Shown: positions 1 to 64,000 of the stretch, one piece after another | Layout: each line of letters begins with the position of its first letter | Position numbering within the stretch: position 1 is the first letter of the stretch | From: an uncultured Alphaproteobacteria bacterium | GTDB lineage: Bacteria; Pseudomonadota; Alphaproteobacteria; HIMB59; GCA-002718135 | Reading direction: 5' to 3' | NCBI GenBank assembly: GCA_902577425.1 | Contig: CACGZD010000002.1 | Span: 1 to 64,000 of the forward strand | DNA length: 64,000 nucleotides | Made by a program: the position numbers and the translations under genes | The notes under the pieces: model-generated | Seen by the model: only the letters and a program-made list of their open reading frames with translations | The model's database searches: none | What the model was told of the DNA's origin: nothing

Positions 1-353
1 TAAAAGATAATGGATTGACTAACAACAACCATCTTTATATTACTTTTATGACAAATCATAAAAAAGTTTACTTGCCAAATTGGATCAAACAAAGATATCC
101 TGATCAAATGACTATAGTTATTCAGTATGAATATCAAGATCTTAAGGTAAATGAAAATGATTTTTCAATTACACTTTCATTTAATGATATTAATACAAAT
201 TTAAAAATTGGATATAGTTCTATAATTTCTTTTTCTGATCCTTCTGCTAACTTTGGTCTCATATTACAAAAAAATAAATTGCAAAAAAAAGTGCAAAAAA
301 AAATATCTAAAAAAGATAATATAATTAAATTCTCAAATTATAAAAAAAATTAA
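1..353 (+). CDS. sspB: SspB-like ClpXP adaptor (5' truncated by window edge)
   Basis: Frame is open to the window start; LYITF..YPDQMTIVIQYEYQDLKV..FSITLSFN and F.DPSANFGL resemble the alphaproteobacterial SspB family. Confidence 0.75.
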   Translation, partial: KDNGLTNNNHLYITFMTNHKKVYLPNWIKQRYPDQMTIVIQYEYQDLKVNENDFSITLSFNDINTNLKIGYSSIISFSDPSANFGLILQKNKLQKKVQKKISKKDNIIKFSNYKKN

Positions 354-979
354 TCCAAGTAGTAGTGATTTTTTAATATTCCTTGATCATAATCTAAACA
401 TAAAGGACTTCCAGTAGGAAGTTCTATAGATGAGATTTCTTTAGGTTTATACATTCCAACTTTAATCATTATTGCTCTTAGGGAATTGCCATGTGCTACT
501 ATTAAAATATTTTTTTCAATAATTAAAAGAGGTTCAATATATTTTTCAAAATATGGACCAACTCTTCCAACTACTTCCTCTAAGCTTTCTCCTCCGGGTG
601 GTGGAGTATCATATGATCTTCTCCAAATATGTACTTGTTTTTCGCCATATTTATCTGCTGTTTCTTTTTTATTTAAACCTACTAATTTACCATAATCTCT
701 TTCGTTAAGTTGTTTATCTTTAGTCATAATCAATTGATTATTATTCCAAAGATGCAAAATATCCATTTGTTTAATTGCAATTTCAGCTGTTTTATTTGCT
801 CTTTGCAATACACTACTAAAAATAACATCTATTTTAATATTATTTTTTTTCATCAATATCCCAGCATTATTTGCTTCTGCAATACCTTTTTCGGTAAGAG
901 GTATGTCTTTCCAACCGGTAAATTTATTTTGTAAATTCCACTGACTTTGTCCATGTCTTAAAAGAATTAATTTACTCAT
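350..979 (-). CDS. gpmA: 2,3-bisphosphoglycerate-dependent phosphoglycerate mutase
   Basis: LILLRHGQSQWNLQNKFTGWKDIPLTEKG and VAHGNSLRAI motifs. Confidence 0.95.
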   Translation of the reverse strand: MSKLILLRHGQSQWNLQNKFTGWKDIPLTEKGIAEANNAGILMKKNNIKIDVIFSSVLQRANKTAEIAIKQMDILHLWNNNQLIMTKDKQLNERDYGKLVGLNKKETADKYGEKQVHIWRRSYDTPPPGGESLEEVVGRVGPYFEKYIEPLLIIEKNILIVAHGNSLRAIMIKVGMYKPKEISSIELPTGSPLCLDYDQGILKNHYYLD

Positions 980-1048
980 ATATGAAATATTTTTAATTTT
1001 TTTTATTGTTTGTGTTATACAAAAAAATGATTAAAATTATAATAAAAA

Positions 1049-2434
1049 ATGAAAAAAAAATTTCGTACTGAAAATGATAGTCTTGGTAGTAAAAATATAG
1101 AAAATTCTAGATTATGGGGAGCACAAACTCAAAGATCACTAGAAAACTTTAGAATAGGAAATGAAAAAATTCCAGAAGAAATTATTGTTGCATTAGGATA
1201 TCAAAAAAAAGCAGCCGCATTAGCTAACATTCAACTTGGAAAATTGAATAGAAAAATAGGTAATGCTATTATTAAAGCATGTAATGAAGTAATTAACTTA
1301 AATTTAATTGATGAATTCCCTCTTCTAATATGGCAGGCAGGATCTGGAACTCAAACAAACATGAATGCTAACGAAGTTATAAGTAATCACGCAATTAAAT
1401 CTCTCAAAGGAAAAATCGGTTCAAAAAAACCTGTTCATCCAAATGATCATGTTAATTTATCTCAATCTTCAAATGATACTTTCCCTACAGTAATGCATAT
1501 TGCATGCAATAGTATAATAGAAAATAAACTAATAGATTCAATTGATAATTTAATTAAGATTTTATCTAATAAATCTAGAAATTATAATAATATAATTAAA
1601 ATTGGACGTACACATACTCAGGATGCTACACCCATTACATTAGGCCAAGTATTTTCAGGATATCTTGAACAAATAAAAAAAAATAAAAAAAGAATATTAG
1701 AAGCAAAAAAAGAATTACATTTTTTAGTTCAAGGGGGTACTGCTGTAGGCACAGGAATTAATTCTCCAAAAAATTTTGATAAGTATTTCTGTAAAAATTT
1801 ATCAAAACTTACTAAATGTATTTATAAACCTGCATTAAATAAGTTTGAAGGAATAGCATCACATGATTCTTTAATAAATTTATCGGGAGCTTTAAATAAT
1901 CTTGCTACTTCTTTATTTAAAATATCAAATGATTTAAGATTTTTAGCATCCGGACCAAGAGCTGGACTTGGTGAAATAATATTACCAGCTAATGAGCCAG
2001 GATCTTCAATTATGCCAGGTAAAATAAATCCAACCCAAATAGAAGCTTTATCTATGGTTTGTGCTCAAGTAATGGGTAATAATTTAACAGTGAGTTTTGC
2101 TGTTTCACAAGGTCACTTCGAATTAAATACCTTCAAACCTGTTATTTGTTATAATCTTATTCAATCTATTAATATAGTCTCTGACTCTATTAATAGTTTT
2201 GTTAATAATTGTCTCAAAGGTATCAAGCCTAATAGAAAAAAAATAAATGAAAACTTATTTAATTCACTTATGCTTGTTACTGCTTTAAATGACTTTATTG
2301 GCTATGATAATGCTGCTAAAATAGCAAAGAAAGCCTTTAAAGAAAATTTAACTTTAAAACAAGCAGCAATAAAACTAAATTTAGTAGATATAAAAAAATT
2401 TGATAAAATTGTACAACCAAAGAAAATGGTTTAA
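1049..2434 (+). CDS. fumC: Class II fumarate hydratase
   Basis: Full length; GSGTQTNMNANEV and GSSIMPGKINPTQ signature. Confidence 0.96.
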   Translation: MKKKFRTENDSLGSKNIENSRLWGAQTQRSLENFRIGNEKIPEEIIVALGYQKKAAALANIQLGKLNRKIGNAIIKACNEVINLNLIDEFPLLIWQAGSGTQTNMNANEVISNHAIKSLKGKIGSKKPVHPNDHVNLSQSSNDTFPTVMHIACNSIIENKLIDSIDNLIKILSNKSRNYNNIIKIGRTHTQDATPITLGQVFSGYLEQIKKNKKRILEAKKELHFLVQGGTAVGTGINSPKNFDKYFCKNLSKLTKCIYKPALNKFEGIASHDSLINLSGALNNLATSLFKISNDLRFLASGPRAGLGEIILPANEPGSSIMPGKINPTQIEALSMVCAQVMGNNLTVSFAVSQGHFELNTFKPVICYNLIQSINIVSDSINSFVNNCLKGIKPNRKKINENLFNSLMLVTALNDFIGYDNAAKIAKKAFKENLTLKQAAIKLNLVDIKKFDKIVQPKKMV

Positions 2435-2439
2435 TTAAG

Positions 2440-3312
2440 TTATATTATGTCAAAATTAGATTTGTCTGAAAACAGTTCTTTTAATAATTGATTATTTAAA
2501 AAGTGACCTGATTTATTACCATAAAAATAACCCTGAATTGGTTTACCTGCTAAATATAAATCTCCAATAGAGTCTAATATTTTATGTCGTACAAATTCAT
2601 CATTAAATCTTAAACCTTCTTTATTCAAAATATTTTTTTCACCTACTACTACAGCATTATCTAAAGAACCTCCAAGTGCTAATCCATTAGCTTGCAAATA
2701 ATCAACATCTTTCTCAAAGCCAAAAGTTCGAGCAGAAGAAATATCAGTTTTATAATTTCCATTTATTAATTGAAGTTGACAAGCTTGTTTGCTTACTAAT
2801 TGACTTTCAAAATCAATTTCAAAATCAATCGAAAATTGTTTATTAGGAGTGATCTTTGCATAACTATCATTATTAGAAACTAAAATTTCTTTCTTCACAG
2901 AAATTATTTTACGAGGCGTTTCTTGATTTACTATGCCACTATTTTCTAATTCTTCCACGAAAGGTAAAGAGCTGCCATCCATAATGGGAACTTCAAGATT
3001 ATTAATTAGTATATTAACATTATCAATATGCATACCAGATAAAGCACTCATTAAATGTTCAATTGTAGAAACACTAACACCTTTTTCATTACTTATAGTT
3101 GTACATAAATTGGTAGATGTAACATTTGACCACAAAGCCAAGACTATATTGTCTTTAATCAAATCAGTTCTTATAAACTTTATGCCATTATTAACTTTAG
3201 CTGGCTCAATAGTAATTGTAACCTTTTTGCCTGAGTGAAGGCCTATTCCACTCAAAGAAAAACTTTTTTTTATTGTTTGTTGATTTGAGGATATATTCGA
3301 ATTTGCTATCAT
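2440..3312 (-). CDS. lpxC: UDP-3-O-acyl-N-acetylglucosamine deacetylase
   Basis: SGIGLHSGKKV, STIEHLMSAL, PIMDGSSLPFV, FVRHKILDSIGDLYLAG motifs. Confidence 0.96.
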   Translation of the reverse strand: MIANSNISSNQQTIKKSFSLSGIGLHSGKKVTITIEPAKVNNGIKFIRTDLIKDNIVLALWSNVTSTNLCTTISNEKGVSVSTIEHLMSALSGMHIDNVNILINNLEVPIMDGSSLPFVEELENSGIVNQETPRKIISVKKEILVSNNDSYAKITPNKQFSIDFEIDFESQLVSKQACQLQLINGNYKTDISSARTFGFEKDVDYLQANGLALGGSLDNAVVVGEKNILNKEGLRFNDEFVRHKILDSIGDLYLAGKPIQGYFYGNKSGHFLNNQLLKELFSDKSNFDII

Positions 3313-3318
3313 TTTTTT

Positions 3319-3345
3319 AAAAAGTGCTGTTTTGCAGCACTTTTT
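3319..3345 (-). terminator. Hairpin AAAAAGTGCTG/CAGCACTTTTT between ftsZ and lpxC
   Basis: Perfect 11-bp inverted repeat with 5-nt loop and T-rich 3' arm, downstream of ftsZ and 6 nt upstream of the lpxC ATG. Confidence 0.7.
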
Positions 3346-3409
3346 CTATTACATATTATTTATTAGTTTCACAATTAACTGAATATTACTAAATATTTCA
3401 GCAATATAC

Positions 3410-5044
3410 TTAATTTGCCTGCCTTCTTAAAAAAGTAGGTATATCTAGCAATTCTTCATCTTCAGGATCTTGATTAAATTCTTCTTCAACCATTGTTTCT
3501 TCAGGAGAAAACTCTTTTTTCTCATTTAAATCATGATTTTTTTCATTAATTTTAATTGAATCATTAATATTTTCTTCAATTTTTGGTTCCATTTTTTCGC
3601 TATTTTCAGAAACTTCCTTTTGTTCTTGATTGTCAAGAGTATCAAATAAACTTAACCTTCTAACACTAGTTTTTATTTCTGGGTTTAAGTCAACACTTGG
3701 CTCATTATTCTCAATAACTTCATCTGCAATTCTATGATTTTCTAATACTTCTTCTTCTAAATCATCAGAAGATGTATCCTTGTTTAAGACAGATTGCTCA
3801 TCTAAAATTTCTTCATCATCTGAATCCATAGAGTTTTGAGTTAATATTTCTTTAGAAGAAACATCTTCTATTCTATTTTCCAAAGATTCAGAAATTGTAT
3901 CATTTTCAGATAATGAGTTTGTTTCAGAGTCAATATTATCCAAAGCAAATTCTTCATTAGATTCATTAGATAACTTAACTTCTTCATTATTATCTGAATG
4001 TTCAGTATATACTGAATTATCTATAGAAATAGTGTTTGAATTAATATTTGTTAGAGGTTTTGCAGATAAAACTGAGTTAGCATCTATCCCTGTAGCAACT
4101 ATACTTACACGCACAAGACCCTCTAACCTATCATCACAAGTTGTTCCATAAATAATATTAGCTTCTTCATCAACTTCCTGTTTAATACGATTAGCTGCTT
4201 CATCTACTTCATATAAAGTAATATCACTGCCTCCAGTTATATTAATAATTAATCCCTTTGCACCCTTAAGAGAAACATCGTCAATTAATGGGTTTGCTAT
4301 AGCGGCCTCAGCTGCAGCGATTGCTCTTCCTTCACCTGAAGCTTCACCTGTTCCCATCATTGCTTTGCCCATTTCAGACATTACAGTCTTTACATCAGAA
4401 AAATCCAAATTGATTAATCCTGGTTGAACCATTAAATCAGTAACACCTCTTACCCCAGCATATAAAACATCATCAGCCATTTTAAATGCATCAGCAAAAG
4501 TTGTTTTTTCATTTGCAATACGGAATAAATTTTGATTAGGAATTGTTAAAAGTGTATCTACATATTGTTGTAATTCTTCTAAACCTTTATCAGCTAATTC
4601 CATTCTTTTAGAACCTTCAAAATGAAAAGGTTTTGTCACCACTCCAACTGTTAAAATACCTTTCTCTCTTGCAAGCTGTGCTATTACGGGAGCAGCTCCA
4701 GTGCCTGTACCACCTCCCATACCTGCAGCAATAAAAAGCATGTGACTGCCTTCAAGCATTTGACCTATTTCATTTAAAGTTTCTTCAGCTGCTTGCCTAC
4801 CTAAATCGGGGCGCATTCCTGCACCTAAACCTCTTGTACTTTGAACACCTAATTGAATTTTTTTCTTACAACTTGAATTTTGAAGAGCTTGAGCGTCAGT
4901 ATTTGCTATTACAAAATCAACTCCTTCAAGATTAGAGTTAATCATATTATTTACTGCGTTACCTCCTGAACCACCCACCCCAAGAACTGTTATTTGTGGA
5001 TGTAAGTTTTCACCTACATCTGGTATAGAAATGTTTATAGTCAT
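3410..5044 (-). CDS. ftsZ: Cell division protein FtsZ
   Basis: [26 protein letters not shown]; long acidic C-terminal linker and terminal [11 protein letters not shown] peptide. Confidence 0.97.
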
Positions 5045-5127
5045 TTATTTTCTCCGCCGTTTTTTTACATTTTTAACGATTTACCTTCGAAACCGTCAAT
5101 AAATATAACTATATGTTGTATGTTATA

Positions 5128-6348
5128 TTATATATATTGATCTAGCCAAGAAGAAAAACGTTGAAATATAGAGTTTTTTCTTAAATTTTGGCTTTTTTTA
5201 AGAAAATTTACTTCATAATGCTGTTTATTATAGAAAACTGCCCCTAAAGTTTGTGCAAACTGAGGTCCAGAAAATTCTTTTTTTGTCCCTAGTATCAAAG
5301 TTGGTTTTTCTAATCTTACATTACTATCAAAAATAATCTGAGCATAATCTGCAATACCTTCTAATTGAGAGCCTCCACCTGTTAATATTAAGTTTTTAAT
5401 TCTTTTTCTATGAAGATTATATTGTTTTAATTTTTGCCATACTAACTCTAATGTTTCTTCAACTCTAGGCTTGATTATGGAATTAATAGTATTGCGATTT
5501 ATTTGTTTAAATTGTTTTTCATCCGATGAATACAAAGGTACCTCAATAATCTCATATTCGTCACTTGGAGAAGATATAACAGAACCGTATAAAGTTTTTA
5601 GTCTTTCAGCACTTTCTTTGGTAGTTGAAACTCCTCTAGCAATATCATTTGTTATATTTTTACTTCCAACATTTACTGAGTCACAAAAAATTAATTTAGA
5701 GTTTTCAAAAACAGCTAAAGAAGTTGATGAATCACCAAGATCAATACAAATACTACCCAAATCTTTATCATCTTTATTTAGAGTAGATAATGCTGAAGAA
5801 AGCGGTGTGGGTATAAAATTTTCAATATGAATATCCAATTCTTTAAACAAATTCAAATAAGTATTTATAATATTTTTATCTACTGAAAGTTTATAAAAAT
5901 TAAGATTTAATTTTTTTACATAATTTCCCAAAGGACTTCCTGAAATAGTTTTATTATCAAGATCATAATTTATAATATAGTTCATTAAAGTTTGATGAGT
6001 CATTGATTCTTCAAAAAATTCCGATCTATTGATAGCTTTTTTAAGATGAAGCTCACTTACGAGTTCATTTTCTATTTCTATTTCAGAGTTATAAAATAAA
6101 GAATTAGAGTTAATTAAAGGCACATTAAGATTTATTGATTTTATTTCTGTTACAGACTCTTTTGCTGCAGCATTAACTACCTCTAATACTTCTTGTTTAA
6201 TTGAATTATAATTTGTAAAGGAACCTTTGTTCACATTAGATGTAGGTAAACTAACAAAAGATAATATTTTAGGTTTATCTAATTCTTTTAAGTCACAAAC
6301 AACACATGAGATTTTTGAATTTCCTATATCTACTCCTACTTTAATCAT
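5128..6348 (-). CDS. ftsA: Cell division protein FtsA
   Basis: KVGVDIGNSKISCVV, CIDLGDSSTSLAVF, LTGGGSQLEG actin-fold motifs; adjacent to ftsZ. Confidence 0.94.
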   Translation of the reverse strand: MIKVGVDIGNSKISCVVCDLKELDKPKILSFVSLPTSNVNKGSFTNYNSIKQEVLEVVNAAAKESVTEIKSINLNVPLINSNSLFYNSEIEIENELVSELHLKKAINRSEFFEESMTHQTLMNYIINYDLDNKTISGSPLGNYVKKLNLNFYKLSVDKNIINTYLNLFKELDIHIENFIPTPLSSALSTLNKDDKDLGSICIDLGDSSTSLAVFENSKLIFCDSVNVGSKNITNDIARGVSTTKESAERLKTLYGSVISSPSDEYEIIEVPLYSSDEKQFKQINRNTINSIIKPRVEETLELVWQKLKQYNLHRKRIKNLILTGGGSQLEGIADYAQIIFDSNVRLEKPTLILGTKKEFSGPQFAQTLGAVFYNKQHYEVNFLKKSQNLRKNSIFQRFSSWLDQYI

Positions 6349-7117
6349 TTAAGGTGTTTCTATATTTTATTATAGCTTGGTTAGGTATTCTTAAATCAAT
6401 AATTTCAATATCTTTTAAATCTTTATTAGATAAATTTGAATATATTTTTTTATAATTTTCTATGGCTTTTTTAATATTTACTTCAGGTAGTTTTAAAACA
6501 ATCATGTTCTTTAATTTTATGTTCCACCTCCTGTTCTCAATAAATGTTGCAGTTTTTATGCTTCTCATAATATCTTTATCTATTTTTAAAATTAAATTTT
6601 TTGAATTATTTATTGAATTTTCTCCATAAAAAATTATTAAATTTTCAAAATCATGATTATTATCTAATATTTCTAGAACAACTAAATTATTACTAAACAG
6701 TATTATTTGATTATTACTCTCAAAAATTCCCATTGGAATTTCTTCTTTGATATTTACTGTTAATGTATTTTTATAATCATTTCTTATATTAACCTCATGA
6801 ATCCATTTATTTTTTTTAATTTCATCTGAAATTTTTTTAACTGGTATTAAAAAAACAGAATAATTTTTAAATTTGTTAATAGGTAACAGTATTTCAGTTT
6901 TATTAATATTTTTTAAACCAAAAACTTCAATTTTTTCTAAATTATAGTTATATTTAGTTGAATATTCTTGGACTAAGTATGATGTAATATCAGTAAATTT
7001 GTTAAAACTTAAGTATAAATAAACAAAGAAAAAAATAAGTAATGACAAAAATAATGTGTTAATTGTAAAAAATCTTTTTTTTCTTTTATTTTTAAATCGA
7101 TTTTTCACAAAGAACAT
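6341..7117 (-). CDS. ftsQ: Cell division protein FtsQ/DivIB
   Basis: N-terminal TM segment, POTRA-like domain, position between ddl and ftsA. Confidence 0.85.
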   Translation of the reverse strand: MFFVKNRFKNKRKKRFFTINTLFLSLLIFFFVYLYLSFNKFTDITSYLVQEYSTKYNYNLEKIEVFGLKNINKTEILLPINKFKNYSVFLIPVKKISDEIKKNKWIHEVNIRNDYKNTLTVNIKEEIPMGIFESNNQIILFSNNLVVLEILDNNHDFENLIIFYGENSINNSKNLILKIDKDIMRSIKTATFIENRRWNIKLKNMIVLKLPEVNIKKAIENYKKIYSNLSNKDLKDIEIIDLRIPNQAIIKYRNTLND

Positions 7118-8049
7118 TCAATCAAATTTTTTATCATTTGATCGAAAGAGGTTTTTTTATATTTTAATTGTTCGGGCAAAAGGGATAACGCTGTTAGTCC
7201 GGGCTGTGTATTAATTTCTATAAAATAAATTTTATCATTATAATATATAAAATCAGATCTACTTAATCCTCTACAGTTAATTGTATCGTGAGCTATTTTT
7301 GCATATTCTTTACATGTTTCGTAAGCTTTTTCTGGAATTTTAGCCGGCAATATATGTTTTGCTATGTTGGGAGAATATTTAGCTTTATAGTTAAAAAATT
7401 CCATATTAGATATAACTTCAGTAACTTCTAAGGCAGTACTTTTTTTATTTTTTTCTATAACTGCAACTGTTAATTCTCTTCCTTGAATATATTTTTCACA
7501 CAACAACTCTTGATGTTTTTTATATAAAGATAAGTTTTTTTTAAGATCTTTTGCAAACGAATTGATGTCATTAATGTCCTTAAAAATTTTTACTCCAAAA
7601 CTAGATCCACTGGATGTGGGCTTTAATACAAATGAACCTAATTTTAAAAAAATTTTAATTAACTTTTCTTTATTTATTAATCTGTTCTCTAAAATTTTAT
7701 GATCTGGCATTAATATTTTAGTGTTTTTTAATATTTTTTTTGTTAATTTTTTATTAAAACCTAACTTAGAAGCCTCTGAATTTGAATGAGTAAACTTAAA
7801 TGATAAATTTTCGAGTAATTTTTGTATTTGTCCATCTTCCCCAAATGGACCATGTAAAGCATTAATACATATATATTTATTATTAAAATTGCTTATTTTT
7901 TCTTCAAAATTTTTCGGAGAAACTAGTAAAGATTTAAATTCTATATTTTGATTAAATAATGATTTTTTAATTTCTTTAGCTGTAGCTAGAGAAACCTCAT
8001 GTTCCTCATTAAAACCTCCTTCTAAAACTAAAATTTTATTTTTTTCCAT
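7105..8049 (-). CDS. ddl: D-alanine--D-alanine ligase
   Basis: ALHGPFGEDGQIQ, KPTSSGSSFGV, FIEINTQPGLT motifs. Confidence 0.95.
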   Translation of the reverse strand: MEKNKILVLEGGFNEEHEVSLATAKEIKKSLFNQNIEFKSLLVSPKNFEEKISNFNNKYICINALHGPFGEDGQIQKLLENLSFKFTHSNSEASKLGFNKKLTKKILKNTKILMPDHKILENRLINKEKLIKIFLKLGSFVLKPTSSGSSFGVKIFKDINDINSFAKDLKKNLSLYKKHQELLCEKYIQGRELTVAVIEKNKKSTALEVTEVISNMEFFNYKAKYSPNIAKHILPAKIPEKAYETCKEYAKIAHDTINCRGLSRSDFIYYNDKIYFIEINTQPGLTALSLLPEQLKYKKTSFDQMIKNLIECSL

Positions 8050-8946
8050 CTACTTCTGTCCTATAATTTTAATTTCCCATTCTAATTTAATTTTAAATTT
8101 ATCATATACTCTCTTTATAATTTTATTTCCTAATTCTTCAATCTGACTTGCGGTTCCTTCTTGTTTATTTACTAGGAAATTTGCATGTTTGTTACTAACA
8201 AATATTCCGCCTTCTGAAAGACCTTTGCAATTAGACATTTCAATTAGTTTTGCTGCAAAATTATTTTTTGGATTTTTAAATGTGCTTCCACTTGTTTTTT
8301 CTTTAATGGGCTGAGTTTTTTCTCTAATAAGTTTAATTTCATTAACTTTTTTTTCTATTTCATTTTTATCTCCGTAATTAGATTGAAAGTTAGCTGATAT
8401 AATTATATCACCTTCAGGTAAGTGAGATTGTCTATAGTTTAATTTTAAGTTTTTTTTATTAATAGTCTTTATTTCTCCTTTATAATTCATTGTTTTAATA
8501 TCTATTAATATTTCTTTTGTTTCTGATCCAAAACATCCTGCATTCATTTTAACAGCACCACCAATAGTTCCGGGGATGCCTGAATAAAATTCAAAATTTT
8601 TTAAATTATTTAGTAAGGCAAATTTTGATAAGTTTATATCGAGAATACTTGCTCCAACTTCTAATGAATTTTTCTTTAATTTAATCTGATTAAAATTTTT
8701 TCCTAGCTTGATTAAAACACCTTCATATCCCTTATCTCTTACAAGAATATTTGATCCTACTCCTATTATTTCATAAGGAATATCTCCTATATTTTTTAAA
8801 ATAATGCTTAATTCTTTTTCATTATCTACAACACAAAATACTTTAGCTTTTCCTCCAGTTCTAAACCAAACATTTTTTGAAGTATCATAATTGTAATAGA
8901 ATTTAGTCTTAAAATTATAATCAATTTTATCTATTATTTCTCTCAC
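8050..8946 (-). CDS. murB: UDP-N-acetylenolpyruvoylglucosamine reductase
   Basis: GVGSNILVRD, GIPGTIGGAVKMNAGCFG, SGSTFKNP. Confidence 0.96.
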   Translation of the reverse strand: MREIIDKIDYNFKTKFYYNYDTSKNVWFRTGGKAKVFCVVDNEKELSIILKNIGDIPYEIIGVGSNILVRDKGYEGVLIKLGKNFNQIKLKKNSLEVGASILDINLSKFALLNNLKNFEFYSGIPGTIGGAVKMNAGCFGSETKEILIDIKTMNYKGEIKTINKKNLKLNYRQSHLPEGDIIISANFQSNYGDKNEIEKKVNEIKLIREKTQPIKEKTSGSTFKNPKNNFAAKLIEMSNCKGLSEGGIFVSNKHANFLVNKQEGTASQIEELGNKIIKRVYDKFKIKLEWEIKIIGQK

Positions 8947-10328
8947 TTCTTTGAAACTAACTCATGAGCTAAATTAGTTATTGAGCCAGCACCCATAAAT
9001 ACAATAGTATTTTCTTCATTAAAATACTTTTTAAGAAGACACTTTAAATTTTTAGAATTTTGTACGTAAAAAGTATTTTTATTTTTAATTTTAATTTTTT
9101 TTACAAGATTTTTTGAATTTATATTTGAAATTGATTTTTCTCCTGCTGAATAAATATCAAGGATATACAACACATCTATTTTTTTTAAAATTTTTATAAA
9201 TTCATTTTGTAAAATTTCTGTTCTTGAATATCTGTGAGGTTGAAATATAGTTACAATTTTTTTATCAGAAATTTGTTTAGCAATATTATAACTTGCTTTT
9301 ATTTCAGAAGGATGGTGAGCATAATCATCATAAATTGATGCTTTTTTTATTTTACCAATAAAGCTAAATCTTCTTTTAACTCCTTGAAAAACTTTTAAAG
9401 AATTCTTAATATTTTGTATGGGAATTTCAACAAGTAAAGAAGCTATTATTGCTGCTGTTGCATTATATATATTATGATCCCCTAAAAGATTAGTCTCAAA
9501 ATTATATTTTCCTTGTATGCCTTTAATTACTCCTTTTTTAATAAATAAAGAAAAATTATTTCCTTTTTTATCTTTGTTTATTTTAATAATTTTAACATCT
9601 GAATTTTTACTTTTTGAATAACTAATCATTTTTCTTGTTTTAATTTTTTTATAAATCTGTCTTGAATTAATATCTTCAGTACATATTATTGAATAACCAT
9701 AAAAAGGAAGATTTGTTACAAATTTTTCAAAAGCTAAAAGAAGATTTTTTTTTGATTTGTAAAAATCTAAATGTTCAATATCAATATTAGTAATTATATT
9801 TATTTCGTGAGGTAGTTTTAAGAAAGAACCATCACTTTCATCAGCTTCAACAATCATCCAATTACTTCTGCCATAGCGATTATTTTTTGAATAAGAGTTT
9901 ATTATCCCTCCATTAACTATAGTTGGATCATATTTTGCATTATCAAATATTGATCCAACTAAACTAGTAGTAGTAGTCTTCCCATGAGAGCCAGCAATAG
10001 CAATTGATTTTTTTAATTTCATTAATTCAGCTAACATATCTGCTCGAGTAATTAGAGGTATATATAATCTTTTACATTCTAATAATTCAGGGTTATTTTT
10101 TTTAATAGCAGTAGAAAATACAATAGCAGACATGTTACGAATATTATTTTTGTGATGAGAATTATAAATTTTTATTCCCCTTTTTTTTAATCTTCTAATA
10201 TTAGCATTCATACTAATATCACTTCCTTGAACTGTATAACCTAATTCAAACATTAATTCAGCGATACCTGACATGCCAATACCTCCAATACCTACAAAAT
10301 GAATTTTAATTTTATTTAATTTATTCAT
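8943..10328 (-). CDS. murC: UDP-N-acetylmuramate--L-alanine ligase
   Basis: HFVGIGGIGMSGIAE, AGSHGKTTTTSLV, DDYAHHPSEI, FQPHRYSRT. Confidence 0.97.
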   Translation of the reverse strand: MNKLNKIKIHFVGIGGIGMSGIAELMFELGYTVQGSDISMNANIRRLKKRGIKIYNSHHKNNIRNMSAIVFSTAIKKNNPELLECKRLYIPLITRADMLAELMKLKKSIAIAGSHGKTTTTSLVGSIFDNAKYDPTIVNGGIINSYSKNNRYGRSNWMIVEADESDGSFLKLPHEINIITNIDIEHLDFYKSKKNLLLAFEKFVTNLPFYGYSIICTEDINSRQIYKKIKTRKMISYSKSKNSDVKIIKINKDKKGNNFSLFIKKGVIKGIQGKYNFETNLLGDHNIYNATAAIIASLLVEIPIQNIKNSLKVFQGVKRRFSFIGKIKKASIYDDYAHHPSEIKASYNIAKQISDKKIVTIFQPHRYSRTEILQNEFIKILKKIDVLYILDIYSAGEKSISNINSKNLVKKIKIKNKNTFYVQNSKNLKCLLKKYFNEENTIVFMGAGSITNLAHELVSKK

Positions 10329-11409
10329 AATCTTTATTTAATAGTGTTTTTAAAATTAATTCGTTAGTATCAGGTAAGAAAATCTTGCTGATAGATTCTT
10401 TCATATTTTCAAAATATTTTTTTTCATTTATTAATCTATTAAAACCTTTTGAATAATCTTTCAGATCAAAATTATTTTCATTTATTACTATACATGCTTT
10501 TTTATCTAATAAAAACTTAGCATTATAATACTGATGATTATAAATTGAATTAGGCAAAGGAAAAATAATAGAGGGAACTTTATATCTAACTAAGTCGTTA
10601 ATTGTGCCTGCACCAGCTCTAGTAATTGCTATGTCAGTTTCAGAAAGTATAGTATCTATATCATCAAAATATGATTTAATCTGGTAATCTATTTTTAGAT
10701 TTTTTAAATTTTTTTCAAGTATTTCATTTTGTTTTTTAGGACATTGTATTACAAATTTTAATTTATTTAATTCCCTATCATCAATAGTCTTTATTAATAA
10801 TAAAAAATTATCTATTAAATTTTTAGAACCTTGGCTTCCCCCATAAATAAAAATTGATTTTTTTAAAAAATGATTTTTATTATTAATACCTATATTTAAT
10901 TTTTTATTATTAGGTAAGCCTACATGTAATCTTTTATTTTTATATTTTTTAGGTAAATTAGTTACTATTTCAAAATTAGTAAAAAATGATTTAGTAAATG
11001 GTAAAAAAAATAAGTTTACCTTGCCTATTACAGAATTTTGTTCATGTAAATATAGTTTGATATTTCTAAAAAGTTTATAAAAAAACAAAGCTAATAATGG
11101 GGTAAAAGTTGCATAACTTCCAAATGCAATACAAGTACTAGGTTTTATTTTATTTAGTAAAAATAAAGACTGAACTAAGCCTATTGAAAGATTTATTAAA
11201 GAATTAAATTTAAAAAAAATATTACCAGATAAATGAGAGGATCTGATAATAAATATTTTACCATTAAAATTTTTTGAAAATTTATTTCCTCGTTGATCTA
11301 ATATTAAACAACATTCAAAACCCTTATTTATCATAAAATTGCCAAAGTTTACTGCTGGTATTACATGGCCCCCAGTTCCACCTGTACAAATTAATATTTT
11401 TTTATTCAT
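10321..11409 (-). CDS. murG: UDP-N-acetylglucosamine--undecaprenyl-PP-MurNAc-pentapeptide GlcNAc transferase
   Basis: TGGTGGHVIPA, HEQNSVIGKVN, IYGGSQGSKNLI, ITRAGAGTINDL. Confidence 0.96.
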   Translation of the reverse strand: MNKKILICTGGTGGHVIPAVNFGNFMINKGFECCLILDQRGNKFSKNFNGKIFIIRSSHLSGNIFFKFNSLINLSIGLVQSLFLLNKIKPSTCIAFGSYATFTPLLALFFYKLFRNIKLYLHEQNSVIGKVNLFFLPFTKSFFTNFEIVTNLPKKYKNKRLHVGLPNNKKLNIGINNKNHFLKKSIFIYGGSQGSKNLIDNFLLLIKTIDDRELNKLKFVIQCPKKQNEILEKNLKNLKIDYQIKSYFDDIDTILSETDIAITRAGAGTINDLVRYKVPSIIFPLPNSIYNHQYYNAKFLLDKKACIVINENNFDLKDYSKGFNRLINEKKYFENMKESISKIFLPDTNELILKTLLNKDYE

Positions 11410-12472
11410 AAAAAATTTTATTTTTTGTTAAAGCTAATAAAAAACCAAATAATATAGAGCTCGAAATCATTGAAGAGCCTCCATAACTTATAAAAGGTAA
11501 AGTCATTCCTTTTGTCGGAATAATAGATAAAGAACTGAATATATTTATTAATGATTGAAGACCAAAACAACATGTTAATCCCACTATTGATATAATAATA
11601 AATGGATCTTGCATTTTAAGTAACTTAAGTAAAAAACGGATAATAATTGTTAATATTAATAGAATAATGATTGAACAAAAAATAAAACCGAGTTCTTCCC
11701 CTGCCACAGCAAAAATAAAATCAGTATTTGCGTCAGGAATTTTTTCTTTTAATATGCCTTGTCCAGGTCCTTTTCCAAACCAACCTCCATTTTTGAAAGC
11801 TCTTAAACTATAATCAATTTGTTCAAATCCTCCTGAGTTTGAATTAAAAAAAAGATCAATTCTTTTTTGAACATGATCAAAAAAATAGTATGAAAAAAAG
11901 GATAAAAGTAAGATAGCAAATAAAGAAAAAATAACTAAAAAAATTGAAAGACCTGCGATGAATAATTGACAAAAAAAAGTTAAAAAAATCAAAAAAGTCA
12001 TTCCAAAATCAGGTTGTAAAATTATTAAGCTAGAAATTAAAAGAAAAGATATAATTAAAACCAATAGGTAATATTGTCTTCCATTAATACCTTGAATTAT
12101 TAGCCAGGCACTTAATATAAAATAAAAAGGTTTAATAAATTCTGAAGGTTGCAAACTAAAACCTAAAAATTTAAGCCATCTATTTGAACCTTTTATTTCA
12201 TTGTCAAATAACAAAACTATTACCAAAGCAAAAATAAAGATTACTAAAAAAAACAATGATACTCTTCTCAATGTTTTAGGCTCTAAAGAAGATAAGAAAA
12301 TCATTATGAAAAATGAAGAAATAGCAAAGACTAAATGCTTATTAAAAAAAAGAGATGATTCATTTAAAGAAAAAGATAATATAATTCCTACTATCAAAAG
12401 AATAGAAATAAGTATAAAATTAATCTTATCTATTTCTTTCCACCATAATTTTAAATTAAAAAAACTATTCAT
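11402..12472 (-). CDS. ftsW: Peptidoglycan glycosyltransferase FtsW (SEDS)
   Basis: Multi-TM; GSNRWLKFLGFSLQPSEF, ANTDFIFAVAGEELGF, GMTLPFISYGGSS. Confidence 0.95.
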   Translation of the reverse strand: MNSFFNLKLWWKEIDKINFILISILLIVGIILSFSLNESSLFFNKHLVFAISSFFIMIFLSSLEPKTLRRVSLFFLVIFIFALVIVLLFDNEIKGSNRWLKFLGFSLQPSEFIKPFYFILSAWLIIQGINGRQYYLLVLIISFLLISSLIILQPDFGMTFLIFLTFFCQLFIAGLSIFLVIFSLFAILLLSFFSYYFFDHVQKRIDLFFNSNSGGFEQIDYSLRAFKNGGWFGKGPGQGILKEKIPDANTDFIFAVAGEELGFIFCSIIILLILTIIIRFLLKLLKMQDPFIIISIVGLTCCFGLQSLINIFSSLSIIPTKGMTLPFISYGGSSMISSSILFGFLLALTKNKIFYE

Positions 12473-13790
12473 GATTAATTTTTTTAACTAATTTCTTAAA
12501 TTCATTACCTCTCTCTTCAAAATTTTTAAATTGATCGAAAGAAGCACAACCAGGAGAAAATAATATATTTGTAAATTGTTTCTCTGTTTTAATATCTAAA
12601 AAAATCTTTTTAATAGCATTTTGCAAAGTATTACATAATTCAACAGAAATTTTATTTTTTAATTCTTTAGAGATAAAGTTAGAAGATTCTCCTATTAAAT
12701 ATATTTTTTTAATTCTATTTTGATATTTTAATAATCTTTTAAATTTTTTATCTTTAGCTCTACCTCCCAAAATTAACTTAATATTCTTATAATTTTTAAT
12801 TGAATTAACCAATGACTCTAAATTTGTTGATTTACTATTATTAATAATACAATACTTTCTATTAAGAAAAACTAATTCAAGTCTATGAGGCAATCCTTTA
12901 AATTTTTTTAAAATACTACTAAATTTAATTAAATTTATTTTTAAAATTTTAGACACCGCATAAGCAGCTAAGATATTTTGAATATTAAAATCTCCAAAAA
13001 GTGAGCTTGAAATCTCTGTGAGTTCAATTTTTTTATTTTTTTCAAAATAATCATCAATTATAGCATTATTTTTATAATATATTGCACCTTTAAAAGGTTT
13101 CGAAGATATGGGTATAGTCTTTTTTTTGTATTTTTGATAAATTAAATAAGTATTTTTATCATCAATACATACAATATTGTAACCTTTACGATTAGTAAAA
13201 ATTAATTTTTCTTTTTGATAAATATATTCTTTAAAATTTTTATATCTATCTAAATGATCTCTAGAAATATTTAAAAGTATTGAAATATAGGGACTAAATT
13301 TCTCAAATGACTCTAGTTGATAAGAGCTGAGCTCTATAACGTGATATTTTAAATTCTTATGTTTTTTTTGAAAATCTAATAAAGGAACACCGATATTTCC
13401 TCCCATAAAATTAGGTATATCATTTTGATTTAATATATCACTTACCAATTTTGTGGTTGTTGATTTACCATTTGTTCCAGTTATAGCTATGATTTTTTTC
13501 TTATAGGCTATACGAGAATATAATTCTAGATCTCTATATAATTTAACTTTATAATTTTTAAGTATACTAATTTTTTTATTTTTTAAAGATATGCCTGGAG
13601 TAACAAAAGACTCATTAATTAGTTTAAAATTTAGTTTATCAGGTTCTATTAAATTATTTTTTTTATTTATTTTTTTTATTTTGTTTCTAATTCTAATATT
13701 ATCATCCCAACAAAAAAAATTTTCATCAATAGAGTTTAGATAATTAATGATTGATTCCCCACTCTTGCTTAAACCATAAATATATTTCAT
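12465..13790 (-). CDS. murD: UDP-N-acetylmuramoylalanine--D-glutamate ligase
   Basis: AITGTNGKSTTTKLV, ELSSYQLE, NISRDHLDRY; LGGRAKDKKF. Confidence 0.95.
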   Translation of the reverse strand: MKYIYGLSKSGESIINYLNSIDENFFCWDDNIRIRNKIKKINKKNNLIEPDKLNFKLINESFVTPGISLKNKKISILKNYKVKLYRDLELYSRIAYKKKIIAITGTNGKSTTTKLVSDILNQNDIPNFMGGNIGVPLLDFQKKHKNLKYHVIELSSYQLESFEKFSPYISILLNISRDHLDRYKNFKEYIYQKEKLIFTNRKGYNIVCIDDKNTYLIYQKYKKKTIPISSKPFKGAIYYKNNAIIDDYFEKNKKIELTEISSSLFGDFNIQNILAAYAVSKILKINLIKFSSILKKFKGLPHRLELVFLNRKYCIINNSKSTNLESLVNSIKNYKNIKLILGGRAKDKKFKRLLKYQNRIKKIYLIGESSNFISKELKNKISVELCNTLQNAIKKIFLDIKTEKQFTNILFSPGCASFDQFKNFEERGNEFKKLVKKINHE

Positions 13791-13802
13791 TAATGAATTC
13801 TT

Positions 13803-14891
13803 TTACCTTATTTTTAAAGTTGCTAACCCTATCAAAGCTAAAACAATAGTAATAATCCAAAATCTTATTACTATAGTTGACTCTGCCCATCCTTTTTTTT
13901 CAAAATGATGATGCAATGGTGCCATACGAAAAATTCTTTTTCCTGTTAACTTAAAACTTAAAACTTGAATAATTACTGATAAAGTTTCAAGAACAAACAA
14001 TCCTCCTATAATAGCTAAAACAATTTCATGCTTAACAATAATAGCTAGCGACCCAAGAGCCCCACCCATTGCAAGAGATCCTGTATCACCCATAAAAACT
14101 TTTGCTGGAGGTGCATTAAACCAAAGAAATCCCAATGCTGCACCAACAATTGCACCACAAAAAACTGCCAACTCTCCGCTATTCTGGATGTATAGTATTT
14201 GTAAATATTCTGAAAAAATAATATTTCCTGAAACATAAGAAATAAATGCAAATGATAATGCAACAATCATAACAGGAACGATAGCTAAGCCATCAAGACC
14301 ATCTGTCAAATTTACAGCATTTGCTGATCCAACAATTACGATTACTCCCAAAATATAATAAAATATTCCTAAATTTAATATAAGATCTTTAAAAAAAGGG
14401 AGGCTTAAGGAATTTTTATAATTTTCAGAAAGGAGTTGTTGAGTAAAATAAATAATAATTAAACTAATAAAAACTTGAGATATTATTCTAGTTGAAGCTT
14501 TAATACCTTTGTGATTTCTATATTTAACTTTTTGATAATCATCTACAAAACCAATTAAGCCAAATATAATTGATGAAAAAAAACAAATCCAAATAAATTT
14601 ATTAGAAAGATCTGCCCACAACAAAATAGAAATTGTGATACTACTTAAAATCAGAACTCCCCCCATGGTGGGAGTTCCAGACTTTTTTATTATATGGTTT
14701 TCAGGTCCATCTTCTCTTATAGGTTGTCCTATTGGTTGAATTTGGCTTAGCTTTGTAATTATTAGTTCTCCAAAAATTAAAGAAAAAAATAAAGCAGTTA
14801 ATATAGCTGCACCAGTTCTAAAAGTAATATAATTAAATAGGTTTAGATATGAAAATAAAATTGTATATTCAGTTGCTAAATAATTAAACAA
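13803..14891 (-). CDS. mraY: Phospho-N-acetylmuramoyl-pentapeptide transferase
   Basis: [34 protein letters not shown]. Confidence 0.97.
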
Positions 14892-16259
14892 TTATAGCCT
14901 CCTATTTTCTAAAAGTTTTAAAGCCAATTTTCTAGTTATAGAAGAGTTTGAACCTTTGATTAAAACTATATCGTTATCATTTAAATTGTTTTTTGCAAAC
15001 TCCATAATTGAATTTATATCGTTCATACTTAAAATATTTTTATTACAAATTTTATCTAATGCGATTTTAAATAATTCGCCACAAATAATTACATTACTTA
15101 ATTTTTTCGTTATGAGATATTCTAAAATTTCAATATGGTAATTTAAAGAATTGTTTCCTAACTCTTTCATATCACCTAAAATTAATAATTTTTTTTGTTC
15201 TTTTCTAGTTCTAATATCTTTAAAATAAGTTATGCATGTCTTCATTGATTGAGGGCTTGCATTATAAGATTCATCAATTAAATTAATTTTTTTCTTATTT
15301 ATATTTATTTGATTTATTTTTCCTCTTCCTTCTATTTCAGGTATCTCATTTGTTAAAGAAGTAAAATGATTTAAATTAATTTTATTATAAATAAAAATTG
15401 CAAGACAACAAATTATATTATTAATTCTGTGTATTTGACTTTTGTTAATATTAAAATTTATAATTTCATCATTATATTTTACTATAACATTTATACTTAA
15501 ATCTTTTTTATTTTTTAAACTTAGAATTTTTAAATCTGAATTTGATGATTTCCCTATACTAATTATATTTTCAATATTAGATTTTTTTGCTTTATTTATA
15601 ATGAATTTTTCATCTAATTTTTCATTTGGTATAATTAATAATTTAGTAAGAGAGTTATATTTAGGATTAAATATATCAGATTTTTCTATAGCTATATTTC
15701 TAGTAGTTATTAATTTTTCTAGATGTGTTTGATAAATATTGCTGATAATAACTTGAGATGGCTTTACAAGAGAGGTTAATTTTCTAATTTCAAAGAAATC
15801 ATTTGTGCCTATTTCAAATATTGCAAAATCACTTTTTAAATTTAAGTTTATTAATGAAATTATAACACCTAAATAATTATTATAACTTTTAATTGAGGCA
15901 GAAATAACAAAATATGGAGTTAAAAAAAACTTTAGATTTTCCTTAATACTAGTTTTGCCTATACTTCCTGTAATACCAATAACTTTTCCATTATATAACT
16001 TTCTTTTCTTAATTGATATTTCTTTCAAAAACTTTAAAGAATTTTTTACTATTATAATTTTTTTATTTTGAGAATTTAAATCTGGTTTTTGTTCTGCAAT
16101 TATATACTTAGCACCTTTTCTAATCGCTACTTGAATGAAATTATTACCATGATTATTTTTTCCAGCCAATGCAACAAAAACATCACCTTTATCAATATAG
16201 TGACTGTGAATTTTAACTTTATTAAAATTGTTAATTAAATATTCTGTTAATTTTTCCAT
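14892..16259 (-). CDS. murF: UDP-N-acetylmuramoyl-tripeptide--D-alanyl-D-alanine ligase
   Basis: GITGSIGKTSIKE, DESYNASPQSMK; position next to mraY/murE. Confidence 0.93.
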   Translation of the reverse strand: MEKLTEYLINNFNKVKIHSHYIDKGDVFVALAGKNNHGNNFIQVAIRKGAKYIIAEQKPDLNSQNKKIIIVKNSLKFLKEISIKKRKLYNGKVIGITGSIGKTSIKENLKFFLTPYFVISASIKSYNNYLGVIISLINLNLKSDFAIFEIGTNDFFEIRKLTSLVKPSQVIISNIYQTHLEKLITTRNIAIEKSDIFNPKYNSLTKLLIIPNEKLDEKFIINKAKKSNIENIISIGKSSNSDLKILSLKNKKDLSINVIVKYNDEIINFNINKSQIHRINNIICCLAIFIYNKINLNHFTSLTNEIPEIEGRGKINQININKKKINLIDESYNASPQSMKTCITYFKDIRTRKEQKKLLILGDMKELGNNSLNYHIEILEYLITKKLSNVIICGELFKIALDKICNKNILSMNDINSIMEFAKNNLNDNDIVLIKGSNSSITRKLALKLLENRRL

Positions 16260-17687
16260 TTATAATTTTTTTTTTAAAACTTTTATTGCTACTTTATAAT
16301 CATCTAATGGATAAGAAATGTTTTTTACAATCTGAAAGCTTTCATGCCCTTTTCCAGCAATAATTAATGTCTCGTTTTTTTTTAAATCATTTACTGCTTT
16401 TATTATTGCTTTTTTCCGATCAGGAATTTCCAAAGCCCGACTATTACAATACTTTAAAATAGATTGTCTAATTTTTGAAGAATCCTCAAAACGTGGATTA
16501 TCATCAGTAATATATATTCTATTAGCGTAAAGATTAGCTATTCTTCCCATTTTTTTTCGCTTCCCCTTATCTCTATCTCCTCCACATCCAAAAACAATAT
16601 TTGGTTTTTTTTTATTAGAAGTTTTGCTTATTAAAACTTCTTTTAAAGCCTCTGGGGTGTGTGCATAATCTATAAAAACATTATAATTTTTATTATTATT
16701 TAAAACTTTTTGTAACCTTCCAGGGGGATTAATGATTTTTTTTAAAATAGTAAGTATTTTTGTAGATTTAATATTAATAGATAGAGAGCATGCTACAGCA
16801 CATGCTAAATTTTCAAATTCTATAGATGAGTTTAAATTAGTTTTTATTAAATATTTCTTTTTAAAAATTGAAATTTCTACACTCTTTTTGTCTTTTATAA
16901 TACTGACATCACTTTTAGGCATGCCAAATGTTATAATTTTAACTTTTTTTCTTAATTTATTTTTTATAATTTCTATACCTTTAATTTTATCATTTAAAAT
17001 TGCATAACCATTTTCTTTTAAATGATTAAAGAATAATTTTAATTTAGCTTCTTTATATTTTTTAAAGTCTTTATGATAATCCATATGATCTCTAGATATA
17101 TTTGTTAAAGCTGCAGTATCAGTTTTAAAATTTTTAATTCGATTTTGAGATAAGGCATGGCTTGAAGCTTCAAAAATATAACTATATAAATTTTTTTTAG
17201 AAGAATAAGCTGTTTGATATAAAGTTGAAAAATCTGGTGTAGTTAACTGCGAGCTATATTTTTTTTTTAAATTTATATAATAACCCAAAGTACCATAACT
17301 TTTTACGGGAATATTAATATAATTTAATATTTGAGAAAAATACCAAACAACTGAAGTTTTACCATTTGTTCCAGTTATTGCTATTGAATTTAAAGGTTTA
17401 TTCGATTTTATTTTTTTTAAGATATTTAATAAACTCAGATCAATATCAAATACTACAAATTGTGTTATTGATAGATTGCGAATAAATTCATCAGTTATAA
17501 TTGCAATAGCGCCTTTTTTTATTGCTTCTTTGATGTATTTTTTTTTTAATCTTGTTTTTTTTTCAATAATAAAAACTGAAGATTTTGTAATATAACAAGA
17601 ATTAGTATAAACTTTATTAAAACTAATATTTTTTAAATTAGAAATTTTTTTACATTGTATATAATTTGGAATTTCAGTTAATAGCAT
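16260..17687 (-). CDS. murE: UDP-N-acetylmuramoyl-tripeptide synthetase
   Basis: AITGTNGKTSVVWY, TPDFSTLYQ, VFIDYAHTPEAL, DDNPRFED; internal ATG at 17687 preferred over the long ORF start, leaving a 14-nt overlap with ftsI. Confidence 0.93.
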   Translation of the reverse strand: MLLTEIPNYIQCKKISNLKNISFNKVYTNSCYITKSSVFIIEKKTRLKKKYIKEAIKKGAIAIITDEFIRNLSITQFVVFDIDLSLLNILKKIKSNKPLNSIAITGTNGKTSVVWYFSQILNYINIPVKSYGTLGYYINLKKKYSSQLTTPDFSTLYQTAYSSKKNLYSYIFEASSHALSQNRIKNFKTDTAALTNISRDHMDYHKDFKKYKEAKLKLFFNHLKENGYAILNDKIKGIEIIKNKLRKKVKIITFGMPKSDVSIIKDKKSVEISIFKKKYLIKTNLNSSIEFENLACAVACSLSINIKSTKILTILKKIINPPGRLQKVLNNNKNYNVFIDYAHTPEALKEVLISKTSNKKKPNIVFGCGGDRDKGKRKKMGRIANLYANRIYITDDNPRFEDSSKIRQSILKYCNSRALEIPDRKKAIIKAVNDLKKNETLIIAGKGHESFQIVKNISYPLDDYKVAIKVLKKKL

Positions 17688-19332
17688 TAATTTGATTATA
17701 TTTTGTTGATGTGGCAGCATTAAGAATATGCTCATTATCTACTTTTGGAAGTTTCAAAATCTCTATTATTTTAATGATAATATCTTTGACTAATGGGGCA
17801 TTTACTGTTGCTGAAGTAATACTGAAGTTATTTGCTTTTTTTCTTTTTGGTTTATCTATAAAACTTAATATTAGATACTTTGGATTTGACATTGGAAAAG
17901 CACTGATAAATATTGTTCTATTTAAATCTTTATCATAGTTATTTTGACTATTAATTAATTCAGCTGTCCCAGTTTTTCCACCAATGTCATATCCTTCTAT
18001 TCTTATCTTTGGTCCAGTAATTTTGGTTTCTTGCACAACAGATCTCAATAAATATGAAATATAACGAGATGTATCTTTATTGATTATTTTTTTATAATTT
18101 TTTATTTTATCATCAATAATTATTTTAGGATCAGTTTTAATGCCTTGATTTAATATTCCACTGTAAGCAACTGCCAAATGTAGAGGTGTAATAGCAAAAC
18201 CATGACCATAACCTATTGTCATGGTTTCGATTTCTCCCCAATGATAAGGTTGCCCATAAGGTTTAGCTGCTTCGTTTAATTTAATATTAATAGGTTCATA
18301 AAAACCAATTTTTTTAAAAAAATTTATTTGATTATCTTTTCCAATTTTTTCTGCAATTTGTGCAGTTCCAATATTAGAAGACCTAACAACAATTTCTTTA
18401 ACATTTAAACTACAATTACAAGGGTCCCAATCCTCAATCTTATTTTTTATTGGTTTTGATACATCAAAAATCATGTTTTGATCTATTATTCCAGAATCAA
18501 TTCCCATGGCTACTGTTATGGGCTTAAAAGTTGATCCCATTTCATAATTTGATTGGAGAGCTCTATTTAATCTTTGATTAGAATTTGATTCATTAACATT
18601 ATTAGAATCAAAGTCTGGATAATTGACCAAAGATAATATTTCAGAATTTGTAATATCCATTATGATTATTGAGCCTGATTCTGCTGAAAATTTATTTATT
18701 GTTTTTAATAGTGCATTAGTTGAAGCATTTTGTAAGTTGATATTAAGAGTTAAATATATATCCTCTCCTTTCTTTAAATTTTCATCATAACTTTTTTCAA
18801 TTCCTGCTAGTCCATTATTATCAACATCAACATAGCCAATAATATGAGAACCAATATTTCTAAAAGGATAAATTCTCTTTTTTTCTAGTGAAGTTTGAAG
18901 ATTAATTTCGCCAAGCTCTATAATTTTTTGATGTTCTTTAGGTGAAATATTTCTTTTTAAATAAACAAATTTTTTGTTAGAAGTCAATTTTTTGTATATT
19001 TCTTCTTCATTAATATCAATTATAGATGATATTTTTTTTGAAAGAATTTTTTTATTTTTTTTAATTTTTTGAGCATTCACAAAAAGTGAATGGCTATTAA
19101 CTGTTGTTGATAACAACTGACCATTTCTATCATAAATTTTACCTCTTTCTGGAATGAGCGAATAATTTTGATTTTTCTTTAAATTAATTTCTAATACCAT
19201 CACATCTGCTATTCTAAAAACAGCTAAAAAATAACAACATAAAAAAACCACAATAGAGAAAAATATTCTTTTATGAAATTTTCTTAAAGCATCACTATCG
19301 AAAATTTTAAATTTTTTAGACTGGATAATCAC
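17674..19332 (-). CDS. ftsI: Peptidoglycan D,D-transpeptidase FtsI (PBP3)
   Basis: YEMGSTFKPITVAM (SxxK), SSN motif, GKTGTAE (KTG). Confidence 0.95.
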   Translation of the reverse strand: MIIQSKKFKIFDSDALRKFHKRIFFSIVVFLCCYFLAVFRIADVMVLEINLKKNQNYSLIPERGKIYDRNGQLLSTTVNSHSLFVNAQKIKKNKKILSKKISSIIDINEEEIYKKLTSNKKFVYLKRNISPKEHQKIIELGEINLQTSLEKKRIYPFRNIGSHIIGYVDVDNNGLAGIEKSYDENLKKGEDIYLTLNINLQNASTNALLKTINKFSAESGSIIIMDITNSEILSLVNYPDFDSNNVNESNSNQRLNRALQSNYEMGSTFKPITVAMGIDSGIIDQNMIFDVSKPIKNKIEDWDPCNCSLNVKEIVVRSSNIGTAQIAEKIGKDNQINFFKKIGFYEPINIKLNEAAKPYGQPYHWGEIETMTIGYGHGFAITPLHLAVAYSGILNQGIKTDPKIIIDDKIKNYKKIINKDTSRYISYLLRSVVQETKITGPKIRIEGYDIGGKTGTAELINSQNNYDKDLNRTIFISAFPMSNPKYLILSFIDKPKRKKANNFSITSATVNAPLVKDIIIKIIEILKLPKVDNEHILNAATSTKYNQINAIN

Positions 19333-19338
19333 TTATGA

Positions 19339-19653
19339 TTACTTGATTCCTGCAGTATATAAGCTTTCTGAATTATTATTTTTGAAATTATGAAAACTTA
19401 CTCTTTGATTTAAGTAATTATGTTCAGGAACTTCAAAATAAATTTTTTGCATTTTCAGCAAATATTCATAACTATTATAAAAACTTAGCTCTATTTCATT
19501 TATATTAATTTGATCTTCTATTTTTTTAATTTTACCTAATAAAATAGAATTTTCTTTTTCAATATTTCTAGTGATATTTGCAAAATACAATAATAAAAAG
19601 ACTGCAAAAATACTAGAACCAAATAAAAAGATAATTGTACTATAATATCTCAT
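19339..19653 (-). CDS. ftsL: FtsL-like small membrane/coiled-coil division protein
   Basis: Small ORF with N-terminal TM and coiled-coil, located between rsmH and ftsI. Confidence 0.7.
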   Translation of the reverse strand: MRYYSTIIFLFGSSIFAVFLLLYFANITRNIEKENSILLGKIKKIEDQININEIELSFYNSYEYLLKMQKIYFEVPEHNYLNQRVSFHNFKNNNSESLYTAGIK

Positions 19654-19654
19654 A

Positions 19655-20593
19655 TTAATTAATTGATATTTTTTCTGCTATCCGAAGCTTAGCTGAACGA
19701 GATCTTGGATTGATTTTTGTTTCCAAGTCTGATGGCCTAATAGGTTTTTTGGTGATTAGTTTTAAGGTGATTGGACCATCATCAGTAAGCTCCGGATAGT
19801 GGCGGGAGGAACGCCATCGTTTACCACTATTGTGGTTAAAAAAATCTTTCACAAGTCTATCCTCTAAACTATGGAAAGAAACTATTATAATTTTTCCTTT
19901 AACTTTAAGGAGATTTAAACTCTTTTCTAATGCTTTTGATAATTCATTTAACTCATCATTTACATATATTCTAAGAGCTTGGAATGTTCTTGTTGCTGGA
20001 TCAATTTTAGATTTTTTATTATAACTTTGCTTAATTATTGTTGATAATTCATTGGTATTTTCTATATTTTTTATCTTTCTCGCATTAATTATTTTTTTAG
20101 CAATTTTTCTAGAAAATTTTTCTTCACCAAATTTATAAAATATATTTGATAATTGATCTTCTGAATATTTATTTATAACATTCAGCACTGTTTTTTTGTT
20201 TTTACCCATGCCCATATTTAATGGACTATTTGTTAGAAATGAAAATCCTCTTTTTGGATCTTCTAGCTGGTTTGTTGATAATCCTAGATCAAAAATAATT
20301 AGATCAAATTGTGTTTTATTATTTAAATTTTCTTTTTCAATTAATTTATCTATTTCGCCAAAACATCCATTAATTAATTTAAAGTTATTATATTTTTGAG
20401 ATAAACTTTTTGCAAAAAAATTAGATAAAGGATCACGATCTATAGCTATTAACTTTCCAATTTTAAAGTTTTCTAAAATTATTTTTGAATAACCACCACC
20501 CCCAAATGTTGCGTCAATTATATTTAGTTTCTTATTAATAGGAATGTGAGACTTAACTTCTTCTATCATAACTGGTATGTGTTTATTTTCCAT
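19655..20593 (-). CDS. rsmH: 16S rRNA (cytosine1402-N4)-methyltransferase
   Basis: HIPVMIEEV, DATFGGGGYSK, DRDPL, VSFHSLEDRLVKDFF. Confidence 0.96.
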   Translation of the reverse strand: MENKHIPVMIEEVKSHIPINKKLNIIDATFGGGGYSKIILENFKIGKLIAIDRDPLSNFFAKSLSQKYNNFKLINGCFGEIDKLIEKENLNNKTQFDLIIFDLGLSTNQLEDPKRGFSFLTNSPLNMGMGKNKKTVLNVINKYSEDQLSNIFYKFGEEKFSRKIAKKIINARKIKNIENTNELSTIIKQSYNKKSKIDPATRTFQALRIYVNDELNELSKALEKSLNLLKVKGKIIIVSFHSLEDRLVKDFFNHNSGKRWRSSRHYPELTDDGPITLKLITKKPIRPSDLETKINPRSRSAKLRIAEKISIN

Positions 20594-21059
20594 CTTTGGC
20601 TTTCAAAGTTGAAATTATTGAACTTAAAGTTTTCTTTTCTTTCAACAATCTTTCTCTTGATTGTTTTTTCCTTGCTAATGCAGCTTTTGGCTCCCATATT
20701 TGAAAAAAATGTCCTTGCCCTATAAAAGTTGCATCTAAAGATATATTGGCATGTTTTTTGAGAGACTCAGGTATCAAAAACCTACCCTCTTTATCTAAAT
20801 TAGTTGGAACTATCTCTGAAAATATAGAAGTTGCAAAATCATCTTGATCATCAGAAAAAATATCAAGCTTATTTATTCTGTCTGCTATTTCATTTATTCT
20901 TTTACTATTGCACCCTTCAATTGAATTAAATTTTATAGATTTATATAAAATAATTTCATTTTTATTGTTTTTTGGAAGAGCATTTCTAAAAATAGAGGGT
21001 AAAGAAATCCTACCTTTCTTATCTACTTTATTTGTAAATTCAGATAAAAACAAATTCAT
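20583..21059 (-). CDS. mraZ: Transcriptional regulator MraZ
   Basis: DKKGRISLPSIFRN and LDKEGRFLIPESL AbrB-like repeats. Confidence 0.94.
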   Translation of the reverse strand: MNLFLSEFTNKVDKKGRISLPSIFRNALPKNNKNEIILYKSIKFNSIEGCNSKRINEIADRINKLDIFSDDQDDFATSIFSEIVPTNLDKEGRFLIPESLKKHANISLDATFIGQGHFFQIWEPKAALARKKQSRERLLKEKKTLSSIISTLKAKDGK

Positions 21060-21088
21060 AAAAAACTAACTCCAAAAAAAACTATATT

Positions 21089-21122
21089 TGGGTTATCATG
21101 GGAAATTATGGGCGTCAATGGG
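21089..21122. promoter_or_regulatory. Putative MraZ operator: four TGGG repeats at 10-bp spacing
   Basis: TGGG at 21089, 21099, 21109 and 21119 on + strand, 30-63 nt upstream of the mraZ ATG. Confidence 0.8.
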
Positions 21123-21183
21123 TAAGGATAATAAAAAAATTTGTTCTATATATGTTCTTATTAAATATTAAAGATTAAATAAA

Positions 21184-21527
21184 AGATGGTGCATAAGCCG
21201 GGTTCTGTAAATTTAATTAAAAATCTGATGATCATTAATCTAGAACAAATGTCACCATTTGTCTCAAGCAGCCTACCCGAGTAACTTTACTGGAATATAG
21301 CATTACTCCTATTTGGCCTTGCTCCTAAAAGGGTTTTCAATGCCAATATTGTTACCAATATTGCGGTAAGCTCTTACCTCACCTTTTCACCCTTACCTAA
21401 ATTCATAGGCGGTTTTTTTTCTGTTGCACTTTCCCTAAGCTTTCACTTGCCAGGTGTTACCTGGTTTTATTTTCCAGTGGAGCCCGGACTTTCCTCTTGA
21501 TAAATCAAGCGATCATCGCACCATCTC
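21184..21527 (-). ncRNA. rnpB: RNase P RNA, bacterial type A
   Basis: Minus strand GATGGTGCGATGATCGC...GAGGAAAGTCCGGGCTCC at the 5' end; ACAGAACCCGGCTTATGCACCATC at the 3' end; complementary ends form P1. Confidence 0.95.
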
Positions 21528-21551
21528 AACATGACTGATAAAACAAAAAGT

Positions 21552-22304
21552 TTAAATGGTCAATATTTGATTAAAGTGACTAACTATCATTTTCAATGTT
21601 TCTTTATCTAATTTGCCATTAACTAACTTTTGTCTAAAATGCATTTGGTAAGCTCTTATTAATAAAAAAAAATTTTTTTTGTTGTTCTTTTTGATTTGTG
21701 CAATATCATAGCCTATCTTTGAAAGCATATATAAAACTTTTTGATTTAATAATTTATTTTTTTTTAAATTCAATTCCTGTTTAATCTTTTTATACTCTCT
21801 TTCATTCAACTCAATAGGAAAAAATCCTAAATTATGTTTATAAAGCTTTTTCCATGGAAATTTTTCTCCAGGATCATTTTTTCGAAACGGAGATATATCA
21901 GAATGGCCTAGAAAGTTTAAATTATCAATATCATATTTCTTTTTCAGAAATTTTAACAATTTAATTAAAGAATCAACCTGTTTTTTTGTATATCGTTCAA
22001 AATTTATGTAATGACCTGTGTTATCAAGTTCTATTCCTATTGAGTTTGAATTAATGTCTCTATCTCCTTTCCAAAAAGACTGACCGGCATGCCAAGCTCT
22101 TTTTTTTAAATCTACTAAACTAAAAATTTTTCCTTTTTTATTGATTAAAAAATGACTACTTACTTTATTCTTTTGATCTATTAAGTGCTTAATTGCCTCA
22201 TAATCAGACTGTATTGCGGTATAATGTAGAATTATATATTTAATTTTATGGCCTTTTTTCCTCAAATTAAAATTAATCGATTTATATTTATTTATAAATT
22301 TCAT
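21552..22304 (-). CDS. N-acetylmuramoyl-L-alanine amidase (amidase_2 family, AmiD/AmpD-like)
   Basis: YIILHYTAIQSD, SSHFLINKKGKIFSLVDLKKRAWHAGQS, LGHSDISPFRKNDPGEKFPW. Confidence 0.9.
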   Translation of the reverse strand: MKFINKYKSINFNLRKKGHKIKYIILHYTAIQSDYEAIKHLIDQKNKVSSHFLINKKGKIFSLVDLKKRAWHAGQSFWKGDRDINSNSIGIELDNTGHYINFERYTKKQVDSLIKLLKFLKKKYDIDNLNFLGHSDISPFRKNDPGEKFPWKKLYKHNLGFFPIELNEREYKKIKQELNLKKNKLLNQKVLYMLSKIGYDIAQIKKNNKKNFFLLIRAYQMHFRQKLVNGKLDKETLKMIVSHFNQILTI

Positions 22305-22340
22305 TCAAATTAACTACCTTTACATATATATAAAATTTAA

Positions 22341-27406
<5,066 letters not shown>

Positions 27407-27465
27407 ATTTATGTTATATTTATTGATATATATTTATATAGTCTAACTATAATTTAATACTTAAT

Positions 27466-28251
27466 ATGATATTTTATAGAAACCTCATTTTTATTATCTT
27501 TATTTCAATTTTTTCCTCTAATATTATAGCTGCTGAATCTGATAATGTTAGTACTGATTCTGCTGATTTTAATACTGGTAATTATGAAGATGAAATTTTT
27601 GATCCACTAGAACCAGTCAATAGAGCTATTTTTAGTTTTAATAATTTTGCAGATAAGATTATTTTAGAACCTGCAGCAAAAGGTTATAGAAAGCTTCCTT
27701 CTCCAATACAATCTGGAATAGGTAATTTTTTAAATAATTTGAAATTACCTCTAGTTGTTGTTAACCAACTTTTGCAGGGACAAGGTAAAAATGCTGCAGA
27801 GTCTTCTGGGAGATTTATTGTTAACTCAACTGCAGGGCTACTTGGCTTAATTGATGTAGCGGAAAAAATAGGTTTGGAGCAAAAACAAGAGGATTTTGGT
27901 CAAACTCTAGCAACATGGGGTGTTGGAGATGGATTTTATATAGTTCTTCCGATATTTGGTCCTTCTAATGTTAGAGATACAGCAGGAATGATTTTAACTT
28001 ATACTACAGATCCAATAAATGCATATGCAATAAGAGAAGGTGAAGCTTGGCTTTTACCACTTAGAACAGCTACTAATGCTATAGATCAAAGATCAAAAAT
28101 AATTGATGAAGTAAATGCTTTAAGAAATAATTCTATTGATTATTATGCAGCTGTTCGAAGTTCTTATTATCAAAATCGAAAAGCAGCTGTTTTAAATTTA
28201 GATGATAAATCAGAAACCCCTCTTCCTTTGATTAGCATTGAATTTGAATAA
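27466..28251 (+). CDS. mlaA: MlaA/VacJ family phospholipid-transport protein
   Basis: DPLEPVNRAIFSFN, GVGDGFYIVLPIFGPSNVRDTAG. Confidence 0.93.
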   Translation: MIFYRNLIFIIFISIFSSNIIAAESDNVSTDSADFNTGNYEDEIFDPLEPVNRAIFSFNNFADKIILEPAAKGYRKLPSPIQSGIGNFLNNLKLPLVVVNQLLQGQGKNAAESSGRFIVNSTAGLLGLIDVAEKIGLEQKQEDFGQTLATWGVGDGFYIVLPIFGPSNVRDTAGMILTYTTDPINAYAIREGEAWLLPLRTATNAIDQRSKIIDEVNALRNNSIDYYAAVRSSYYQNRKAAVLNLDDKSETPLPLISIEFE

Positions 28252-28260
28252 TTTTTTTTT

Positions 28261-28863
28261 ATGAGAATATTATATTTAATAATTTTTTTATCACTTTTTT
28301 TACCAAGTCAAAGTATGGCTAATGAAGCATCAAATTGGCTAAAAAAAGAAATAGATATTATTTTAGATGCTTACAAAAATGAGAATATGTCTAAGGAAAC
28401 AAGATTTCTAATGATAGAAGATGCAATCAATTATAATTTCGCTGGTACAGGTATTGCAAAATTTGTAGCAGGAGATTCATGGAAAACAGCAGATAAAGAT
28501 ACAAAAAAAGAATATATTAATTTTTTTAAAAGACATTTAGCTTTAAATATTGCTTCTATGATGCAGGGTTATTCAAATGAAGAATATGCCCTTATAAATT
28601 CAAAATTTGATTCAAAAAATAAAATTACATTAATTGATATGGAAATATATAATGATACAGGTAGTCTTATAGTTACTTGGAGAGTAAAAAAATCTAAAGA
28701 AAGATATTATGTAATTGACCTTCTAGTAGCTGATATATCTATAGTTGTTACTAAAAGATCTGAATTTAATTCAATGTTAAAAAATGTTAATTATAACTTA
28801 AAAGAATTAAATATTATTTTAAAAAAACAAAATGAAACTAGTTACCAAAAATTAATAAATTAA
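28261..28863 (+). CDS. mlaC: MlaC/Ttg2D-like ABC transport auxiliary protein
   Basis: Signal peptide; F...F...L..Y..R.. pattern of the Tol_Tol_Ttg2 family; adjacent to mlaA. Confidence 0.8.
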   Translation: MRILYLIIFLSLFLPSQSMANEASNWLKKEIDIILDAYKNENMSKETRFLMIEDAINYNFAGTGIAKFVAGDSWKTADKDTKKEYINFFKRHLALNIASMMQGYSNEEYALINSKFDSKNKITLIDMEIYNDTGSLIVTWRVKKSKERYYVIDLLVADISIVVTKRSEFNSMLKNVNYNLKELNIILKKQNETSYQKLIN

Positions 28864-28884
28864 ATATATAATTTATTTAAAATT

Positions 28885-29937
28885 TTAATATAATTTACCT
28901 GAAGAATATTTTTTTGACATTACTGATAGGGGTGTTGGCTTTATTTTTGAAGCTTCACCTGCGCTTTTAAACTCTTTTAATCTTTTCATAACAATATCTT
29001 TCATTGCATTTTTACTTTCAATTAAATATTTTCTTGGATCAAATTGATCAGGATTTTTAACAAAATATTTTCTAATAGCTGCAGTAGCTGCAAGTCTTAA
29101 ATCAGTATCTATGTTTATTTTTCGGACTCCATGCTTAATTCCCTCTAGAATTTCCTTAATCGGAACTCCATATGTCTCTTTAATTTTACCTCCATTATCA
29201 TTAATAATATTTAATAGTTCTTTAGGAACTGATGAGGATCCATGCATTACTAGATGTGTATTGGGTATTTTTTTATGAATATCTTTTATTCTATTTATAG
29301 CTAATACTTTTCCAGTAGGTGGTTTAGTAAATTTATATGCTCCATGACTTGTGCCAATTGCGATAGCTAAACAATCAACGCGAGTTTTATCAACAAAATC
29401 TGCTGCTTCTTGAGGATCAGTTAAAAGTTGAGAATGTGACAAAACTCCTTCAGCCCCAACTCCATCTTCTTTTTCTCCCATACCTGTTTCAAGTGAGCCT
29501 AAACACCCTAATTCTCCCTCTACAGATACCCCTTTAGAGTGAGCAATTTTTACAGTCTCTCTTGTCACTTTTACATTATATTCAAAATTTGATGGAGTTT
29601 TTTGATCTGATAATAATGAACCATCCATCATTACTGAAGTAAATCCTAATTTTATACATTCATTACATTCTTCTGGTGTGCCTCCATGGTCTTGGTGCAT
29701 CACAATAGGTATTTTAGGAAATTCAACGACTGCTGCTTGCATCATATTTTTTATAAATATTGGTCCAGCATATTTCCTTGCTCCAGCTGAAGCTTGAACA
29801 ATAACAGGACTATTCATATGTTGAGCGCCTTCCATAATTGCTCTAATTTGTTCTAAATTATTTACATTAAATGCAGGAACTCCATAATCATTTTCTGCTG
29901 CATGATCTAATAATTGACGCATACTTATTAAAGGCAT
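28885..29937 (-). CDS. fba: Class II fructose-bisphosphate aldolase
   Basis: [44 protein letters not shown]. Confidence 0.95.
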
Positions 29938-30133
29938 AATGTATATATTAATAGATATCTTATTTTTAATGATTCTTAATGATAAATTAATATATAATAT
30001 AGATTATTGATTATGGACATACAATTGCTTAAATATTTTTATTGAAGAAGAAAATTCTATAATTAAAAAATGGATTTAATATTTAATCTTTAACTATTGA
30101 AAGTTTAGTTATACCAATATAATAGCATTTTGA

Positions 30134-30210
30134 GGGCCCTTAGCTCAGTTGGTTAGAGCGCTCCGCTCATAACGGAGTGGTCCGAGGTTCAAGTCCTCGA
30201 GGGCCCACCA
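30134..30210 (+). tRNA. tRNA-Ile2 (anticodon CAT, expected lysidine-modified)
   Basis: GGGCCCTTAGCTCAGTTGGTTAGAGC..CTCATAA..GGTTCAAGTCC..GGGCCCACCA; closed cloverleaf with encoded CCA; acceptor and body resemble ileX-type rather than Met. Confidence 0.92.
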
Positions 30211-31041
30211 TTATATCTTAATTTTTAATAAATCTCTTCCAATAATTGGATCTTTACCAAAATCATTTTTTACAGTTTTTTTTAATTTTTTTTCATTAAA
30301 TTTAGTGGGAACCAAATGTGTAAGTACTAGTTTTTTACATCTAGTTAAACTAGCAATTTTTCCCACAATACTTGAAGGTGTGTGATAATCTTTAACATTA
30401 TGAAGGGTTTTTAAAGTTCTCATTTTATTTGTTTCTTTTATTTCATCTTCAATAAATACCTCATGTAATAATACATCTGATAACTGACCATATTTCATTA
30501 TATTTTCGCATGGTCTAGTATCACCACTAATAGTTAATTTTTTATTATTCTTTAAAAAACAAAATCCATAAGCATAAGGTACTGGTTTGTGATCAACCTC
30601 AAAATATTTAATTTTTAAATCTTTAATTTTGATTGTTCCTGAAGTTGAGAATTCTTTTACAATAATATTAAAAGCCTTAGTAGAAGATCTCTTTTCATAT
30701 TTTATTCTTTGCATTCTCTCATCTTGCCAAGCATTCATAATTTTAGAAACAAATTTTTTTGTTCCCTTTGGGCCATAAAGTTTCCAAGGTTTTGTTCGAT
30801 AAGAATGCCAGGAAGAAATAATTAGTTGATATAAATCAACTACATGATCTGAATGAAGATGAGTTAAAAATATTGCATCAATATTTGCAGTAGATATATT
30901 AATTTGATCCAAACGTTGGGTAATTCCCGATCCACAATCAACTAAAATTTTAGTCATTTTAGTAGAAATTAAATTTGCAGGCCCAAATCTTTTATAATCA
31001 ACTTTTGGACAACCAGTTCCAAGAAGTGTTAACTCCATCAT
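30211..31041 (-). CDS. Metallo-beta-lactamase-fold hydrolase (RNase Z/arylsulfatase-like)
   Basis: [16 protein letters not shown] (HxHxDH), [17 protein letters not shown]. Confidence 0.88.
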
Positions 31042-33248
31042 TCATCTAAAAATGTTTTTAATTTTCTCGCTCTAGTAGGATGTTTTAATTTACGAAGAGC
31101 TTTTGCTTCTATTTGCCTAATACGCTCCCTAGTTACACTAAATTGTTGTCCTACCTCTTCTAAAGTATGATCACTGTTCATGCCTATACCAAAACGCATT
31201 CTTAGCACTCTTTCTTCTCTAGGTGTTAAAGAAGATAGAATTCTAGTTGTTGTATCACGCAAGGAGCTCTTAACTGCTGCTTCAATTGGTATAAGTGCAT
31301 TTTTATCTTCAATAAAATCACCTAAAGAGCTGTCTTCTTCGTCTCCTACAGGTGTTTCTAAACTAATCGGTTCTTTGGCTATCTTAAGTACTTTCTTTAC
31401 CTTGTCCAAAGGCATATGAAGCCTTTCAGCTAGCTCATTAGGGGTAGGCTCTCTTCCTATTTCAGACATTATTTGTCTAGTTGTCCTAACAATTTTATTA
31501 ATAGTTTCAATCATATGAACAGGTATACGAATAGTTCTAGCTTGATCAGCTATGGATCTTGTTATAGCCTGCCTAATCCACCAAGTGGCGTAAGTTGAAA
31601 ATTTATAACCTCTTCTATATTCAAATTTATCAACAGCCTTCATTAGTCCTATATTACCTTCTTGAATTAAATCTAAGAATTGAAGGCCTCTATTTGTATA
31701 TTTTTTTGCAATTGAAATTACTAAACGAAGATTAGATTCAATCATTTCTTTTTTTGCACGATTTGCTGATCTTTCTCCTTGTTGTACAGTGCCTACTATC
31801 CTTCTAAATTCAAACAATGGAAGCTCACAAGCGATTTGAATTTCTTTAATCTCATCAATTAAGTTATTAATTTCAATATGATTTTTATTTATAAATTTAT
31901 CCCATTTTTTGTCTTTTAAATTAAGAAGTGTTTGAATCCAATTTTTTTCAAAGTTAAATTTAAGATATTGTTCAATAAATGAATCTCTTGATATTCCTGC
32001 ACTAATAGCTAGTCTTAACATTCGACCTTCTCTTACTAATAATTTTTTATTTAACTCATATAAAGACTCCATTAAAGCTTCAATCGTTGAAGCATTAAAA
32101 TGGACTTCCTTCATTGAAGAAATCATCTCTTTTTGAATTTTTTTATATTTTTTTTCTAGTGATTTATATTGATTTTCATTTTTTTTATCAGCACCAACTA
32201 ATTCTTGGCTATATTTCTGGAGCTTTTTGAAAAGTTTTGTAATTTCATCAAAATCTTTTAAAACTTTTGGCTTTAATTTTTCTTCCATAGCTGCAAGAGA
32301 AACATTTAAACCTTCTTCATCATCTTCAGTGATAGTTTCACTATTTTCTTCATTTTCATTTTTGTCTTTTATTGATTTTTTTTCTTTTTTATCCTCTTGA
32401 CTAGTTGCTCCTGCACTTTCAATAATACTTAAAGTATCATCTATTTTTGAATCATTAATATCAGACATGTCATAAGTCTGTTCAAGATCAACAATATCTC
32501 GTAAAAGCATTGTTCCTTCTTTAATAGATTCCTTCCAATTAATTATAGAACGCATTGTCATTGGGCTTTCACAAATTGCCCCAATCATCTTTTCTCTTCC
32601 TGCTTCAATTCTTTTTGCAATTGCTATTTCCCCTTCTCTGCTTAAGAGTTCAACCGCACCCATATCTCGTAAATATAATCTTACCGGATCATCTGTTTTA
32701 CCTGATTGTTTTTTATTATCTTCGCTAGAACTTTCTGAACTTTGTTTGGACTCTTTTTCAATTTTTGCTAATTCAGCTGCTTCTTCTTCACTAACTATTG
32801 TTAAGTTATTTTGTTTTAAAACGTTTGTGACTTTCAAAACATTTTCTGGTATTCGAAATTTTTTAGGAATTTTCTTTTCAATAATCTTATTTGTGTAAAC
32901 ACCATCAATTTTATATTTTTCAATTAATTTAGTTACTATTCCCTGTATATAATCATCAAAATTAACTACTTTTTTCTCTCTTTTTTTTCTAATTGGTTTT
33001 ATAGAACTTTTGATAACTTTCTTTACTTTTAAAGATGGTTTCTTTAATTTAACATTTTGAGAAGATTTGATATTTTTTTTCTTTTTTGTAACTTTTTTAA
33101 CTTTCTTTTTAGAATTCAGAACCTTTTTTTTCTTATTTATTGATGGTTGTTTTTTCTTTTTTAAAACCTTCTTTTTTTTAGAGGGATTTTTTTTATTTGT
33201 AGACTTTTTCTTTATTAGTTTTTTTTTATTTTTAGATTTTACAGGCAT
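31038..33248 (-). CDS. rpoD: RNA polymerase primary sigma factor
   Basis: [57 protein letters not shown] and region 4 HTH; Lys-rich N-terminus. Confidence 0.97.
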
Positions 33249-33253
33249 ATAAA

Positions 33254-35002
33254 TTAATCTTCATTCGTAATTTCAATATTAATTTTTTGTAAATCTTCCC
33301 AATTAAGTTGGTTAGATTCTTTAATAAACGTATCTAGGCTTTTATTTATTTTTTGCAAATTTAAAAGCCTTGTATTAAGATTTTTTAGAGATTTTAATGC
33401 CTCCTCCCTTGATAGTTGTGGATCATAATTAGGTGAAGAATAAGGAAAAAGCTTATAAATTTTAGAACTTAGGCTTTGTTTTACAATTTGGATATGTATA
33501 TGTTTGTCTAAAATCTCTAATATTTCTTTATTTGTTAATTTATTAAATCTTTCATTCTTTAATTCATTAAGTAAGTCTTTTTCATCTTTATTAAATAAAT
33601 CACTTTCCAAAAATTCGATTAAAATTTCATTTCTAACCGAAGGATGGTTAAGTATAGTAGCAATAAAAGATAAATTTTGTACTTTGTTTAAATTTTTTTG
33701 CGGTTTGTTATTAGAGTTTTGATATTTAAATTCTTTTTTATCTTTTTTTGTTCGAATATTATTAAAAAAAAGTGACTTAAATTCATTTTTATAAAAATAT
33801 TTTGATTTTTTATCTTTAATTGTATCTATTAAATCATCTAAATATTTATCATATGATATTTTTTCATCAACATTATTTAGAGAAACAGATTTAATTGATT
33901 GTTTAAAAATAAAGTGAGAAAGAGGATCTGGTTTTTTTAATGTTGATAAAAAATTTGATAATGAGTATTCATTTATATATTTATCGGGATCAATATCTTC
34001 TGGTAAAGAAATAAATTGTAAATATTTATTTGGTGATATTAGAGATAAAGCCATAATTGCAACTTTATATGATGCTCTCACACCTGAACTATCACCATCA
34101 AACATAATTGTAGGTTTATTAGAATATTTCCATGCAAGTTGAAGTTGGTCTTCAGTTAAAGCCGTACCCAAAGGAGCTACCACACTATTAATTCCATTTT
34201 GATTTAAAGAAATTATATCCATATAACCTTCACAAATTAGTAAATTATTTTTTTTACGAGCAAATTCTTTAGCAATATTTAAATTGTATAATAAATATCT
34301 TTTTTGAAAAAAATTACTCTCTGGTGAATTGATATACTTAGGATCAGATCCATCTAATGATCGACCTCCAAATCCTACAATCTTTCCTTGAATATTGCAA
34401 ATAGGAAAAATTAATCTTTTATAAAAAAAATCTCTTATTTTTTTATTCTTATCTAATTTTACAACATTACTTTCTATTATTTCATCATCTGTAAAAAATT
34501 TATTTTTAAGATATTTATATAAATTTATGTCTTTATTGTAAGAATAACCAAGTTTAAATTTTTGTATAGTTTCTTTCGTAAGCTTTCTTTTTGTTAGATA
34601 TTCGTTACAAATATTAGCTGAAGAATGATTGAGATTTTCCTGAAACCACAAACATGATAATTTTAAAATTTCTTCTATTTTATTTTTGTTTTTATATGTT
34701 TTATCATTTTCAAAATTAATTTTCACTCCTGATTTCTGAGATAGTTCTTTAACCGCATCAATAAAGTTGTAATTATATAAATCAGTATAAATTGTAAAAA
34801 TGTCTCCCTTGGCCCCACAACCAAAACAATAAAAAGATCCATAATCATCATTTATTTTACAAGAAGGAGTTTTTTCTTCATGAAATGGACAGCAGCACCA
34901 ATAATCTTTTCCTTTTTGAATGAGTTTGGTTTTTTTTTCTAATTCACTCCTAATGGAAATTTTAGATTTAATATTATCTAGATCAATTTTTGAAAAAGAC
35001 AT
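33254..35002 (-). CDS. dnaG: DNA primase
   Basis: [14 protein letters not shown]...[10 protein letters not shown] zinc finger; [16 protein letters not shown] and [11 protein letters not shown]. Confidence 0.96.
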
Positions 35003-35012
35003 TATAAAGAAA

Positions 35013-35474
35013 TTATACTTTAAATTTAGACTTAGCTATTTTTCCTGCTAAAGCCATGTCTATTATTCCTGAATAATTTGTTTTTAAGTCTCCCATCAAC
35101 TTACCCATATCTTTTATACTTTCATACTTTTTTTCATTAATTATTTTTTCAATTAATATTTCAGTTTCTTCTTGATCCTTTTGTTTAGGAAGAAACTCTG
35201 ATATTATATTTATTTCAGATTGTTCTATTTCAATTAAATCATCTCTTGAGGCTTGCTTAAAAGAATCTATTGAATCTTTTCGTTGCTTAATTAAGGTTTG
35301 AAGCAATGACATTATTTCAGCTTCATTTATCCCTTCTTCTTTATTTTTACCTCTTGATTCAATATCTTTGTCTTTAATAGCACTCTTAATTAACCTTAAA
35401 GTATTAATTTTATTATTATTTTTGTCTTTAATTGCATTTTTGTAATTTTCTTCAATTTTTAACCTTAAACTCAT
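35013..35474 (-). CDS. YqeY-like (GatB/YqeY domain) protein
   Basis: RLKIEENYKNAIKDKNNNKINTLRLIKSAIKD; adjacent to dnaG/carA. Confidence 0.88.
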   Translation of the reverse strand: MSLRLKIEENYKNAIKDKNNNKINTLRLIKSAIKDKDIESRGKNKEEGINEAEIMSLLQTLIKQRKDSIDSFKQASRDDLIEIEQSEINIISEFLPKQKDQEETEILIEKIINEKKYESIKDMGKLMGDLKTNYSGIIDMALAGKIAKSKFKV

Positions 35475-35605
35475 AACTGCACCTCAGTAAATAGAATCGT
35501 TTAAATATATGCAAATTATTATTATAACTCTTATTTAGAATTACAACTAATCCTTGACTAAATAAATCAAAATGCCTAGTAAAACTTTCGTTTGACATTT
35601 CTAGT

Positions 35606-36778
35606 ATGGAGGAGGATTTTAATAAACAGTTTATTATAAAAAAACCCACAGCCGCTCTTATTTTAGAAAATGGTCAAGTTTTCTGGGGCAAAGGTTTTGG
35701 TGCTGAAACTTATAATATTGGAGAGTTATGCTTTAATACTTCGCAAACTGGATATCAAGAAACTCTTACTGACCCCTCATATTCTAAGCAAATTATTACT
35801 TTCACCTTTCCACATATAGGTATTGTTGGAACAAATAATCTTGATTTAGAATCCAATAAAATTCATGCTTGTGGATGTATATTAAATCAACAAATTGATC
35901 ACTATTCTAATTGGAGAAGTAAAAATAACTTAGATTTTTTTTTAAAAAAAAATAATACTCCATGTATTACTAATATAGATACAAGATATTTAACTAGGAT
36001 TTTAGCAAGAGAAGGAGCAATAAAAGCAGCTATTATTCACTTTGGAAATAAAGAAAAAAACTTAGAAGCCCTAAAAGAAAAAATAATTGAATGGAAAGGA
36101 TTAGAAAACCTTGACCTTGCCACTTTAGTTTCTACCGATAATAAATATGTAACCAATGAAAGCTTATGGGATCAAACAAATGATAAATATAATCAAAATA
36201 CTTCAGGAAAATTTAATATTGCTTGTCTGGACTTTGGTATTAAAAAAAATATTTTGCGTAATCTGAACAATAATTTTTTTTTACCTACAATTCTTCCAGC
36301 TCATTCATCTATAAAAGAAATTTTAGATACTAATCCAAAAGGAGTTTTTTTATCTAATGGTCCAGGTGATCCTTTTGCTACTGGAAAAATAGTAATTCCA
36401 ACAATTAAAAAAATAATTGGTATGAAGATTCCAATTTTTGGAATTTGTTTAGGTCATCAAATACTAAGTTTAGCTTTAGGTGCTAAAACTAAAAAAATGT
36501 TTCAAGGACATAGAGGGGCAAATCACCCAGTAAAAAATATACAGACCTCTCAAGTAGAAATTACATCTCAAAATCATGGATTTGAAGTTGATAAAAATTC
36601 TTTTCCATCAAATGTTATTGAAACTCATATTTCTCTTTTTGATGGTACTAATGAAGGTATTGAACATAAAGAGCTTCCTATTTTTAGCGTTCAATATCAT
36701 CCAGAAGCAAGTCCTGGTCCGCATGATAGTCATTATTTATTTAAAAAATTTTATAAAGAAGTAGAAAAATATGCCTAA
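35606..36778 (+). CDS. carA: Carbamoyl phosphate synthase small subunit
   Basis: [45 protein letters not shown]. Confidence 0.96.
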
Positions 36779-39700
36779 AAGAAATGATATTAAAAAGATA
36801 TTAATTATAGGTGCAGGACCTATTGTTATAGGCCAAGCCTGTGAGTTTGATTATTCTGGTGCCCAAGCCTGCAAATCCTTAAAAGAAGAAGGATATGAAA
36901 TTGTATTAATAAATTCAAATCCAGCTACTATTATGACTGATCCTGAATTAGCAAATAGAACTTACATTGAGCCCATAACTAAAGAATTTGTAGAAAAAAT
37001 AATAAAAATTGAAAAACCTGATGCATTGCTACCTACTATGGGTGGTCAAACAGCACTTAATGTCTCTATGGAATTATTTAATAATAATATTCTTGAAAAA
37101 TATAATGTAAAAATGATTGGAGCTAATCCAAAGGCTATAGAATTAGCAGAAGATAGACAGAAGTTTAAAGATGCTATGAAAGAAATAGGCCTTTCATGTC
37201 CTAAAAGCACAATAGTAAATAATATTGACAATGCTGAAAAAGTTAAAATAGATTTACAACTACCTTTAGTTATCAGGCCTAGTTTTACTTTAGGAGGTAC
37301 TGGCGGGGGAGTAGCTTATACAAATAGCGAATTTACAGAGTTGTGTAATAGAGGACTAAATGCAAGTCCAACAAGCCAAATTTTAATTGAAAAATCTGTA
37401 GCTGGATGGAAAGAATTTGAGATGGAAGTTGTAAGAGACTTTAAAGATAACTGTATCATAGTTTGTTCAATTGAAAATGTTGACCCAATGGGCGTTCATA
37501 CTGGAGATAGTATTACTGTCGCGCCATCCCTAACCTTAACCGATAAAGAATATCAACTTTTGCGAGATGCTAGTATTAAGGTTTTAAGAAAGATAGGAGT
37601 TGATACCGGAGGGTCTAATGTCCAATTTGCAATAAATCCTATTAATGGAGAAATAAATGTAATTGAAATGAATCCAAGAGTGAGCAGATCTTCTGCCCTA
37701 GCTTCAAAAGCTACAGGTTTTCCTATTGCCAAAATAGCGGCTAAATTAGCAATAGGTTACACATTAGATGAACTAAAAAATGATATTACTTCTACTACCC
37801 CAGCAAGTTTTGAGCCAAGTATAGATTATATTGTTAGTAAAATTCCTCGTTTCACTTTTGAAAAATTTACAGGAACAGACTCTAATTTAACTACTTCGAT
37901 GAAATCAGTTGGTGAAACAATGAGTATAGGAAGATCATTTTCTGAATCAATACAAAAAGGGTTTGCCTCGTTAGAATATGATTTGGATGGATTAGATTCG
38001 CCTAAAAACATTAATTTTAATAAAGATAACATAATTAATGAACTTAAACCACAATCTTCTCAGAGACTTTTAGTAATTGGAGAAGCAATTAGATTAAATA
38101 TAGACAAAAAAATTATTCAACAGATAACTAAATATGATCCTTGGTTTATAAATGAAATTGAAAAAATCATAAAATTAGAAAATATTATTAAAAAAGAAGA
38201 TTTAAATAAAAATTTACTTTTGTTAGCAAAGTCATATGGATTCACAGATAAAAAAATTGCAAAAATTAAAAAAATTGATGAAGATAAAATTAGGCAGTTA
38301 AGAAATGAAAATGAAATTCACCCTGTTTTTAGACTTGTCGATACTTGTGCAGGTGAATTTGATTCAAAAACACCTTATCTTTATTCTACCTATGATTGGA
38401 GTTTTGATAATCCAAAATTTTGTGAATCTAACCCAACAAATAAAAACAAAATAATAATCTTAGGAGGAGGTCCAAATAGAATAGGACAAGGAATAGAATT
38501 CGATTATTGTTGTGTCCATGCAGTTTATGCTCTTAAAGAAAAAAATATTGAAACAATAATGATAAACTGCAATCCTGAAACTGTATCAACAGACTATGAT
38601 ACTGCTGATAGACTTTATTTTGAACCATTAACTGCTGAAAGTGTTATTGAAATTTATAATAGAGAAAATTCAAATGGTAAAGTTCTTGGTGTTTATGTGC
38701 AATTTGGGGGTCAAACACCCCTAAAAATTGCAAAAGAACTTGAAGAAGCTGGTTTAAATATTCTAGGAACTTCTACAAAAGCCATCGATCTTGCAGAAGA
38801 TAGAGACCTTTTTAGTAACACTTTAAAAAAACTAAATATTCAACAACCTAAAAATGGGATAAGCAATAATTTACATGAAATTAAAAAAATAGCTAATGAA
38901 ATAAAATATCCAATTTTAATTCGACCTTCTTATGTTTTAGGTGGAAGAGCAATGGAAATTGCATATGACGATAATTCTCTAGAATTATTTTCTAAGAATG
39001 CTATGAATGTATCAGTAAATAATAATATTTTAATTGATCAATATTTAGAAAATGCAATAGAGTTTGATGTAGATTTACTAAGAGATCAAGATGGTCAAAT
39101 TTTTATTGCTGGTATAATGGAACATATTGAAGAAGCAGGTATTCATTCTGGAGATAGCGCTTGTTCTTTGCCGCCATTTTCAGTGAATGAAAAAGTGCAA
39201 AATCAAATTATTGACTGGGTATCTAAAATTGCAAATGAAATAAATGTTATAGGATTAATGAATACTCAATTAGCCTATAAAGACAATAATTTATACGTAC
39301 TAGAGGTTAACCCGAGAGCAAGCAGAACAGTTCCTTTTGTTGCAAAATCTATAGGAATACCAATAGCAAAATTAGCTTCTAAAATTATGGCTGGTGATTT
39401 ATTAAAAGACTTGTTGCCTTCTTTAGAAATAAAAAAGCTTACTAACTACAATGTAAAAGAATCAGTATTTCCTTTTAATAAGTTTGATGGAGTAGATTTA
39501 ATATTAGGCCCTGAAATGAAATCAACTGGAGAAGTTATGGGCATTGATAATAATTTTTTAAATGCTTATATTAAAAGTCAAATTGCTTCGGGTGTTAACT
39601 TACCAAATTATGGGAAGGTTTTTTTATCAATCGATAACGATAATAAAGATAAAATATTAAGTCTTGCAAAAAAATTAGTACATTTAAATTTTGAAATAAT

Positions 39701-40001
39701 AGCAACAAAAGGAACAGCTAATTTTTTAAAAGATAACAATATTTCAGTTAAAACAATAAATAAAGTAAAAGAGGGAAATCCACATATAGTAGATGCTCTA
39801 GTTAACAGTGAAATAAGTCTAGTTATTAATACTACAAAAACTCAGGGATCAATTAGAGATAGTTATAGCATAAGAAGAACAGCTTTAATGATTAATATAC
39901 CATACTACACCACTATAGCGGGAGCTAAAGTAGCAGTTAATGCTATAGAAAACTTGAAAAATCATGCTCTTACTGTAAAAAGTCTGCAGTCTTTGCACTA
40001 A
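36771..40001 (+). CDS. carB: Carbamoyl phosphate synthase large subunit
   Basis: 1076 aa, duplicated ATP-grasp domains; [36 protein letters not shown]. Confidence 0.97.
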
Positions 40002-40040
40002 AAATATTGACTTTAAATTTATTACAGACATCATAAAAGT

Positions 40041-40514
40041 ATGAATAAAATTCCAATGACTTCTTCTGGATATGAAAAATTACAAGAAGAATTAAAAAAA
40101 CTAATAAATGAAGATAGGCCAAATATAATTGCTGCTATAGCTGAGGCTAGAAGTCATGGGGATCTTTCAGAAAATGCTGAATACCAATATGCAAAAGAAC
40201 AACAAAGTTTAATTGAAGGTAAAATCCAAGAACTTGAAAGTACTTCAGGATTAGCAGAGATTATAGATGTATCTCAATTATCAGGTAAGGAAATAAAATT
40301 TGGCGCTACTATAGAAATAGAAGACAATGACTCAGGAATTAAATCAAAATATCAAATTGTTGGTGAATATGAATCTGATATTAAAAACAAAAAACTTTCT
40401 ATAAATAGTCCATTAGCAAGAGGACTTATTGGGAAAACAAAAGATGATATTGTGGAAGTTGTTAGTCCAAAAGGGACTAAATCTTATAGTGTATTATCTG
40501 TAAAGTTTATTTAA
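40041..40514 (+). CDS. greA: Transcription elongation factor GreA
   Basis: MTSSGYEKLQEELK, ARSHGDLSENAEYQYAKEQQ, SPLARGLIGK. Confidence 0.97.
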   Translation: MNKIPMTSSGYEKLQEELKKLINEDRPNIIAAIAEARSHGDLSENAEYQYAKEQQSLIEGKIQELESTSGLAEIIDVSQLSGKEIKFGATIEIEDNDSGIKSKYQIVGEYESDIKNKKLSINSPLARGLIGKTKDDIVEVVSPKGTKSYSVLSVKFI

Positions 40515-40518
40515 ACAA

Positions 40519-41487
40519 TTGGATTTATCAAAAAAAAATATTTTAGTAATTACCGATGGATCAGATGGCATGATAAGTCAAGTAGTAGGACTTGCCCAAG
40601 AAATAAGTGAAAATATTAATTCAATTAAAACAAAAATAATTTTTCCTTGGTCAAAATTACAACCAGGACTTTTACCAATTTTTTCATGGATTTTTTTAAA
40701 TAATTTAAATTTTATTGATAAACCAGACATAATAATTTCTTGCGGTAGAAAAAGTGTTTTTCTTTCTATTTTTTTAAAAAAAAAATATAAAAAAATAATT
40801 AATATTCATATTCAAAATCCCAAAGTAAATTTTAAATATTTTAATTTTATTGTTCCTCCTCTGCATGATAATATCAAAGGAAAAAATGTTATAGAATCAA
40901 ACGGAGCTTTACATAAATTTAATAAAAAAGTTTTAGCACAAATAAATGATAAAAATTTTGATATACCTAAAGATAATTTAGTAAGTGTTATAATTGGAGG
41001 TGACAATAATCATTATTCATTTGACAAAAAAGAAATTGATGAATTAACTAAAAAAATTATCAAATTGAAACAACAAAATCCTAAATTTAATTTTTTAATT
41101 ATTACTTCTAGACGTACTAATGAAGATATGAATAAAAATTTGAAAAATAACCTTAAAAACATAGAAATAATTTGGGAGGATAAAAATAACAACCCATATA
41201 TTTTTGCTCTGAAATATTCTAATTTTTTTATAGTTAGCTCAGATTCTACATCTATGATTTCAGAATGTGGAATTACTGAAAAACCTATTTATGTTTTTCA
41301 CTTACCATTCAAAAGAAAAAGTGTAAGAATGGAAAAATTCCATGATCAGTTTGAAAAGATGAATATAACAAAGAAATTAACAGACCTTGGAGAATTAATC
41401 CCATGGTCTTATAAATCTCTTAATGAGTCAAAAAGAATCGCTGGTATTATCAAAAAAAGAATTATAAAAGAAATTGATGAATCTTAA
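40519..41487 (+). CDS. ELM1/GtrOC1-like (COG3660-type) protein
   Basis: TTG start inferred; LVITDGSDGMISQVVGLAQ, SCGRKSVFLSIFL, IQNPKVNF..FNFIVPPLHD, VVSSDSTSMISECG. Confidence 0.75.
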   Translation: MDLSKKNILVITDGSDGMISQVVGLAQEISENINSIKTKIIFPWSKLQPGLLPIFSWIFLNNLNFIDKPDIIISCGRKSVFLSIFLKKKYKKIINIHIQNPKVNFKYFNFIVPPLHDNIKGKNVIESNGALHKFNKKVLAQINDKNFDIPKDNLVSVIIGGDNNHYSFDKKEIDELTKKIIKLKQQNPKFNFLIITSRRTNEDMNKNLKNNLKNIEIIWEDKNNNPYIFALKYSNFFIVSSDSTSMISECGITEKPIYVFHLPFKRKSVRMEKFHDQFEKMNITKKLTDLGELIPWSYKSLNESKRIAGIIKKRIIKEIDES

Positions 41488-42091
41488 TAATACTCAAGAA
41501 CACGATGAACCTTTCAAACATTGGGAAATTTCTAAATGCTTAGATGATAAATCTTTAAATGAAATATGTTTAGCAAAGATACCTGAAGGAGATAGATCAT
41601 ATGATGGAACTAGAGCGGCAGATCATTCTGGTCAGGGTATTGATGGAAAACTTAGGCTTTTTATATCTAAAGAAAATAAAGATAATTTTCCTTATTTAAC
41701 AAAAATAATTAATGATCTTCAAAATAAAGAATTTTATAATAAAATTTCTAATATTATTGAAAAAGATTTATCAAATTCTTATGTTAGACTTGAAATTATA
41801 GCAGATAAAAAAGGTTTCTGGCTTAAACCTCATAAAGATATTCCTGAAAAACTTTTAACAATGATGATATGGGCAAATCCCTATAAAGAATCAGAAGAAC
41901 TTGGAACTGATTTATATGATAAAGATTTTCAAATTGTAAAAACAGTTAAATATAAACATAATTCAGGATATTTTTTTTCTTCAGGCAATGATACTTGGCA
42001 TGGTTTAGAATTAAAAAAGATTAAAAAAGAGAGAAGATGTATTCAAATTAACTATGTAAGTTTTGAAACAGATTGGCCTGTTATAAAATAA
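41474..42091 (+). CDS. Putative 2OG-Fe(II) oxygenase-like protein
   Basis: VRLEIIADKKGFWLKPHKDIPEK...DTWHGLEL..ERRCIQINYV is compatible with an H-x-D..H..R facial triad. Confidence 0.55.
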   Translation: MMNLNNTQEHDEPFKHWEISKCLDDKSLNEICLAKIPEGDRSYDGTRAADHSGQGIDGKLRLFISKENKDNFPYLTKIINDLQNKEFYNKISNIIEKDLSNSYVRLEIIADKKGFWLKPHKDIPEKLLTMMIWANPYKESEELGTDLYDKDFQIVKTVKYKHNSGYFFSSGNDTWHGLELKKIKKERRCIQINYVSFETDWPVIK

Positions 42092-42134
42092 AGCCTATAC
42101 TTGTTATTTATTTAATGATTATTATATTTATTTA

Positions 42135-43079
42135 ATGAAAGAAAAAATTAATACCGAAGTACTAATTATTGGATCTGGTCCAGCCGGTTATACTGCAGCA
42201 ATTTATGCAGCGCGAGCAAACCTTAAGCCGCATTTAGTTTCTGGTTTAGAACCTGGAGGACAATTAACAATCACTACTGATGTTGAAAACTATCCTGGGT
42301 ATGGAGACACTATTCAAGGACCTTGGTTAATGGAAGAAATGAAAAAACAGTCTTTAAATGTAGGTACTATTATCCATAATGATTTGGTGACAGAAGTAGA
42401 TTTTAATTCTTATCCTTTTATTTCTAAGACTGATTCAGGATTAATTTTTGAAAGCAAAACAGTTATAATATCTACAGGTGCCCAAGCAAGATGGCTTGGC
42501 ATTAAAAGTGAAGAAAAATTTAAAGGATATGGAATTTCAGCTTGTGCAACTTGTGATGGATTTTTTTTTAAAGATCAAAAAGTTGCTGTTATTGGAGGCG
42601 GTAATAGTGCGGTAGAAGAAGCACTTTATTTAACTAATTTTGCTTCAAAAGTAACATTAATTCATAGAAGAGACGAATTAAGGGCTGAAAAAATCTTACA
42701 AGATAGACTTTTTAAAAATCCAAAAATTAATGTCATTTGGAATAAAACTGTAGAAGAGTTTATTGGAGATGATGAAAAACCATCTTTAGAATTATTAGTT
42801 TTAAAAGATACTAAAGATAAATCTGAATCGAAGCTAAGTGTAAATGGTGCCTTTATTGCTATAGGTCATGATCCGTCAACTTCATTATTTATCAACAAAG
42901 TTCAAATGGATGAAGATAATTATATTATTACGAAACCAGATAGTACTGAAACAAGCATAGAAGGAATATATGCGGCGGGTGATGTGAAAGATAAAATTTA
43001 TAGGCAGGCTGTCACTGCTGCTGGAATGGGTTGTATGGCGGCTTTAGAAGCTGAAAAGTTTATAGCTAGTAAAAAATAG
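42135..43079 (+). CDS. trxB: Thioredoxin-disulfide reductase
   Basis: IIGSGPAGYTAAIYAARA, CATCDGFF, GGGNSAVEEALYL, GIYAAGDV. Confidence 0.96.
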   Translation: MKEKINTEVLIIGSGPAGYTAAIYAARANLKPHLVSGLEPGGQLTITTDVENYPGYGDTIQGPWLMEEMKKQSLNVGTIIHNDLVTEVDFNSYPFISKTDSGLIFESKTVIISTGAQARWLGIKSEEKFKGYGISACATCDGFFFKDQKVAVIGGGNSAVEEALYLTNFASKVTLIHRRDELRAEKILQDRLFKNPKINVIWNKTVEEFIGDDEKPSLELLVLKDTKDKSESKLSVNGAFIAIGHDPSTSLFINKVQMDEDNYIITKPDSTETSIEGIYAAGDVKDKIYRQAVTAAGMGCMAALEAEKFIASKK

Positions 43080-43205
43080 CTAACCTTGTCTGGCCTTCAT
43101 TCTGGGATTTTTTTTATTTATTATGTAAATTCTTCCTTTTCTTCTTACTAATTTACAGTCTTTATCCCTATTTTTTGCAGATTTTAAAGAACAACGTACT
43201 TTCAT
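43080..43205 (-). CDS. rpmJ: 50S ribosomal protein L36
   Basis: [41 protein letters not shown] (41 aa); internal ATG preferred over the 66-aa ORF start. Confidence 0.95.
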
Positions 43206-43265
43206 AATAAAAATGCTATTAAATTCTATGCATACTTTTGTCAAATATATATTAGTTATAATTCT

Positions 43266-44852
43266 ATGAGAAAACTTCACATTCCAGGAAGATCTAATGT
43301 CATAGGTATGGATGGTTTAGCAGCAACTTCTCAACCATTAAGTACTCTAGAGGCAATAAATATACTTAAAAAGGGGGGGAATGCCATAGATGCAGCTATA
43401 GCTGCTTCAGCTGTTCAATCAGTAATAGAGCCTAATTCAACTGGAGTGGGAGGTGACTGTTTTGCATTAATAGCATTAAATGATAAAAATCCTATTGCTG
43501 TAAATGGTTCTGGTATTTCACCTAAAAATGCAAATTTAGAATATTTTAATAAAAATAGAATAAAAAAGATTAATCCAACAAGTCCTCATTCAGTAAATAT
43601 TCCTGGAGCAGTTCATGCATGGCATAAAATGCACCAAAAATTTGGAAAGTTAGATTTTAAAGAATTATTTATTGCAGCAGAAAATTATGCAAGAAATGGT
43701 TTTCCTGTTCATGAAGTTGTAGCGAAATCATGGAGTGAAAATTTAGATAAATTAAAAATTCATCCAATAAGTAAATTAACTTTTTTAAAAAATTCTAAAC
43801 CATACAAGTTTGGTGAAATTCATAAAAATGAAAGTTTAGCAAACACCCTTAATACTATAGCTAACAAAGGTGCTGAAGAATTCTACAAAGGATATATTGC
43901 TAGAGATATTGTAGATTCTTTAAATGCTATAGGGGGACTCCATAGTCTAGAAGACTTCTATAATCAAGATACAATATTTTCAGATAGCTTAAACTATAAT
44001 TACAAAAATTTAAATTTGCATCAATGTCCTCCAAATGGTCCTGGAATAACAGTTTTAGTGATGATGGGAATTTTAGAAAATTTTAACTTTTCTAATATAA
44101 ATCCAATGAGTTCTAAAAGATTTCATTTACAAGCTGAAGCATCAAAAATTGCTTATGAAGAAAGGGAAAGGGAAATAGGAGATCCTAAATTTGTCAATTA
44201 TGACTATTTAGAATTATTAAATAAAAATTATCTAAACTCACTTTCTTCAAAAATATCAATGAACAAAATATATAATCCAGAAAATTATAGTATCACTGCT
44301 CATCCAGATACAGTTTATATAACAGTCGTAGATAAAGATCAAAATGCTGTATCTTTTATTAACTCTATTTGCTTTGCTTTTGGAAGTGGAATTACTTCTA
44401 ATAAAACAGGTATTCTTCTCCAAAACAGAGGTGTAAATTTTAGATTAGAAGAAAATCATCCAAATGTTATTGAAGGAAATAAAAGACCTCTTCACACTAT
44501 AATACCTGGATTAGTTTTAGATAAAGAAAATAAAGTAATTTTATCATATGGTGTAATGGGTGGACAATATCAACCAGTTGGGCATTGTCATTTCTTACAA
44601 AACTTTTTTGATTTTGGCCTATCTGTTCAAGAGTCAATTGATTTTCCTAGAGCTTTCAATTTAGAAATGAAATATAAATTAGAAAAATCTATATCAACTG
44701 AAATATTTAAAGAACTTAAAAAACTTGGTCATAATGTCTCTTATGCCGATAATACTCATGGAGGTGGTCAAGCAATTTATATTAACAGACAATCAGGTAC
44801 TTTAATAGGAGGATCTGATTCAAGAAAAGACGGTTGTGCTATTGCTTATTAA
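43266..44852 (+). CDS. ggt: Gamma-glutamyltranspeptidase family protein
   Basis: [57 protein letters not shown]. Confidence 0.88.
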
Positions 44853-45886
44853 ATTTTGCCAAAAGTATCATTATATTGATTATTAACTCTTACAAATGTT
44901 GTACATTTACTTAATTGTTTTAATGTCGGGGCGCCTACGTAGGTACAGCTACTTCTAACTCCTCCTAGTATATCTTTAACTGTTGTTTCTAGATTTTCTC
45001 TTAGAGGTATAGAAACCTTTTTGCCTTCAGAAGATCTATAATCCGCGAGGCCTCCATAATGTTTAGTATTAGCTTCTTCTGAGCTTGAACCATAAAATTC
45101 TATAAAATTTTGACCATTCTTACTAATTACTTTGCCCCCTCCTTCTTTATGACCCGCAAGCATTCCGCCAAGCATTACAAAATCAGCCCCTCCTCCAAAA
45201 GCTTTTGCTACATCTCCAGGACATGTGCATCCTCCATCTGCAATCATATGTGCCCCAAGTCCATGAGCTGCATCAGCACATTCAATTACGGCACTTAATT
45301 GAGGGTAGCCTACTCCAGTCTGTATTCTGGTTGTACAAACACTTCCAGGGCCTATACCTACTTTAACTATATCTGCGCCACTAAGAATTAATTCTTGAGT
45401 CATATCTGCTGTTACAACATTTCCAGCAATAATAGTTTTAGATGGATATTTATCTCTTACAGAAGAAACAAATTTACTAAAATTTTCAGAATACCCATTA
45501 GCTACATCTATACATATAAATTGAATATAAGTGTGTTGACTAATAATTGAGTTTAATCTTTCATAACTTTTTTCACTTGTGCCACAACTTAAAGCTATAT
45601 AATTAAAAATATCTTTAATTTCTGAAAATGCGCTAATTGATTCCAGATTATGTTGTTTGGTCAATGCAGTAACAATATCAAATTTTGATAAACTTTTTGC
45701 AACTTCAAGTTCACCAACACCATCCATGTTAGATGCCATTATAGGTATACCTGTCCACTCACGGTTTGAGTACTTGAATTGATATGTTCTTGAAAGATCA
45801 ACTTCTTTTCTGCTTTTTAGGGTGCTTCTTTTAGGCCTAAAAAGGACATCTGAGTAGTCTAGTTTTATTTCTTCTTCAATTCGCAT
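44849..45886 (-). CDS. guaC: GMP reductase
   Basis: [54 protein letters not shown]. Confidence 0.92.
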
Positions 45887-45967
45887 AGCAGAAAGAGTTT
45901 ATTTAAGTTATTAATACATATATTCTAATAAATTATTTTTATAATACAACAATAGTAAATTATTTTT

Positions 45968-46849
45968 ATGCAATTAAATAAGTTAATAAATGCTGAAAAA
46001 AAAGAATTTGACAGATCTTATATAAAATTTCTTCAATCTCATTTATCCAAAGAAGTTCTATCAAAAGCAATGATATATGGATCAATAAATGGAGGTAAAA
46101 GAATTAGACCATTTTTAGTTTCGACATTTGCAAAAATATCAAAAATTAAAAAAAAAAGTTATAGAAGAATATCTTTTGCTATCGAATCTATTCACTCATA
46201 TTCTCTAATTCATGATGATTTGCCAAGTATGGATAATGATGATTATAGAAGGGGAAAATTAAGTACTCACAAAAAATTTAACGAAGCTGTAGCAATACTT
46301 GCTGGAGATGCTCTTCATGATTTAGCTTTTGAAATTCTTTCTGATATTAAAACTCATCCCAGTTCTAAAAAAAGAATATTAATAATTAATGAACTAGCAA
46401 AAACCTTAGGTTCCCAAGGTCTCGCTGGTGGTCAATCATTAGATTTACTTTATGAAAATAATATTGTTAGTACATCAAAAATAATCAAAATGTATAAAAT
46501 GAAAACTTCTAAACTTTTTAGTTTTTGTTGTGTTGCCCCTTTTATAATTGCTAACAAAAATAAAAAAGAAATAAAATTTGCTTATGATTTTGGTCAAATA
46601 TTTGGATTATTATTTCAAATTACTGATGACTTGCTAGATGAAGATCAAGATTTTAAATCTCTAGGAAAAACTCCCGGAAAAGATAAGAAGCAAGGTAAAA
46701 GTACATTATCGTCATTAAAGAATAGAGAAAAAATAAAAATTTTCTGTATGAATGAAATTAAGAAATTCGAAAATAGAAATAAGAAATATCTAATTAAAAA
46801 TCATTTACTTAAAAGATTAATTTATTACAATTTAGAAAGGTTTAATTGA
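45968..46849 (+). CDS. ispA: Farnesyl/geranylgeranyl-type polyprenyl diphosphate synthase
   Basis: GGKRIRPFLV, LIHDDLPSMDNDDYRRG, FQITDDLLDEDQD. Confidence 0.93.
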   Translation: MQLNKLINAEKKEFDRSYIKFLQSHLSKEVLSKAMIYGSINGGKRIRPFLVSTFAKISKIKKKSYRRISFAIESIHSYSLIHDDLPSMDNDDYRRGKLSTHKKFNEAVAILAGDALHDLAFEILSDIKTHPSSKKRILIINELAKTLGSQGLAGGQSLDLLYENNIVSTSKIIKMYKMKTSKLFSFCCVAPFIIANKNKKEIKFAYDFGQIFGLLFQITDDLLDEDQDFKSLGKTPGKDKKQGKSTLSSLKNREKIKIFCMNEIKKFENRNKKYLIKNHLLKRLIYYNLERFN

Positions 46850-47249
46850 TAAATAATTTTTTAGATATAAAAATTCCTAAAGCAGCTGAACTTCCAGAAA
46901 GCAAACCTCCCCATATAGTATCTACAAAAACAACATACGGTGACCAGTTTTTAACAGTTGCCATATTTGTAAAATTGTATGTTCCATATGCTACTACTCC
47001 AAAAATAATGCCAGTCCAAAAAGCATGGAAAATTGATTCTTTTTCTAATGCAGGCTGAATGATAATAATCATTAAACCAAACATATAAATTAAATAAAAC
47101 AATATAGCAGCCCATAAAATGGGTTTATCCAAAAGCAAAGAACCTAATTGTGGTCTATAAAAAAATTTTACAGAATATGAGAGCCACAAAACATCAATAA
47201 TTAAGAAAATTATTGAAGCAAATAAAAATGATGTGATAAGTATTTTCAT
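46842..47249 (-). CDS. DUF2177-like membrane protein
   Basis: Four predicted TM segments; GIIFGVVAYGTYNFTNMATVKNW..VFVDTIWGG. Confidence 0.8.
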   Translation of the reverse strand: MKILITSFLFASIIFLIIDVLWLSYSVKFFYRPQLGSLLLDKPILWAAILFYLIYMFGLMIIIIQPALEKESIFHAFWTGIIFGVVAYGTYNFTNMATVKNWSPYVVFVDTIWGGLLSGSSAALGIFISKKLFIN

Positions 47250-47305
47250 AGGCTTAATTTAGCTTTATATATTTATATTTCAATATTAAAAATTCTTATT
47301 TCTAA

Positions 47306-48322
47306 TTAAATTGCTTCAAATAAAAATGAATAACAAGTTTTCCATATATTTTTTTTATATAAATTTATAACGGTTGGGACTCCTTTTTTATTTATAGGAT
47401 TTTCTTTATTACAAGAAACATGAGTAGATAATCCAAAAGCAGAAGTTATTGGTTCTAACCCAACTGTTAAATTTTTTTCATTCCACGGATATTCTGTTCT
47501 ACCTTTATTGCTTACCCACATTAATAATGAAGAGAAATGATTTGGATTCCACTTATATGAAAACTTATAATTATCTAAATAGTTTTCAATTGATATATTT
47601 CCATCTATTCCACATAATTGAAATAAATCTTCAAAATTACCAGAAAAAGGAGGTTGAGATAAATCAAAAATTTCACCATCAAAACCTTCAACCTCTTTAA
47701 TAGATTGAAATTCTTTACCTATTGATCCAAGGGACCTGCCAGGTAAAAATAAACCGGGATAAGTTAATCCAAATTTAAAATTTCCAGGAATAATTCTAAT
47801 TTTATTTTTTTCTTCTGGAATATTGATCATTGGATGAAAGCCTATTGGTAATTGACAATCTTTTTTTACAGCAATATTAAGTGAACAATTTATTAAAGAC
47901 TTTTCATAATCTTCAATACTTATAGTTCTCTCTAAATATTCAACATAATCATTTTCAGGATATATAATTTTAAAAGTTGCACTTGAGGATGATCGCTGCT
48001 CTAAATTCCAAATATTATTTGCAGAATAGCCATGAGGATCATTTACAATGTATGGTTCCTCTGAATAAGATTTTTTCCAATCTTCTGAGATATTTTCTAT
48101 AGGCGTGTTTATACCAAAAGGAACACAAGGGAAATCACCTCTTAAGTTTCTTAAAATTCCAGGAAGTTGAGAAAACTTTTTTGGATCTTTATCAGGCCAT
48201 TGACATGTATGGAGAGGAGAAATAATTTTGTCTTTATGATAAAACTCTGGGACCATCATACATCCCAAAAGATAAATTTTAACCTTTCCTTTTTTCCATT
48301 TTAATTCAATGAAATCGCTCAT
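47306..48322 (-). CDS. Galactose mutarotase-like / aldose-epimerase superfamily protein
   Basis: Beta-rich, QLPIGFHPMINIPE, VGLEPITSAFG; family-level call only. Confidence 0.55.
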   Translation of the reverse strand: MSDFIELKWKKGKVKIYLLGCMMVPEFYHKDKIISPLHTCQWPDKDPKKFSQLPGILRNLRGDFPCVPFGINTPIENISEDWKKSYSEEPYIVNDPHGYSANNIWNLEQRSSSSATFKIIYPENDYVEYLERTISIEDYEKSLINCSLNIAVKKDCQLPIGFHPMINIPEEKNKIRIIPGNFKFGLTYPGLFLPGRSLGSIGKEFQSIKEVEGFDGEIFDLSQPPFSGNFEDLFQLCGIDGNISIENYLDNYKFSYKWNPNHFSSLLMWVSNKGRTEYPWNEKNLTVGLEPITSAFGLSTHVSCNKENPINKKGVPTVINLYKKNIWKTCYSFLFEAI

Positions 48323-48380
48323 ATATTTAATATAAAATATTTATGTATATATATCTAGAAATTTAAGCCTATAATCAATT

Positions 48381-48632
48381 ATGGAAATAACAATATCTTT
48401 AATTGCTTTAATTTTATGTTGGATATGGATAGAAAGCATTGTTATTTTATCAACAATTAATAATAAAAAAGTTAAAAGGCATAATAATTTATCTTTAAAT
48501 AAATTTAGATGGATTTTAAGAATAATAATAATATTACTTTTTTTTCTTGTGATAATTTATATGTTTTATTTTGAAAATGAAAAACTTAGAAATTCAATAA
48601 GTTTTTGTTTAAATATAATAAATATTAGATGA
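48381..48632 (+). CDS. Small hypothetical membrane protein
   Basis: Two hydrophobic segments; ATGA-type overlap with the downstream MFS gene supports translation. Confidence 0.55.
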   Translation: MEITISLIALILCWIWIESIVILSTINNKKVKRHNNLSLNKFRWILRIIIILLFFLVIIYMFYFENEKLRNSISFCLNIINIR

Positions 48633-49828
48633 ATACTTTTTTAGTAGTGTTTGGTGCCTTCATGATTACTTTTATTGGAGTAGGCATTGGTCACGCATTT
48701 GGCTTGTATCTTGTGCCCATGACTGAATACCTAAATATTGGTAGAGAGACATTTGGTCTAGCATTTGCTTTACAAGTTTTGATTGGAGGATTGGGAGCGT
48801 CAGTATTTGGAGCTTTTTCTGATAAGTATGGATCAGGTATAGCAGCATTTACAGGTACAATCTTTTTTCTTATTGGACTTGTATGGTTTGCAAATGTTCA
48901 ATCATCTTTTGATATAATTGCATCTCAAATTATATTTGGAGTAGGTGTTGCAGGTACGGGAGTGTCAGTTGTACTTGGTGCAGTAGGAAGAAGTGCAAGA
49001 GAAGAAAATAGAACTCTATTATTAGGAATAGTAATGGCTGGTGGTTCACTTGGTCAATTTATTGTATTACCTTTGGCTACTCTTTTATTAGAATGGTATC
49101 AGTGGTCGACATCATTAATTTATCTTTCAATAATTGCCTCTTCTATGCTTTTATTTGCCCTAGCTTTAAATTACTCTGGTAAATCTAAATCATCAATTGA
49201 GGGCACAGATCAATCTTTAAGAGAAGCTTTGGCTGAAGCTTTTCAAACTAAAAGCTTCTTACTTTTAACTGCAGGTTTTTTTGTATGTGGGTTTCATGTA
49301 ACTTTTGTTGCTGTTCATCTCCCTGCATATATAACTGATCAAAATCTTCCTAACTGGGTAGGAGGTTGGGCATTAGCTCTTATTGGATTATTTAATATTG
49401 TTGGAACTTTGCTTTTTGGATATTTAGGTGATCAAGGTTCTAAAAAAAATCTACTTGCTCTTTTATATTCATTAAGAGGTATAGCTTTTCTATTATTTAT
49501 TATGCTTCCTAAAACAGAATTAACAGTTTTATTATTTGCTTCAATATTGGGAGTTTTATGGCTATCAACTGTTCCTTTAACTAGTGGAATAATAACTGTT
49601 GTTTTTGGACCTTATTATATGTCAATGCTCTTCGGTATCGTCTTTTTTTCTCATCAAATAGGTTCTTTTTTAGGTTCATGGTTAGGAGGTAAATTTTTTG
49701 ATACCTATGGATCTTATGACATTATGTGGTGGTCTTGTGTAATTTTAGGTTTTGCATCTGCTTTAATTCATCTCCCCATTAAAGAAATGGCTGTTCCAAG
49801 ACTTGCAAACAAAAAAGCAGTTATTTAA
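48629..49828 (+). CDS. MFS transporter
   Basis: ~12 hydrophobic segments; GAFSDKYGSG and FGYLGDQGSKK loop motifs. Confidence 0.9.
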   Translation: MNTFLVVFGAFMITFIGVGIGHAFGLYLVPMTEYLNIGRETFGLAFALQVLIGGLGASVFGAFSDKYGSGIAAFTGTIFFLIGLVWFANVQSSFDIIASQIIFGVGVAGTGVSVVLGAVGRSAREENRTLLLGIVMAGGSLGQFIVLPLATLLLEWYQWSTSLIYLSIIASSMLLFALALNYSGKSKSSIEGTDQSLREALAEAFQTKSFLLLTAGFFVCGFHVTFVAVHLPAYITDQNLPNWVGGWALALIGLFNIVGTLLFGYLGDQGSKKNLLALLYSLRGIAFLLFIMLPKTELTVLLFASILGVLWLSTVPLTSGIITVVFGPYYMSMLFGIVFFSHQIGSFLGSWLGGKFFDTYGSYDIMWWSCVILGFASALIHLPIKEMAVPRLANKKAVI

Positions 49829-49837
49829 TTAACTATC

Positions 49838-50425
49838 ATGACTAAGATTAAATGCATTTGTGGAAAATGTGAATTACACTTGAATGATAAAAAAATTTAT
49901 TATTCATTATTTTGTGGTTGTGAAGACTGTAGGCAAGCAGCAAAATGGGGAGAAAGAAAAGGTGGAAAATCTCCAGAAAAATTACAAAAATTAATCTATA
50001 TGAGATCAGATATTTCTAAAGTTAAAGGAAAACAATTTATGAAAGCATATCAGCTGAGAAAAGATGCTAGATCAACAAGAGTTTACTGCATTAGTTGTTA
50101 TTCCATATTAGGTATTGATCATCCAAGTTATGATAATAATGTTTTTATGCTCATTCCTTTTTTATGTAATGCAGACTTTGATACAACTATAAAACCAATA
50201 GCTGGAATTTTTATGGATGATTATCCAAATGAAATACCTAAAAAATTATTAAATAATATTTTAATCTATAATAATTTTAAAAATAAAGAAAAAGAAAAAA
50301 AGCTAGTTTCTATTTTAGCAAACCTAAAGCCTACTTATAAAAATGCAAAAGGAAAAAGTTTGCAAAATTTAATTAAAGATTTAGGGAAAATAGAAATACT
50401 TAATTTAAAAAAAGGTAGCGATTAA
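49838..50425 (+). CDS. GFA-like / Cys-rich putative zinc-binding protein
   Basis: CICGKCEL...FCGCEDCRQ...VYCISCYSILG. Confidence 0.6.
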   Translation: MTKIKCICGKCELHLNDKKIYYSLFCGCEDCRQAAKWGERKGGKSPEKLQKLIYMRSDISKVKGKQFMKAYQLRKDARSTRVYCISCYSILGIDHPSYDNNVFMLIPFLCNADFDTTIKPIAGIFMDDYPNEIPKKLLNNILIYNNFKNKEKEKKLVSILANLKPTYKNAKGKSLQNLIKDLGKIEILNLKKGSD

Positions 50426-50430
50426 AACTC

Positions 50431-51435
50431 TTAACCTCTTCTTTCTTTCATTCTTTTAATCATACGTTCTTGTGCTTCGTCAGATCCATCATGAAGAGTA
50501 CCAAACCATCTGTCTAGTGGAAGATTTCCATCACCATAATTACATTCAAAGTACTTATGATGTAAATAATGAGCATGCCCTCCTGTTCCAACTCCACTTT
50601 TTTTATTAACCATTAATTTTTCGTAACCTGAATGTCCATGAACTGCTGGAGCGAAAAGAAATATACCATATAAAAAATAAAAATGAAAAGGATGAGAAGG
50701 GACAATAAAAAAAATAATAAAAAAAGAAAAATAAATAAAATGCTCAATTGGATGCATAGCTAAACCTGACCATGGACCAGGATTGACATTTTTATGATGA
50801 ACATAATGGGCGTATTTATAAAGAACTGAACTATGAAGGAATCTATGCCCAGTATAAAAATGAGCATCTTTATATAATGGCAATAATAAAATTAGAATTA
50901 AACAATATATCAAATTATCATTCCAATTAACATTTGAAAAATAATTATTGGAATAACACCACAAAGCCAAAATCTCATAAAATGAAATAAATATCGAACC
51001 ACTTACTAAAGACAAAAACATATTATCATATATTTGATTCTTAAATAAAAACTTCTCTTTTGACCCTTCTCCATAGCTGGAGTTATATTTATATAAATTA
51101 CTTTGTGATTTTTTTACATATAGTCTGAAATGCAAAAATCCAAACCACAGTAAAATTAAAATAAAATTTCTTAACAGAATTGGTAAACACCAACTATAAT
51201 GTAAATTACTTGTTACTTCTAGGTCTGGAGTCAAAAATAAATAAACAATTAAACCAATTAAACCATAAAAAAATAGCCAAGGCAAAATATAACCAGGATG
51301 AGAAAAGATCCATTTAAGAATAATAAATGGCCTAAAAGGTAATTCAAATAATGGTCCATAAGAAAACAAATATGAAGGTTTCCAATCTCCTTTTTTATTT
51401 CTGGTGCCTATTTCTTCATCGATCATATTAAGCAT
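50431..51435 (-). CDS. Sterol desaturase/fatty acid hydroxylase superfamily membrane protein
   Basis: Histidine clusters HFYTGHRFLH, HYVHHKN, HAHYLHHKYFECNYG between TM segments. Confidence 0.88.
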   Translation of the reverse strand: MLNMIDEEIGTRNKKGDWKPSYLFSYGPLFELPFRPFIILKWIFSHPGYILPWLFFYGLIGLIVYLFLTPDLEVTSNLHYSWCLPILLRNFILILLWFGFLHFRLYVKKSQSNLYKYNSSYGEGSKEKFLFKNQIYDNMFLSLVSGSIFISFYEILALWCYSNNYFSNVNWNDNLIYCLILILLLPLYKDAHFYTGHRFLHSSVLYKYAHYVHHKNVNPGPWSGLAMHPIEHFIYFSFFIIFFIVPSHPFHFYFLYGIFLFAPAVHGHSGYEKLMVNKKSGVGTGGHAHYLHHKYFECNYGDGNLPLDRWFGTLHDGSDEAQERMIKRMKERRG

Positions 51436-51525
51436 ATATAGTATAAGAATTTAATTAATTCAAAAAATAAAATATTAAAATAAATAAAATTTTTATATAT
51501 ATTTTTAATATGCAGTAACGGAACG

Positions 51526-52320
51526 ATGCTAACAAAATTACAAAGATCTAAAGGTAGTCTTGATATAGGTTTGTTCAATAATGAAATAAAATCATTATTT
51601 CAAAGTGGTTCATCTAAAGTTTTATTACCTAATAGCTATAATGAAAATAAAGAATTAGTTTTAATAAATACTACAGGTGGAATTACTTGTGATGACTCTT
51701 TAAAAATAAAAATAAATTTAGAAAATTCAAATGCATCTATTTCAACTCAAGCAGCTGAAAAAATTTATGCAGGTATAGGTGAACCAGCTAAGGTAGATAT
51801 TGATATTATTTTAAAAGACACAAATTTAAATTGGTTACCAAATGAATTGATACTTTTTAATAATTCAAAACTGAAAAGAAGAATAAACATTAATATAGAC
51901 AATAATTCTAATTTTATTTTTTGTGAAACGTCAATTTTAGGAAGAAAGGCAATGTCAGAAAAAATACAAAACTTGTTTTTCTCTGACATTTGGAGAGTTA
52001 CAAAAAACTCGAATCTTAAACACATAGAAGCTATAAATTTTAACGGAACAACTAATGAGGTCTTAAATAATAGGTTTACACTTAATAATCATTCATCTTT
52101 TTCCACAATATTGATATTTGGTAAAATTGTTGAAAAAATACAAAATGACATTAGAAAAACTATAGATAGTATTAAAAATATTTTTTGTGAACTATCTATT
52201 TGGGATGAAAAAATTGTAATTAGAAGTATTGCTAATGATAATTATGATTTAAAAAAAACATTAAATTGTATTCTAAAAAGTATTATACATGATAAACTTC
52301 CCAAAAATTGGAATTTATAA
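51526..52320 (+). CDS. ureD: Urease accessory protein UreD
   Basis: NTTGGITCDDSL, ISTQAAEKIYAG, LPNELILFNNSKLKRRI, CETSILGRKAM; upstream of ureABC. Confidence 0.93.
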   Translation: MLTKLQRSKGSLDIGLFNNEIKSLFQSGSSKVLLPNSYNENKELVLINTTGGITCDDSLKIKINLENSNASISTQAAEKIYAGIGEPAKVDIDIILKDTNLNWLPNELILFNNSKLKRRININIDNNSNFIFCETSILGRKAMSEKIQNLFFSDIWRVTKNSNLKHIEAINFNGTTNEVLNNRFTLNNHSSFSTILIFGKIVEKIQNDIRKTIDSIKNIFCELSIWDEKIVIRSIANDNYDLKKTLNCILKSIIHDKLPKNWNL

Positions 52321-52623
52321 ATGAAACTGACTCCAAGAGAAAAAGATAAATTAATGGTTTCGATGGCAGCAATTGTTGCTAGAAAACGACTAGATCGAGG
52401 AATAAAGTTAAATTATCCAGAAGCTATAGCATTGATAACTGATTTTGTAATTGAGGGGGCCAGAGATGGAAAAATGGTATCTGAATTAATGGAGTCTGGG
52501 GCAAATGTTGTTAAAAAAGAAAATTGTATGGATGGAGTTGCTGATATGATTTCAGAAGTACAAGTAGAGGCAACATTTCCTGATGGAACAAAACTAGTAA
52601 CCGTACATAAGCCAATACGATAA
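52321..52623 (+). CDS. ureA: Urease gamma subunit
   Basis: [34 protein letters not shown]. Confidence 0.97.
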
Positions 52624-52931
52624 TGAAACCTGGAGAAATTATTACTAAAGGATTGAATGAGTTAAAAATTAATGAAGATCGAGCTTCTATAGTAATGAAA
52701 GTATCTAATAAAGGTGATCGTCCTATACAAGTTGGTAGTCATTATCATTTTGCAGAAACAAATGAATTTTTAGAATTTGATAGAGATACATCAAGAGGAA
52801 TGCGTTTAGATATACCATCTGGTACTGCAGTTCGCTTTGAGCCAGGTCAAACAAAGGATGTTGAATTAATTGAAATTAGTGGAGAAAGAAAAATTTATGG
52901 TTTTAATAAAAAAATAATGGGTAAGTTATAA
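52623..52931 (+). CDS. ureB: Urease beta subunit
   Basis: [49 protein letters not shown]. Confidence 0.97.
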
Positions 52932-54637
52932 TGAAAAAAATTAGTAGAGATGCTTATGCTGATATGTATGGACCAACAACTGGTGATAAAATTAGATTAG
53001 CTGACACAGAACTTTTTATAGAAGTTGAAAAAGACCTTACAACTTATGGAGAAGAAGTTAAATTTGGAGGAGGCAAGGTTATAAGAGATGGTATGGGTCA
53101 ATCACAAGTCTCAAGAAAAGATGGAGCAGTTGATACAATTATAACAAACGCTTTAGTAGTTGATGTAAATGGAATTTATAAAGCAGATATTGGTCTAAAA
53201 GATGGTTTAATAAATGAGATAGGCAAAGCAGGTAATCCTGACACACAACCAAATGTAAATATTATTATAGGTCCTGGTACTGAGATAATTGCTGGAGAAG
53301 GAAAGATTATTACAGCTGGCGGTTTTGATAGTCATATACATTTTATTTGCCCTCAGCAAATTGATGATTCTTTGCACTCTGGTATCACAACTATGTTAGG
53401 AGGTGGAACAGGACCAGCTCATGGAACTTTAGCAACAACTGTTACTCCTGGTCCATGGCATTTAGAAAAAATGATTCAATCAGCAGATGCCTTTTCAATG
53501 AATTTAGCTTTTGCTGGCAAAGGTAATAGTTCTCTGCCTTCCGCACTTGAAGAGCAGGTAATTGCAGGAGCAAGTTCCCTTAAATTACATGAAGATTGGG
53601 GCACAACTCCTGCTGCAATCGATAATTGTTTAAATGTTGCTGACAAATATGACATTCAAGTGATGATACATACTGATACATTAAACGAAAGTGGCTTTGT
53701 CGAAAGTACTATTAAAGCAATTAATGGAAGAACTATTCATGCCTTCCATACTGAGGGAGCTGGTGGAGGACATGCGCCAGATATTATTAAAGTATGTGGA
53801 GAAAAATATGTTATTCCTTCTTCAACTAATCCTACCAGACCTTATACAATTAATACAGTTGAAGAACATTTAGACATGCTCATGGTATGTCACCATCTTG
53901 ACAAATCTATTCCTGAAGATGTTGCTTTTGCTGAAAGTCGTATTCGAAAAGAAACGATTGCTGCAGAAGATATTCTTCATGACATGGGTGCATTCTCAAT
54001 TATTGCTTCAGATAGTCAGGCTATGGGTCGTGTAGGTGAGGTTATAATTAGAACATGGCAAACAGCCCATAAAATGAAAGTACAACGAGGACAGTTAAAA
54101 GAAGAAAATGGGGATAATGATAATGTAAGAGTAAAAAGATATATAGCTAAATATACTATCAATCCTGCTATAGCTCATGGAATATCTGAAAATATTGGAA
54201 CGATTGAAAAAAATAAACGAGCTGATATTGTAATTTGGGATCCAGCATTTTTTGGAGTAAAGCCTGAAATTATCTTGATGGGTGGAAGTATTGCATGTGC
54301 TCAAATGGGCGACCCTAATGCATCAATACCGACTCCCCAGCCAGTGTATTCAAGACCAATGTTTTCTTCTTTTGGAAAATCTCTTGAAAAATCTTCCGTA
54401 ACATTTGTAAGTCAAATATCTCTTGATAGAGATATACATAAGAATTCAGGCATTAATAAATCATTATTGCCAGTTAAGAATATTAGAAATATTTCAAAAA
54501 AAGATATGATATTAAATAATTATTGTCCACAAATAGAAGTAAACCCTGAAACTTATGAAGTTTTAGCTGATGGAGAACTAATAACATGCGAACCTGCTAA
54601 AACCCTACCTTTGGCACAACGTTACTTTATGTATTAA
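52931..54637 (+). CDS. ureC: Urease alpha subunit
   Basis: [43 protein letters not shown] (carbamylated Lys), MVCHHL. Confidence 0.98.
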
Positions 54638-54638
54638 A

Positions 54639-55085
54639 ATGCAGACATCTTTTAAAGTCATTGATAGAAATGAAAAAAATAAAATTTTAATTGATACTAT
54701 TTCTTTATCGTATGAAGAAAGATTTATTCGTAGAAAAAAATTAGTATCAGATAATGGCACTGAATTCTTAGTTAATTTAAAAGAAACCATAAGCCTAGAT
54801 GAAAATCATTTCTTTGAACTGGAAGATGGAAAAGTAATTAAAATTATTTCTAAAGAGGAAAATTTAATTGAAATTAAAGGTGAAAATCTTAAACAAATTA
54901 TTTGGCACGTAGGTAATAGGCATTTACCGTGTCAAATTGAAGATACAAGGATATTAATACAAGAAGATCCTGTAATTTTAGATATGATTTTAAAACTTAA
55001 AGGTAATGTAAGTAAAGTTTTTGAAAAATTTAAACCAGAAGGTGGAGCTTATGGCATGGGTCGAACTCATAGTCATAAACATTAA
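54639..55085 (+). CDS. ureE: Urease accessory protein UreE
   Basis: WHVGNRHLPCQIED; short His-containing C-terminus THSHKH. Confidence 0.92.
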   Translation: MQTSFKVIDRNEKNKILIDTISLSYEERFIRRKKLVSDNGTEFLVNLKETISLDENHFFELEDGKVIKIISKEENLIEIKGENLKQIIWHVGNRHLPCQIEDTRILIQEDPVILDMILKLKGNVSKVFEKFKPEGGAYGMGRTHSHKH

Positions 55086-55086
55086 A

Positions 55087-55722
55087 ATGAATAATATTAA
55101 AGACCCTTTACAAATATTGCAAATTTGGTTTTCATCTTCATTTCCTGTTGGATCTTATGCATACTCACATGGCTTAGAAGCTATAATAGATAATAAACTA
55201 ATTAAGAATAAAGATGATATCGAGGAATTTTTGAACGCACTTCTTTTTAATGGCACATTAAGGAATGAATATATTTTTATTAAATCTATTTATGAAGGAA
55301 AAGAAATTAATAATCTTATATTATCAAGTGCTTCTTCTAAAGAAAGACAAATAGAAATGGTTGATATGGGTAATTCATTTAGAAAAATTATGAAACAAAG
55401 CTGGGATTTTGAATTAGCTGAAAATACTGCTTTTACATATTGCTTAACTAAAGCTGCAATTCATTTCAATATAAAGTTTGATTATTTAATAAAATTTTAT
55501 CTGCAGTCATTTATTTCTAATTTAATAAATGTTTGTGTTAAACATATTCCAATTTCTCAAAAAGATGGACAAAATTTAAATGTTATTTTTATTAATAAAA
55601 TTCAGGATTTTTTGCAAAAATCAAAAAAATTGAATCTTGAAGATATAGGAACAACCTTTTTTATTGGAGATTTGTTTAGTATTAAACATGAAAATTTAGA
55701 AACAAGAATTTATTTAACATGA
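55087..55722 (+). CDS. ureF: Urease accessory protein UreF
   Basis: [27 protein letters not shown] at 55087 preferred over the ORF start at 55021 inside ureE. Confidence 0.93.
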
Positions 55723-56330
55723 ATAATATTAATGGACCGCTAAAAGTTGGTATAGGTGGGGGAATCGGAACAGGTAAAACTAGTCTGACAGAAGCACTCT
55801 GTCGTCATTTATCCAAAAAAATATCTATGGCAGTTATTTCAAATGATATTTACACTATAGAAGATGCTGAATATTTAATGAAAGCCCAAGTGCTCCCTAT
55901 GGAAAGAATTAAAGGAGTAGAAACTGGAGGATGCCCTCATACAGCTATTAGAGAAGATTGTTCTATTAATTTACTAGCTGTAGATGAAATGATAAAAAAA
56001 TTTCCTGATCTTGAACTAATATTAATTGAGTCTGGAGGAGATAATTTAGCAGCGACATTTAGTCCTGAATTGGTCGACTTAACAATTTATATGATTGATG
56101 TTGCAATGGGAGCAGATATTCCCAGAAAGAAAGCTCCAGCAATTAAAAAATCTGATTTATTAATAATTAATAAAATAGATTTAGCTCCATATGTTGAGGT
56201 AAATTTAGATCAAATGAAAATTGATGTTGAAAAAGCTAGAAATGGCTTACCATATATTTTTGGTGAAATGAAAAAAAACAACGGTATTGATAAGATTTCT
56301 GAGTTTATAATTTCTCATGGTGGATTATAA
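55719..56330 (+). CDS. ureG: Urease accessory GTPase UreG
   Basis: [52 protein letters not shown]. Confidence 0.97.
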
Positions 56331-56340
56331 TTTTAATATG

Positions 56341-56415
56341 TGGTGGGTGCGACAGGGATTGAACCTGTGACCCCTGCCGTGTCGAGGCAGTGCTCTACCG
56401 CTGAGCTACGCACCC
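56341..56415 (-). tRNA. tRNA-Val (anticodon GAC)
   Basis: Minus strand GGGTGCGTAGCTCAGCGGTAGAGCACTGCCTCGACACGGCAGGGGTCACAGGTTCAATCCCTGTCGCACCCACCA; closed cloverleaf, encoded CCA. Confidence 0.93.
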
Positions 56416-56551
56416 TAATGGTTTATATGATATATCTAATTCAATATTAAAAGTCCTTAGTAATATTTAAGTTTTATTACAATTAATAAAAAATAATAAA
56501 TTATTTATTTTCCTCTTGAATAATTAAATTTTTTATAATAAAAACTTTTTT

Positions 56552-56614
56552 AATCGTTCATCTTTAAAAATTTATTTTTAAGGACGGAAGTAGACGAAAG
56601 TCGAAGGAACGCAT
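56552..56614 (+). ncRNA. glnA-type (glutamine-I) riboswitch aptamer, copy 1
   Basis: ATCGTTCA-[TCTTTAAAA/TTTTAAGGA stem]-CGGAAGTAGA-CGAAAG-TCGAAGGAACGC; outer CGTTC/GAACG pairing. Confidence 0.88.
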
Positions 56615-56627
56615 GCAAAGTTATAAA

Positions 56628-56689
56628 ATCGTTCAATTCTCATTAATTTTGAGAATCGGAAGTAGGTTTATACCGAAGGAACGCGGATC
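56628..56689 (+). ncRNA. glnA-type (glutamine-I) riboswitch aptamer, copy 2
   Basis: ATCGTTCA-[ATTCTCA/TGAGAAT stem]-CGGAAGTAGG-TTTAT-ACCGAAGGAACGCGGAT; same core with compensatory stem changes. Confidence 0.9.
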
Positions 56690-56702
56690 TTATTATTATA
56701 AT

Positions 56703-56772
56703 TTCCATAGCTACGCATGAAAAGTAACACATAACTAGTGGTTAGTTATGTTTAGTGAACTTTATTATGGAG
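56703..56772 (+). promoter_or_regulatory. Putative expression platform: anti-SD TTCCATA (56703-56709) versus SD TATGGAG (56766-56772), with hairpin CATAACTA/TAGTTATG between
   Basis: Direct complementarity between the segment just 3' of aptamer 2 and the amt ribosome-binding site. Confidence 0.55.
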
Positions 56773-56779
56773 AATAATA

Positions 56780-58060
56780 ATGAATAAATTTTCTTTTTTT
56801 GGTTTATTTATAGGCTCTACTTTACTATCTTCATCTGCTTTTGCAGCAGTTGATCCAGAAGTTTCCTATATTTTAAACACTCTCTTATTTTTGATAGGAG
56901 GTTTTTTAGTAATGTGGATGGCAGCTGGTTTTGCCATGCTAGAATCAGGATTAGTTACATCCAAAAGTGTTGCTACAATAGCTGCAAAAAATATAGGCTT
57001 ATATTCTATTGCTGGAATAATGTTTTGGTTTATTGGATATAACTTAGCATACGGTATCCCTGAAGGAGGGTTTATTGGTACTTTTCTTCCTTGGAGTGAT
57101 GCAAGCTCAATAGAAACAGGATATTCAGATGGTTCTGACTGGTTTTTCCAAATGGTTTTTTGCGCAACAACCTGTTCTATTGTTTCTGGAACAATGGCAG
57201 AAAGAATTAAAATTTGGCCATTCTTTTTATTCTGTGCAATCTTAGCTGGCATTATTTACCCAATTGAAATGGGATGGCAATGGGGTGGAGGTCATCTTGC
57301 AGCTGCTGGTTTTTCTGACTTTGCTGGCTCAACATTAGTTCATAGTGCTGGAGGTGCTGCAGCTCTTGCAGGAGCAATACTTCTTGGCCCAAGACTTGGG
57401 AGATTTACTGAAACAGGTGATGCGAAAGCAATGGCACCTTTTGCTAGTTCCTCAATACCTTTGGCAACTTTAGGAGTATTTATTTTATGGTTAGGTTGGT
57501 TTGGTTTTAATGGTGGATCACAGTTAGCTTTAGGATCGTTCGATGATTCAACTTCTGTAGCTACTATTTTTATAAATACTAACTTAGCTGCTTGTGCAGG
57601 TGTAATGGTTTGTGCAGGTGTTTCTAGACTCGTAGGTGGCAAAACAGATGTTATAATGATGCTTAATGGTGCATTAGGTGGACTTGTAGCTATAACTGCT
57701 GAGCCTCTTACACCTTCGCCTATTATGGCAATCATCATTGGTGGTATTGGTGGACTGGTTGTCTATTACGGCACTTTATTATTAATAAAACTTAAAATAG
57801 ATGATGTGGTTGGAGCTATTCCAGTTCATGGATTTGCTGGTATTTGGGGCACATTAGCTGTTCCTCTTACAAATTCAGGAGCAAATTTTGGTTCTCAAAT
57901 TTATGGTATCCTTTGGATTAATATTTTTGTTTTCATTATTGCATTTATTGTTTGGTATTTAATGAAAATTTCTATGGGTATTAGAATTAGTGAAGAAGCT
58001 GAAAAACTTGGTACTGATAAAGCTGAAGTAGGCGTAATGGCATACTCTATTAGAGATTAG
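56780..58060 (+). CDS. amtB: Ammonium transporter (Amt/MEP/Rh family)
   Basis: Signal peptide-like N-terminus; ESGLVTSKSVATIAAKN; STLVHSAGGAAALAGAILLGPRLGRF; GWFGFNGGSQLALG; IPVHGFAGIWGTLAVPL. Confidence 0.96.
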   Translation: MNKFSFFGLFIGSTLLSSSAFAAVDPEVSYILNTLLFLIGGFLVMWMAAGFAMLESGLVTSKSVATIAAKNIGLYSIAGIMFWFIGYNLAYGIPEGGFIGTFLPWSDASSIETGYSDGSDWFFQMVFCATTCSIVSGTMAERIKIWPFFLFCAILAGIIYPIEMGWQWGGGHLAAAGFSDFAGSTLVHSAGGAAALAGAILLGPRLGRFTETGDAKAMAPFASSSIPLATLGVFILWLGWFGFNGGSQLALGSFDDSTSVATIFINTNLAACAGVMVCAGVSRLVGGKTDVIMMLNGALGGLVAITAEPLTPSPIMAIIIGGIGGLVVYYGTLLLIKLKIDDVVGAIPVHGFAGIWGTLAVPLTNSGANFGSQIYGILWINIFVFIIAFIVWYLMKISMGIRISEEAEKLGTDKAEVGVMAYSIRD

Positions 58061-58074
58061 TCATATATTAAAAA

Positions 58075-58104
58075 AAAAGAGGTGGTTTTAACCACCTCTT
58101 TCTA
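58075..58104 (+). terminator. Rho-independent terminator after amtB
   Basis: AAGAGGTGGTTTTAACCACCTCTTTCT inverted repeat just past the amtB stop. Confidence 0.85.
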
Positions 58105-58126
58105 AAATTTTAGACGAGGAGAGTTT

Positions 58127-58486
58127 ATGAACTTACAAAATGCAATAAAGCTAAAAAAAACTGAGTTATATGAATATTCATTAGGAATAAATAAAGGTGA
58201 GAATTTTTTTTATAAATCAATTTTACATCATATTATTTCACTAGAAATAGCGTATCAAAATAATTTAGGAGGAATTTCATATGAGGAAATTTGTAAATAT
58301 ATTCCCAATATTATTGGATCAAGATCATCAATTCAATCAATCTTAAATGACGGACTAGAATTAAATTTATTTGAAAAAACGCCTCAAAAAACTGATTTAA
58401 GAATAAAAAAATATACCTTATCTAAAGATTATGAAATGATGACTAATAATTGGATATCAAAGCAAAAAGAAATTTTTGTAGAATAG
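58127..58486 (+). CDS. Small putative winged-helix (MarR-like) protein
   Basis: GAGGAGAG RBS; 119 aa, ISLEIAYQNNLGGISYEEICKYIPNIIGSRSSIQSILNDGLELNLFEKTP..DLRIKKYTLS resembles a wHTH. Confidence 0.55.
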   Translation: MNLQNAIKLKKTELYEYSLGINKGENFFYKSILHHIISLEIAYQNNLGGISYEEICKYIPNIIGSRSSIQSILNDGLELNLFEKTPQKTDLRIKKYTLSKDYEMMTNNWISKQKEIFVE

Positions 58487-58529
58487 TTTTTTTTATTATA
58501 TATTACAAAATAAATATAAAAAATTTATT

Positions 58530-59000
58530 TTGAATAATTTAATTAAAATTGAGAAAGCTATAAAAGAAGATATTCTTCAAATCCTCGAGATTTATAATTA
58601 TTATATAAATTTTGGATTAGCAAATTTTGAAGAAGAAGAAATGTCATATGATGAATTTTTTGAATTATATAGATCGATCATTAAATTAGACTTACCTTTT
58701 TTAGTGGCCAAAAAAGATAATAAAATAGTAGGTTTTGTCTATTTAAATAAGTTTAGAACTAAAAGTGGATACAAACATACTTTTGAAAATAGCATATACA
58801 TAGATAATAAATATCAAGGTATGGGTATAGGAAATGATTTATTAGTAAAATTACTTGAAGCTTCAAAAAAAAATCCTAATATAAAAAATATAATTGCCGT
58901 GATTGGTAGTTTTGACTCAGAATCATCTATCCGAATACATAAAAAAAATGGATTTCAAACAATAGGCATATTAAAAAAAGTTGGATTTAAAAAAAGATAA
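58530..59000 (+). CDS. GNAT family N-acetyltransferase (phosphinothricin acetyltransferase-like)
   Basis: ILEIYNYYINFGLANFEEE, ENSIYIDNKYQGMGIGNDLLVKLLE, IHKKNGFQTIGILKKVGFK; likely TTG start. Confidence 0.85.
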   Translation: MNNLIKIEKAIKEDILQILEIYNYYINFGLANFEEEEMSYDEFFELYRSIIKLDLPFLVAKKDNKIVGFVYLNKFRTKSGYKHTFENSIYIDNKYQGMGIGNDLLVKLLEASKKNPNIKNIIAVIGSFDSESSIRIHKKNGFQTIGILKKVGFKKR

Positions 59001-59035
59001 ATGGATAGATGCAATTTATATGCAAAAGGTTTTAG

Positions 59036-59503
59036 ATGAAAAAAATTAATTCATTACTTTTTAAAAAATCATTATCAAAATTTACAACTGGTGTAACTAT
59101 CATTACAATAAATAAAGATGGGATGATGGTAGGCAAAACTGTAAATTCTTTTGCTGCTTTATCTCTAAAACCTCCTCTGGTATTGTTTTCCTTAGATAAA
59201 AAATCTTCTTCTATAGAAAAGTATTTAAATGCTAAAAATATAGGTATTAATTTACTATCAAATAAACAAAAAGATATATCCAGATATTTTTCTTTAAAAA
59301 ATTCAAGTTGGAATAACACGGAATATATAGTTACTAAAAAGAATTCTATCCCTATGATAAAAGATTGTGTAGCTAATTTTCATTGTAAAAAAAATAAAGT
59401 TATAAAAGAAGGAGATCATTTTTTATTCATTTGTAAAATTTTAGAAATTCAAATTGATGACACAAAAAAACCTTTAGTCTATTTTAATTCTAAATATTTA
59501 TAG
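59036..59503 (+). CDS. Flavin reductase-like domain protein
   Basis: LSKFTTGVTIITINKDG..GKTVNSFAALSLKPPLVLFSLDKKSSS. Confidence 0.87.
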   Translation: MKKINSLLFKKSLSKFTTGVTIITINKDGMMVGKTVNSFAALSLKPPLVLFSLDKKSSSIEKYLNAKNIGINLLSNKQKDISRYFSLKNSSWNNTEYIVTKKNSIPMIKDCVANFHCKKNKVIKEGDHFLFICKILEIQIDDTKKPLVYFNSKYL

Positions 59504-59507
59504 TTAT

Positions 59508-60821
59508 ATGAATATAGAAAGTTTTTCTTTTGTTAAAATAATAATTTTTTTTGTATTAATAGTATTAGGAATTAATTCATTTATTCAAGGTTTAAGTTCT
59601 CTAAATAATTTTAATCAAAAAATTAGCTTTATTAAACCTATAGAAAATCCAAAAAATGATTTTGTAGAAAAAGAAAAAATTAAGAAAATAGATAGTAAAA
59701 AAATTGATAAAAAACAATCTATTCCTTTAAAAGAAGAAGTACTAAACGAAAAATTAATTATAGTTAAAAAAAATGATACTTTTTCAAAAATTATTAGACC
59801 CTTCTTTAATATACAACAAGAAAATTTGATAATTCAAAATGTAAGTAAAAAATTTGATCTCAAATATTTAAGTATTGGACAAAAAATTTATTTATATGAA
59901 AATGAAAAAAATCAAATAGTAAAAATGATATTACCTATTAGCTTTAAAAAAGATTTGATTTTATATATCAATCAAAACTCAATATCATTAAATGAAGAAA
60001 ATATTGAAATAGAAAAAGATTCAAATTCTTTAAAATTTAAAATATCTTCATCTCTCTATCAAGATGGTAAAAAAGCTGGCTTACCTTTAGCTGTTTTAGC
60101 TGAAGTCATAAGATTATATAGTTTCGATATTGATTTTCAAAGAGATATTAAAAAAGATACTATATTTGAAATATTATATGAAACTTTGATTAATACGAAA
60201 AGAAATACAACAGAATATGGAGATATAGAGTACATAAATTTAAAAATAGAAAAAAAAGATTTAGAATATTTTATTTTTTTTACTGAAGATGGATATGTAG
60301 ATTATTTTGATAGAGAAGGTAAAAATGTCAAAAAATCTTTACTTAAAACACCTATTGATGGTGCTAGACTTTCGTCAAACTTTGGTATGCGTAAACATCC
60401 AATTTCAGGTTATAATAAACTACATAAAGGAGTAGACTTTGCTGCACCGATAGGAACACCTGTGTACGCTGGAGGTAATGGAGTTGTTGAGTTTGTTGGT
60501 CGAAATGGTGGGTATGGAAAATATATTAGAATAAGGCATAATAATGAATACAAAACTGCTTATGCTCATTTATCTGGATATAATAAAAAGATTTATAAAG
60601 GAGCTAGAGTTAATCAAGGTGAAGTTATAGGTTATGTAGGTAATACTGGTAATTCAACAGGACCACATCTTCACTATGAAATAATATTTCAAAATAAACA
60701 AATTAATCCTATGAAATTAAAATTACCATCTGGAAAAATACTTAAAGGTTCAGAATTAAAAAAATTTAAAAAAAATATGAAAGATATTTATGCAAGGCAT
60801 TTATATGCCCTATATGAATAA
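59508..60821 (+). CDS. M23 family metallopeptidase (LysM-like region plus LytM domain)
   Basis: SNFGMRKHPISGYNKLHKGVDFAAPIGTPVYAGGNGVVEFVG; AYAHLSGY; TGNSTGPHLHYEI. Confidence 0.93.
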   Translation: MNIESFSFVKIIIFFVLIVLGINSFIQGLSSLNNFNQKISFIKPIENPKNDFVEKEKIKKIDSKKIDKKQSIPLKEEVLNEKLIIVKKNDTFSKIIRPFFNIQQENLIIQNVSKKFDLKYLSIGQKIYLYENEKNQIVKMILPISFKKDLILYINQNSISLNEENIEIEKDSNSLKFKISSSLYQDGKKAGLPLAVLAEVIRLYSFDIDFQRDIKKDTIFEILYETLINTKRNTTEYGDIEYINLKIEKKDLEYFIFFTEDGYVDYFDREGKNVKKSLLKTPIDGARLSSNFGMRKHPISGYNKLHKGVDFAAPIGTPVYAGGNGVVEFVGRNGGYGKYIRIRHNNEYKTAYAHLSGYNKKIYKGARVNQGEVIGYVGNTGNSTGPHLHYEIIFQNKQINPMKLKLPSGKILKGSELKKFKKNMKDIYARHLYALYE

Positions 60822-61283
60822 TTAAACTGAAGCTTTTTTTCTTTTTGTACTTTTCTTTTTAGGAGGCTCAGAAATAAAAGGGACAGATTCAATCGATTCT
60901 AAATCTTCCTTTGAGTCTTTTTGTAAATCTTCTTGCAAATTAATATTTTTTTCTTCTGGTAATTCTTCTTCTTTAGAAGGAGCTTTCTCTTCAACTTCAA
61001 CAGATTTATTTTCTATAGATTTATTCTCCAACCCATCATTTTCTTCAAATGAAATTCCCAACTCTACCATGACCCTATAATAATGATCGGTATATTGGTA
61101 ATATAACTCAGATTGTATTCTGTCTCCAGAAGACGAAGCTTCTTTAGCAAGCTTAAGAAATTTATTATATTGTTGAGTTACATTTCCTTTGTTTCTCGAC
61201 TTATTAATAAAATTATTGTTTCTTTTAAAATTAGATCTCTTACCTGATCTATATGAAACTCTTCCATTCTTCTTTGTATACAT
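60822..61283 (-). CDS. DUF4167-containing protein
   Basis: N-terminal basic YRSGKRSNFKRN..., KFLKLAKEASSSGDRIQSELYYQYTDHYYRVM. Confidence 0.88.
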   Translation of the reverse strand: MYTKKNGRVSYRSGKRSNFKRNNNFINKSRNKGNVTQQYNKFLKLAKEASSSGDRIQSELYYQYTDHYYRVMVELGISFEENDGLENKSIENKSVEVEEKAPSKEEELPEEKNINLQEDLQKDSKEDLESIESVPFISEPPKKKSTKRKKASV

Positions 61284-61376
61284 AATATTTTAGTTAAAAT
61301 TATTAGGAAAACTCTACAAATTTTAATAGTTTTCAAAATTAATACAAATAAATGATTATATAAAATAAATAAATTA

Positions 61377-62201
61377 TCAAGTTTTATTTAATATTATTCC
61401 TCTATCTAAATTTTGATAATCTTTATAGATTTCTAGACATTCTAATTTACTTGATTCAAAGATTTCTATACATTTTTTAGCTTGAGAGTGCCCTATTTCT
61501 ATAAAAATAATACTTTTTTTAGAGATAATTTTAGGTAATATTCTAGCTAATCTATTATAAAATTCATATCCATTTTTATTGGCAAATAAAGCTATCTTTG
61601 GCTCAAAAAATTTAATCTCATCAGATACATTTTCATAATCAATTTTAGATAAATATGGGGGATTAGAAACAACAATATCATATTTTGAAATTTTGTCCAA
61701 AAGATCACATTTAATAAATTTGATATTATTACAACCTATTTTTTGTGAATTAATTTTAGCAACTTTTAGAGCTTTGGATGAAATATCTGTAGCAGTGACT
61801 TTTGCATTTAAATATTCTTTCGCAACAGAAATAGCTATACAACCGGAGCCAGTACATATATCTAGAATTTTTAATTTCTTATTTTTGTTAGGAAAATAAT
61901 TAAGAACTTTTTCAATAATAAGTTCAGTTTCTGGTCTAGGGTCTAGGACAAATTTATTAACAAAAAAATTATATTTCCAAAATTCTTTTGAATTAAATAT
62001 TTTAGATATGGGTTCTTTTTTTAATCTTCTGTCAAAAGATTCTCTAAATATTTGAAAGTCAATTTGTTCAATATCAAAATTACTAAAAAAAATTTCTTTA
62101 TCAATAATTGATGATCTATTTAACAAAGCTCTTAATTCTAATTCAGGATCATCAAAATGATTACTTAATTTTTTTAAATGTAAATTTAAAAAATCATTCA
62201 T
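61377..62201 (-). CDS. prmC: Release factor glutamine methyltransferase
   Basis: [34 protein letters not shown]. Confidence 0.95.
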
Positions 62202-63270
62202 TGTTTAATTCTGCTAATTTTTTAGATTCATCATCAGTGCTCAAAGGTGTAATTAAATCATTTAATTGACCCTCTAAAATTTCTGTTAAATTATAAAGAG
62301 TAAGATTAATACGATGATCAGAAACTCTTCCTTGTGGAAAATTATATGTTCTAATTCTCTCTGATCTGTCACCAGATCCTACTTGAGATTTCCTATTTTT
62401 AGCTCTTTCTTGGTTTTTTGCTTGTGTTTCTTTATCTAGTATTCTCGATCTTAAAATCTTTAAAGCTTTAGCCTTATTTTTATGTTGTGATTTTTCATCC
62501 TGTTGAGAAACTACTATTCCAGACGGTATATGAGTAATTCTTACTGCACTGTCTGTTGTATTAACAGATTGACCTCCTGGTCCACTCGATCTAAAAACAT
62601 CTATTCTTAAATCTTTTTCCTCTATATGAATGTCAATTTCTTCAGCTTCAGGTAATACTGCTACAGTTGCTGCAGAAGTATGAACCCTGCCACTGTTTTC
62701 TGTTGTAGGCACTCTTTGAACTCTATGAACTCCAGATTCATATTTAAGTTTTGAGAAAACATTTTTTCCAGAAATATTACATATTACCTCTTTAATTCCT
62801 TTTAGACCTGTTTCAGATATTGATAGAATATCAAATTTCCATGAATTCAACTCAGAATATTTTTGATACATTGAAAATAAATCTGCAGCAAAAAGAGAGG
62901 CTTCATCACCCCCAGTACCTGCCCTTATCTCTAATATAGAATTTTTTCCATCATTAATATCTCTAGGTATCAAAGATTTTAATAAATCTTCTTCTAATTT
63001 TTTAAGAATTATTTTTTTTTCTTTAATCTCTTCTTCAGCTATTTCTCTAATTGAAAGATCTTGATCTTTTAACAATTCTTCAAGATTTGTTAATTCATTA
63101 TTATTTTTATTATATGAATTAATTAATTCAACTATTGGGGTAATTTCTGAATACTCCTTATTTAAATCAATTATTTCATCTGTTTTAAAATTTTCTTGAT
63201 TTGATAATTTTTTTTCTATCAATTTATGCTTATTAATTATTGCTTCAAGTTGCAAATTAAAATCTTTCAT
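62194..63270 (-). CDS. prfA: Peptide chain release factor 1
   Basis: [38 protein letters not shown]. Confidence 0.97.
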
Positions 63271-64000
63271 TAGCTTAAATCTTTAATAATATTTTCTATT
63301 GTTTTTTTTTCTTGAATATTCTTGTTTAAATCTTTTAATGTACAAAGATTTTTTTCAACTTCTTCTTCTCCAATAATTATTGCAAATCTGGCACCAAGTT
63401 GATTAGCATGAGATAAAGATTTTTTTAAATTATATTTATAATCAAAATGAATACTAATATTTTTCTGTCGAAGTTGATTGGCAACTTTAAGCCCATATTC
63501 TTTAAAAGATTCATTGATAATTATTAAATGAATGTTTTTTTGTAAAGGTTTGATATCATCCATTAACATAATTAAACGCTCAATACCTCCGGCCCAACCT
63601 ACTCCAGGAATATCAGGACCTCCAAGTAATTTTGTTAAGCCATCATATCTACCGCCACCAATTAAGGTGTCTTGCGATCCTAAATCTGATGTTTTGAATT
63701 CAAATACAGTGTGACAATAATAATCAAGCCCCCTTACTAAATTCATATTTATAGAAAAATCTACAGACATATCTTTTAATATTTTTTGAATATTGGAAAA
63801 TTTTTCTTTAGCTTCATTCGAATAAAAATCAGATATTTGTGGTGCATTTAAATTAATTTCTATATCTGTTGGATCTTTTGAGTCTAAGATTCTTATTGGG
63901 TTTAAAACAATCTTACTTTGTGATTCTTCTGTTAATTTCTTTTTATTTTGTTTGAAATAATTGCCTAAAGCTATACTAAAATTAGTTATGGTGTTCTTAT
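63270..64000 (-). CDS. hisS: Histidyl-tRNA synthetase (start lies beyond window)
   Basis: [35 protein letters not shown]; frame remains open beyond the listed ORF ATG at 63770. Confidence 0.9.

Follow-up and report, generated by a model that had tools for sequence, protein, structure and literature searches.

The leader of an ammonium transporter gene, amt, in an uncultured marine alphaproteobacterium carries two glutamine-I riboswitch aptamers in tandem, which probably control translation of amt through a single shared platform that turns the gene off when glutamine is bound. The platform consists of the linker between the two aptamers (L) and a strand 3' of aptamer 2 (D), which can pair either with L or with the ribosome-binding site (RBS). 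The identity of the aptamers is near certain and a two-state L/D platform is likely; by reasoning from these we infer the OFF direction, the alternation of the L:D and D:RBS helices in the cell, and the role of aptamer 2 with any cooperativity.

The aptamers themselves are not new. A 2010 report (PMC2864571) described the class, its tandem copies and, in marine environmental sequences, its amt, GS and PII neighbours; PMC6316151 gives the neighbouring nitrogen genes as limited to environmental sequences that come from uncultured strains. Because this association was known, an alphaproteobacterial host was partly foreseen. In 2022, 157 tandem doublets were counted and called pseudo-cooperative (PMC9481103). 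No earlier description was found of the linker-D platform, or of the loss of GlnD in riboswitch-bearing relatives reported below; most subscription literature lay beyond the search, and an earlier description of either is possible. In the literature found, the platforms of tandem glutamine riboswitches have not been worked out, and the one review to assign them to a class regards each aptamer as an independent unit.

Two glutamine-I aptamers before amt

The window, a stretch of 64,000 nt, was searched in full with cmscan against Rfam 15. Exactly two matches to the glutamine-I model RF01739 (gathering score 35 bits) were returned, both on the + strand. The features of the locus are as follows.

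56341-56415, opposite strand: tRNA-Val, between the urease genes and the amt leader
56534-56539, + strand: TATAAT, a possible -10 box read from the sequence (weak, no matching -35)
56553-56615, + strand: glutamine-I aptamer 1 (RF01739, 64.0 bits, E 7.5e-12)
56555-56559 and 56607-56611, + strand: P1 strands of aptamer 1, CGUUC and GAACG, from the RF01739 match
56628-56687, + strand: glutamine-I aptamer 2 (RF01739, 62.9 bits, E 1.5e-11)
56630-56634 and 56679-56683, + strand: P1 strands of aptamer 2, CGUUC and GAACG, from the RF01739 match
56684, + strand: C60 of aptamer 2
56780-58060, + strand: amt, ammonium transporter of 426 aa (PF00909, E 1.1e-98)

An earlier note on this DNA, made from the sequence alone, had proposed tandem glnA-type aptamers and named a search with the Rfam model as the check; the two + strand matches above the gathering score bear this out. 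As it had also observed, the variable stems of the two copies differ in sequence and still pair, both in the long arm (TCTTTAAAA/TTTTAAGGA versus ATTCTCA/TGAGAAT, among the P2/P3 stems) and in the short arm (GAC-GAAA-GTC versus GGT-TTAT-ACC). Both copies carry CGUUC, CGGAAG and GAACG-C, and with them the ligand-contact and linchpin nucleotides C1, G22, G23, G59 and C60, whose roles in the glutamine-I aptamer are established (PMC11477058, PMC6698751). C60 is invariant in both aptamers of 159/159 tandem leaders. On the strength of their Rfam scores, the conservation of ligand-contact nucleotides, the genes around them and the relatives, both elements are near-certain glutamine-I aptamers, and the same evidence supports the alphaproteobacterial placement suggested before.

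The two matches are 12 nt apart, with 18 nt between the P1 helices, and the tandem ends 92 nt 5' of the ATG of amt, the downstream gene that PF00909 confirms as the transporter the note had named. Three further aptamers occur in the same genome, two in tandem before glnA, within the glnB-glnA gap, and one on its own before a second amt; the aptamers thus stand in 5' leaders of nitrogen-metabolism genes here and elsewhere in the genome. Urease genes do lie upstream, as the earlier note had it, and end at 56330, but amt is not part of that operon, since the tRNA-Val gene intervenes on the opposite strand. A Rfam match to 5_ureB_sRNA (53088-53361, - strand, 94 bits) is antisense within the urease alpha-subunit gene and may be no more than a conserved part of the urease coding sequence, scored from the other strand. 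The window also contains an ordinary bacterial RNase P class A RNA (21178-21528, - strand, 302.8 bits).

The TATAAT at 56534-56539 would place the transcript start just 5' of aptamer 1, a weak possibility read from the bases themselves; the promoter scan gave no -35 to match it. No terminator-like site was found within 56420-56900, and a transcription-terminating riboswitch was dropped on this ground.

The linker, element D and the ribosome-binding site

The remaining features of the leader lie between and behind the aptamers.

56612-56629, + strand: linker L, CAUGCAAAGUUAUAAAAU, conserved and complementary to D in 159/159 tandem leaders
56700-56719, + strand: element D, AAUUUCCAUAGCUACGCAUG, defined by L:D and D:RBS duplex energies, MFE and RNAalifold
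56729-56751, + strand: spacer hairpin, ACAUAACUA / UAGUUAUGU, an inverted repeat between D and the RBS
56766-56773, + strand: Shine-Dalgarno region, UAUGGAGA (GGAG at 56769-56772), complementary to D

L and D were compared across 159 distinct L-type tandem leaders, namely 70 before amt, 50 before glnA, 32 before CP-ATP-grasp genes (Pfam PF14403) and 7 not assigned by the script. These leaders are related and so are not independent observations, and the argument for L:D is one of conserved complementarity. L is 16-19 nt long and reads CAUGCAAAGUUAUWAAAU in amt leaders and CAUGCAAAAGUUAUAAAU in glnA leaders. Its first nucleotide, 56612 in the window, is C60 of aptamer 1, the base directly after GAACG, and in 159/159 leaders C60 opens L and takes part in L:D. 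D reads AAUUUCCAUAGCUANGCAUG in amt leaders and GAUUUCAUAACUAGAGCAUG in glnA leaders. Pairing between the two strands is retained in 159/159 leaders, before amt, glnA and CP-ATP-grasp genes alike, and all 66 distinct L/D combinations form the helix CAUGC:GCAUG plus AGUUAU:AUARCU or a near variant of it. The internal loop is characteristic of the gene class (2x2 for amt, 3x3 for glnA and, in the majority of CP-ATP-grasp leaders, 1x2), and with variants such as CGUGC, AGUUUGAAA and AGUUAGAAA the helix is retained or becomes longer.

The L:D duplex has an energy of about -11 kcal/mol, compared with about -5 in shuffled leaders; in 100 shuffles of a leader, fewer than 0.5 on average match it. In the window it reaches -11.2 kcal/mol, through D positions 56707-56712 and 56715-56719, and is present in the unconstrained MFE structure of the leader. 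L and D were not seen in single-aptamer leaders, and no common platform was recognised in the single-aptamer leaders of the second amt.

The other partner of D depends on the gene, being the Shine-Dalgarno sequence in amt and the start codon in glnA. In the window, 56702-56709 pair with the RBS at -9.0 kcal/mol, a value that 3.8% of 53 window ORFs equal in their start regions. RNAalifold, applied to the D-to-start stretch of 14 divergent amt leaders, returned a UUUCCAU:AUGGAG helix around the spacer hairpin with 93.2% of cells paired, versus 41-50% when slid. The spacer hairpin covaries strongly among amt leaders, both sides changing in 6/8 pairs; the D:RBS pairs are mostly invariant among the 14. 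Across the leaders, D:RBS is only modestly better than pairing with shuffled RBS windows. L and D being nearly invariant, two-sided covariation is scarce for both L:D and D:RBS. The UUUCAUA in the D of glnA leaders forms pairs with a UAUGAAA at the start codon, and the sole glnA leader with an amt-like D (L009) carries the matching UAUGGAGG. Weak D:RBS pairing is seen in a single amt leader (L100) and in the CP-ATP-grasp leaders. The core shared by the two helices is short, the AUA of D at 56707-56709, and by sharing it L:D and D:RBS compete.

In the MFE structure of the window leader, a TGAAC 5' of the amt RBS pairs with a P1 strand; it is not kept in other genera and was dropped. The CP-ATP-grasp leaders carry L and D together with a short upstream ORF that ends at or near the gene start, and seem to act on this ORF.

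A proposed glutamine-OFF switch and its alternatives

Structural work on the glutamine-I aptamer found G22 and G23 disordered in the free RNA; ligand brings G23 into P1, where it pairs with C60 (PMC11477058, PMC5393176; PMC6698751 was compared for the ligand-induced G23-C60 pairing). C60 is also the first base of L and takes part in L:D, so L:D and the glutamine-bound aptamer 1 compete for it. At low glutamine, L would pair with D, the RBS would stay free and the transporter would be made. Binding of glutamine to aptamer 1 would let G23 capture C60, which would weaken L:D and release D; the freed D would then pair with the RBS and stop amt translation. In glnA of the same genome the same platform would place D onto the start codon.

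A folding model in which both aptamers were folded and both C60s barred from pairing elsewhere agrees with this order of events. When C60 was denied to the amt leaders, the expected pairs of L:D fell from 10.1 to 5.6 and those of D:RBS rose from 0.6 to 3.8; the glnA leaders lean towards D:RBS in this model already when C60 is left free. The competition for C60 and this shift from L:D to D:RBS together underlie the proposal that glutamine frees D and the RBS is covered, a mode of control that suits amt and glnA.

A C60-anchored helix is also found in phages. Of the 108 distinct glutamine-I leaders taken from IMG/VR, 84 show a helix that starts exactly at C60 and spans 4 pairs or more (mean length 5.0, versus 2.9 in shuffled leaders), and 77 of the 84 helices include or adjoin a Shine-Dalgarno sequence close to the start codon. 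The arms vary together, as in CACCU/GGGUG, CACUC/GAGUG, CACUUU/GAAGUG and CAUCUUUCUUU/GAAGGAGGGUG. Competition for C60 in these leaders predicts an ON switch. This prediction agrees with the ON behaviour given for the cyanobacterial glutamine riboswitches in published reports (PMC6316151, PMC6698751), with which the comparison was made. With D interposed, the same C60 logic gives OFF in the tandem leaders.

The same platform could work with the opposite sign: glutamine would stabilise the flanking P1 helices, L:D would stack on them and strengthen, and the freed RBS would turn amt on. The sequence makes coaxial stacking conceivable, as L abuts both P1 helices, and the cyanobacterial switches that have been studied are ON switches (PMC6316151). 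C60, however, is unable to pair with G23 and D simultaneously, and ammonium uptake and glutamine synthetase switched on by glutamine would make little physiological sense, which leaves this reading rather unlikely. A tandem of two separate glutamine switches acting one after the other, each on a platform of its own, would correspond to the pseudo-cooperative class into which the 157 doublets were placed (PMC9481103). The more digital response that the earlier note suggested for the tandem form is commonly imagined in this way. In the window's family, however, just 16-19 nt separate the P1 helices, with no terminator or RBS there, and this stretch pairs with D, beyond aptamer 2. The 18-nt linker of the window leaves no room for two serial switches and belongs to one platform instead. 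For amt and glnA leaders, a second platform that would serve aptamer 2 and start from the C60 of that aptamer was considered and rejected because the pairing does not exceed that of shuffles; in CP-ATP-grasp leaders a candidate pairing of this kind, CGGAUCUU:AAGGUUUG, occurs and is rich in G-U. The window tandem thus does not have one platform per aptamer, and serial switches appear quite improbable.

L and D might also be conserved for another reason, as a static scaffold or as a protein or sRNA site, and not switch at all. Both strands are near-invariant and their pairing is unproved by compensatory change, as such a role would have it. Against it, the complementarity survives the variants that exist and is found before three kinds of gene, and the complementarity of D to the RBS is gene-specific as well; we give this explanation very little credence. 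The shared glutamine-OFF platform remains the preferred reading and proposes a conserved, testable two-state switch for an ocean lineage, in which the inter-aptamer linker would be a working strand. In it, the ligand-induced G23-C60 pair of the crystal structure is connected with an expression platform, and the wiring of a single aptamer for either ON or OFF finds a simple explanation.

Distribution, nitrogen sensors and known systems

Within an order sample, RF01739 matches occurred in 96/150 genomes, every one from the family to which the window belongs. The listed genomes include just two of this family without a match (G004, G112) and none of the sister family with one. In a class sample of 387 genomes, matches were confined to two genomes of the window's family and four of one other alphaproteobacterial family, in which single aptamers precede a CP-ATP-grasp-like gene. 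The circularly permuted ATP-grasp gene type (PF14403 in L077) is a recurrent target of glutamine riboswitches in two alphaproteobacterial families (L233-L236; L012, L015, L024).

Other contigs carry further arrangements. In three SAR86-like contigs (L107, L115, L157) a run of three consecutive glutamine-I aptamers precedes the gene of a small exported protein (MKK..SYASVSANVSFASDYIWRGMTQTG). The related L121, L125, L153 and L176 have doublets with a different linker able to form its own hairpin, before a gene that looks like glutamine synthetase. Tandem aptamers occur in the IMG/VR viral contigs L218-L232, several with a linker CAUUGUAAAA complementary to an ACAAUG start region. The amt tandem leader of L168, recorded as Chloroflexi bacterium RS659, is near-identical to those of the alphaproteobacterial family, and the contig is probably misbinned.

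Nitrogen status is normally sensed by GlnD. In searches whose positive controls included E. coli and Caulobacter, GlnD (PF08335) was found in 0/27 genomes of the window's family versus 18/18 of the sister family, and GlnE (PF03710) in 0/27 versus 16/18. The genomes of the window's family are 67-96% complete, so that absence is weak in any single genome and not weak across all. This distribution mirrors that of the riboswitch and counts as a single evolutionary contrast rather than as several independent observations. It suggests that RNA replaced a protein nutrient sensor in the riboswitch-bearing family. The sigma-54 factor RpoN (PF04552) was not found in any of the 45 genomes of both families, and a sigma-54/NtrC explanation was set aside for this reason, PF00158 matches alone not being decisive. 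Tentatively, in this streamlined marine family a linker-wired, sign-inverted, glutamine-OFF tandem may have taken over the nitrogen sensing of GlnD to control ammonium uptake and glutamine synthetase, with the C60 strand allowing ON in phages and OFF here.

The window tandem shares aptamer sequence, fold, tandem form and position before amt and glnA with the glutamine-I class RF01739 and its tandem marine copies (PMC2864571); it differs in that its host is placed in one alphaproteobacterial family and in the linker-D-RBS platform described here. As in the phage glutamine-I leaders (IMG/VR; PMC9004378), a C60-anchored helix feeds the expression platform, but the phage helix usually covers the Shine-Dalgarno sequence (predicted ON), whereas here it holds an anti-RBS strand (predicted OFF). 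The cyanobacterial glutamine riboswitches that have been studied are ON switches, in contrast to the predicted OFF of the window tandem. The glycine riboswitch has two similar aptamers close together and one platform. In the glutamine tandem one platform is seen, to which aptamer 2 shows no evident coupling, and one strand of this platform is the inter-aptamer linker, whose partner is on the far side of aptamer 2.

Follow-up and report, generated by a model that had tools for sequence, protein, structure and literature searches.

Tandem glutamine-I aptamers have been known since Weinberg 2010 (PMC2864571), and 157 such doublets have been counted and filed as pseudo-cooperative (PMC9481103). 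The glutamine-I P1 helix terminates in a long-range base pair with a counterpart in glutamine-II, a class thought to act on translation given its closeness to the start codon (PMC6698751), and the known glutamine riboswitches are ON switches (PMC6316151; PMC6698751). For the tandem glycine riboswitch a leader-linker interaction is known, as recorded in the title of Sherman 2012, cited in PMC9481103. Marine tandem glutamine riboswitches are common, yet little has been described of their expression platforms. Here we analyse the amtB leader in a 64,000-nucleotide stretch of DNA (the window) from a 1.5-Mb alphaproteobacterial genome, and propose with moderate confidence that it is a translational glutamine switch in which two aptamers would act on one shared expression platform, with glutamine most likely repressing. 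The elements of the leader are as follows.

56553-56615, plus strand: glutamine-I (glnA, RF01739) aptamer 1, cmscan 64.0 bits
56555, 56611 and 56612, plus strand: landmarks C1, G59 and C60 of aptamer 1
56612-56624, plus strand: linker strand L, CAUGC-aa-AGUUAU, 5' arm of helix P0 and candidate anti-anti-SD
56628-56687, plus strand: glutamine-I aptamer 2, cmscan 62.9 bits
56685-56706, plus strand: hairpin P4, between aptamer 2 and the 3' arm of P0, in the amtB and ATP-grasp classes
56690-56709, plus strand: anti-SD, UUAUUAUUAU plus UUCCAUA, whose partner is the SD and start-codon region
about 56699-56720, plus strand: switch strand S, UAAUUUCCAUAGCUACGCAUGA, directly 3' of aptamer 2
56707-56719, plus strand: 3' arm of P0, AUAGCUacGCAUG, part of S
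56729-56751, plus strand: connecting hairpin joining anti-SD and SD, with strong covariation
56766-56772, plus strand: amtB Shine-Dalgarno (SD) region UAUGGAG, with pairing counts in homologues
56780-58060, plus strand: amtB, ammonium transporter of 426 aa, Pfam PF00909, 331 bits

Both aptamers lie well above the RF01739 gathering score of 35 in a cmscan of the leader, which confirms them as predicted members of the glutamine-I class and bears out the first-pass annotation, which had placed two aptamers here. The numbering of aptamer 1 was transferred from the glutamine-I/II comparison in PMC6698751. The genes adjoining such aptamers serve nitrogen assimilation: amtB (PF00909) here, and glnA beside glnB in the same genome. 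Judged by their sequence the two aptamers are ordinary for RF01739, and the novelty would sit in the expression platform.

The first-pass annotation had proposed that the platform works on translation, through an anti-SD that follows aptamer 2 immediately, a proposal that both the complementarity in homologues and the absence of a terminator support. Its letters and coordinates hold. TTCCATA (56703-56709) is complementary to TATGGAG (56766-56772), in which GGAG stops 7 nt short of the ATG (56780); the upstream TTATTATTAT (56690-56699) pairs on the start-codon side with AATAATAAT (56773-56781); and the hairpin CATAACTA-GTGGT-TAGTTATG stands at 56730-56750, between the two arms. The two anti-SD parts form a single long helix with a 2-nt bulge, for which RNAduplex gives -15.4 kcal/mol when UUAUUAUUAU is included. 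Dinucleotide shuffles of the SD region average -7.5 and none of 200 is as strong, while the same measure applied to the 53 window genes of at least 150 aa averages -6.8 (sd 2.7), with amtB ranked first.

The same annotation held that a lack of conserved SD/anti-SD complementarity in homologous leaders would speak against it; complementarity to the SD or the start codon in fact recurs in amtB and glnA leaders. Across 27 distinct amtB leaders the 7-bp anti-SD:SD core is paired in 90.7% of cells, with the outermost A:U (56709:56766) paired in only 9 of the 22 sequences that have letters at both positions. The UUAUUAUUAU extension is confined to the window's genus, and other clades carry their own, often matching, version. 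In the largest genus many amtB homologues give no significant anti:SD result by generic duplex scoring, so we relied on these column counts and on a comparison of matched with swapped pairs. When anti and target were exchanged among 11 clade groups, the matched pairs proved 1.2 kcal/mol better on average than the clade-swapped ones (mean permutation P 0.017). SD complementarity is weak or absent in part of the ATP-grasp class, and the amtB homologue L086, although it has P0, shows a weak one (-4.9).

That annotation overlooked what would be the other half of the switch: by sequence, the anti-SD strand has a second complement in the linker between the two aptamers. Folding of the window leader reveals 11 bp of complementarity between S and L, in which CAUGC (56612-56616) pairs with GCAUG (56715-56719) and AGUUAU (56619-56624) with AUAGCU (56707-56712). 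The resulting helix, P0, encloses aptamer 2 and its 5' arm begins at C60 of aptamer 1 (56612). Hairpin P4 forms from GGA (56685-56687) with UCC (56704-56706) and UUA (56690-56692) with UAA (56699-56701). P0 competes with the anti:SD helix for 56707-56709, and P4 uses 56704-56706, so that in the folding model P0 and anti-SD:SD are mutually exclusive, alternative pairings of the same strand.

This arrangement recurs throughout the tandem leaders, of which we collected 95 distinct examples (50 amtB, 25 glnA and 20 ATP-grasp). In all of them the inter-aptamer linker of 17-19 nt is conserved and almost wholly taken up by P0, and a linker of the type GCAUGC-(1-4 nt)-GUUAU occurs together with an S element AUARCU-(2-3 nt)-GCAUG, with slight variants. 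The L:S energies of these leaders run from -10.5 to -12.6 kcal/mol, while the means for shuffles lie between -4.5 and -8.4, and in none of the 95 are more than 5.5% of shuffled linkers as good as the real one. Over the 27 amtB leaders L, S, the aptamer core and the P4 arm show 96-100% mean identity (L 98%, S 96%), as against 57-63% for the P2 loop, the P4 loop, the spacer and the SD-AUG gap. Pairing in the same leaders stands at 99.3% for P0, 99.4% for P4 and 93.0% for the connecting hairpin, and the glnA P0 with its extension is about 99% paired.

Covariation among relatives, which the annotation had suggested as a check, is found in the connecting hairpin, where 6 of 9 pairs are changed on both sides (29 cells) and none of 500 shuffles matches the observed covariation score. 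P0 shows no two-sided compensatory change in either the amtB or the glnA alignment. Because the helix is almost invariant covariation cannot prove it, and the predicted P0 rests instead on complementarity and on the joint conservation of L and S. Two other roles for this segment were considered and rejected: S as a stand-alone hairpin (CAUaGC-UAN-GCAUG) is not preserved in glnA or L086, and UUUCC does not pair with the aptamer core GGAAGU in the window's folding ensemble. Both aptamers carry identical P1 strands (CGUUC/GAACG) in all tandem leaders. A swap of P1 partners between the aptamers, which would leave L in a hairpin loop, is possible and appears as an alternative state in folding.

In the window's family, tandem aptamers precede amtB (often in two copies), glnA and a circularly permuted ATP-grasp gene, identified on a relative as PF14403. 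S follows aptamer 2 directly, as UUUCCAUAGCUAAGCAUGA in the amtB and ATP-grasp classes and as UUUCAUAACUAGAGCAUGA in glnA, with few variants. The glnA class has the same P0; in it the partner of S is the start codon rather than the SD (AUUUCAUA:UAUGAAAU, 99.1% of cells). The host genome itself carries such a tandem riboswitch between its glnB and glnA (L003/L004; contig C6, 79992-80115, minus strand), and at every locus where the glnB stop is readable, 43-45 nt separate it from the start of the glnA switch. Such a position inside the glnB-glnA pair fits gene-specific translational control. In the ATP-grasp class at most about 6 bp can form between S and the start of an upstream ORF. This ORF of about 17-25 codons lies just after the hairpin (L014, L019 and others; for example MVKKLDNKKIFYSNLKRFTP), and in many members its end meets or overlaps the start of the ATP-grasp gene (TGATG), its own start region being the target of S; the overlap suggests that the two reading frames are translationally coupled.

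Outside the window's family, an amtB tandem was found in one genome, labelled SAR116 (L086). The order comprises two families, and the sister family lacks glutamine aptamers. A class-wide sample of 385 genomes added one other family only, with single aptamers, and a phylum-wide sample of 399 genomes yielded no further carriers. In two species of that second alphaproteobacterial family (L220, 1503-1553, and L227) the AUG lies 4 nt after the aptamer's own 3' strand, GAAGGAAC, which can act as an SD, so that these single aptamers would be direct-occlusion riboswitches. The host genome also holds a single glutamine aptamer (L005; contig C6, 5565-5624) with neither L nor S, and the gene after it resembles, in its N-terminal sequence, a second and diverged ammonium transporter. 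Viral contigs were considered and set aside: neither form of S occurs in them, and their sole linker match (L197) is a chance one, with the aptamer absent.

The leader looks bistable in folding. For transcript ends from 56725 to 56775, with S already made, the probability of P0 is about 0.98 (0.93-0.99), and at 56785, where the SD has been added, the population is mixed, P0 falling to about 0.3 while SD:anti rises to about 0.67; this length series is thermodynamics at each length, not kinetics, and its balance varies with the 3' end chosen. We propose that S is a common strand with two mutually exclusive partners. In one state S would pair with L, forming P0 with P4 alongside and leaving the SD free. 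In the other, the anti-SD in the 5' half of S would reach over the connecting hairpin to pair with the SD and the start region, and translation would be blocked. P0 would be able to fold first during transcription, with the SD competing on its emergence. Glutamine would most likely shift the leader to the blocked state and repress amtB, the filled aptamer 1 claiming C60, which would cost P0 its first pair and release S. The region 56330-56830 contains no terminator-like sites, as the annotation had noted for the leader, and we reject transcription termination for this reason. Together with the fixed distance between the glnB stop and the glnA switch, the terminator-free amtB leader makes translation the likely level of control.

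The direction of the response depends on the modelling. Folding with and without the aptamers constrained does shift the balance between P0 and anti-SD:SD, in a direction that depends on the handling of C60; nearest-neighbour folding leaves out the ligand and tertiary contacts. From the glutamine-II equivalence and from the structure, we take C60, the nucleotide after G59, to be the partner in the long-range pair. When both aptamers are formed and C60 is reserved, the SD-sequestered fraction rises from 0.35 to 0.79 in the window, and 21 of 25 glnA leaders move towards sequestration (glnA value 0.97); the average amtB leader hardly changes (0.41 to 0.45; 21 up, 12 down). Repression would fit the genes themselves, since amtB and glnA serve ammonium uptake and assimilation under nitrogen scarcity, and it is also implied by the single aptamers of the two second-family species, where GAAGGAAC would serve as the SD. 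We hold repression by glutamine to be somewhat more likely than not. The same two states could operate with reverse polarity, a filled aptamer 2 joining the P0 arms so that S is held and amtB translation goes up. This we regard as somewhat unlikely. Folding of aptamer 2 would shorten the loop of the enclosing P0, forcing both aptamers with C60 left free lifts amtB P0 from 0.56 to 0.90 (anti:SD falling from 0.41 to 0.10, with the SD open), and ON switching is what has been seen in the glutamine-I and -II riboswitches characterised to date (PMC6316151, PMC6698751). Yet the effect is gone once C60 is reserved, the same model shifts the glnA class towards sequestration (0.69 to 0.91), and ammonium uptake and glutamine synthetase would be raised when glutamine is plentiful. 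In the folding model aptamer 2 alone pushes against sequestration. The two aptamers might be opposing sensors, aptamer 1 opening P0 through C60 (repression) and aptamer 2 closing it (activation), which is quite unlikely; if true, a single RNA that reads the same metabolite twice would respond in a band-pass or threshold manner.

Two further explanations were weighed. S:SD pairing might simply set a low basal translation, with P0 unused and L and S kept, for example, as a protein or small-RNA site. The P0 strands lack covariation, so their conservation could be for sequence; yet L and S, with about 85 nt between them in the window, show 11 bp of complementarity throughout the tandem leaders, they are missing from the single aptamers (L005 in the host's own genome and those of the second family), and the few changes in P0 are mostly pairing-neutral (U-G to U-A, A-U to G-U), which makes this account improbable. 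Still less credible is a pair of independent pseudo-cooperative riboswitches with a platform for each aptamer. Tandem glutamine-I riboswitches are listed among such systems in PMC9481103, whereas the 17-19-nt linker here holds neither terminator nor ribosome-binding site and is nearly all in P0, so that no second platform is evident. We retain the shared platform with glutamine as the probable repressor; it would tune protein output up or down with the cell's glutamine level.

The wider setting is a streamlined marine lineage. No sigma-54 factor was detected in 20 genomes sampled from the order, and genomes of the window's family have one PII gene each where one was detected. Closely related AmtB proteins occur in named marine single-cell genomes labelled Alphaproteobacteria, many relatives have two amt genes, and the window contains a urease operon. 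From the urease operon, the two amt genes and the two-clade split we infer a match to AEGEAN-169 clade II of PMC11366302. Within the window, 53088-53361 on the minus strand matches the Rfam 5' ureB sRNA (94 bits), antisense to the urease large-subunit CDS; the match may be only conserved urease coding sequence read backwards.

At the level of single bases, our computational analysis offers a model in which the inter-aptamer spacer would itself be the switching strand, conserved over three gene classes. The model names a few bases on which the response should depend, and it opens the sign of the glutamine effect on amtB and glnA to direct test. On present reading the new element is the expression platform, single and shared, with the inter-aptamer spacer as its predicted working strand; no prior description of such a platform was found in the papers searched, and an earlier account may exist. 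The leader resembles the known tandem glutamine-I riboswitches in its RF01739 match, its tandem layout and its downstream nitrogen genes (amt, glnA), and departs from them in the shared single platform, in the linker as switching partner and in its alphaproteobacterial host, where reviews stress cyanobacteria and marine environmental sequences. With the cyanobacterial gifB glutamine-I and with glutamine-II (Downstream-peptide, RF01704) it would share its ligand, as predicted from sequence; those are reported ON switches for a glutamine synthetase inhibitor or small proteins, and no linker-based platform is described for them in the texts examined. Like the tandem glycine riboswitch it has two aptamers with one expression platform, the difference being that the linker here would pair with the platform itself, enclosing aptamer 2. 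It would share with translational anti-RBS riboswitches the exchange of an anti-SD between the SD and a second partner, but that partner lies between two aptamers rather than in the P1 strand of one.
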